Of a stretch of DNA of 33,191 nucleotides, positions 1 to 33,191 are shown piece after piece; position 1 is the first letter of the stretch; every line of letters starts with the position of its first letter. The DNA comes from a virus. A model generated the notes under the pieces. The model was given only the letters and a program-made list of their open reading frames with translations. It was not told the origin of the DNA and searched no databases. The stretch lies in IMG/VR virus record IMGVR_UViG_3300037349_000496, positions 1 through 33,191 of that record. One strand, 5' to 3'. A program made the translations under genes and the position numbers.

Positions 1-1053
1 TCATACCGCATCCCCCACCTTTATGAGGTCAGAAATGGCGGCCGTATCGTCGACCGAAAAATGGAGATAGGTGCGCTCGGCTTCTTCAAGTGACAGCCCG
101 GCAAAGTGACAAATCAGCGCCGGATTGGTTGCCGTCTTAAACGCCCGCGTCAAAAAAGTGTGGCGTAGATCATGAAAACGCCCGGAAACCTTAACGCTGT
201 CTTTAATATTTTTCCAAGCGGTTTTATTGCCGCCCTTTCCAACGCTCTGGCCGGGGTCGTGAGGGCTCGGAAACACCCAAGGGCTCTTGGAATTGGCTTG
301 TCTCATTTTGAGCTGATCTAGGGCCAGCTGTGAGGCTTTAAATGAACGAGCCTTTCGGATCTTGGTCTTTTCGGCCGGTAAATGAAGGATTCCGGTTTTG
401 AAGTTAATCTGAGTCCATTCAAGCGACAGGATTTCACCTACCCGCATGCCCATAGTTAAGGCCATTAGGATTTGAAGTTTGAGATCGGCATTGGCTTTAG
501 AAAGAAGTTTGTCTATTTCTTCATCGGTGAAAATCTTGCCGGCATGGATCTCGGGGTCAACGTCCGGAAGCCTCGGGAGCTTATCGATCAATCCTTCACG
601 ATGGCACCAATGCAAAAACATGCTGAGATATTTGCGGTCGTTGAAAAACTTGCGATCTTTATATTTCTCAACGGAACGCTTTTGGTTTACGTATCTGAGC
701 CATTCAGATTCGGTGACCTCATCGAGAAGAAGCCCTGCGAAATATTCTTTTAAATGTTTTTCCCATTGATTTTTGATGGAAGCCACAGTAGCAGAGGCTT
801 TGCCAGACTTTAGATCGATCCATTCTTCGAAAGTTTCGCCCACGAGTTTTGCGCCGGCAAAGCGCGGACGCATGCCAAGGTATTTTGCAATAAACTTGTC
901 GCGGGCAATTCTGGCGTCGGTGAGGTTTTCAGTATCAAGGCTTTCTTGCAAAGCAGGGCGGCCGCTTTTTCTAAAGCGTATCCAATAGACATTCCCTCTG
1001 CGATAGAGGTGATGGTTCGCGTCCCCCTTGACGCGAACGAAAACGACGCTCAT
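1..1053 (-). CDS. int: Tyrosine recombinase (phage integrase)
   Basis: Site-specific recombinase that would insert and excise the phage at an att site. The 350-residue protein has an N-terminal arm and core-binding region (about 1-165) and a C-terminal catalytic domain. The active-site set is visible: Arg204 in MGMRVGEILSLEW, a Lys around 229-231, His294 and Arg297 in HDLRHTF, His316 in CHFAG, and the Tyr329 nucleophile in RTYLHF. Length is normal for the family and all residues are present, so it looks active. Its ATG overlaps the TGA of the excisionase-like gene (ATGA), so it is the last gene of the leftward early operon. The stop codon is the first three bases of the window, so an attachment site just beyond it would not be seen. 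Confidence 0.96.
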   Translation of the reverse strand: MSVVFVRVKGDANHHLYRRGNVYWIRFRKSGRPALQESLDTENLTDARIARDKFIAKYLGMRPRFAGAKLVGETFEEWIDLKSGKASATVASIKNQWEKHLKEYFAGLLLDEVTESEWLRYVNQKRSVEKYKDRKFFNDRKYLSMFLHWCHREGLIDKLPRLPDVDPEIHAGKIFTDEEIDKLLSKANADLKLQILMALTMGMRVGEILSLEWTQINFKTGILHLPAEKTKIRKARSFKASQLALDQLKMRQANSKSPWVFPSPHDPGQSVGKGGNKTAWKNIKDSVKVSGRFHDLRHTFLTRAFKTATNPALICHFAGLSLEEAERTYLHFSVDDTAAISDLIKVGDAV

Positions 1054-1259
1054 GCAGTCTTAACTTTCCTTTTCATCCAAGCCTGGACATCCTTTGGATC
1101 GAACATGATTTCACGCACTGGCTTATAGGCGCGCAAAGTCTTTCGCTTGATCTCCTCATAAATGTAGCGCTCGCTGCAACCGGCATATTCGCAAAGCTCT
1201 TTAATCGACATGAATTCAATCAGGCCGTGCTTCCTGGCAATTTCCTTGGCCTCGGTCAT
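1050..1259 (-). CDS. Excisionase-like helix-turn-helix protein
   Basis: A 69-residue basic protein with the winged-helix pattern of the HTH_17/AlpA/Xis group: IKELCEYAGCSERYIYEEIKR (about 19-39) is the recognition unit, followed by a wing and DPKDVQAWMKRK near the C-terminus. Such proteins bind DNA beside att sites and turn integrase toward excision. That role is inferred from the fold and from the position immediately upstream of integrase, with a 4-base overlap. The start is supported by a purine-rich GGGGGA ribosome site a few bases upstream. A plain transcription regulator is the alternative. Confidence 0.8.
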   Translation of the reverse strand: MTEAKEIARKHGLIEFMSIKELCEYAGCSERYIYEEIKRKTLRAYKPVREIMFDPKDVQAWMKRKVKTA

Positions 1260-1647
1260 TTTTGTCCCCCTTATCGCTAATCCGTAAAATCACCGGGTCC
1301 CAAGGTCCCGGGTAGTCATGTTTCATCCAAAGATCGAGCGCCTCATAGATGCTGTAATTAATCACGTAAGATAATCGCAAACCGGCTCGGTATTCATTGC
1401 GGTTCTGTAAAACTCCCCAAACCGGATCAAAAGCCTGATCGCCGATTTCAAGCCAGGCATGGGCAATTGTTAGGCCATCCTCGCCTGGAGCGTTTGAAAT
1501 GCCGATGCCATGGCAAAGAAATAGATTTGAGGGAGGCTTTTCGTTAAGCGCTAAGGACATTAGAAAAAAGCCAGCGTTATCGAAACATTTTCCGATCGGC
1601 ATAATTGGTTCTTGGCCCATGATTTCGATGGCGCGCTGAATGTTCAA
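1216..1647 (-). CDS. Unknown protein with a Cys-His-Asp pattern
   Basis: 143 residues, no family recognised with certainty. It carries Cys21 (GKCFDNAG), Cys45-His46, His63 (IAHAWLEIGD) and Asp74 (FDPVWG). The order Cys, His-x-Trp, Asp resembles papain/transglutaminase-fold cysteine hydrolases, so a small peptidase or amidase is possible, but this is pattern inference only. The start is TTG: it overlaps the previous stop (TTGA) and has GGAAGG seven bases upstream. The C-terminal tail is polar and overlaps the excisionase-like gene by about 44 bases in another frame, so the two are translationally packed. Confidence 0.7.
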   Translation of the reverse strand: MNIQRAIEIMGQEPIMPIGKCFDNAGFFLMSLALNEKPPSNLFLCHGIGISNAPGEDGLTIAHAWLEIGDQAFDPVWGVLQNRNEYRAGLRLSYVINYSIYEALDLWMKHDYPGPWDPVILRISDKGDKNDRGQGNCQEARPD

Positions 1648-1919
1648 GCCGCACCTTCCGGCCCGTCAATGGCATAATCCCGAGCCAAATCCATCGGATC
1701 GCGCTCCAAAGCCCGCTCTTTATCATCGCAAAAATATTCCCGAAGCTTTTCAAGAAATTTCTCATCGGATCTCACAGCACGGGTATTATCCACAAATGAG
1801 TTAAATCCCTCATCCCAAACGAGAGCAATCAAAAACTCGCCGTGATCATTGACGTAAAATCGATAATGGTCGCCCTGGCCGAATCGCCTTTTTTCATCGG
1901 CACAAACTAAATTTGCCAT
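1644..1919 (-). CDS. Small acidic hypothetical protein
   Basis: 91 residues from the ATG at 1919, chosen because GCGAGGA lies at ribosome-site distance; an ATG at 1940 would add seven residues. The protein begins MANLVCADEKRRFGQ, has an aromatic, beta-like stretch (HYRFYVNDHGEFLIALVWDE) and ends in an acidic helix. No family recognised. Its stop overlaps the TTG start of the next gene, so it belongs to the leftward recombination/integration operon. Confidence 0.68.
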   Translation of the reverse strand: MANLVCADEKRRFGQGDHYRFYVNDHGEFLIALVWDEGFNSFVDNTRAVRSDEKFLEKLREYFCDDKERALERDPMDLARDYAIDGPEGAA

Positions 1920-2004
1920 AGCCGTTATCCTCGCCTGCATAACCCCTCAAAAATTCCCGAACGGCCCAAGCTGAAAGATCAAGATGCGGCCGCCGGGATT
2001 AAAA

Positions 2005-2706
2005 TTATCCAAATAGCTCCGTCTTTTTTACTTTCCCAGATTTGATATCTTTAAAAGCGTCCCGCAAATCCTTCACGCGCTCTTTGGGAATCTGTGTAAA
2101 AGTATCGGCATCACAGAAATTAAGAATTTGTTGCTTTGTGATGCCGATCCCTGCAAACGCATTGATCAAATCGAAATATTTTTCCTCGCCTGAAGAAACA
2201 TTGTCTGGCGGTTCAGGCTTTGCTTCACGCGACTTCTCGGATTCGACCGGTATCGATTCGATTTCACTCTCATCAAGCATGCCAAGGCCGCAAATTGAAA
2301 GCGTAACACGCCGTTTGGCTTTCGTTTCTGCTTTCATCATGGCATTGGCCTTATCTAGACCCCTCAGATTATCAATCTGGACCGCTCCAGTTGACTCGTC
2401 TTCCTTGCCGTTTTTGTCTTTGGCTCTCGCAGAAACAACGTAAATGCCGTCGATTACTTCTTTGGAAGTAAGAGCAATAGAAACGCCATGAATCTTTCGA
2501 AGCTGCTCAGTGCAATCTTTACGCGCATACATGACTTCTTTGCCCTGAAACTTGATAAAATCAAACGGCCTAGTCAAAGGATTAAGGCCAAGCGAACTGC
2601 AAACCATATTCATGTAATTTAACTTTTCATCGCTGGTTAGCTTCGATAAATCACCGTGCATGATAACGAGTTCAGTTTTATTTTCGAGAAGTGCGACGTT
2701 ACTCAT
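2005..2706 (-). CDS. Probable RecT-like single-strand annealing protein
   Basis: 233 residues. The N-terminal two thirds has LGLNPLTRPFDFIKFQGKEV (about 38-57), where RecT/Red-beta proteins have their NPL..EI block, then YARKDCTEQLRKIHGVSI and a conserved AMMKAETKAKRRVTLS helix before GLGMLDESE. The C-terminal quarter is charged and linker-like, ending in a small helical domain. Proteins with this pattern sit beside phage exonucleases and anneal complementary single strands during recombination. The neighbour here is a RecE-like nuclease whose TGA overlaps this ATG, which is the best support. The exact annealase family is uncertain. Confidence 0.75.
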   Translation of the reverse strand: MSNVALLENKTELVIMHGDLSKLTSDEKLNYMNMVCSSLGLNPLTRPFDFIKFQGKEVMYARKDCTEQLRKIHGVSIALTSKEVIDGIYVVSARAKDKNGKEDESTGAVQIDNLRGLDKANAMMKAETKAKRRVTLSICGLGMLDESEIESIPVESEKSREAKPEPPDNVSSGEEKYFDLINAFAGIGITKQQILNFCDADTFTQIPKERVKDLRDAFKDIKSGKVKKTELFG

Positions 2707-3533
2707 TGTGCCACCTCAAAAGCGAAATCCGCTTCTTCATTGATTCGAGTCATCCATTTCGGCAGATTCAATTCCTGCACAGATTCAGGATATCCAGGGA
2801 AATAATTTTCCCTTATTGCGACCGAAATGCGATTGAGCACTTCATCGACTTTCATCGCGGCATTGGCGAGCATAGCCTTTGACGCTTGGAAAATGGCGAC
2901 CTCATAGGGCGCAGTCTTTTCTTGTCCAACAAAGAAAAAACCCTCAACTGGCTTTTTCAATTCCTGACTCAAAACCATTGAATAAAAAGCTGCTGAAATG
3001 TCATAGCCAAACATGCCGCATTGGCGCGAAAAGTCGCCCGCACTTGCGTTGCGAGTGGTCTTGAAGTCCCAAATGTAAAGTTTGCCGTTATCCTCGAAAT
3101 AGCCATCAGGTCGGGCTTTTAACTCAAGGCCGGTCTCGTGGTGAATCGTGAAAACGGACTGCTCAATCTTAGATACCGAAACGAATTTATGTGCGGTTTT
3201 ATGCGCGCAAAACTTCTCGAACATGGCATAAACCAAATTAGCGTCATCGGCGCTAAGAATGATTTTTCCTTCGTTTTCTTTTTGAAAAGACTCAAAGCCA
3301 GCCTTGCCGTCCTTCGTTCGCTTATCAAACTTAGGGCCAGCGACAAAACGAGACGTGTCTTGCTCCAAGATCGCCGCATGAACACAAGTCCCAAGATCAA
3401 ACGCAGCACTTTCGCGGACCAATATTTTGTCGATCACGGCAGCCTTAAAATGGGCCATGGTAGGATATTTTAGGTCACTTGAACGAATTCCGGTTGCAGC
3501 GGAGTATTCCGCTTCGGTAAGTTGCTTGATCAT
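2703..3533 (-). CDS. RecE-like PD-(D/E)XK exonuclease
   Basis: 276 residues matching the C-terminal nuclease domain of the RecE/exodeoxyribonuclease VIII type (DUF3799-like). Visible landmarks are an N-terminal Y..a.giRSSDLK block, FDLGTCVHAAILEQ with the motif I His, LELKARPDGYF with the first catalytic Asp, and LYIWDFKTTRNA supplying the D-x-K signature, then QCGMFGYDISAAFYSMVLSQ. It would resect double-stranded ends to give the single strands used by the adjacent annealing protein. It overlaps both neighbours by ATGA, so the three genes are co-translated. It is much shorter than E. coli RecE but normal for phage stand-alone nucleases. Confidence 0.88.
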   Translation of the reverse strand: MIKQLTEAEYSAATGIRSSDLKYPTMAHFKAAVIDKILVRESAAFDLGTCVHAAILEQDTSRFVAGPKFDKRTKDGKAGFESFQKENEGKIILSADDANLVYAMFEKFCAHKTAHKFVSVSKIEQSVFTIHHETGLELKARPDGYFEDNGKLYIWDFKTTRNASAGDFSRQCGMFGYDISAAFYSMVLSQELKKPVEGFFFVGQEKTAPYEVAIFQASKAMLANAAMKVDEVLNRISVAIRENYFPGYPESVQELNLPKWMTRINEEADFAFEVAQ

Positions 3534-4060
3534 GGCTTACGCTCCCATTCGTCTGAATAATTTGAACATTGTGTTGGATCGATGCCTCGATGCGGATTGC
3601 ATTGATTTTCGATGAATTCCTTAGAGAAATGATCGCTTAGCTTCGTTTTACCTCGAATGACCGATAACGGAATGCCAGCGGCTTGAGCCTCTCGCTCGGT
3701 CCAAAGGTTTAATGCTTTTACGCCAAGACTTTGATCAATCTGGTTATCAATGCAGTATTGGAGCATGCAATCGCCCATACCCACTTCGCCGTCTTCAAGA
3801 TCGCCCGCACCCTTGATCATTTCATTGAGAAATTGATTCTCGATGAGGTCTTGCATCCAAGCAGAATCAGCCCGCATGGGAGAGCAGCGAAGCTCGCCAC
3901 CATCTTGGTTAATAATTGAAACGCTGGCATTGTCGAAAAGCTCGTCAAGCGTATTGCCCTGGGTGACAATCAGGTCGTAGCAGGCCCACATTCCCGAGCC
4001 GGAATCATATTCCCGGCCATCGCAGCTGATTTCGAAATAGAACTTCGGTTTTTGACTCAT
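3530..4060 (-). CDS. Hypothetical early protein
   Basis: 176 residues, acidic and mixed alpha/beta, beginning MSQKPKFYFEISCDGREY. No family recognised. The N-terminal half looks like a small beta-rich domain (YFEISCDGREYDSGSG, DLIVTQGNTLDEL). The C-terminal half is helical with Cys residues (GMGDCMLQYCIDNQID, ENQCNPHRGIDPTQC) that show no clear metal-site spacing. A strong GAGGAG ribosome site precedes the ATG. It is the second gene of the leftward operon after the Cro-like regulator and overlaps the RecE-like gene, so a role alongside recombination or host take-over is plausible but unproven. Confidence 0.72.
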   Translation of the reverse strand: MSQKPKFYFEISCDGREYDSGSGMWACYDLIVTQGNTLDELFDNASVSIINQDGGELRCSPMRADSAWMQDLIENQFLNEMIKGAGDLEDGEVGMGDCMLQYCIDNQIDQSLGVKALNLWTEREAQAAGIPLSVIRGKTKLSDHFSKEFIENQCNPHRGIDPTQCSNYSDEWERKP

Positions 4061-4152
4061 TCAAACTCCTCGCCATTCAGGCAAAGTGAAGCCTTTTCAT
4101 CCCGATCCCGGAATGATTGAAATCCAATGCACAACTGTTAAGCATTGCCCAG

Positions 4153-4392
4153 CTAAGAAGCCCTATCTCTCCGCTGCAACGGAATAAATAGGGACTCTCG
4201 CGGGATCTTGGTGAGGCGACTCAGAGTCATCTGGTCATCAGAATCGAGACCAAAAGAATATCTACCGCCCGCAATTTTCTCTCCCTTAGAACTGGAGCAA
4301 TTGAGGGCTTCCATTATTTCAAAAACCGCACGGTTACCGCGCGACTGACTCCACTTTTTTATTCTCTCACCGTTAATTACTGCTCTTGCCAT
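4153..4392 (-). CDS. Cro-like early regulator
   Basis: 79 residues from the ATG at 4392, beginning MARAVINGERIKKWSQSRG. A TTG at 4428 would add a hydrophobic 12-residue extension and would sit almost at the predicted transcription start, so I prefer the ATG. The helical pattern (GNRAVFEIMEALNCSSSKGEKI, then LSRLTKIPRESLF) resembles the helix-turn-helix of Cro/CI-type proteins, where a leading helix and a C-S-x-S-K segment form the DNA-reading unit. It is the first gene leftward from the switch and diverges from an XRE repressor, the classic cro position. The fold assignment is by pattern only. Confidence 0.62.
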   Translation of the reverse strand: MARAVINGERIKKWSQSRGNRAVFEIMEALNCSSSKGEKIAGGRYSFGLDSDDQMTLSRLTKIPRESLFIPLQRRDRAS

Positions 4393-4404
4393 AAAAAGGA
4401 GTAT

Positions 4405-4422
4405 TACGCACTTCACTGCGTA
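4405..4422. promoter_or_regulatory. Operator O1 of the genetic switch
   Basis: Perfect inverted repeat TACGCA-cttcac-TGCGTA. The core ACGC-N8-GCGT recurs with identical spacing at 4455-4472. It overlaps the predicted -35 box of the rightward repressor promoter and lies just inside the predicted leftward transcript, so an XRE-type dimer bound here could act on both promoters. Confidence 0.65.
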
Positions 4423-4440
4423 TCGCAAGACAATTATAGT
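4412..4440 (+). promoter_or_regulatory. Predicted repressor maintenance promoter
   Basis: TTCACT (4412-4417), a 17-bp spacer, then TATAGT (4435-4440). The -35 box is embedded in O1, and the -10 box overlaps the leftward -10 box on the other strand, so the two promoters exclude each other. The predicted start is near 4447, and O2 lies just downstream of it. Confidence 0.5.
4433..4438 (-). promoter_or_regulatory. Predicted leftward early promoter, -10 box
   Basis: The minus strand reads TATAAT, a perfect sigma-70 -10 box, and the predicted start near 4426 lies about 35 bases before the Cro-like ATG. No good -35 box is visible at 16-18 bp; that place is occupied by operator O2. The leftward early operon would start here. 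Confidence 0.5.
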
Positions 4441-4454
4441 ACTATGAAAAATTT

Positions 4455-4472
4455 AACGCTTCATAATGCGTG
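4455..4472. promoter_or_regulatory. Operator O2 of the genetic switch
   Basis: AACGCT-tcataa-TGCGTG is an imperfect dyad with the same ACGC-N8-GCGT core as O1, centred exactly 50 bp away. It covers the -35 position of the leftward promoter and the start of the repressor transcript, and ends four bases before the preferred repressor ATG at 4477. Confidence 0.58.
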
Positions 4473-4476
4473 CCTG

Positions 4477-4816
4477 ATGAATGGGAAAGATTTTGGTAAA
4501 AGAATACAGGCACTTAGAAAAAAATCAGGACTCTCACAAGAGCTCCTGGCCGAGCGCGCTGAAATTGCTCACCGGGCATTGCAAACAATTGAATCAGGGA
4601 CAAGGAAACCCGACCCTCGAAACTATAAGTGCGCTTGCAAATGCTCTTAATATGGGCGCCGCTGATCTTTTTGCCGATGAGCTGGCTTATCAGGGAGAAC
4701 TATTTCTCGAAGTCGTCCGGCTTCTTACTTCCATGGATAAGGACCAACTTAGCGCGGTCCTTTTTGTCGCTCGAGGTGCTGGGAGTAGTCCCATCAATAA
4801 GACGAGAGCAAAATGA
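4477..4816 (+). pseudogene. XRE-family phage repressor, split by a one-base frameshift
   Basis: The frame starting at 4477 encodes the first four helices of an XRE/HTH_3 domain (FGKRIQALRKKSGLSQELLAE, then AEIAHRALQTIESGTRKP). It then leaves the family pattern and stops at 4650. From 4613 the +1 frame continues exactly where the family should: TLETISALANALNMGAADLF, then a helical tail to a stop at 4814-4816. Removing one base, most simply G4612 in AAA-CCC-G-ACC-CTC, restores a 112-residue repressor of usual size with no C-terminal peptidase domain. This could be a true lesion (repressor-defective, virulent-like derivative), a sequencing error, or a +1 shift at the proline codon CCC. The truncated product lacks the last HTH helix and would probably not bind. 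Confidence 0.78.
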
Positions 4817-4875
4817 GCATTTTCTGCGTTTGATTCTCTGAATTTCCGCAATCAGTTCAAAAATAATGGCTTCAA

Positions 4876-4903
4876 TTGACCTCACCTGAGCCCTCTATAT
4901 TTA
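4876..4903 (+). promoter_or_regulatory. Weak candidate promoter for the outer-membrane protein gene
   Basis: TTGACC (4876-4881) is followed after 16 bp by TATTTA (4898-4903). The resulting leader of about 90 bases holds a 12-bp palindrome AATCTTAAGATT (4917-4928) and the short dyad GTCCA-tggtt-TGGAC (4946-4960), both possible regulator sites. The -10 box is poor, so this is a suggestion only. The 4817-4997 gap shows nothing else. Confidence 0.3.
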
Positions 4904-4997
4904 TTCTGCCGATCCGAATCTTAAGATTGGATTAAAAATCTAGCAGTCCATGGTTTGGACATAGTTCGGGCGCGAAACTGGTTTCAGAGGTTTTAAA

Positions 4998-5738
4998 ATG
5001 AAAAAAATCGCACTTATAATTTTATTTTTCGCCATAATCCCAAGTCTGTCTTTCGCCGATGAATCGAAGCTCACGGAGCCCCAAACGCCAAAGGACGATC
5101 TCAAAAAACGCATCGAAGAAAAAGAAAAGCTGCGCGCCGAAAAAATGGATGAAATTCCGGTTACAAAAATTCAATCTCCGCCGCCGGAAAAAGAACCTAA
5201 TCCCATTTCGTTTTTCATGTTTTACAATTTCGCGACCTGGATGAACTTATCGAATTTGAATGCCTATTTAAACGGAGACCTTATAACTGGGACCGGTCAA
5301 AATGGAACGACGGGAAGTTATGGCATCGGCTTTCAAAAAGATTTTGAACATTTGAATTTCGGCATACAATACGACACTGGTCGCAGTACTAATTCATCGT
5401 CGGTCACTTTGAATGGCGTTACGTCGACGCAATCGGGATTAAACTCAGCGATGAGTTCATTCGTTGTTCCTTATTTCAACGGCAGATTTGATTTTGGCAA
5501 AATCTCGATTTTCGCTGGCTTTAATTACAACTTACCCCAAGTCAGTAATCCCGTTGGCTCAATGATCGGCGGCTTGGGCGAGCAGGCTGGAATTACTTTG
5601 AATTTAACCGAGAAAATCGCTGTCGACGGCCTTTATCAGGTTATGAACGGGACCGGAGCTAACAACTACAATGGCATCGCCGAGAATTACAATTGGAGCA
5701 TTGCCGGCGCCATGGTCAAATTGCGCGTCGGGTTTTAA
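4998..5738 (+). CDS. Outer-membrane beta-barrel protein, lysogenic-conversion candidate
   Basis: 246 residues with a clear signal peptide (MKKIALIILFFAIIPSLSFA, cleavage about 20). A charged, coiled-coil-like stretch follows (21-65), then alternating amphipathic strands (about 75-246: FMFYNFATWMNLSN, YGIGFQKDFEHLNFGIQYD, FNGRFDFGKISIFAGFNY), ending in RVGF with the C-terminal Phe typical of BamA-recognised barrels. An AGAGG site precedes the ATG. It is the only large plus-strand gene between the switch and the head of the lysis cassette, and its TAA overlaps the tail-fibre TAA by four bases. Expression from the prophage could alter the cell surface, for example by superinfection exclusion, but the role is inferred from location and localisation. 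Confidence 0.85.
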   Translation: MKKIALIILFFAIIPSLSFADESKLTEPQTPKDDLKKRIEEKEKLRAEKMDEIPVTKIQSPPPEKEPNPISFFMFYNFATWMNLSNLNAYLNGDLITGTGQNGTTGSYGIGFQKDFEHLNFGIQYDTGRSTNSSSVTLNGVTSTQSGLNSAMSSFVVPYFNGRFDFGKISIFAGFNYNLPQVSNPVGSMIGGLGEQAGITLNLTEKIAVDGLYQVMNGTGANNYNGIAENYNWSIAGAMVKLRVGF

Positions 5739-8551
5739 TTCCCCACTCTGGCCCATGAGAAGTTGTTAAGACCAGCGCCAGTTGATGCGGTGGTAGATCC
5801 GGCTGTGGTTTGATAAGTTTTTACCGTAATCGTATCGCCGGTCAAACATGGATACTCCGTCGAGGCAGTTGTTGCGTAGGATGCGCTCGCGCTTCCATTT
5901 CCATAAACATATCCCTCGGCAATTTGCGTCCCATTTCTATAAATGGTAACGAGATAAACTTGCGCTGTCGTCATCGTGAGCGTCGTTGTGGAAAGTGTCG
6001 CGCTAAAAGAATACATCCCGCTTACCGGAATCGTCAGCGTCCCCGAGCTATAAGCGCTGTGGGTATCCCTTACTTTGGTCGCATAAGTGTAGGTTGCAGC
6101 GCTAGTGCCAATAGCAGCGCCAGAAGTATCCGTGTAAAGACCATTCACACTTTCAGTGGCAGCAATTACTGATGGGCCTGAGAGGCGGTTTATACTAAGA
6201 TTTGATGAGTTAAAAACTACGTTTGTCGTTTGCTGAGAAGAAATCTTAAACTGAAGCGTGTCGCCCGCATTTAACTGAACGCCGCCCGCCAAAGTAACGG
6301 GAAGTTGGTATCCATTTGCCCCTGCAACAAAAAAAGTAGTATTTTGTGATCCTACAAGAGTGCTTCCGTTTTTATAAGCAGACAGAGTGACGTTGTTCCC
6401 AGCTGTTACCGCGCCAGTCTGATCGAATGACACTGTTCCTGAAAATGGATAGTATCCCGTTACTGGGGCTGTAAAAACACCATTCGAAACTGATGCCGTA
6501 TTGTCGACAAGAGTTGCAATGGTGACAGTTTGCGCTGTCGAAGAAATGCTATTCGAAGGAACGCCTGAAGCAAAATAAGTGATAACCCTCGTATCCGTAT
6601 CACTCGACATACTGGTGTTGCTGCTCCAGTCCACGATGGGGACTTTAAAATACACATAAGTAGCAGCAGAGCCGGCGAAAATATTGCCATTGTTTGGAGT
6701 TGTTTGATTAGTGGTGCTCGTCTGTGAGCTAAACTGAACGTATGACTGGTTAGATGGTGGAGCGAGTACGGCCCAGGCAAATTGAGTAGCAGAGTTAAAA
6801 TTGTTTGCAGCCTGGCCGATCAGAGTATTTGGGCCAACCTTGCTCGTGTCTACGACAACATCGCCGTTTACTCCGTTAAATCCCAAAGTCATCTGAGCCG
6901 TAACTCCGGTCGTAGTTCCGTTGGTCCAGCCGCCTTGAACCTCTAAGCTATCGCCATTACGTCTAGAATAAACCGTAACCCCAGATGCAACTCCGAAACC
7001 CGTAAGGGTCGGAGTATATGCAACCCAATCCGTCATCGCCGGACCAAACGGCGCCGTCTGCGGACCTACCGAAATATCATCGAAATAAAGCGTCGTGGCA
7101 CCAGCTGTCGCATTGGCATTGTAAATTATAAAAACGAGCTGCTGAGTATTTGAATTAGTTTGAAACGTCCCGGTGGCATACCCGGTACCCGAACTTTGAG
7201 TCATAGAAAAAGCGCCGGCGGGATAAATCCATGAGCTATTTGTTGCATCCCAGGCGGCAATTCCAAAACTATTCGATGAGGTCCCGCTAAAGTTATCATT
7301 CGAGGCGCCGCTTGCGACCTGATAATAAACTTTAAACGTTAAAACCTTGGCTTGGTCCTCGGTGTCGATATTGAATGTGCCCGAAGCCAGCATGTTTCCT
7401 TGCGTGGTCGCAGCACTTGAAGCGTAAGACAGCGAATACGAGCCTTGAATTTGCGATCCACTTCGGACGGTTCCAATCGAAAGATTGCCGCTTGCGCCCG
7501 ATGCAAAAAGCGGAGTGCCTGTCGGAAGCCCATTGGAGGCAACTTGAAGTGTGCCCAGTGTCCAGCCTGCCGTGCTTCCAAGTTCAAAGTTTCCGTTTCC
7601 AATGTTGGCAGTGCCGCCCGAGGTGCTTGCGGTGTAAGCGCTGAGATAGTTTTTTGATCCGCCGCCGGCGACTGATTGCCAGGTCGGGATTGAAGTCGTG
7701 CCATTACTTGTTAAGACCTGGCTCGGGTTTCCGTAAGCTGTCCATTGTGGTCCGACGCCGCTTGTGAGTCCGCCGCCAGTTAAAACCGTGCCAATCGTCC
7801 CGGTCGGAGTGGTTTGCCATGCGCCGACGAAGTTATTGAGCCAAACGACGCCGTTATTGTTTCCAGAAGTGATGCCAGTGCCACCATTAGCGATCTGCAA
7901 AGTTCCAGCAAGCGGAGTCACCTGAAGATTGACTGTCCCCCAGCTTGGAGCAGAAGCACCATTAGAAATAAGAAGTGTATTGGCAACTCCGGATGCAAGC
8001 GAAGTGGGAGTAGCACCCGCTCCGCCGCCAAGGATTGGTTGATTTGCAGTCAGGACTCCAGATGAAGCGATTGTGGTCGAGCCCGTAAAAGCTAGAATGC
8101 CGCCCGAAGTTCCTGAAGCTATCCCGGTCCCGCCGTATGCGACGCCAACGGTTCCAACTGTAACATTTGACCCATTGAGTGCGGGCAAATCAGAAGAAAG
8201 AAGCGCTCGAAAAGCCGGAGCCGCTGGACTCCCCGAGCTCGGTCCCGATAAAAAATAATGAGCAGTCGCCAAGGTCGAGCCCGTGCCTCCAAGGGTCGTC
8301 GGCAATGCCGCCGTTGATTGCAACTGACTATAGGAATCCAAATAAGGAACTGTGTTCGGGCTTAAATAATTTGGCTGTAAAACGCCGGTGCCGTTAGGAG
8401 CGATGACGAGATTGCCATTTGTATTTGTTGTTGAAAGCGTATTACTCGAAAGGCTGATGTTGCCGATATTCATCGACGGGATGTAGCCCTGACCAAATGC
8501 GTTTGAGCCAACAAGCCAAAAAATTAAAATTAGAAATCTGATCAAATTCAT
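5735..8551 (-). CDS. Large tail fibre with an N-terminal signal peptide and C1q-like tips
   Basis: 938 residues. It opens with a hydrophobic, signal-peptide-like segment (MNLIRFLILIFWLVGSNAFG, cleavage about 20), unusual for a tail protein. The start is firm because GGGGGAG sits just upstream. Residues about 25-310 are fibre repeats rich in YGGTG, NGGTGI and LGGTGS. About 320-495 is a jelly-roll-like carbohydrate-binding module (GNGNFELGSTAGW to LYFDDISVG). The C-terminus holds two C1q/TNF-like beta domains (about 675-800 and 815-938, each with a FTAPVTGYYPFSG or LTIPVSGMYSFSA motif). It is likely a receptor-binding fibre or a host-surface adhesin. It is the last gene of the leftward late operon and abuts the outer-membrane protein gene. 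Confidence 0.85.
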   Translation of the reverse strand: MNLIRFLILIFWLVGSNAFGQGYIPSMNIGNISLSSNTLSTTNTNGNLVIAPNGTGVLQPNYLSPNTVPYLDSYSQLQSTAALPTTLGGTGSTLATAHYFLSGPSSGSPAAPAFRALLSSDLPALNGSNVTVGTVGVAYGGTGIASGTSGGILAFTGSTTIASSGVLTANQPILGGGAGATPTSLASGVANTLLISNGASAPSWGTVNLQVTPLAGTLQIANGGTGITSGNNNGVVWLNNFVGAWQTTPTGTIGTVLTGGGLTSGVGPQWTAYGNPSQVLTSNGTTSIPTWQSVAGGGSKNYLSAYTASTSGGTANIGNGNFELGSTAGWTLGTLQVASNGLPTGTPLFASGASGNLSIGTVRSGSQIQGSYSLSYASSAATTQGNMLASGTFNIDTEDQAKVLTFKVYYQVASGASNDNFSGTSSNSFGIAAWDATNSSWIYPAGAFSMTQSSGTGYATGTFQTNSNTQQLVFIIYNANATAGATTLYFDDISVGPQTAPFGPAMTDWVAYTPTLTGFGVASGVTVYSRRNGDSLEVQGGWTNGTTTGVTAQMTLGFNGVNGDVVVDTSKVGPNTLIGQAANNFNSATQFAWAVLAPPSNQSYVQFSSQTSTTNQTTPNNGNIFAGSAATYVYFKVPIVDWSSNTSMSSDTDTRVITYFASGVPSNSISSTAQTVTIATLVDNTASVSNGVFTAPVTGYYPFSGTVSFDQTGAVTAGNNVTLSAYKNGSTLVGSQNTTFFVAGANGYQLPVTLAGGVQLNAGDTLQFKISSQQTTNVVFNSSNLSINRLSGPSVIAATESVNGLYTDTSGAAIGTSAATYTYATKVRDTHSAYSSGTLTIPVSGMYSFSATLSTTTLTMTTAQVYLVTIYRNGTQIAEGYVYGNGSASASYATTASTEYPCLTGDTITVKTYQTTAGSTTASTGAGLNNFSWARVGN

Positions 8552-8560
8552 AGCTCCCCC

Positions 8561-9178
8561 TTAAGGGATAAATTGATGCTGCATAATAATAAAACCACTG
8601 CCAGGACCGCTCGAAAGTGCTGCCTGTAATTGCAAAACAGTTCCGGTTTGCGTGATTGAAAAAGTAACGCCGCCAATCGAGCCGTCACCGATGAATTCGC
8701 CAATTACAACGCGTCCAGTGCCGTTCACGTTTTGCAGATAAAGCCTTCCCGTTTCAACGGTGGCCGTGCCTCGAATGATATGGACGTCATAAATGGCGCC
8801 TGCATACAAAGAAATATCGCAAGTTTCGCCGGTGAGATTTGTGGCCGACTGCCCATCAGTTACAGCATGAGTGGTCCAGGCACCGGTCCCGCCGCCAGTT
8901 CCGCCGCTTGCCGAGACCTGATCAACGGTCCAAATCACATCACCTAACGAGTCCTCAAGAACGAATTTGTAATTGGTCGCTGAGGCCAACCAAACCTCAG
9001 CTGAAGCATTGCTATCTAAAACGACGGGATTTGTGTTCGGAGTTGCACCCGTTGAGTCAGTGTAGGTCGCAGCAGGGGTTGTTGTGCCCGCGAGATAGCT
9101 AAAAAGTTGACCGCCAATAAGCGGAGCGCCGTTATAATAAAACTGCTGCCTTAAGAATGGGGCCAGTTGGTAGCTCAT
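8561..9178 (-). CDS. Short tail-fibre/adaptor protein
   Basis: 205 residues. The first about 90 residues form a virion-anchoring type of module with the landmarks NGAPLIGGQLFSYLAGTTTP, TYTDSTGATPNTNPVVLDS and YKFVLEDSLGDVIWTVDQV, shared with the next gene upstream. After a glycine linker comes a small beta domain (GRLYLQNVNGTGRVVIGEFI, QTGTVLQLQAALSS). It probably sits in the tail as a short fibre or as a connector for the large fibre. Its ATG overlaps the previous stop (ATGA). Confidence 0.75.
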   Translation of the reverse strand: MSYQLAPFLRQQFYYNGAPLIGGQLFSYLAGTTTPAATYTDSTGATPNTNPVVLDSNASAEVWLASATNYKFVLEDSLGDVIWTVDQVSASGGTGGGTGAWTTHAVTDGQSATNLTGETCDISLYAGAIYDVHIIRGTATVETGRLYLQNVNGTGRVVIGEFIGDGSIGGVTFSITQTGTVLQLQAALSSGPGSGFIIMQHQFIP

Positions 9179-10728
9179 ACGTTAGGTAACCCCGTCGAGT
9201 AAAATAGCCCGTTGGCTGTTAGGGTCGTGAGGCTCGTTCGATAAATATTTAGATAGGCCGCTGTCCCATTGCATGTTGCCAAATATTGGCCGTCTTGAGA
9301 CCAAGACACGCCGGTCGTTGCACCGGGCGGAAGGACCGAGGGAGCAGTTTGATAGGTCAATGAATTACTTCCCGGCGTGCCGGTCGAAAAGATCGAAATA
9401 TAAGGCGATGTTGAATGACCTACCGCTAAATAATCACTTCTTGGCGAAAAGGTGACGCAGTTTCCAGTCCCGGCTGGAGTTATCGCAGGATTTGCAAGCT
9501 TTGTAAATGTAGGAGGTGCGCCGGCGATAACCTGATAAACAGTTACATAGGGCGAATTTGAATGAGAAACGGCGAGCATATTGCCATCCGGCGAAAAGGC
9601 GCAGCCCGTGGCGCTTCCTGCTGGAACGGAGCTTGGAGTTGTGATCGCCGTAAATCCCATTAAAGAACCAGAACCGCTGACCGAATAGAGAAAAATATAA
9701 GGCGATACACTTCCAACGACGGCAAGCATTGTTCCATCTGCCGAAAAGGCGCAGCCAAGACAGGCTCCCGTCGGCACCGTGCTCGGAGAAGTAAATGACG
9801 TGAGCCCGATGCCGATTCGACTCATGGGTTTAATGTAAGGACTTGTTCCCGTGACAAGAACTAAAACAGATCCATCGGGCGACCAGGCTAGGCCATTTGC
9901 AGTGACGCTTGGAGCGCTGCCCGGAACTTGGTTGTTAGATAAAAATCCGCCGGATCGCTGCCAAAGTTGGACACTGACTGAGCCTCCGCCTGGATTAGAC
10001 GAAAGGGCAACGAGTTGACCATTCGGGCTTACCGCGACTCCGGTTCCACCTCCGATGGCTGAAACAGAAGGATAACTTGCCTCATAAAAGCTTGCTGCTC
10101 CCCTTTCAAAAAAATCAACGCCGTCCGAGACAATGCCGGTTGCACATGAAACTGCTAAAAATCTGCCGTCGGGAGAAAAGGCGCAGCCCGTACTTCCAAG
10201 GAGCTCAGTATAAGCCGGCGCAATCAAAGTTGGCGACGACCAGGCGTAGTTCGGAATAATTTCACCCGACGTTACTCTGGTAAAAGACTGAATCGTGGCA
10301 AGCTTGGCATTGGTCACTTGCCCATTGGCAATCAAAGCCGTCGTGATCGCATTAGCCTGAATCAAAGACGTGGTGATCGCACCACTTGCAATATTACTCG
10401 TGCCTACTGCGCCAGAAGCAATCATGGAGCTCGTGACATAAGCCGGCGGCAAATATGAAACCTGATCAACGGTATCAATGACGTTACTCGATGAATCAGT
10501 CAGCACAAATTTATAGGCCAAAGAGCTCAGCCAAACCGTACAGCGCCCATAAGCATCAAGCACAACTGGATTTGTGTTCGGCGTGGCGCCGGTGGAATCA
10601 GTGTAAGTCGCTTGCGGAGTCGTGGTGCCAGCCGCATAGGTATTTAATAATCCGCCAGAAAGTGGTGCGCCCGTCGTGGGATTAAAAAACTGCAAATATG
10701 GGCTTGGCATCAGTTGATACTGAGACAT
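9175..10728 (-). CDS. Tail fibre with a seven-bladed WD40-like propeller
   Basis: 517 residues. Residues 1-about 95 are the same anchoring module as the neighbouring short fibre (GGLLNTYAAGTTTP, TYTDSTGATPNTNPVVLDAY, YKFVLTDSSSNVIDTVDQV). A short helical linker of S/T-I-A-A repeats follows (about 98-150). Then come seven repeats of about 45 residues, each starting G-[CVL]-[AS]-[FW]-S-x-D-G-x-x-L-A-V and most with SPY.. strands (GCAFSPDGRFLAVS, GVAVSPNGQLVALS, GLAWSPDGSVLVLV, GCAFSADGTMLAVV, GCAFSPDGNMLAVS, CVTFSPRSDYLAVG, GVSWSQDGQYLATC). Seven blades make a closed propeller, suggesting a receptor- or glycan-binding head. An ATG directly follows the TAA of the ejection gene. Confidence 0.82.
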   Translation of the reverse strand: MSQYQLMPSPYLQFFNPTTGAPLSGGLLNTYAAGTTTPQATYTDSTGATPNTNPVVLDAYGRCTVWLSSLAYKFVLTDSSSNVIDTVDQVSYLPPAYVTSSMIASGAVGTSNIASGAITTSLIQANAITTALIANGQVTNAKLATIQSFTRVTSGEIIPNYAWSSPTLIAPAYTELLGSTGCAFSPDGRFLAVSCATGIVSDGVDFFERGAASFYEASYPSVSAIGGGTGVAVSPNGQLVALSSNPGGGSVSVQLWQRSGGFLSNNQVPGSAPSVTANGLAWSPDGSVLVLVTGTSPYIKPMSRIGIGLTSFTSPSTVPTGACLGCAFSADGTMLAVVGSVSPYIFLYSVSGSGSLMGFTAITTPSSVPAGSATGCAFSPDGNMLAVSHSNSPYVTVYQVIAGAPPTFTKLANPAITPAGTGNCVTFSPRSDYLAVGHSTSPYISIFSTGTPGSNSLTYQTAPSVLPPGATTGVSWSQDGQYLATCNGTAAYLNIYRTSLTTLTANGLFYSTGLPNV

Positions 10729-12468
10729 TTATTCGCTGCCTTTGCTTGCGCGGTTTTTAAGTTGGTTCATGAGTTTATCCATCGCTTTACTTCCAGGCTT
10801 TAAATCCGAAGCGCGAATCAGCATGTCTTTTGTCTTGGGATCTTTCATCATGTCGGCTTTGGATTTTGTCAGCATGTCGGCGGTGTCTTTGTCCTCATCC
10901 GCATGCTCAATAAGATTATCGTGCCCATCGCTTGCCCATTTGTCCGGGCCTTTGGTTGGGGCCGCAAGCTTTGGGCTTGTCGCCGGCATGGCATTGTCTT
11001 GCTTGGACATGTCGCTAAGTTTTGAGCCACCCCAGTTTTGTGCCGCTTTTGAAATCATAGACATTACTCCTGGGTTGGAAAGGGCTTCTTTGGTAATAAG
11101 ACCTGAATCAATTGCGACTTTTAGAGCCGCCGGCGACGAAAATAATCCGCCAATGACAGCGCCTTTTTGGCCGTCTATTAAATATCCAAGACCTGCACCC
11201 GCTATCGCATGTCCGACAACTTTGCCGGTCGTTCCTTGGGCCATAAGCTTTGGCGATCCGAAAGTTCGCATAGCCGCAAGTTTATCGGCTTCGCCGGCAA
11301 CATCGGTCCCGGTAAATTTCCCCAACCGCTCTAAGGCATCGGCATTTCTTGGATTGCCACCGCTTCCGGCTCCGAGTAATGGCGCCTCGGATTTATCATT
11401 TCGAAGCATGTTGGAATTCATGCTTTCTTCAATATCGTGAAGCTCAGACAATTGGTTATTGGCCGAAGCAACTGCAGGCTCAGCTTCATTGACCAAAGAC
11501 CTTGCGGTGGCGGCTCCTGATTTAGCGACTTTCGCAGACTCGCTTCCGAGTGAAAACACTTGACCTGTTTTTTGATAAGCGCTGTCGGCTTTGCTTTGCA
11601 GGAATTGTTTTACCTGATGAGCTTCGTCGGCGCTGATATTTCCGTCTTTTGCAAGCGATGCAACCTTACTTTGCAATTCGCTGATCTGATCAATTTGCTC
11701 AGGATAAAGCTTGGGATTAATTCCTGCTTTTCCTTTTTCGAGCGAATCAATAATTGGTTGCACCGGGATTTGCTTATCGCTTCCTTTGAGGGCTGAGGAA
11801 ATTTGGGTGTTTAATTGGTCTTTTGTCGCTTGAATGTCGCTGTTAATTTTTTCTCGGACGGCTTTTGAAGCCTCATAGGTGTCGCTATCAGAAGCTTTGG
11901 CCATGTCTTTTACGGCGTCAGCATTTTTGGCATAGGTCTCGATTTCTTTTTGTGGCACGCCCGAAAGCAATTCGCCGACTTTACCGGCGGCGTTTCTAAT
12001 TCCTGACATGGTTTTTTGAACCACCGGCAATTGCGCAGCCGCACCAAGCGCCTTTCCGGCTAATTGACCGCCGGCTTCGCCGCCGGCGCCTCGAATTCCC
12101 TCTAATGCCGGGCCAGCATAAAGGTCAGATCTGCTGACATTATCACCCAAAAGTCCCTCGCCCAGATTTTCGGCAGACTTTCCTAGGGCCGCTCCTGCTC
12201 CGGCTCCTGCTACAGCGCCCACTGGGCCGCCGCCCAGACCAAGCGCTCCGCCTACAAGCATCCCCGCAGTTGGAAGGGTTTTAAGCGCGCCGCGAGCATA
12301 GCCGCCGGCAGTACCGCCAGGTAATGGAATATCTTGCCAGCTTGATTCCTTTTTAAGAGTCGCGCCCACGGCTTTTAGCTCGTCCGGTGTCGGCGGCGAA
12401 GCATCCCATCTCGATCCAGAAATCGATTTGAGCTCGTCAGCAGTAGGAGGAGAATCATTCCAAGCCAT
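10729..12468 (-). CDS. Large DNA-ejection protein (P22 gp16 position)
   Basis: 579 residues. The N-terminus has a duplicated WNDSPPTADELKS / WDASPPTPDELKA motif, then two Gly/Ala-rich hydrophobic stretches (about 60-100: LPTAGMLVGGALGLGGG, GAVAGAGAGAALG) that could insert in membranes. A long helical middle follows (about 190-350), then a third glycine-rich patch (HAIAGAGLGYLIDGQKGAVIGGL). The C-terminus is Lys/Asp-rich. Sequence identity to gp16 is not evident. The assignment rests on membrane-active composition and on being third in the ejection trio just before the fibres, as in P22. It would leave the virion with the DNA and help form a trans-envelope channel. Confidence 0.7.
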   Translation of the reverse strand: MAWNDSPPTADELKSISGSRWDASPPTPDELKAVGATLKKESSWQDIPLPGGTAGGYARGALKTLPTAGMLVGGALGLGGGPVGAVAGAGAGAALGKSAENLGEGLLGDNVSRSDLYAGPALEGIRGAGGEAGGQLAGKALGAAAQLPVVQKTMSGIRNAAGKVGELLSGVPQKEIETYAKNADAVKDMAKASDSDTYEASKAVREKINSDIQATKDQLNTQISSALKGSDKQIPVQPIIDSLEKGKAGINPKLYPEQIDQISELQSKVASLAKDGNISADEAHQVKQFLQSKADSAYQKTGQVFSLGSESAKVAKSGAATARSLVNEAEPAVASANNQLSELHDIEESMNSNMLRNDKSEAPLLGAGSGGNPRNADALERLGKFTGTDVAGEADKLAAMRTFGSPKLMAQGTTGKVVGHAIAGAGLGYLIDGQKGAVIGGLFSSPAALKVAIDSGLITKEALSNPGVMSMISKAAQNWGGSKLSDMSKQDNAMPATSPKLAAPTKGPDKWASDGHDNLIEHADEDKDTADMLTKSKADMMKDPKTKDMLIRASDLKPGSKAMDKLMNQLKNRASKGSE

Positions 12469-13691
12469 TATTGGCCGCCCCTTTTCATTTTAAGCGCTTG
12501 CGCCTGCTGAGGAGTTATTCCATGAGTCGAGGCGTAATCTATGACGTCTTGGCTAAATTGGGATGCGGGACCTGACTTTTTGTATTGTCCTTTAGGCCCG
12601 ATCATCGACGGATCGACGCCGGCGGCTTCAAGCATGGAATTGTAAACCGTCGGTTGAGATTTTGCTAATCGCTGAAACCTTGGCAATCCTTCGACCTGAT
12701 ATTGTCTTTTTTGATCGTTGGCGACCTGCTTTTCGCGCTCGATAGTCTCGGCAAGTCGATCCGTAAACGCACTTTGATTCGCGCCTTGTGGGAGATTGCT
12801 AAGATATTCTTTAAGCGATTGCACTTTTCCGGCAGCGGTATGCGGGAGGAGCGCCTCGACGCGAGCCGAAGCTTGAGAGCCGCCGCCAAGTAGATTCGAG
12901 GCACTTTGCGCGAGCTCCTCCATTTGACGAGAATCAAGACCGCCTTCCTGATTTTTTCCTTGAGCAATGAGTTGTTCGGCCCTTTCAGCAGCATTGAGTT
13001 TTCCTTGCACAATCCCGGCTTGACCTGATCTTGCGGTCCAGCCTTTTTGCAAATGGTCCTGCAAGTCCTTCACATCTTTTTGGTCATTTTCGAAATTAAA
13101 TTTCTGGCGCTGAAGAGCTAAGTCCTGCGACTTTAAATTGAACTCCTTATTCTTATTTGCCTGCTCCATTTGCTGAGCAGCGGTCAATGTATGGTATTGC
13201 ATGCTTTTGACAAAATCATCGCCGGGATATTGTGGCGACAACGTGTCCGCGTTTGGGAGTTTATAGGCGGAAGCCGTTTGAATCATTTTAGTCCATTGGG
13301 CCTGCTTTACCTCTGGCGGCGCCGAGACATCTATCCCCCACGCCAATTGTTTTCCAAGCTCGGCCTGCTTTGTTAAAAGACCCATCCGAGCTTCTTGGGA
13401 TTGAATATCATTGGTTGCAAATTGTTGTTGAAGGGCGACTGCTTTTGTCGGAGCGGTCTTTGCAAGGTCTGAAAGTGCCCCTTGCCGGTTTAGCGTCGTA
13501 GATCCATCGGGATTAGTGATAATATTATCCGCGAAAGCTTTTCTTGTCGCCTGGTCGTCGGAGAGGCTTTGTTGTTCTTGGGTGTTTTTCATCGAAAGAC
13601 TGCTCAAGGTCATAGCCTTAGTTGCCATATCTAAGGGATTAGCAAATTGTGGCGATTGACCTTGAAGCGCAATATTTGGATCTATTGGCAT
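12468..13691 (-). CDS. Internal virion/ejection protein (P22 gp20 position)
   Basis: 407 residues, strongly helical and Gln-rich. It begins MPIDPNIALQGQSPQFANPL, has coiled-coil segments (about 175-215, QANKNKEFNLKSQDLALQRQ) and a helical C-terminal domain (HTAAGKVQSLKEYLSNLPQG, then ITPQQAQALKMKRGGQ). The N-terminal pattern of a short Pro-rich leader then a Gln/Ser helix is common among podovirus ejection proteins. Function is inferred from composition and the middle place in the ejection trio. Its stop overlaps the ATG of the next gene (TAATG). Confidence 0.65.
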   Translation of the reverse strand: MPIDPNIALQGQSPQFANPLDMATKAMTLSSLSMKNTQEQQSLSDDQATRKAFADNIITNPDGSTTLNRQGALSDLAKTAPTKAVALQQQFATNDIQSQEARMGLLTKQAELGKQLAWGIDVSAPPEVKQAQWTKMIQTASAYKLPNADTLSPQYPGDDFVKSMQYHTLTAAQQMEQANKNKEFNLKSQDLALQRQKFNFENDQKDVKDLQDHLQKGWTARSGQAGIVQGKLNAAERAEQLIAQGKNQEGGLDSRQMEELAQSASNLLGGGSQASARVEALLPHTAAGKVQSLKEYLSNLPQGANQSAFTDRLAETIEREKQVANDQKRQYQVEGLPRFQRLAKSQPTVYNSMLEAAGVDPSMIGPKGQYKKSGPASQFSQDVIDYASTHGITPQQAQALKMKRGGQ

Positions 13692-13704
13692 GACTTCTCC
13701 CTAA

Positions 13705-14451
13705 TTAAAATGAATACCCACCGCCGCCGCTTAATAACGGCTGTCCCGTCACATCAACATCGGTCATCGACCCGGGAGAAGCGCTTGTTGGCGGCATCGG
13801 CTGCTGTGGTCCATATTTATTTAATAACTGTGACGTCATCCATGAGTTCATTCCTGTGCCGATTCCATTTTGGATTGCATTTGCGCCGCCGATAACACCC
13901 GAAGCTTGGGCGTTTCCAGCTTGAGTCATTAAATTTCCGGCGTTAGAGGCATAAGATCCGGCTGCCGCGTTGGTATTAGCCGTTGCCGACTGCCCGATTC
14001 CTGCAACTCCCGCGAGCCGATTATAGGCATTCTGATTTTGCGTTTGATAATTGTTGAACGCCTGCTGATAGTTTTGATTTGCAAGTCCCGTCGTATAAGA
14101 AGCTAGCGCCTGTTGCGCTCCTCCCGAACTTCCGAGTCCTCCTGCGGCCTGAGATCTTGCTAATGCCTGCTGACCTTGCTGAAGCGCAAAGGTGTAGCCT
14201 GGACTATTTTGAAACTGCGACATCGTGAAGGGTTGATTCCAGGCGGCCATATTGCTTTGAATCTGTCCAAGCGCATTGACGCCGGCAGCCTGATAAGGAG
14301 CATTGTTGGCCTGCTGAGTGGCAAACTCGGAACCCTGCAGATTGGTCGCATTATTTGCGGCATTTGCCTGAATGTTCGCCGCATTTTGAGCAGCTGCGTA
14401 TCCAATTCCGGCTGCGGCTACCGCGCCGACTGCAACGATCACTCCGGACAT
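13705..14451 (-). CDS. DNA-ejection protein (P22 gp7 position)
   Basis: 248 residues. It has an N-terminal hydrophobic Ala/Gly segment (VIVAVGAVAAAGIGYAAAQ), an Asn/Ala/Gln-rich helical body, and the block FQNSPGYTFALQQGQQALAR, RSQAAGGLGSSGGAQQALAS, YNRLAGVAGIGQSA. That block (short P-G-Y-x-F segment, then helices ending in NRLAGLAGIGQ) recurs in podovirus ejection or internal proteins. It would be expelled into the cell envelope with the DNA. The last 30 residues are Pro/Gly-rich. It overlaps the cupin gene upstream by 13 bases. Confidence 0.72.
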   Translation of the reverse strand: MSGVIVAVGAVAAAGIGYAAAQNAANIQANAANNATNLQGSEFATQQANNAPYQAAGVNALGQIQSNMAAWNQPFTMSQFQNSPGYTFALQQGQQALARSQAAGGLGSSGGAQQALASYTTGLANQNYQQAFNNYQTQNQNAYNRLAGVAGIGQSATANTNAAAGSYASNAGNLMTQAGNAQASGVIGGANAIQNGIGTGMNSWMTSQLLNKYGPQQPMPPTSASPGSMTDVDVTGQPLLSGGGGYSF

Positions 14452-14948
14452 AATCCCTCCATTGTCACTAAGGTCAAAAAATCGCTGTTATTTGTTGAAT
14501 CAAGCTCGTCGTAATCTTTCGCGTAGAGCTCTTCTTCGAGGCGGTCCAAGTCCCGCTCGTTGGTCGCGTGTATGTTTGTCCAAACGGTATCCTCATGAGC
14601 AAAGCCGACGCGCTTAATCCCGACAGCAGAGATTGAAGTAAAGGGCGGCTTAATTCTTTTTGCGCCGTTTTCAGTTAAAATTGTGATGTGCCCGGAATTG
14701 CAAATGGTAATGTCTGAATGGCGATGTATTTTTCCAATTAAAACAGTCCCTTTCGGGATAAATATTTCGCGGGCATAAAGGCCCTTAGAAAATCTGTGGG
14801 TTGTTTTTAGCTGCAAATGCAAATTAGATAGAGCGGTAATCGCTTTTTCAAATCGCTCGATCTTTTCTCGAATTAAAAACGGATCAGGAAAAACTACTTC
14901 CTCAAGGTGCATTGGCAGAAGTTCATTGAAAATTCCTAAATCACTCAC
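14439..14948 (-). CDS. Virion-associated cupin-fold protein
   Basis: 169 residues. After a helical N-terminus (about 1-50) lies a small double-stranded beta-helix: LYAREIFIPKGTVLIGKIHR (about 57-76), SDITICNSGHITILTENG, KRIKPPFTSISAVGIKRVGF and HEDTVWTNIHAT. This arrangement, with IPKGT, GKIH and TVWTNIHAT, is found in small phage proteins encoded near tail and ejection genes. His residues in GKIHRHSD and GFAHEDT could hold a metal, but no enzyme activity is indicated. Its start overlaps the previous stop by ATGA. Confidence 0.7.
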   Translation of the reverse strand: MSDLGIFNELLPMHLEEVVFPDPFLIREKIERFEKAITALSNLHLQLKTTHRFSKGLYAREIFIPKGTVLIGKIHRHSDITICNSGHITILTENGAKRIKPPFTSISAVGIKRVGFAHEDTVWTNIHATNERDLDRLEEELYAKDYDELDSTNNSDFLTLVTMEGLCPE

Positions 14949-15412
14949 GTCGTCACCTGCCCGTTCATCGTGACGGCAATTTTGCCGGCAGCACTTGATA
15001 AAATGTAAATCGTATCGCCTGCGTTTAAGAGTCGGTTCACAAGCGGCGCTAAACTTGTCCCTGAGGCTGGCGGAGTTGTTGGATTAATCGAAGTCGCATT
15101 CACAATAAGTGTGGAGTTATCCATGACCTTCCCGCTTGGAACGACATAGACAGTTAAAGTGTGAGCCGAGCTATCGGTATTATTGGCGCTAAAACTTGTG
15201 ATCAAAGTACTTGAAGCCGCAGTAAAAAGCGGCGCCGCTGAAGTTCCAGCAAAAAGCGTCTGCGCCTGGGCCTGTAGCGAGCTCACAAGATTTGTCACAC
15301 TTTGATGCCATCTTTGCCAAGCCGGAGTGATCAGTCCATTTTGGTCTAAGACCTGGGATTTGAGCGGAAAGGGCTGCAGCAACGTTGCGTTTCTTTTTAT
15401 TGAAGCCGTCAT
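14945..15412 (-). CDS. Tail-associated protein, unknown
   Basis: 155 residues. The N-terminus has LLQPFPLKSQVLDQNGLITPAWQRWHQSV; the TPAWQRW block is common at the start of phage tail-fibre or needle-type proteins and probably docks on the tail. A coiled-coil-like helix follows (about 36-52), then a beta-rich domain (SANNTDSSAHTLTVYVVPSG, TIYILSSAAGKIAVTMNG). It sits directly after the gp10-like gene, where P22 has the tail-needle gene gp26, but the sequence does not resemble a trimeric needle, so that label is withheld. Confidence 0.62.
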   Translation of the reverse strand: MTASIKRNATLLQPFPLKSQVLDQNGLITPAWQRWHQSVTNLVSSLQAQAQTLFAGTSAAPLFTAASSTLITSFSANNTDSSAHTLTVYVVPSGKVMDNSTLIVNATSINPTTPPASGTSLAPLVNRLLNAGDTIYILSSAAGKIAVTMNGQVTT

Positions 15413-16905
15413 CAGTTCATCCCTTTCTCGACATCTAGGTCGGCGCCGATAAGAGTGACTCGAACGGGATCAGTGATTACAACTTTAAAAACCCGGTCGC
15501 GAGATTGGCCGAGCCTTCGCCATAAAGCTCGCCATTTGGTTTGGCCAATTTTTCCCATCGATGCCCATTTTTCATTGGACCAAGTATGACCGCCGTCATC
15601 ACTAAAAGTTAAGACGACCTGTGGGTTGGTTCCTTGTTGAATGCCATCAAGACCAACGCCAGATTCGATATCAAGCTGAAAACTATTATAAAAAATTCGG
15701 CTAAGATCCGAAGTAATGTGCGGCGCCGATCTCACCCGAGAAATCGGATTGGAATTGTCGCTATTAACCGCCAGATTTTGCTGATACAGATTTCCGTTAG
15801 CATAATCACCCACGACGTGAACGCCATAGGCAAAGGAATGATTGTCCGCCCGGTGACGCTGTAAAAGGCCGTTATTATTGTAAGCCCGCTCGTGCCAAAG
15901 ATTCGTCGTGGAATCAAAAACCCAAGTGGTCGTGAGATTTCCGTTAAAATCATAGGTCGGAAAATTCAAAACATAAAACGAGTGCCCGTCTTCTTGATAG
16001 GTGTAAGATGTCGCAAGCCCAATCGTATTCGGATTATAGGATTGCAAAGCCTGCTCTACAGCATGAGTTGAGATTCTGACTGGCTGATACCCTTGCGCCA
16101 TGTAAACAACGCCCTGACCGCGACTATCTCTGCCCAGCCAGATAATGGTATTATTCATTTTTTGAATCGAATAAGGCGCAGCACAGCCAACCTCTGAAAA
16201 TCCGCCCTGAATGGGCTGCCAAGGATTTGCTCCACCTAAACTAGCGTTTCCGCCCTGGTCATACCAAACTTCAATTGAATTACTGCCAAAAAGCCAAAGG
16301 TTTCTATGATCACTCACAATGCCAACAATCGGCTCAGGATAAGTTTCTTTGGTCGCGTAGTTTAGGCCATTAAATGAAACCGTGGGAAATCCACCGGCGT
16401 AAGGGTTGGTAAAATAAAACTGATTTGATCCCGGCGCATTAAAAATCATGTAAGTGTCTTGCGTGATCACCATGTTGGCGCCGTTAAAATTCGGATCAGT
16501 GATTTGCGCGAACGCTCCGCCGTTGAAATTATAAAGATAACCATTACTGCCATCGACCAAGACAAGCTGGCCATTATTTGTGCCGGTATCATTCATGATC
16601 ACGGGACCCGCTGACGTTTGAAGAGTGCCAAGCGAAGTCGCAACCCAAGACGAGCTTACGGAATAAAGCTGATTTCCACTGACAACAAAAAGCTGGCCCG
16701 TTGAAGAAACATAATTCCCGCGAATGGGACCTGTGCCAATATTTACAAGCAAACTTAATCCTGGAGTCGAGACCAAGGCTGCGACCTCGCGCTCTTTGCC
16801 AGTGCCAAGTTCATCGAGCTCCGGATACAAGTTAATACAGCGCTGGCAGTCGACATTGACCGAGCGCTGCGTGTAACTTGGACCGATGAAGCCAGTAAAC
16901 CTCAT
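15412..16905 (-). CDS. P22 gp10-like packaged-DNA stabilisation protein
   Basis: 497 residues, close to P22 gp10 (about 472). It begins MRFTGFIGPSYTQRSVNVDC and QRCINLYPELDE, the family's start pattern. It is beta-rich throughout, with propeller-like strands (GQLFVVSGNQLYSV, NGQLVLVDGSNGYLYNFNGG, DHRNLWLFGSNSIEVWYDQG, IIWLGRDSRGQGVVYMAQGY) and ends TDPVRVTLIGADLDVEKGMN. It plugs the portal after packaging and is the attachment point for tail parts. It overlaps the gp4-like gene by ATGA, matching P22 order. Confidence 0.88.
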   Translation of the reverse strand: MRFTGFIGPSYTQRSVNVDCQRCINLYPELDELGTGKEREVAALVSTPGLSLLVNIGTGPIRGNYVSSTGQLFVVSGNQLYSVSSSWVATSLGTLQTSAGPVIMNDTGTNNGQLVLVDGSNGYLYNFNGGAFAQITDPNFNGANMVITQDTYMIFNAPGSNQFYFTNPYAGGFPTVSFNGLNYATKETYPEPIVGIVSDHRNLWLFGSNSIEVWYDQGGNASLGGANPWQPIQGGFSEVGCAAPYSIQKMNNTIIWLGRDSRGQGVVYMAQGYQPVRISTHAVEQALQSYNPNTIGLATSYTYQEDGHSFYVLNFPTYDFNGNLTTTWVFDSTTNLWHERAYNNNGLLQRHRADNHSFAYGVHVVGDYANGNLYQQNLAVNSDNSNPISRVRSAPHITSDLSRIFYNSFQLDIESGVGLDGIQQGTNPQVVLTFSDDGGHTWSNEKWASMGKIGQTKWRALWRRLGQSRDRVFKVVITDPVRVTLIGADLDVEKGMN

Positions 16906-17624
16906 TCAACTTCCCCCGTGAGCCAGTTAAAGCCGACAGGTTGTGGAATGACTGCCTCATCACAGTGCAGATACATGGGACGAAAATTAAGACGTTTAAG
17001 GTTAGCTTTAGCTTCAAGAAAGGCAGCTGCCAAATTTTCAGGGATTTGTTTTCCGTACTCGGGCGCAAGCTCACAAGCAATGCCTAAGCGCATGAAACGG
17101 ATGAACCCAGGAGGAACGGTAATGGTGTCGTTAATCGTTACAAATTCTATCAGCGGCTTCGTTGAATAAAGAGTTAAAGAATTAGCCAGAGTCGGAACTG
17201 GCCAAACGGAAACGTTCATAAGTGGATAAGCATAATCGGGGTAGATTTTGAGGCCGATATTGCTGCCCGTGCTTTTAATCGTGATCATCGACCATTCTTC
17301 AGCAGTCAAAATTTGAACCGGTAGATCGTACTCAGGTACGCCGCCTTGAGTGACTGATAGGACTGCGGTATTAATCTTTAAGGGCGCGATAGTGTTAAAA
17401 TTGCCGCCTGGTCCGAGCGTGTAAGTCTGTTGATTCACCGTTAACGGGAAAGACTCGATGACCTGATTTGGAAGAATGAGTCTTTCGTTACTGCACGAAT
17501 CTAAAAATCCATTGGCGGCATTCATATTGTCGGTGAGCTCCTGAGCAGTCGGAGTTTCGCCGGTGGCAATAGCGCCGATGAGTCGCATGGCGCCTGTTAA
17601 AAGTGTGCTCACGTTCGTCGACAT
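16902..17624 (-). CDS. P22 gp4-like tail accessory/head completion protein
   Basis: 240 residues. The helical N-terminus MSTNVSTLLTGAMRLIGAIA with ETPTAQELTDNMNAANGFLD is the gp4 pattern, as are SFPLTVNQQTYTLGPGGNFN and PLMNVSVWPVPTLANSLTLY followed by TVPPGFIRFMRLGIACELAP. It is longer than P22 gp4 (166), as is usual in environmental relatives. The protein rings the bottom of the portal and bridges it to gp10. The start is the ATG at 17624; the ribosome site (GATGGG) is weak. Confidence 0.85.
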   Translation of the reverse strand: MSTNVSTLLTGAMRLIGAIATGETPTAQELTDNMNAANGFLDSCSNERLILPNQVIESFPLTVNQQTYTLGPGGNFNTIAPLKINTAVLSVTQGGVPEYDLPVQILTAEEWSMITIKSTGSNIGLKIYPDYAYPLMNVSVWPVPTLANSLTLYSTKPLIEFVTINDTITVPPGFIRFMRLGIACELAPEYGKQIPENLAAAFLEAKANLKRLNFRPMYLHCDEAVIPQPVGFNWLTGEVE

Positions 17625-17660
17625 ATAAACCCATCAATAAGATGCGAAGCTTCAGTGCTT

Positions 17661-18170
17661 CTATTTTTTAGACTTCAGGGCAGCAGCGGCTTTCGAAGCA
17701 AGGCTCGCAGGCTTTTGCGCTGACTCAAGGGAATCAAATTCGACCTGGGCTTGCTCATCGGATTTCGGCTCAGACTTGGACTCGGGCTTTGATTCCGATT
17801 TCTCTTCAGGCTTTGATTCGGGCTTTGATTCAAGTTTCGGCTCAGACTTTTTCTCTAGCCGAGCCTCGAGTTCTTTGATTTTTTCTTGCAGTGCTGATAA
17901 TTCAGAAGCGTGCGAGCGCGGGAGCTCCGGTGCTTCTTGTTGCGGTGCCGGCGAATCAACCCATTCAGAACCAAGGCTTGCTTCTTCTTGCGGAGTTTTA
18001 GCAATTCTTGGAGCAAAATCTCTGTGATGTTTTATTTTCGGATAATCAGGCTTATCAACGTGCGCGGCGGCATCGACCCAATCAGGGCCAAGGGCGTCCT
18101 CATCGGATTTACTGCGAACACGTTTTGGCAAATACTGACTGTGATATTTCATTTTTGGATGCGAGCTCAT
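17661..18170 (-). CDS. Hypothetical structural protein with a duplicated motif and charged repeats
   Basis: 169 residues. The first half contains the same motif twice: HPKMKYHSQYLPKRV..DEDALGPDWVDAA and YPKIKHHRDFAPRI..EEASLGSEWVDSP. That is [HY]PK[IM]K[YH]H followed about 20 residues later by (D/E)E-x-x-LG-x-[DE]WVD. Similar LG-x-x-W motifs occur in small podovirus proteins between coat and gp4. The middle is a coiled coil (ASELSALQEKIKELEARLEK) and then a run of K-P/S-E-S/P repeats, ending Ala/Lys-rich. AAGGGG precedes the ATG. It is placed just downstream of a terminator, so it starts a new segment of the late operon. Function unknown. Confidence 0.68.
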   Translation of the reverse strand: MSSHPKMKYHSQYLPKRVRSKSDEDALGPDWVDAAAHVDKPDYPKIKHHRDFAPRIAKTPQEEASLGSEWVDSPAPQQEAPELPRSHASELSALQEKIKELEARLEKKSEPKLESKPESKPEEKSESKPESKSEPKSDEQAQVEFDSLESAQKPASLASKAAAALKSKK

Positions 18171-18186
18171 AAATCCCCTTTTCGTT

Positions 18187-18220
18187 AAAAAGGCAGGGCC
18201 AATTAAAGCCCCGCCTTTTT
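18187..18220 (-). terminator. Rho-independent terminator inside the late region
   Basis: On the minus strand, AAAAAGGCGGGGC pairs with GCCCTGCCTTTTT (13 bp including one G-U), with an eight-base loop, and the 3' arm ends in five T. The stem is strong. It lies after the repeat-rich coat-region gene and before the 17661-18170 gene, so it would reduce transcription from the coat unit into the tail genes. On the plus strand the G-U becomes an A-C mismatch. Confidence 0.8.
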
Positions 18221-18239
18221 TTCAAGATCCGTTGTAAAA

Positions 18240-19631
18240 TTACGCGCCGGCCATGAGTCCTAAAGAAGTCAGCGCTGCACGCTGAGCATTTCCAAGATTG
18301 GCAAGCGAGCTGATCACTGGAGAAGCGGTTTGATAAACGCAGTTTCCGGCGCCAGGACTTGGCGTCTGGAAGTTTCCGATGATGTAAGTTTCAGACGGAG
18401 GCGTGATCGCCGCACCGCTGGTATTAATGTAATTGATAGCCAAAGTATTGGCCGCACTTACACGCACACCAGAAATTCCAAGACCTGAAGTCCATGAGGG
18501 TTTGTTCACCCACACTGGAGATCCAGCGACAAGACCTGTCACTGTAAAGGTTTGCTCAGCCGTGGTTGCTGATGCAACCGAAGAAGGAGCCAGCGTTTGG
18601 CTGTATAAAACCAAAGGTGCTGCCGGATTCATACGAAAAGTATGAACGCCATAAACTTCTGAAGCCGTCGGAGTTGCACCAGAGCCAATACCAGTAAAAT
18701 ACAGTGTCAATGTATTTGCGGTCGGAATTCCATAACTCAGAAGTGCTGCATTGGTTGCCGCTGCTTGTGGAGTTGGCTTAAATAAGCCCGCAACTAAATC
18801 TGTCGCCAAAATGCCAGTTAGCGTTGTGCTTCCACCACTTACGATAAGGCCAGCGCCAATTGCGCCAACCGTTCCAACGTTAAAGCCGTAACAAATCTCG
18901 TTATCAACGGCATCAAGCCCGGGGAGGCAAATAACGTTGTATGTTTGCGAAACAGTGGGCGTAATGGGCGATGAAGTCACATTGCAAAACGTGATTCCAA
19001 GTAAGTTATTTGAAACCACTCGGCAGCCAACAATATCAAGACCGGCTTGAGCAGTCGGTTTATTGACTTGCACCAAAAAACCAACTGGAAGGCCAGTCAC
19101 GTTAAAATACTGCTCAGCCGTGCTATTGGCTGGGACTGCTGCCGGAGACAAAACCGGCGAAAGCGAAGGCATACCGCGAATTGCAACAACGCTATATGCT
19201 TCTGAAGCCGTGGGAGTAATGCTACCGCCAGCTGCAGGAACGTTGATGTAGGTAATACCAAGCGTATTGGTTGAAGAAACCCGAACGTTTCCAACGCCAA
19301 GACCGGCTTGCGAGGTCGGTTTATTGACAAAAACCAGATCGCCGGCGGTGAGCTGCATTTGCATTCCACTTCCGGACTGGATCGTCAAAGTCTGCTCAGC
19401 TGTTGTCCCTTGCGCGACGGATGAGGGCGACTGCGTTGAGCTATAAGTTGCCACAATCCCGCAAGCTAGACCGCGAGTGACGGCGGCTTGGGCATTACCC
19501 AAAGGTTGCGTCGTTGGCGTTGCTCCAAAAAATCCCACGGGATCGGTTGAGGATTGTCCAAGTTGATTGCCGCCCGAGGTCGCGCGGTTATCAACTTGGT
19601 TATTGTAACTTTCAATATTGGGTGCTCCCAT
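18240..19631 (-). CDS. Repetitive capsid-decoration or head-fibre candidate
   Basis: 463 residues with four imperfect repeats of about 90 residues. Three repeats share P..[SA]-[SA]-V-A-x-x-[ST]-TAEQ-x-[FL], then VNKPT-x-QAGLG/D..[RV]VSxxNxLxIxYINV and PTxSExYxV (beginning near residues 68, 160, 345); the third copy (about 250-335) is more diverged. This is an Ig-like or stalk-repeat pattern. The unique N-terminus (MGAPNIESYNNQVDNRATSG) and C-terminus (ISSLANLGNAQRAALTSLGL) flank it. AGGAG precedes the ATG. It is the gene after coat, where decoration proteins are often found, but no family could be named. Confidence 0.7.
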   Translation of the reverse strand: MGAPNIESYNNQVDNRATSGGNQLGQSSTDPVGFFGATPTTQPLGNAQAAVTRGLACGIVATYSSTQSPSSVAQGTTAEQTLTIQSGSGMQMQLTAGDLVFVNKPTSQAGLGVGNVRVSSTNTLGITYINVPAAGGSITPTASEAYSVVAIRGMPSLSPVLSPAAVPANSTAEQYFNVTGLPVGFLVQVNKPTAQAGLDIVGCRVVSNNLLGITFCNVTSSPITPTVSQTYNVICLPGLDAVDNEICYGFNVGTVGAIGAGLIVSGGSTTLTGILATDLVAGLFKPTPQAAATNAALLSYGIPTANTLTLYFTGIGSGATPTASEVYGVHTFRMNPAAPLVLYSQTLAPSSVASATTAEQTFTVTGLVAGSPVWVNKPSWTSGLGISGVRVSAANTLAINYINTSGAAITPPSETYIIGNFQTPSPGAGNCVYQTASPVISSLANLGNAQRAALTSLGLMAGA

Positions 19632-19720
19632 TTAAAAAATCTCCTGTTAAAGTTTTAAAAACTGTTTCTTTTTTAGAGCCCTGCGCCCGAATCCGAGCGC
19701 ACGACTTTTTCAAGTTTTGG

Positions 19721-20932
19721 TTAACCCTGAATTCGACAAGCAAGTTCGGGATACGGAGCACACCAGCCGAAAAGGATGTCTAAGCGACAAGGCATGACGT
19801 CATTGTTGATGTCATAGGCTCGAACAATCCTGACTGATAAACCACTATCGGGATCTGAAGCTCGAGCCGCGCGGTCAACACCGCCGGGGAGCATAAGATC
19901 TGCGCAGCCAAGAACAAATGCATCCTGGTGATAAGCCAAGTTCATCGGTGAAACAGTTCCACCTGTTCCTAAGACTGTGATTGCGGCACTTGCAGCAGGC
20001 GCCGCACTACAGGTTTGATAAGGACCTGAAGTGATGATCGAGGGCGCAATTTGAATCGTTGCCGTTCCAGAGCTTGAGGAGCTTGTTGCAGCAGTGACAA
20101 CAAATTGCTGGAGTGATCCCAATTGTTGAAAGTTTTGACGGTTCACTGCATAAACGCCTGTGATCGTAAAAACGTCGCCGACATTTAATAGCGAAGTCAC
20201 ACTTGCGGTCCAGCCCATGGTATTGATCGAGCTTCCGGTTTGTCCTGCAACCGCTGTCATGGTGGGAGTGCCACCTTGCGTGCCAACAGTGTAAGAACCA
20301 ATATTTTGATCCATTTTCCAGATCATGCCGGCAGCCGCACCCATGCGACCTTTTTCGTATTGGCTTGAGATCATTTCTTGTGGATTAAAGAAATTTGTTA
20401 AACCGTTAACAATTGAAGTTTGTGCAGCTGGATTGATTGCGACATATCTTTTGCCATCCATCGGAGCTGAGTTTTCGTCGAGCTTTTGGAAAGCTTGCAA
20501 ATACGTTTGCAAAGTCGTGGGCGCAGATCCTGGAGTTCCAACCGTATTCCAAACTCCACTTGCAAGTTGCAAACCTGTGTAGTCAATTTGGTTGGCAAGA
20601 CTTGCAACAGCGGGCGCAATGTAGCGCTCGTTGAATTGGTCAATGCTCAAGGTTAAATCTTTAGAAGAAAACTGAAAACCCACGTGCTTTTGGTTACTTA
20701 AAGTCAGCGGGATGTATTGGTCAGCAACGTCTTGAACGACTAAGGCCGGACCATTACTAACCACAAAGCGAACGGGTTTTCTGATATTAATGACCGAGCC
20801 GATTTTGGCGCCGGTATTTGCAAACTGGTCGTCATATTGACGATTAATACTCTTGGTAAAGCCCAAGTTATTTTTTAAGATTCTCAATGCTTCCTTGGTA
20901 ATCATCGAGATCGTTAAAAGACTGTTGCCCAT
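19721..20932 (-). CDS. Major capsid (coat) protein, P22 gp5-like
   Basis: 403 residues (P22 coat 430). The N-terminus MGNSLLTISMITKEALRILK, the segment YDDQFANTGAKIGSVINIRKP, FQFSSKDLTLSIDQFNERYI and the C-terminal block SGLSVRIVRAYDINNDVMPC..LFGWCAPYPELACRIQG are the P22 coat pattern. The middle (about 215-330), rich in Gly/Ser/Thr, corresponds to the inserted domain region. AGAAGGA lies before the ATG. The scaffold gene ends 26 bases upstream. Confidence 0.92.
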   Translation of the reverse strand: MGNSLLTISMITKEALRILKNNLGFTKSINRQYDDQFANTGAKIGSVINIRKPVRFVVSNGPALVVQDVADQYIPLTLSNQKHVGFQFSSKDLTLSIDQFNERYIAPAVASLANQIDYTGLQLASGVWNTVGTPGSAPTTLQTYLQAFQKLDENSAPMDGKRYVAINPAAQTSIVNGLTNFFNPQEMISSQYEKGRMGAAAGMIWKMDQNIGSYTVGTQGGTPTMTAVAGQTGSSINTMGWTASVTSLLNVGDVFTITGVYAVNRQNFQQLGSLQQFVVTAATSSSSSGTATIQIAPSIITSGPYQTCSAAPAASAAITVLGTGGTVSPMNLAYHQDAFVLGCADLMLPGGVDRAARASDPDSGLSVRIVRAYDINNDVMPCRLDILFGWCAPYPELACRIQG

Positions 20933-20958
20933 TTTTTAAATCCTTCTTTAAGCCCTCT

Positions 20959-21921
20959 TTAAGCGCGAGCGGCTTTGATTTGCTCCTCCCGCAACTGCTC
21001 GTATTCGCGCTGAGATAAATTCGGATCATCCAGCGATTTCTTACTGGGTGTGCCGGTCGCGCGAACGGGCTTTACGGGCTTTGGAGCTTTGGTTGTTGTG
21101 ATTGTTTCAACCGAAGGATTTTGGGCTTTGATAAATCTGGATTCGAACTTGCCAAGTTCGCAGGCTGCATCGATTGCCGGAAGTTTACAAATTTTTTCGT
21201 ATTCTTCGGGATGCTTAGCCAATTGATACATGAACTCGGCACTTTGCTCGGACTTTAGAATCACCTGCTGGACAACTAAGGACATCGGGATGTGATTGAC
21301 GTCTTCTAAGGTCTCATTGAAGTCTGCATGAGCCTTTGAAAACTCCTTGACCCGTTCAACGTGCGCTTCGACCTGCTTTTGATGCTCAGTTTTGACTTGA
21401 ACTTCTTTGGCCTGGGTGTCGCGCTCTTTAAACTTTTGATCAAGCTTCCAATCAGTTAGCGCCTCGACATATTTCTCGTGGGTGTCGAAATTGTCAGGAC
21501 TCGGGCGTCCCTCATTACTCACTAGCTTTTCATCAGGCTGTGCAGGCTGATCTGGTTTAGCTTGGGCTGATTTTAAAGCTTGTGCCTTCCAGTACTCTTT
21601 TTCCTGCTCGGCCTGAGTTCTAAGCTTTGTGAGCTTATTGATTTTCTTTTGATAGCCGCCCGCTTTTTTCCCGGGTTTTTTGCCGGCATCGTCATCGGTG
21701 GATTCTTCAGATTCGTCTTGCTCTTCAGTCTCTTCGGTCGTTTCAGTGTTTTCAGTTTCACTTGCTTCCAAAGCTTCCGAGGCTTCAGGGGTCGTTTCGT
21801 CGGCTGATTTTTCAGCTGACGCGGATGTAGTTTCAACGACTGGTTTACCTTGAGCCAAATCGCCCATTGCGGCGGTCACAGCTTCTTGGGAATCCGTTGT
21901 TGAAGCGATGTCGACAGGCAT
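20959..21921 (-). CDS. Scaffolding protein
   Basis: 320 residues from the ATG at 21921, chosen because GGAG lies at the right distance; an upstream ATG (21990) would add 23 residues with no site. The N-terminal 85 residues are very acidic (Glu/Thr/Ser), then a Lys-rich hinge (KKPGKKAGGYQKKINKLTKL) and a long coiled coil with many Glu/Lys. The C-terminus is basic (TTTKAPKPVKPVRATG, then a Glu/Arg-rich end). Composition, position directly before the coat gene and lack of Cys-rich or catalytic motifs fit a podovirus scaffold that leaves the prohead. Array A lies 126 bases upstream of its start. Confidence 0.85.
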   Translation of the reverse strand: MPVDIASTTDSQEAVTAAMGDLAQGKPVVETTSASAEKSADETTPEASEALEASETENTETTEETEEQDESEESTDDDAGKKPGKKAGGYQKKINKLTKLRTQAEQEKEYWKAQALKSAQAKPDQPAQPDEKLVSNEGRPSPDNFDTHEKYVEALTDWKLDQKFKERDTQAKEVQVKTEHQKQVEAHVERVKEFSKAHADFNETLEDVNHIPMSLVVQQVILKSEQSAEFMYQLAKHPEEYEKICKLPAIDAACELGKFESRFIKAQNPSVETITTTKAPKPVKPVRATGTPSKKSLDDPNLSQREYEQLREEQIKAARA

Positions 21922-22046
21922 GGTGTTACTCCATGGGTTTTGCCGGGTGATAACTCGCCCGTAAGTTTTGCGGCGATTGAAGGGGTCCAAACGCCTCGCA
22001 CTAGATGATTCGGTTAAAACGCGTGGGCCTTAACGGCTGATGACGC

Positions 22047-22074
22047 CTTTAGAAAATCTTTAGTTTTACTTTAG
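22047..22074. promoter_or_regulatory. Array A: three CTTTAG boxes at 11-bp steps
   Basis: CTTTAG occurs at 22047, 22058 and 22069, each exactly 11 bp from the last, between the scaffold gene (minus) and the RHH gene (plus). On the minus strand the units read ACTAAAGTAAA, ACTAAAGATTT, TCTAAAGGCG. The last box ends 14 bases before the RHH ATG. Arrays B and C share the same box and step. Confidence 0.8.
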
Positions 22075-22088
22075 TTTTAGGGTGCGCA

Positions 22089-22337
22089 ATGATTGGGTTC
22101 ATGGATGCCAACATGAAAACTCAAAGTCTTGATTCCATTCTTGAAAGTCTTGATCCCTCAGCCTCGTTTAATAAAGACGAAGAGCAAGTCAAAGCCGTCA
22201 CGTTTTGGATCGGGCTTACCTACAAAGACAAATGGGACCGGGTTCAACGAAAAACCAAGTTCGCTTTTGGAAAAAAAATGCAGGAGATTTTAAAGACTGC
22301 ACTCGATCGAGTGGATACCGAGGAGCTTGAGGCCTAA
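22089..22337 (+). CDS. Ribbon-helix-helix DNA-binding protein, probable late regulator
   Basis: 82 residues, the only plus-strand gene within the 17-kb late block. After a polar N-terminus, residues about 35-75 fit the MetJ/Arc (RHH) fold: strand KAVTFWIGL, helix A YKDKWDRVQRKTK, turn FAFG, helix B KKMQEILKTALDRV. RHH dimers read DNA through the paired strands. The gene starts right behind array A, whose boxes have the 11-bp half-site spacing known from phage P22 Arc, which suggests self-control. AGGG sits seven bases before the ATG. Its TAA overlaps the stop of the convergent HNH gene by four bases. The fold call is by pattern; the targets are inferred. Confidence 0.68.
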   Translation: MIGFMDANMKTQSLDSILESLDPSASFNKDEEQVKAVTFWIGLTYKDKWDRVQRKTKFAFGKKMQEILKTALDRVDTEELEA

Positions 22338-22699
22338 GCCGCAGCCTTCTTGGCCAAGGCGCCGGCCGGACGCTTACTGATTTTCTCAAACCAAATTGCA
22401 GCGTCAAAGACCACGTGCTCATTGAATGATTTGAAATTCCCAAGATGACCGATAAACAAATGGCAGTTCACGCCGTCTTTTTTGTTTTCGCAAAGCCAAA
22501 TGACGTTTGACTCGTCTTCTTCGCGCTCGGGAGCTAGGTGAAATGGAATAATATGATGAAGCTCGATCTTGCCGGTCGAAATCCCGCAACAACTGCAAAC
22601 CTTGGGATGCATCTTGGCAAATTCTTTTTTGAATTTTCCCCAGGTCGGCGAGCGCTTAGTACCTTTCGGGACCTTGTCTTGTTGTCGCGAATGAATCAT
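22334..22699 (-). CDS. HNH endonuclease-like protein
   Basis: 121 residues. Cys35-x2-Cys38 (VCSCCG), His48-His49 (LHHIIPFHL), Asn65 (NVIWLC) with Cys70, Cys79-His80 and His85 (CHLFIGH) build a treble-clef HNH site. The pattern HH..P, N, H-x4-H is the usual HNH order. Phage HNH proteins act with terminases or as free nucleases; here it lies in the accessory cluster, so a homing-type or accessory role is equally possible. GGAGGGG is just upstream of the ATG. It converges on the RHH gene with overlapping stop codons. Confidence 0.82.
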   Translation of the reverse strand: MIHSRQQDKVPKGTKRSPTWGKFKKEFAKMHPKVCSCCGISTGKIELHHIIPFHLAPEREEDESNVIWLCENKKDGVNCHLFIGHLGNFKSFNEHVVFDAAIWFEKISKRPAGALAKKAAA

Positions 22700-22722
22700 A
22701 TCCCCTCCATGGAATTTGATAA

Positions 22723-22974
22723 CTACTGCTGAGTCTCTTTCTCTGGCACAGGCGCGGGCACCGGCAAAATTGCTTCGCCCTCGGTTTCCGTAAAATCAAT
22801 GAACTGAATTTTATCGTGAATGAGTAACATTTGCGTTTTGCCATTGGCACTTGAGATCAGCGTTTGGCCCGGAGATTTGAACTGAATAGCCTTAAGGCGC
22901 TCGAATTCTTCCCGGTTATCGGTCGTAAAGCTCACTTCTCGGTTGTCGCGCAAAATAAATTTCACTTGAAACAT
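22723..22974 (-). CDS. Small beta-rich hypothetical protein
   Basis: 83 residues, beginning MFQVKFILRDNREVSFTTDN. Alternating hydrophobic strands (QVKFILRD, EVSFTTD, TQMLLIHDKIQFIDFTE) suggest a compact beta sheet, then a Pro-rich tail (ILPVPAPVPEKETQQ). No family recognised. A strong AGGAGAAGG site overlaps the stop of the preceding gene, so it is co-translated with the micro-gene run. Function unknown. Confidence 0.68.
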   Translation of the reverse strand: MFQVKFILRDNREVSFTTDNREEFERLKAIQFKSPGQTLISSANGKTQMLLIHDKIQFIDFTETEGEAILPVPAPVPEKETQQ

Positions 22975-22983
22975 TACCTTCTC

Positions 22984-23241
22984 CTATTCCATGCCTGCGT
23001 ATTTAAGTTCTTTATCGAATGCAAACTCGTCGATTTCTTCGCCTTTTTGTATTCTTGCCCGGTATTTTAGAAATATCTTTTTTTGCTTTGGATTTAGCGT
23101 TGCCAGAAATTCGATTTCTTCGGGCGAGAGGTTGAATTTGTTTTTGGGCTCGCGCGGGGTTTTTGGTTCAAAATTGCCGGCGCGAATCTTTTTCGCTGGA
23201 ATTATTGGACGATCTCGACCGGCTCTTTTTTTGCCGGTCAT
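22984..23241 (-). CDS. Small basic hypothetical protein
   Basis: 85 residues. The basic N-terminus MTGKKRAGRDRPIIPAKKIR is followed by a helical region NLSPEEIEFLATLNPKQKKI and FLKYRARIQKGEEIDEFAFD. No family recognised; the charged N-terminus could touch nucleic acid. Its ATG overlaps the TGA of the 23-codon gene (ATGA). It is part of the accessory run between portal and scaffold. Confidence 0.7.
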   Translation of the reverse strand: MTGKKRAGRDRPIIPAKKIRAGNFEPKTPREPKNKFNLSPEEIEFLATLNPKQKKIFLKYRARIQKGEEIDEFAFDKELKYAGME

Positions 23242-23309
23242 AAATTAACCCCAACAAAGAAGAGCGCCAAGCCAAGTGCTATAAGCACAAGTATTAGATA
23301 TTCACTCAT
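23238..23309 (-). CDS. 23-residue membrane micro-protein
   Basis: The minus strand encodes MSEYLILVLIALGLALFFVG plus VNL, a single transmembrane helix covering nearly the whole product. GAGG sits eight bases before the ATG, and both ends use ATGA overlaps (with the 39-codon gene before and the basic protein after). Small size makes it easy to miss; the coupling at both ends is the main support. A holin-like or membrane-anchored partner role is possible. Confidence 0.55.
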   Translation of the reverse strand: MSEYLILVLIALGLALFFVGVNL

Positions 23310-23425
23310 GACTTGACCTCACAAAATGTCAGCAAAAACAAAATTAGAATTGTTAAAATGAACGAGAGATAAAGCATTTCAAACTGCACGCGCTCTTGCG
23401 TAAGGCGAGAAATCCAGCTGGTCAT
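23306..23425 (-). CDS. 39-residue membrane micro-protein
   Basis: Begins MTSWISRLTQERVQFEMLYL, followed by a hydrophobic helix SFILTILILFLLTF and a short CEVKS end. One transmembrane helix with a charged N-terminal part, so probably N-in. Both its start (within the stop of the zinc-knuckle gene) and its stop (within the start of the 23-codon gene) are ATGA overlaps, which indicates translation. There is no lipobox before the Cys. Function unknown. Confidence 0.55.
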   Translation of the reverse strand: MTSWISRLTQERVQFEMLYLSFILTILILFLLTFCEVKS

Positions 23426-23655
23426 TTTTTACCGCCACGCATTCGAATGACTTGCAACTCGTCTTTGATCGATCGAAGAATATCGATCACTTCATTCAGG
23501 TAACCTGGCGTGAATGAATTCGGATTTTGCTGTATGTAACCGATCTGCTGACTGGGAATGTTTTGTTGATATTGATTTCGACACTGGTGGTTATGGTACA
23601 TCCCAAAATCAGAAAAATACTGCATGCAATCGGGACAGTGCCATTGCCCGTTCAT
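23422..23655 (-). CDS. Small zinc-knuckle protein
   Basis: 77 residues from the ATG at 23655, which has GGAGGGG directly upstream and overlaps the preceding TGA. A longer reading from a GTG at 23763 is rejected because it would run across that gene in another frame. Cys-x2-Cys (WHCPDC) and His-x-His-x-Cys (MYHNHQC) about ten residues later form a likely zinc site. A Gln/Asn-rich linker (NQYQQNIPSQQIGYIQQNPN) and a C-terminal helix (YLNEVIDILRSIKDELQVIR) follow. Probably a small nucleic-acid or protein adaptor; no family named. Confidence 0.68.
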   Translation of the reverse strand: MNGQWHCPDCMQYFSDFGMYHNHQCRNQYQQNIPSQQIGYIQQNPNSFTPGYLNEVIDILRSIKDELQVIRMRGGKK

Positions 23656-23765
23656 ACGCCCCTCCATTGCTTTTTCCCGCAGCGAGCGCACTGCCGATAT
23701 TCCAAATCGACATGCCTTGTTGGCATCCACTTGCTCCACTTGTGGGCGATCCAGCATTTCCACAT
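23652..23765 (-). CDS. 37-residue Trp-rich CxxC micro-protein
   Basis: Begins MWKCWIAHKWSKWMPTRHVD and ends CARCGKKQWRGV. Cys4 with Cys26-x2-Cys29, plus His8, could ligate one zinc, a layout common in very small phage proteins that start MWKCx(I/L)xHKW. It follows the sponge-like gene by four bases and overlaps the zinc-knuckle start by ATGA. It is out of frame with the longer open stretch covering the same bases. Function unknown. Confidence 0.62.
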   Translation of the reverse strand: MWKCWIAHKWSKWMPTRHVDLEYRQCARCGKKQWRGV

Positions 23766-23769
23766 GGGA

Positions 23770-24006
23770 TTAGCCGTTCTTGCGCTCTTCTTGCAATTCG
23801 GCAGTGCCGTTTCGCTTTATTTGTTCATCACGTATGGCTTTACCGATCCACATGTAACATTCTTCAAGTTTTGTAAATGCGAGCGATTGCGCGCGGCCAA
23901 CGCCAAGATTGTTGATCACTTGTTTGAGATTCTGGCATAAAGTCTTTGCCGCTGCTTGTTGTGATTCGGCTTGCTCGTGGTATCTCACATAATCAAATCT
24001 GCCCAT
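23770..24006 (-). CDS. Acb2/Tad1-type cyclic-nucleotide sponge candidate
   Basis: 78 residues, beginning MGRFDYVRYHEQAESQQAAA. The second half carries GVGRAQSLAFTKLEECYMWI (about 35-54) then GKAIRDEQ. The pattern R-x2-[SA]-L-A-x-T-K-L-E-E-x-x-x-W-x-x-x-A-I is the hallmark, as I recall it, of the helical-hairpin family that includes Acb2, a phage protein binding cyclic di- and trinucleotides to block CBASS-type defence, and the hairpin of Tad1. Two helices of suitable length are predicted. AAGGAGGG lies before the ATG. Binding and anti-defence function are inferred from family resemblance. Confidence 0.72.
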   Translation of the reverse strand: MGRFDYVRYHEQAESQQAAAKTLCQNLKQVINNLGVGRAQSLAFTKLEECYMWIGKAIRDEQIKRNGTAELQEERKNG

Positions 24007-24036
24007 AATTTCCCTCCTTGGAAATTTAAGTCACAA

Positions 24037-24096
24037 AGGCGCCGGGGGTTCAACCGAAAAGCTTAACCACACTTTTCGAGCAATTGTCCGACGCCT
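24037..24096 (-). other. Two-part stem-loop in the leader of the sponge-like gene
   Basis: On the minus strand AGGCGTCGG pairs with CCGGCGCCT (nine bp, one G-U), and nested inside is a perfect CGAAAAG/CTTTTCG stem with a ten-base loop. It follows the 31-codon gene and ends 31 bases before the ATG of the sponge-like gene. It is not followed by a T-run, so it is a poor terminator; a processing or leader element is possible. It does not fold as a tRNA. Confidence 0.5.
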
Positions 24097-24102
24097 CTAA
24101 GA

Positions 24103-24198
24103 TCAATTTTTACGCTTAACTGTCGTTTTGCGTTTGCATTTGCCTTTGGGCGAAGCTTTTACGCCGCCTTTGCCTTTGGTTTTTACTGCTTTTGCCAT
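24103..24198 (-). CDS. 31-residue lysine-rich micro-protein
   Basis: Reads MAKAVKTKGKGGVKASPKGK then CKRKTTVKRKN. Twelve of 31 residues are Lys or more, with no acidic residue, so it should bind nucleic acid or the packaged genome. AAAGGAGG lies at ideal distance from the ATG, much stronger than chance. It is the first gene after portal. Small, highly basic proteins are seen near capsid genes of other phages, but function here is unknown. Confidence 0.68.
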   Translation of the reverse strand: MAKAVKTKGKGGVKASPKGKCKRKTTVKRKN

Positions 24199-24265
24199 TG
24201 TGTGCCTCCTTTCGTGTTTCAAAACTTTCAAAGCTCATCCATGAGCCTGCCCCGAGCATCTTGCT

Positions 24266-26416
24266 TTAAGCGCCGCCACCGGCGTTGGGATTTTGTGGTG
24301 CTGTCATTTGCCCGGGCTGCGAAGACCCACCCGCGCCGCCTTGTGGTTGCGTGGATTGCAGCGGCGTGGTGGGATTATTCAGATTGTTTTGCATTTGCGT
24401 CGCCTGATCCATGAGGGTTTGAATCCGATTAACCTCATGCTCAAGAAGTGTCGCAGACGATTTTTGACCCATGCGCGCAAGCTCAATTTCAATCTTAGCC
24501 TGAATATCGGCAAATGCGATCCGCTCTTTGGAGCTAAGTTCAAGTTTTTTGTTTTCAATCACGTCCATGGCAGCATGAAGTTGTTGCGATAGCTGCTGGA
24601 TCATTTGTGACTGCTGATCCATGGCTTGCTTGACTTGTGGAGGCAGCGGCTGCTTATTTTCTTCATCGTTTGAGGCCATACCTGGCGGCAGTAACTTTTC
24701 TAAACGATCCGCGATCTCTTCATGTCCCGGCCAATCCATATTGCGAACCATAAGATCAGCTGTAGCCTGCGCTGAGGCAGGATAAGCTTTAATCAAATCG
24801 AGCATGGATTCAACGGCTTCTTGGCGTTTAGTCGTATGACTTGGACCGCTCGTGACTGCGACATCGTAAAGACCGACGCCTAAATTAAACATTTGCATCT
24901 TGCCGTCTTTTTGCAGGATTTTATTTATGGTAACTATTCGCTGAGAACCTTCGGCATCAATGCAGCGAACAGCGCGGTCAGTATCATAGACCCTAGGAAT
25001 CATGTCTAAAATAATGCGTCCCGCCTGGCGCTTGGATTTCATAAGATTATCGCCGTAGTGAAAAATATTGGTCTGCGACTGTGCGACTCGTCTTTGTATC
25101 GCGCGCCCACTGATTTCTTGGCTCTCATTTCCGACAGTTGCTTTGTAAATCCCGGTCGTGGCTTCGATGTCATTTGCAGCAGCCCCTCGAGCTGCGGTGA
25201 TTGCCTGAATCGGAGGCTCCCAAGCGTTACGGGTTGGCGGCCCTACAGGAACGCCGGCGATGGTTGTCGGTTTATAAAATAGGGCTGCATGATTTCGCCG
25301 GTTAGCTTCTTTCCACTGCGCTTCATAGCCTTCTTGCTGACCTTCGGCCAAAATAAAGGGTGCCTTTGGCGCAAGAGCGATGGTCTCGGCCTCGTAGGAG
25401 GCAAAGAAGTTATACATTCGCTGGGAATCTTTTGCATGGCGAACAATCCCTTCGATAACTTTTTTGCCGTCAAGATTAAACACATCACCATAAACTGGAA
25501 TAATTGGAATCCAGCGACATGGAACTTCGGTGCGGTCTAAAATTTCTAGCGCATTGATTTTGTACCACATGACCTTCCAGATGAGAGTTTTTCGCTCGTT
25601 TAAAATCGTAATTCCCTCAGGCAAGGGATCAGGAACTTGCGATTTTTTAATCACGTCTTTATTGCTAAGTAAAACAATGGTCTCTTCTGAATATTCTTTG
25701 CAATAATACTCAGCAACGCGCAGAGAATTTTGTTGTGCCCACTCTTTACGTGAATCACCCACAGAGCTCCAATCCTCCATGCTCGTCATTTGCGAATCAG
25801 GGTATTGGAGTTTGTAGTCATCTTTGGTCATATCTTCGGTGATAAAACCAAATTCCATGTCGCTGCCATCAAGCTCGGTCGAATTCGGATCGATGTAAAC
25901 GGCAAGCTCATTTTCGATTCGCTTGTAGAAAATTTCCTGATCAAAGCTCATCGGCGTTTGATAATCAGTCACGATTCTAAAAAACCCGCGACCTGTCGTC
26001 GTGGCTGACTCAAAGGCTGTATCGGTTGCGGTATCGGCATCGGAATTATATTCAATGTGGCGAATGATGCCTTCTAAAACTTCAGCGGTTTCAACGTCAC
26101 CTTTTTGGTCCATCGGTGAGACGTCGATACTCTGGCGGTTTTGGCGCTGATCATTCGTGATTTGGCGCACATACTGCGGCAAACGATTGATCACTAAACA
26201 AGGTCTGCGGTCTAAATGACGATCGCGCTTAATATCATCGGCCCACTGCTCACCGGCGCGAAAGCGTTTGTCATCTAAGGCAAGTTTTCTGATGTCGTTT
26301 TCGGCTTCTGCCACAAGCTTAAATCGCTCGTGAGCCATGCGAAGGATTTCTTCATCCTCGGGGGACATTTTTTTTGCGCTGATTTTACTGTCTTCGGATT
26401 CGTCTGCATCCTGCAT
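24266..26416 (-). CDS. Portal protein, P22 gp1-like
   Basis: 716 residues (P22 portal 725). The P22-portal N-terminal pattern is clear: LDDKRFRAGEQWADDIKRDR (about 44-63), RPCLVINRLPQYVRQITNDQ then RQNRQSIDVSPMD, and AFESATTTGRGFFRIVTDYQ. The core has DVFNLDGKKVIEGIVRHAKD, then ITAARGAAANDIEATTGIYK and NESQEISGRAIQRRVAQSQT, and ends in a long Gln/Met-rich helical barrel (about 580-690) and a Gly/Pro tail. Twelve copies form the DNA gateway. Array B lies 16 bases upstream of the start. Confidence 0.94.
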   Translation of the reverse strand: MQDADESEDSKISAKKMSPEDEEILRMAHERFKLVAEAENDIRKLALDDKRFRAGEQWADDIKRDRHLDRRPCLVINRLPQYVRQITNDQRQNRQSIDVSPMDQKGDVETAEVLEGIIRHIEYNSDADTATDTAFESATTTGRGFFRIVTDYQTPMSFDQEIFYKRIENELAVYIDPNSTELDGSDMEFGFITEDMTKDDYKLQYPDSQMTSMEDWSSVGDSRKEWAQQNSLRVAEYYCKEYSEETIVLLSNKDVIKKSQVPDPLPEGITILNERKTLIWKVMWYKINALEILDRTEVPCRWIPIIPVYGDVFNLDGKKVIEGIVRHAKDSQRMYNFFASYEAETIALAPKAPFILAEGQQEGYEAQWKEANRRNHAALFYKPTTIAGVPVGPPTRNAWEPPIQAITAARGAAANDIEATTGIYKATVGNESQEISGRAIQRRVAQSQTNIFHYGDNLMKSKRQAGRIILDMIPRVYDTDRAVRCIDAEGSQRIVTINKILQKDGKMQMFNLGVGLYDVAVTSGPSHTTKRQEAVESMLDLIKAYPASAQATADLMVRNMDWPGHEEIADRLEKLLPPGMASNDEENKQPLPPQVKQAMDQQSQMIQQLSQQLHAAMDVIENKKLELSSKERIAFADIQAKIEIELARMGQKSSATLLEHEVNRIQTLMDQATQMQNNLNNPTTPLQSTQPQGGAGGSSQPGQMTAPQNPNAGGGA

Positions 26417-26431
26417 TGCCTAAGATTCTGG

Positions 26432-26470
26432 CTTTAAAAAAACTTTAGGCTAACTAAAGATAAACTTTAG
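26432..26470. promoter_or_regulatory. Array B: four CTTTAG-type boxes at 11-bp steps
   Basis: CTTTAA at 26432, CTTTAG at 26443, CTAAAG (reverse) at 26454 and CTTTAG at 26465, each 11 bp apart, in the 71-bp gap between large terminase and portal. The leftmost box varies by one base. It lies just upstream of the portal start and is absent inside the coding neighbours. Confidence 0.8.
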
Positions 26471-26487
26471 TTTTTAAGGCTGGGGAT

Positions 26488-27927
26488 TTAGCCCATCCAA
26501 CCTGTGCCCATGTCTTCGGTGGAGTATTCTTCATGCTCAGGCTTTTTCTCAACGGGCTTGGTCTTCATGCGTGCGATTCCGGACATCACAAAATATCTCA
26601 TCTCATCCATGGCATGATCGTTTTGTTTCACGATACGACCCTTTTCATCGCGGCGATAAAGCCTAAATTCCGAGCGCCATTGATTACAGCTGGCAAAGAC
26701 TTTGAGCCGCCCACTTGAGAGACGCTGCCAGACTTCATAGATGCCCGCTTCAACCGCATTTGAAGCAACCTCTAAATCAAGGCCAAGGTCTTTATACATT
26801 TGAAGCAACTGCTCGCCGTCGTGCTGGGATCTTCCGCGCGCCGCCGGATCACATACACCCGCAAGCCAGCTCCCACGCGCTTTAATCGCCTGCGTATGCA
26901 CCGAAGGCTCGGCTTGGCCACGATAATGCTCGCTGTAACGATATAAGACGTCTGTCTCGCGATTAAGAGCGTAAAACCCGGCAGCGGTCTTATTCCAGCC
27001 AACATCTAGAGCATATCCGCGTGGCCAGTGAACCGGGATCTCAAAATCAGGGACAATGATGTCAGATTCAGGAACGGGATAAATGGCTCCTGCTCCAAGT
27101 TGTGGCACGCCTTTAGAACGAGCATCGCGCTGAAAGGGCGGGATTGAATCCCAGAGTTCTTTTTTGGCTTTCTCAGTTAAATGTGGCACATCGTCCCAAG
27201 TTGCCATCACGACAAATTTGGAGCCGTCGGCTTGCTCAAGGAGCTCACCGCCCGGAAGAAAAGCCAAGACCGTCTCACTCATTCCCATAAGCGGCGTGAA
27301 TGTGAGCATGAGCATTCCGTTATTGGTCATGGTTCGAAGAATGCATTCGGTGTAAACATCGAGAGGCGGCTCTTCATCGAGCCAAATGACGTCTTGCTCA
27401 GAGCCTTGAAATGAAATCCTTCCTTGATCGTATGACTTTAAGACAATCGTACTTGTGCCTCCAGAGACATGCTTGACCTGAATAATTTCAATTGCGTCTG
27501 AAACCCCAGGCTTAGCGAGAGTCTTGATTATGCAATCGTTTGGAATAAGTCCGGTCCCGCGCGCATGTGAGGGCCCAAGGAGTTTTTCCTGCAAAATATC
27601 GCGCGTGGTTTTGCCGGTATCGCCGGCAGCCCAGGCTTTGATTGCACGGTTAAAGCGTTTTCCTTGCCACCAGGGCGGATAAAGTCCAGTTAAGTGAAGA
27701 GCCATTTCAAAGCCGCCGACGCCCTCGGTTTTTCCCACACGATTGGCGGCGAGCATGAGGCGCTCGCGGTATTTGGTTCCAGCTTCAAAAAAGGATAAAT
27801 GCTTCGGGTAAAGCTCACGACGAAGTGGGCCCGTATCAGGATAATACGAAAAAAGCCTTCGCGAATTTTGTCGGCGCTCTTTTTCTTCAAGGATGGCAAT
27901 GAGCTCAAGCTTTTCCTTTTTGTCCAT
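26488..27927 (-). CDS. Terminase large subunit
   Basis: 479 residues. ATPase half: Walker A-type loop AANRVGKTE (about 60-68), Walker B VIWLDEE (about 180-186), and the coupling block MLMLTFTP (about 205-212). Nuclease half: ALDVGWN (Asp308), GVCDPAARG (Asp360) and NDHAMDEMRYF near the C-terminus supply the acidic metal-binding residues. The protein packages DNA into proheads and cuts concatemers. It overlaps the small-terminase gene by 23 bases. No missing catalytic residue seen. Confidence 0.95.
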   Translation of the reverse strand: MDKKEKLELIAILEEKERRQNSRRLFSYYPDTGPLRRELYPKHLSFFEAGTKYRERLMLAANRVGKTEGVGGFEMALHLTGLYPPWWQGKRFNRAIKAWAAGDTGKTTRDILQEKLLGPSHARGTGLIPNDCIIKTLAKPGVSDAIEIIQVKHVSGGTSTIVLKSYDQGRISFQGSEQDVIWLDEEPPLDVYTECILRTMTNNGMLMLTFTPLMGMSETVLAFLPGGELLEQADGSKFVVMATWDDVPHLTEKAKKELWDSIPPFQRDARSKGVPQLGAGAIYPVPESDIIVPDFEIPVHWPRGYALDVGWNKTAAGFYALNRETDVLYRYSEHYRGQAEPSVHTQAIKARGSWLAGVCDPAARGRSQHDGEQLLQMYKDLGLDLEVASNAVEAGIYEVWQRLSSGRLKVFASCNQWRSEFRLYRRDEKGRIVKQNDHAMDEMRYFVMSGIARMKTKPVEKKPEHEEYSTEDMGTGWMG

Positions 27928-28381
27928 TTTCGCTTCCGGCTAATTTTTCAAGCAGTTGGTTTAGCTTTTGGTCGAGCTCTTCATCCGATTTTGTGGCTAG
28001 CGGGTTGATCTTTAATTCGTAGTTTTCGCGCCATTTTTGCGGCTGGCGGTTTTTAAGCCAAAAGATCGCGGCGGTCGTATCGGGAGGATACCGCTTGATG
28101 GTGTCATGGGTGACGATCTGGCCCTCATTGCAAAAGACCTTTTCTTCGGGATGTGAATATCCAACGGCTCGACTAAAGAGAGAGGCTTCGACTAGGTCGT
28201 CGGCGATTTGCTTGGATTCTTTTAAGGCCTGAAGGAATGTCGGGAAGGCGCGCTTCCAGTTGTTGATCGTGCGATCTGAGACGCCAATAATCTCCGCGAT
28301 TTGCTTATCGGTTTTACCTTTGCGATAGAGCTCGAGCATTTTTTCTTTGAGTGCTTGGTTGAATCTTGATTTGCCAGCCAT
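27905..28381 (-). CDS. Terminase small subunit
   Basis: 158 residues. The N-terminal helix-turn-helix KTDKQIAEIIGVSDRTINNW (about 18-37), then AFPTFLQALKESKQIADDLV, SLFSRAVGYSHPEEKVFCNE, RYPPDTTAAIFWLKNRQPQK and a charged coiled C-terminus are the typical small-terminase series. It recognises the packaging site on phage DNA and recruits the large subunit. It is the first gene of the late leftward block; array C lies 36 bases upstream. Confidence 0.93.
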   Translation of the reverse strand: MAGKSRFNQALKEKMLELYRKGKTDKQIAEIIGVSDRTINNWKRAFPTFLQALKESKQIADDLVEASLFSRAVGYSHPEEKVFCNEGQIVTHDTIKRYPPDTTAAIFWLKNRQPQKWRENYELKINPLATKSDEELDQKLNQLLEKLAGSENGQKGKA

Positions 28382-28416
28382 GATCTTGTTTTCGGCTGAA
28401 ATCTTTCACTACTCGC

Positions 28417-28444
28417 CTAAAGAAAAACTTTAGTTAAACTTTAG
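28417..28444. promoter_or_regulatory. Array C: three CTTTAG-type boxes at 11-bp steps
   Basis: CTAAAG at 28417, CTTTAG at 28428 and 28439, all 11 bp apart, in the divergent gap between small terminase (minus) and the lysis cassette (plus). On the minus strand two units read ACTAAAGTTTA and ACTAAAGTTTT, and array B has close copies of both. Placement would allow control of packaging and lysis together. Confidence 0.8.
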
Positions 28445-28502
28445 TTGTCTAATAATTGGACCCACGCCGATAAAGCTTCAAAATCTAAGGCGTGAGGGTT
28501 GA

Positions 28503-28805
28503 TTGAGTGACGATGAATTCAAAAGTCCCTATGAAATTGACAAGAAAACCAGAATCTCCCTGGAAGTCGTCATTGCTCTTACCGCTTCCGTCATCGGGGG
28601 AACATGGTCAATCGCCTCCAGCACGACCAACTCGCAAGCCGAAATGGCCGCCCTTCATCGCCTGGAAAACAAGGTCGACGAGCTCGTCAAAGCCAACAAC
28701 ATCCATACCGAAAACACGATTAAAATTGTTAAGGATATTGAAAGTTTACAGAGGGACGTTCGGCGCATAAAAAAACAAAAAGCGCCCAAATGGGATGAGG
28801 AATAA
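28503..28805 (+). CDS. Single-pass membrane protein of the lysis cassette
   Basis: 100 residues from a TTG start with GAGGG four bases upstream. A polar N-terminus (SDDEFKSPYEIDKKTRISLE) is followed by one transmembrane helix (VVIALTASVIGGTWSIA, about 23-39) and a long coiled coil (AALHRLENKVDELVKANNIH, IKIVKDIESLQRDVRRIKKQ). This shape is common just before holins in tailed phages. It could be a holin modulator or antiholin; I do not recognise the family. It is the first gene of the plus-strand block. Confidence 0.68.
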   Translation: MSDDEFKSPYEIDKKTRISLEVVIALTASVIGGTWSIASSTTNSQAEMAALHRLENKVDELVKANNIHTENTIKIVKDIESLQRDVRRIKKQKAPKWDEE

Positions 28806-28807
28806 AA

Positions 28808-29032
28808 ATGTTTTCAAAGCTGATTGATTTTTTATCGCGAAAGTTTTTGGCTTCGGAATCCGGCAAGGTTTATATTTTCTGCTTGGTTTTTTTCTATAAA
28901 TCCGCAAATGCCAGTGAAGCGGTCGTCATGGCTGCAATCGGTGGAATTGTCACGCTGAGCACGGCTTATCTCCATTTCAATGTTCAAGACAATAAAAAGG
29001 ACGCCGACACGCCGGCGGTGCCAAAGCCATGA
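28808..29032 (+). CDS. Holin candidate
   Basis: 74 residues. Two hydrophobic segments are visible: KVYIFCLVFFYKSA (about 20-33) and EAVVMAAIGGIVTLSTAYLH (about 37-56), with a basic N-terminus and a charged C-terminal tail (NKKDADTPAVPKP). Size, topology and the ATGA overlap with the following endolysin-type gene fit a small holin that permeabilises the inner membrane. GAGGA sits seven bases before the ATG. Confidence 0.68.
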   Translation: MFSKLIDFLSRKFLASESGKVYIFCLVFFYKSANASEAVVMAAIGGIVTLSTAYLHFNVQDNKKDADTPAVPKP

Positions 29033-29475
29033 ATCTCATTCTCGTGCGCACTGATTATCGCCCGGATGGAATCTTTGGCGAACTTTTCGCACCGATGGGA
29101 CCAATCGCAGTTACGCTTGAGCATGCTTATTTGGACGTGAACGACGGCTATGTCCCAAAAGTTTCCAACGGGACCTATAATTGTGTTCGCGGCCTTCATC
29201 GCCTCGAGGGAATGAAGGCGCAATTTGAAACTTTCGAAATTGAAAATGTTCCGGGACACACCGATATTTTATTTCACTCTGGTAACGCAAACGAAGACAG
29301 CGCCGGTTGCATTTTGGTCGGTGGCAAAATTGTAAAGCTGCCGGCAAAAGTGCCGAGCTCGCGCTGGCTAATTATCAATTCGAGAAGCACGTTTGCAAAC
29401 CTTATGAGACTTCAGCAGGGCTGTGATAGCTTCTCGTTAACCATCAGCAAAGGAATTCAAAATGCAATGGAGTGA
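29029..29475 (+). CDS. DUF5675-type putative lysis enzyme
   Basis: 148 residues. The family pattern is clear: an N-terminal LILVRTDYRPDGIFGELFAP, VSNGTYNCVRGLHRLEG, FEIENVPGHTDILFHSGNAN, DSAGCILVGGKIVKLPAKVP and CDSFSLTI. Conserved His83 (FHSGN) and Cys94 (AGCILVG) recall the His/Cys pair of L,D-transpeptidase-like peptidoglycan enzymes, so it is the likely endolysin. That activity is inferred, since the family's reaction is not firmly known to me. It lies between the holin candidate and the overlapping gene pair. Confidence 0.78.
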   Translation: MNLILVRTDYRPDGIFGELFAPMGPIAVTLEHAYLDVNDGYVPKVSNGTYNCVRGLHRLEGMKAQFETFEIENVPGHTDILFHSGNANEDSAGCILVGGKIVKLPAKVPSSRWLIINSRSTFANLMRLQQGCDSFSLTISKGIQNAME

Positions 29476-29758
29476 AGTTTTGATTTTATTAATTATTGGG
29501 TTAGTGGCTTTAACCTGGCATTTCTGGGGTTTATTAAATGAGGAGAAAAGTAAAGATGAAACACGACACATGGATGAGATTAAGCAGGAAGTTAAAACAG
29601 AGGTTGAGAATTCTTCTTTGGCTGATCTGGTCGCTCGGTCCAACGAGCGCTATGGCGGCGATCCCGGGACTAGCGGCCGCGACGATGGAAAAGCTCGATC
29701 AAGTGGATCTGGTGGAGCAAGTACCGCCGCAAAAGGAAGTGATTCTAAATCAGAATGA
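29462..29758 (+). CDS. Small membrane protein, outer frame of an overlapping pair
   Basis: 98 residues with one N-terminal transmembrane helix (SEVLILLIIGLVALTWHFWG, about 4-23), a charged helical stretch (KDETRHMDEIKQEVKTEVEN), the block SSLADLVARSNERYGG and a Gly/Ser-rich tail. AAGGA lies eight bases before the ATG. Its last 203 bases are also read in the +1 frame by the following gene. N-terminal anchoring with a short charged body recalls inner-membrane spanins and lysis accessory proteins, though the soluble part is shorter and less coiled than Rz. Confidence 0.72.
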   Translation: MQWSEVLILLIIGLVALTWHFWGLLNEEKSKDETRHMDEIKQEVKTEVENSSLADLVARSNERYGGDPGTSGRDDGKARSSGSGGASTAAKGSDSKSE

Positions 29759-29978
29759 GCCTGCTCCCTACGAGGGGGTTGAGATTCCAGAGAATATTTA
29801 TCGCAGTATCCATGTCGATGCGTTTTCAAAAGACGATTTTCAAAAGGAACTTCAAAAATGCGGAGCCGAGCGCGCCGATCTTTTGAAAAAAGATGAAAAC
29901 AATCCTCGTTGGTTTTATTTTATCAGCGGCACAGGAATTGGCCTTTTGGCAGCAATCTTATTGATCCACACTCATTGA
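29556..29978 (+). CDS. Spanin-like lysis protein, inner frame of the overlapping pair
   Basis: 140 residues from the ATG at 29556, preferred because GGAG lies ten bases upstream; an ATG at 29538 has no site. It has a basic, Leu/Trp-rich signal-like N-terminus (LKQRLRILLWLIWSLGPTSA, cleavage near AMA-A), a periplasmic part with NEPAPYEGVEIPENIYRS and KDDFQKELQKCGAERADLLK, and a C-terminal transmembrane helix WFYFISGTGIGLLAAILLIH. There is no lipobox Cys, so it is not a standard o- or u-spanin. It would span from inner membrane into the periplasm. It converges with the 29958-30179 gene over 21 bases. Confidence 0.72.
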   Translation: MKHDTWMRLSRKLKQRLRILLWLIWSLGPTSAMAAIPGLAAATMEKLDQVDLVEQVPPQKEVILNQNEPAPYEGVEIPENIYRSIHVDAFSKDDFQKELQKCGAERADLLKKDENNPRWFYFISGTGIGLLAAILLIHTH

Positions 29979-30179
29979 TTCTTGCTCTTCGGCTTCGCAG
30001 ACTCCAAGATCGATGGCCACAATTTTGATGAGTTTGATTTTGCCTTCGACTTGCACTGAAACGATGGCTTCAGATAATGGACCTTCGTTTTTGATGAGCA
30101 TGAGAGGCCTGTCATCGCGCCAGGGGGACTCGATTTCCAATTGATTTTTCAATGATTGAAGTAGTCCGCGAGCGTTCAT
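29958..30179 (-). CDS. Small hypothetical protein
   Basis: 73 residues from the ATG at 30179, which has GAAGAGG just upstream. It begins MNARGLLQSLKNQLEIESPW and has a beta-rich middle (RPLMLIKNEGPLSEAIVSVQ, EGKIKLIKIVAIDLG), with an acidic end. No family recognised. It ends inside the terminal codons of the spanin-like gene on the other strand. Confidence 0.62.
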   Translation of the reverse strand: MNARGLLQSLKNQLEIESPWRDDRPLMLIKNEGPLSEAIVSVQVEGKIKLIKIVAIDLGVCEAEEQESMSVDQ

Positions 30180-30312
30180 GGACACCTCTTCGGCTTAAAT
30201 ATAGCAGGGCTTATCATTTTTTTTGCGATTTCCCTTTAGAACTAGACTAAACTGCCGATCAGAGGTCACAACCCGGAGACCCCTGCGGGGCCCTGAGCCG
30301 GAACGCCTACTC

Positions 30313-30576
30313 CTAACCAGGGCCCTGCTCTTTGACTATTCTCTTTTTCAACACAACTTCTTTTTCCGCAAATTCAAGGCCGAAATCCTTCGGGCTCCAG
30401 CCATGGAATTGAACAAAAGCTGATTCTAGTTGGCGATACATTCTAAGAAGCAGACTGTGGTTATCGAAAAGGCTCATAAGGTCTCTGCTGTCAAGTTCGA
30501 TCCCAGCGCGGAGTTTTTTATCGAGCTCTTCGTGTTTTTTTGCGATCTCATCGACCGAAAGGTAAACCATCAGCAT
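30313..30576 (-). CDS. Small helical hypothetical protein
   Basis: 87 residues; the start could be ATG 30576 or 30570. Helical, charged: LSVDEIAKKHEELDKKLRAG, DLMSLFDNHSLLLRMYRQLE, SPKDFGLEFAEKEVVLKKRI. No family recognised. It is three bases from the stop of the gene upstream, so it is part of the same leftward run. A GGGCCCTG/CAGGGCCC inverted repeat (30288-30325) straddles its stop codon. Confidence 0.62.
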   Translation of the reverse strand: MLMVYLSVDEIAKKHEELDKKLRAGIELDSRDLMSLFDNHSLLLRMYRQLESAFVQFHGWSPKDFGLEFAEKEVVLKKRIVKEQGPG

Positions 30577-30579
30577 ATT

Positions 30580-31005
30580 CTAGGGCGATTCCGGCTTGTC
30601 TCCAACACTGGACGGGACTTCGACTGGCTCGTTACCATCGCGTTGTTCAATGATTGCCTTTAATGCCTCAAGGTCGTTGCGCTCAATTACTCTGTGAAGC
30701 CATCTTAGGGATTGTTGAATATAAGCTTCTCCGACCCCGATTTTGAATTCCTGCCCAGGAATATTTGTCGCCCAGAGAGTGTCGTCATAGGTTTGCGCGG
30801 CGACGGCTCTTGCTATATTGATCCAATGTTTCCTGTATTCTTTATGATACCATTCATCAAATTTCGCTTGCGCCAATTTTGCCATAAGTGCAGTTGTTGC
30901 CTGCATCGTTGATGGAAACGAACGATCAGTTTCAAAATCCTTAGCTTCGAATTTCAATTTTCCAGATTCATTAATTGGTCCCCCGGTGCGAGTATTTTGA
31001 TTCAT
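30580..31005 (-). CDS. Hypothetical protein
   Basis: 141 residues. The N-terminus is polar (MNQNTRTGGPINESGKLKFE), followed by a helical core (QATTALMAKLAQAKFDEWYH, KEYRKHWINIARAVAAQTYD), a block PGQEFKIGVGEAYIQQSLRW and an acidic, Pro/Ser-rich end. No family recognised. Its ATG overlaps the TGA of the upstream gene, so it is translationally coupled. Confidence 0.66.
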   Translation of the reverse strand: MNQNTRTGGPINESGKLKFEAKDFETDRSFPSTMQATTALMAKLAQAKFDEWYHKEYRKHWINIARAVAAQTYDDTLWATNIPGQEFKIGVGEAYIQQSLRWLHRVIERNDLEALKAIIEQRDGNEPVEVPSSVGDKPESP

Positions 31006-31544
31006 TCCTTACCCCATTTCTTTGTAAACTCCGCGGCCTTTTCACTGAAAGCCGGAAAGTGTGCACGGTCAAGTTCGGTTGCGAGGGTGCGTGCATCGGT
31101 AAGGAGTTCGTCGAAGTTTTGCTGTAAAATAGAAAACTGCATTTCATCGCGAGGGCATTTCTTACTGATATGAATATTTGCAGATTCATATTTTGGCTTA
31201 TATTGGTTTTGCTCTTGCGGTTTAAGCTGCCGGGCCGTCGGCATGTTTCTGATCAGCAGGGCAATCTCAGCTCTCAACACCGCCTCGCGAGCACGGGATT
31301 GTTCAAATTGCCAGCGGGCTCCATTCGTAAACTCACTTTCATCTTCAACGCCAATACCTAAATGATCGATAATATATTTGCGCAAAATCTGCTCATCAAA
31401 CTCCGGCGCCATCTCACAAAGTGCGGCGAAACAAGCGTCGAAACCCCGACGAAAGCTTTCATTACTTTTTGAACCGATGTCGTGCTTGTGTTCCATAGCA
31501 AGCTCGTCCCGCAATTTCGCGAGGTCGGTTGGGAGGGGTTTCAT
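31002..31544 (-). CDS. Hypothetical helical protein
   Basis: 180 residues from the ATG at 31544, chosen because AGGAG sits eight bases upstream; the ATG at 31601 would add 19 residues and has no site. Long alternating helices: TDLAKLRDELAMEHKHDIGS, SFRRGFDACFAALCEMAPEF, ARWQFEQSRAREAVLRAEIA, LQQNFDELLTDARTLATELD. Coiled-coil character throughout. No enzyme motif and no family recognised. Confidence 0.66.
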   Translation of the reverse strand: MKPLPTDLAKLRDELAMEHKHDIGSKSNESFRRGFDACFAALCEMAPEFDEQILRKYIIDHLGIGVEDESEFTNGARWQFEQSRAREAVLRAEIALLIRNMPTARQLKPQEQNQYKPKYESANIHISKKCPRDEMQFSILQQNFDELLTDARTLATELDRAHFPAFSEKAAEFTKKWGKE

Positions 31545-31609
31545 TTGTAGCTCCTGACCCAAACAGTTTGTCTGCATGTCGCGCGCGCCGAACCGAGGCA
31601 AAAATTATT

Positions 31610-31996
31610 TTAATCAACAACTCTCCGAATCGTTCGAGTAAGCCAATCCGTTTCTTTCACGATGCCAGTCATGTATTTTTTCCCGGCATCAAACTTTGCA
31701 GTGCTATGATAATCTTTATCCGCTTCGCGACCGATGAAATTAAGTATTCGGCCATGCTGCAAAGTCGCTTCTTTTTTAGTTTCAAAAAAAGAAAGTCCTG
31801 CAAATTTCTCATCTTTGATTTTAAAAAGATCGACGGATTTTAAATCGGTGAATGCATGGTGATGTCCGCTGAGCTCTCCGAGAGCCAATTGGCCATTTTT
31901 TGTTAATTCATCTTGAATGCGTTCGCCATTTGGGAACTCATCAATTTCAAATAAAACAACATCGCCCTGGTGCCCGATACAAGTTACGTTTTTCAT
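31610..31996 (-). CDS. Hypothetical protein with a GxxSGHHHA motif
   Basis: 128 residues. The N-terminal half, IGHQGDVVLFEIDEFPNGER then NGQLALGELSGHHHAFTDLK, matches a widespread small beta domain recognised by RQGDV..I and G-E-x-[ST]-GH-x-HA; the three histidines could hold a metal. The second half is helical and basic. AGGAG precedes the ATG. It lies directly after the DUF6745-type gene; from memory the two types are often neighbours in bacterial and phage genomes, suggesting a shared but unknown role. Confidence 0.68.
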   Translation of the reverse strand: MKNVTCIGHQGDVVLFEIDEFPNGERIQDELTKNGQLALGELSGHHHAFTDLKSVDLFKIKDEKFAGLSFFETKKEATLQHGRILNFIGREADKDYHSTAKFDAGKKYMTGIVKETDWLTRTIRRVVD

Positions 31997-32004
31997 TTTT
32001 TCTC

Positions 32005-32922
32005 CTATGAATGGTGTGTTTGGGTTTCAAATGCTTTTGTCAGAAGTCCATTGCTAGCTTTAATCTTTCGCCAATTGTGGGCTTCCTTGCAAGTCTTGAT
32101 GCTTGGATCAATAAATTCATATTTATCCGCATCACCGACGCCTTCCAGAAATTCTCGTCCAGTCGAGGGGCACTTCAAATATAGATATGGACCGACAATC
32201 TGATTTTCAACGGTCAAATGATAAAGCCTGCATCCGTCGTCCTCATCAAGTAGCTTGGCGCCGAGCTCTTTTAAAAATTTCGAAAGTCCAACGTGCCTCA
32301 TAAGAACCATGCGCTGATCGGTGTTTGAGAGTTCTAAAATTTTCTTAGGATCAATCTGATCAATTGGCGTCTCAATTGCCCAATCAGGAACTGCAATACC
32401 AGAAAGTGCGTAGATAGAAAAACCGTCGCCATATTCAATTGCCGGCCCTGTCGTGTTATTGAGATTTCCGGCCTCATCTAAAACAAGGCTGATCGGAATT
32501 TCGCTGAGGATGCAGACGTTTTCATATGGCCACCACCATCCGCAATGCTGAGCAAGTTTCATTAATGGCTCTAACTCTTTGATTTCATCTTTTAGGCCGA
32601 CCTCATTTAAAAAGAAATCATAAAACCCCAGCCAATTTGAATCATGCTGGCCAAATCCAGCAGCATTAATTGGCTCTTGTTTTATTTTTTCATCACCCAT
32701 ATCGAATGCAATTTGGACCGCTTCGTCGGGAGATTTTGCCCAGATAATTTGAGGTGCCTTGAGTTGACTTTGTAAATAAATTTCGCGCACAGCTTCTTCC
32801 GCTGTTTTGCGGTCAAAGGCAGTTGTGGCGCCAAATCTCAAACCAATTTTTAGCCATTTATCAAAATATGATTCAAGCTTTCCTTCTTGTTCTTCTGATA
32901 AGTTTTCAATTTTCGCGCTCAT
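32005..32922 (-). CDS. DUF6745-type protein
   Basis: 305 residues. Family landmarks: LSEEQEGKLESYFDKWLKIG and TAFDRKTAEEAVREIYLQSQ at the N-terminus, a PQIIWAKSPDEAVQIAFD block, CGWWWPYENVCILSEIPISL, GPAIEYGDGFSIYALSGIAV, then MRHVGLSKFLKELGAKLLDE and LYLKCPSTGREFLEGVGDAD near the end. This order is that of the DUF6745 proteins I recall, which have no established function. The start has AAGGAG at ideal distance. It is the first gene of the leftward run that includes the GHHHA protein, and it lies directly beside the tandem repeat at the window edge. Confidence 0.75.
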   Translation of the reverse strand: MSAKIENLSEEQEGKLESYFDKWLKIGLRFGATTAFDRKTAEEAVREIYLQSQLKAPQIIWAKSPDEAVQIAFDMGDEKIKQEPINAAGFGQHDSNWLGFYDFFLNEVGLKDEIKELEPLMKLAQHCGWWWPYENVCILSEIPISLVLDEAGNLNNTTGPAIEYGDGFSIYALSGIAVPDWAIETPIDQIDPKKILELSNTDQRMVLMRHVGLSKFLKELGAKLLDEDDGCRLYHLTVENQIVGPYLYLKCPSTGREFLEGVGDADKYEFIDPSIKTCKEAHNWRKIKASNGLLTKAFETQTHHS

Positions 32923-32957
32923 AATTTTTCTCCTTATGTTTTTATTGTAAATTTAAA

Positions 32958-33191
32958 ACGCGGGCCCCAACGCGGTCCCCAACGCGGTCCCCAACGCGGG
33001 CCCGAACGCGGTCCCCAACGCGGGCCCGAACGCGGTCCCCAACGCGGTCCCAAACGCGGTCCCAAACGCGGTCCCAAACGCGGTCCCAAACGCGGTCCCA
33101 AACGCGGTCCCCAACGCGGGCCCGAACGCGGTCCCCAACGCGGTCCCAAACGCGGTCCCCAACGCGGTCCCCAACGCGGTCCCCAACGCGG
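32958..33191. repeat. 12-bp tandem repeat, 19.5 units to the window edge
   Basis: Units follow ACGCGG[T/G]CCC[C/A/G]A, with 19 full copies and a six-base part copy at the edge. Variation is limited to base 7 (T or G) and base 11 (C, A or G), and G7 goes only with C or G at base 11. Very GC- and CpG-rich against an AT-rich flank. Because 12 is a multiple of three, long stop-free frames arise by default (for example G-T-A-L/F or G-P-R-x on the minus strand), so the open frames here are not evidence of a gene. Slipped-strand growth is the likely origin. Confidence 0.9.

Follow-up and report, generated by a model that had tools for sequence, protein, structure and literature searches.

Three arrays of a CTTTAG box, repeated at an exact 11-bp step, head late gene units of a phage genome; they are a genuine, non-random feature and are probably regulatory. 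The window analyzed here is the entire IMG/VR virus record IMGVR_UViG_3300037349_000496 (G000; 33,191 bases), whose gene complement identifies it as a temperate, P22-like phage, with an integrase and an excisionase-like HTH protein at the left end of the record. Our leading explanation, held tentatively and at close to an even chance, is that all three arrays serve as operators for a single sequence-specific protein, likely the 82-residue P0001, that binds each box as a dimer and acts through repression and autoregulation.

Three phased arrays at the heads of late units

Direct reading of the sequence confirmed the ten CTTTAG boxes (one of them CTTTAA) and the 11-bp length of every step that a first-pass annotation had described. 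Two of the ten boxes are reversed (26454 and 28417). The arrays and the neighboring genes are listed in Table 1.

Table 1. Coordinates of the box arrays and flanking genes in the window
Feature	Position	Strand	Basis or remark
Head scaffolding protein	20959..21921	-	phrog_8865, E 2.7e-47; likely start ATG 21921, preceded by GGAGT
Array 1, CTTTAG x3 (all +)	22047, 22058, 22069; span 22047..22074		Sequence read directly
82-aa ORFan P0001, candidate array-binding protein	22089..22337	+	Real gene by codon usage
P22-like portal protein	24266..26416	-	PF16510, E 3.4e-172
Array 2, CTTTAA, CTTTAG, CTAAAG, CTTTAG	26432, 26443, 26454, 26465; span 26432..26470		Sequence read directly
Terminase large subunit	26488..27927	-	Nearest is EBPR podovirus 1, 61% identity
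Terminase small subunit, HTH at N terminus	27905..28381	-	phrog_309, E 6.5e-46
Array 3, CTAAAG, CTTTAG, CTTTAG	28417, 28428, 28439; span 28417..28444		Sequence read directly
Divergent lysis-side genes: 100-aa ORF, 74-aa ORF, DUF5675 protein	28503..29475	+	

Array 1 lies in a divergent gap with the scaffold gene (minus strand) on one side and the 82-aa gene (plus strand) on the other, ending 14 bp from the predicted ATG of the 82-aa gene, with the likely ATG of the scaffold gene 125 bp away. Array 2 occupies the 71-bp gap between the terminase large subunit and portal genes, both on the minus strand, and ends 15 bp from the predicted portal ATG. Array 3 is placed in a second divergent gap, with the terminase small subunit gene (minus strand) 35 bp to one side and the lysis-side genes (plus strand) 58 bp to the other. 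Read toward the minus-strand late genes, the boxes have the form CTAAAG in all three cases in array 1, in two of three plus one variant in array 2, and in two of three in array 3.

The description of these sites as the only sizeable gaps was overstated: the ORF list also leaves 23242-23421, 24007-24265, and 19632-19720, and some of the other gaps in that list contain tiny ORFs. With three same-orientation boxes at an 11-bp step, every reading frame of one strand acquires a TAG and every frame of the other a TAA. Because of these stops in every frame, a same-orientation array cannot sit in a gene and is confined to intergenic DNA, so its location in a gap is by itself no evidence. The informative point is which gaps the arrays occupy, namely, scaffold/82-aa gene, terminase-portal, and terminase-lysis.

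Phased pairs of boxes, with up to two mismatches allowed, matched 13 times in the window against 2.5 expected, and none of 100 shuffles reached 13. When all hexamers were scanned at periods of 7 to 30 over the whole record, the only three-box runs were the three arrays and a 12-bp coding repeat at the right end of the record (32957-33180). Sixty dinucleotide shuffles gave a mean of 0.3 three-box runs, and the same hexamer and period occurred twice in none of them. A weight matrix derived from the boxes scored phased pairs in the three arrays at 21 to 33, with the next best at 12.7; its strong sites were phased at steps of 11, 22, and 23 bp only, plus one 20-bp pair, and it found no fourth array within the 33-kb record. 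Phased boxes are not equally frequent anywhere in the phage beyond the three arrays. A weak fourth candidate at 20946 (CTTTAA-N5-CTTTAA), ahead of the coat gene, was rejected for its low score and its overlap with the Shine-Dalgarno region. Outside the phage, the strict three-box array was present in 3 of 793 bacterial genomes (∼2.9 Gb; 1 of 395 and 2 of 398), and all of these matches had identical spacers.

Alignment of the boxes yielded the consensus AAACTTTAGTTT, in which the weight matrix shows a CT-WW-AG core, an A-rich left flank, and a T-rich right flank, i.e., a pseudo-palindromic site of the form AAACT-WW-AGTTT. Since the site is nearly palindromic, either orientation would be tolerated, and the symmetry suggests one protein dimer per box. 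The spacers between the boxes differ (AAAAT, TTTTA, AAAAA, GCTAA, ATAAA, and TTAAA), and this constancy of boxes among variable spacers argues that the boxes are selected sites and not the product of tandem or recent duplication. The A/T richness of the spacers, a step near one helical turn, and an 82-aa neighbor without known fold would also fit recognition by a DNA-binding or nucleoid protein of the host, or phased A/T-rich DNA that serves in bending or silencing, with no dedicated phage regulator involved. We regard this as improbable: it is the exact hexamer that is conserved rather than A/T content, GCTAA is among the spacers, and the arrays are nearly absent from bacterial genomes.

The terminase-portal junction and array loci in other phages

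Single-sequence searches found no close relatives of the portal, and a portal profile search retrieved 160 related loci. One of the 160 carries an array (L202, which is the same locus as L068), and L068 was also retrieved independently, by the DNA pattern alone. Its portal is 47% identical to that of the window, and its large terminase is of another type. The L068 array, three boxes located 26 bp upstream of the portal gene, has the same terminase-to-portal junction and the same +,-,+ order as array 2. In the closest sisters (L195, L275, L276, and L281; 48 to 51%), the CTTTAG array is replaced by TGTAA-N3-TTACA, 22 to 26 bp upstream of the portal gene. Five copies of this palindrome were found in 2.29 Mb: four at the sister portals and another in L195, where it lies upstream of what is likely an integrase gene. 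These patterns suggest that control is exerted at the terminase-portal junction through operator sequences that vary from lineage to lineage. Conservation of the boxes in relatives extends to the same junction in L068 but to only that one of the 160 portal relatives.

Matches outside this group were treated with caution. The 59 viral-contig matches to the same-orientation (+++) pattern were rejected as a sign of a widespread regulon: most are tandem repeats with identical spacers, many are T7-like, and arrays of one orientation are necessarily intergenic. Mixed-orientation matches were mostly chance occurrences inside conserved coding genes. About one-third of the viral-contig array loci, many of them T7-like, have a large-terminase gene no more than 2.2 kb away. 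Small-terminase genes are abutted by the arrays in L010, L027, L045, and L370, and array 3 adjoins the small terminase in the window. Such placements are what would be seen if the arrays were packaging or concatemer-processing sites read by terminase, comparable to the CCTAAAG repeats at phage T7 DNA ends, and the T7 SRL/SRR terminal repeats resemble the window in being CTAAAG-box arrays in phage DNA. We nevertheless consider a packaging role quite improbable. In T7 the step is mostly 13 bp, and the boxes stand at DNA ends and serve packaging, whereas the window arrays have an 11-bp step and stand at gene starts. In a 12-bp spacing control, which is confounded by coding repeats, terminase neighbors appeared at 3 of 18 loci among the matches listed, all in the same T7-like families. 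A single packaging start also does not fit three separate arrays of which two are internal to the late operon.

A candidate binding protein and the proposed control

The 82-aa ORF beside array 1 is a real gene, with a codon usage score of 0.39 bits per codon; none of 33 spurious ORFs exceeded 0.18. Its product had been annotated in the first pass as a ribbon-helix-helix (RHH) protein, and no such relation was detected in Pfam, NCBIfam, PHROGs, PDB, phages, or plasmids: P0001 had no match to the Pfam RHH families even at an E value of 10, nor to an RHH or other family in NCBIfam, PHROGs, or PDB. Homologues were not found in viral contigs, phages, plasmids, or PDB, and there were none in 34 array-bearing records, 10 bacterial genomes, and all ORFs of the fetched loci. 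The RHH label is thus a guess from shape. The single-sequence AlphaFold2 model consists entirely of helices at low confidence (pLDDT 62), and residues 32 to 74, in the C-terminal part, are basic (pI 10.1). By eye, the stretch VKAVTFWIGLT appears strand-prone and is followed by two helix-like segments. The argument for P0001 as the most likely protein to bind the arrays is a single one, adjacency to array 1, from which we infer the assignment.

Protein binding at the arrays, the identity of the protein, and the sign of regulation are all elements that we infer, as follows. Each CTTTAG box would take one dimer, and the 11-bp step would align three to four dimers along the same helix face, where binding could be cooperative. 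The binder would most likely be the 82-residue product of the gene abutting array 1. At arrays 1 and 2 it would occlude overlapping promoters, so that the 82-aa gene would be autoregulated and portal transcription held back, and at array 3 the same protein would act on terminase and on the divergent lysis-side genes, where the distances of 35 and 58 bp could permit either activation or repression.

Repression with autoregulation is favored over activation of the Alt type (see below) at arrays 1 and 2 because these arrays end 14 to 15 bp from start codons. The distance to the portal start is 26 bp for the L068 array and 22 to 26 bp for the sister palindromes, and a protein bound at such sites would cover the promoter. 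The TGTAA-N3-TTACA element at the sister portal junctions also counts for the operator reading, since it is likewise a dimer-type palindrome. Weighing against the operator explanation are the presence of an array in only 1 of the 160 portal relatives and the failure to find a homologue of P0001 in the collections searched. The best sigma-70 promoter candidates near the arrays occurred at background frequency, and the promoter consensus of the host may differ; the absence of a convincing sigma-70 promoter over the arrays likewise counts against occlusion.

The coordinated late regulon proposed in the first pass is plausible. Its supports are a shared, sequence-specific element with one box per helical turn heading three late units, the array in L068, and an extreme scarcity of such arrays in bacterial genomes (3 of 793); the RHH identity that was part of the proposal found no support in the searches. 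The fullest version, in which the orphan 82-residue protein autoregulates and coordinates the three late units via palindromic boxes as a repressor or dual regulator, with relatives keeping the terminase-portal control point and swapping the operator sequence, is conceivable and on the whole doubtful. In the classical picture of P22-like phages, antitermination lets a single promoter serve the late genes. If the proposal is true, it would amount to a compact late regulon in a P22-like phage, define a new operator, and give a function to an orphan protein, and it would suggest that the terminase-portal junction contains internal late promoters whose operators (CTTTAG arrays and TGTAA-N3-TTACA) are specific to the lineage.

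Known systems and the activator alternative

The RHH repressor Arc of phage P22 recognizes half-sites 11 bp apart. RelB, another RHH repressor, occupies four 6-bp repeats on one helix face (PMC2812701), and R1 ParR requires 11-bp repeats (PMC9426499). Arc, RelB, and ParR set dimers side by side on one face over short sites, as proposed for the window arrays, but the 82-aa protein has no detectable sequence relation to any of them. That the arrays could be centromere-like (parC) repeats for a ParR-like protein in plasmid-style maintenance is very improbable: no ParM/ParA-like gene or ParM-like NTPase was found among the window proteins scanned, an integrase is present, and the three arrays are dispersed over late-gene junctions.

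In phages P2 and P4, a small zinc-finger activator (Ogr or Delta) serves several late promoters, each with a single dyad some 55 bp upstream of its start. The proposal for the window is similar in that one small phage protein would act on a number of late promoters via a common cis element, and it differs from the single dyad and zinc finger in having multi-box phased arrays and an ORFan.

The first pass knew of no described phage system with this arrangement, which was wrong as to kind, given that a late regulon with repeats of ∼11 bp is known for TP901-1 Alt (PMC13123087). Alt binds four imperfect repeats, from -76 to -32, at the late promoter (PMC13123087), and in the TP901-1 genome the sequence immediately following the alt gene has its strongest period at 11 bp. 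For phi13 Ltr, several late transcription starts are thought to be under the same control (PMC13123087); its repeats are direct and of 18 bp. With TP901-1 Alt, phi13 Ltr, RelB, and R1 ParR as precedents, the kind is already known, and the new part is the combination of palindromic CTTTAG arrays at three late units with an orphan protein. The window shares with Alt, Ltr, and RinA, phage regulators that control terminase and structural genes via repeats, the placement of phased repeats at the head of late genes. Alt and Ltr act positively through direct repeats upstream of one main late promoter, whereas the window has three palindromic-box arrays, two of them beside start codons. The arrays stand 14, 15, 35, 58, and 125 bp from predicted start codons, compared with about 30 to 80 bp to the transcription start expected of an Alt/Ltr-type activator, and show no clear core promoter; that activator geometry was seen only in G023 and L022, described below.

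An Alt-type activator is the main rival to the operator explanation: a late activator like Alt or Ltr would bind boxes just upstream of late promoters, recruit RNA polymerase, and switch on scaffold, portal, and terminase. The four imperfect direct repeats of TP901-1 Alt and the 11-bp period after alt speak for it, as do the boxes of the window in mostly reading CTAAAG toward the minus-strand late genes. We hold it to be unlikely, since arrays 1 and 2 and the array of L068 leave no room for a promoter unless the starts are misassigned, and the three arrays have no -10-like element at a constant spacing. No ArpU, RinA, Ltr, or Alt-like regulator was matched among the window proteins scanned, a set that leaves some small ORFs outside.

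The activator reading also draws on two Bacteroidota-like phages, G023 (from L046) and L022, whose DNA is 67% identical and whose arrays come with a readable promoter. Both have a conserved CTAAAG x3 array, CCTAAAGTTTGCCTAAAG(T/G)TTGCCTAAAG, with differing flanks, at the portal-to-capsid/protease junction directly after a terminator-like hairpin. In each, the last box is followed at exactly 18 bp by TATTTTTG, which we take to be the Bacteroidota -7 element TAnnTTTG, and a second copy of the array in G023 is 18 bp before CAAATTTG. Judged by this spacing, the array sits at about -35, -46, and -57, an activator position, and it counts against the operator/occlusion explanation. Over all array loci, no clear peak at a fixed -10 distance was seen outside the G023/L022 group. 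These arrays may be unrelated by descent to those of the window. Their occurrence at activator distance in Bacteroidota-like phages that are unrelated to the window phage shows that the repeat architecture recurs.

CTAAAG arrays and neighboring elements in other phages

A conserved array of three CTAAAG boxes is common to two Bacteroidota-like phages (loci L375, L376, and L022), in which it is preceded by a terminator-like hairpin and followed, at a fixed 18 bp downstream, by a TAnnTTTG-like element. The array and this element together probably constitute an activator-dependent late promoter. In an unrelated phage, the large terminase gene and the portal gene flank a CTTTAG array of mixed orientation. 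This array is 29 bp upstream of an orphan gene for 89 aa that is encoded on the opposite strand. CTAAAG arrays with an 11-bp step were also identified close to likely large terminase genes in seven contigs (L011, L014, L019, L040, L043, L044, and L056). These contigs are probably T7-like phages, and their arrays are perhaps an 11-bp version of the terminal CCTAAAG repeats of T7.

In each of four sister phages, the palindrome TGTAA-N3-TTACA is located 22 to 26 bp upstream of the P22-like portal gene, and one of the four carries an additional copy upstream of a likely integrase gene.

Genes and right-end repeat of the window

A small protein gene between the portal and scaffold genes encodes a match to the Acb2/Tad1 hairpin domain (PF24729; E value, 9.7e-10), and the product is a likely sponge against cyclic-nucleotide defense signals. 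The Xre/cI-like repressor gene is apparently in two pieces over two frames, which suggests a frameshift or sequencing error. The tandem repeat at the right end has a 12-bp unit and, according to the frame in which it is read, encodes repeats resembling either [11 protein letters not shown] or GPRWGPR.

Coordinates of the features described
Feature	Location	Strand
CTAAAG x3 array	L375:16771-16798	
CTAAAG x3 array	L376:9452-9479	
CTAAAG x3 array	L022:1935-1962	
CTTTAG array, mixed orientation	L369:2536-2563	
Palindrome before portal	L195:9923	
Palindrome before portal	L275:6744	
Palindrome before portal	L276:1840	
Palindrome before portal	L281:9965	
Palindrome, additional copy	L195:4315	
Predicted sponge gene	window 23770-24006	-
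Xre/cI-like repressor gene	window 4444-4816	+
N-terminal HTH of repressor	window 4444-4650	+
Rest of repressor, within ORF	window 4481-4816	+
Tandem repeat	window 32957-33180
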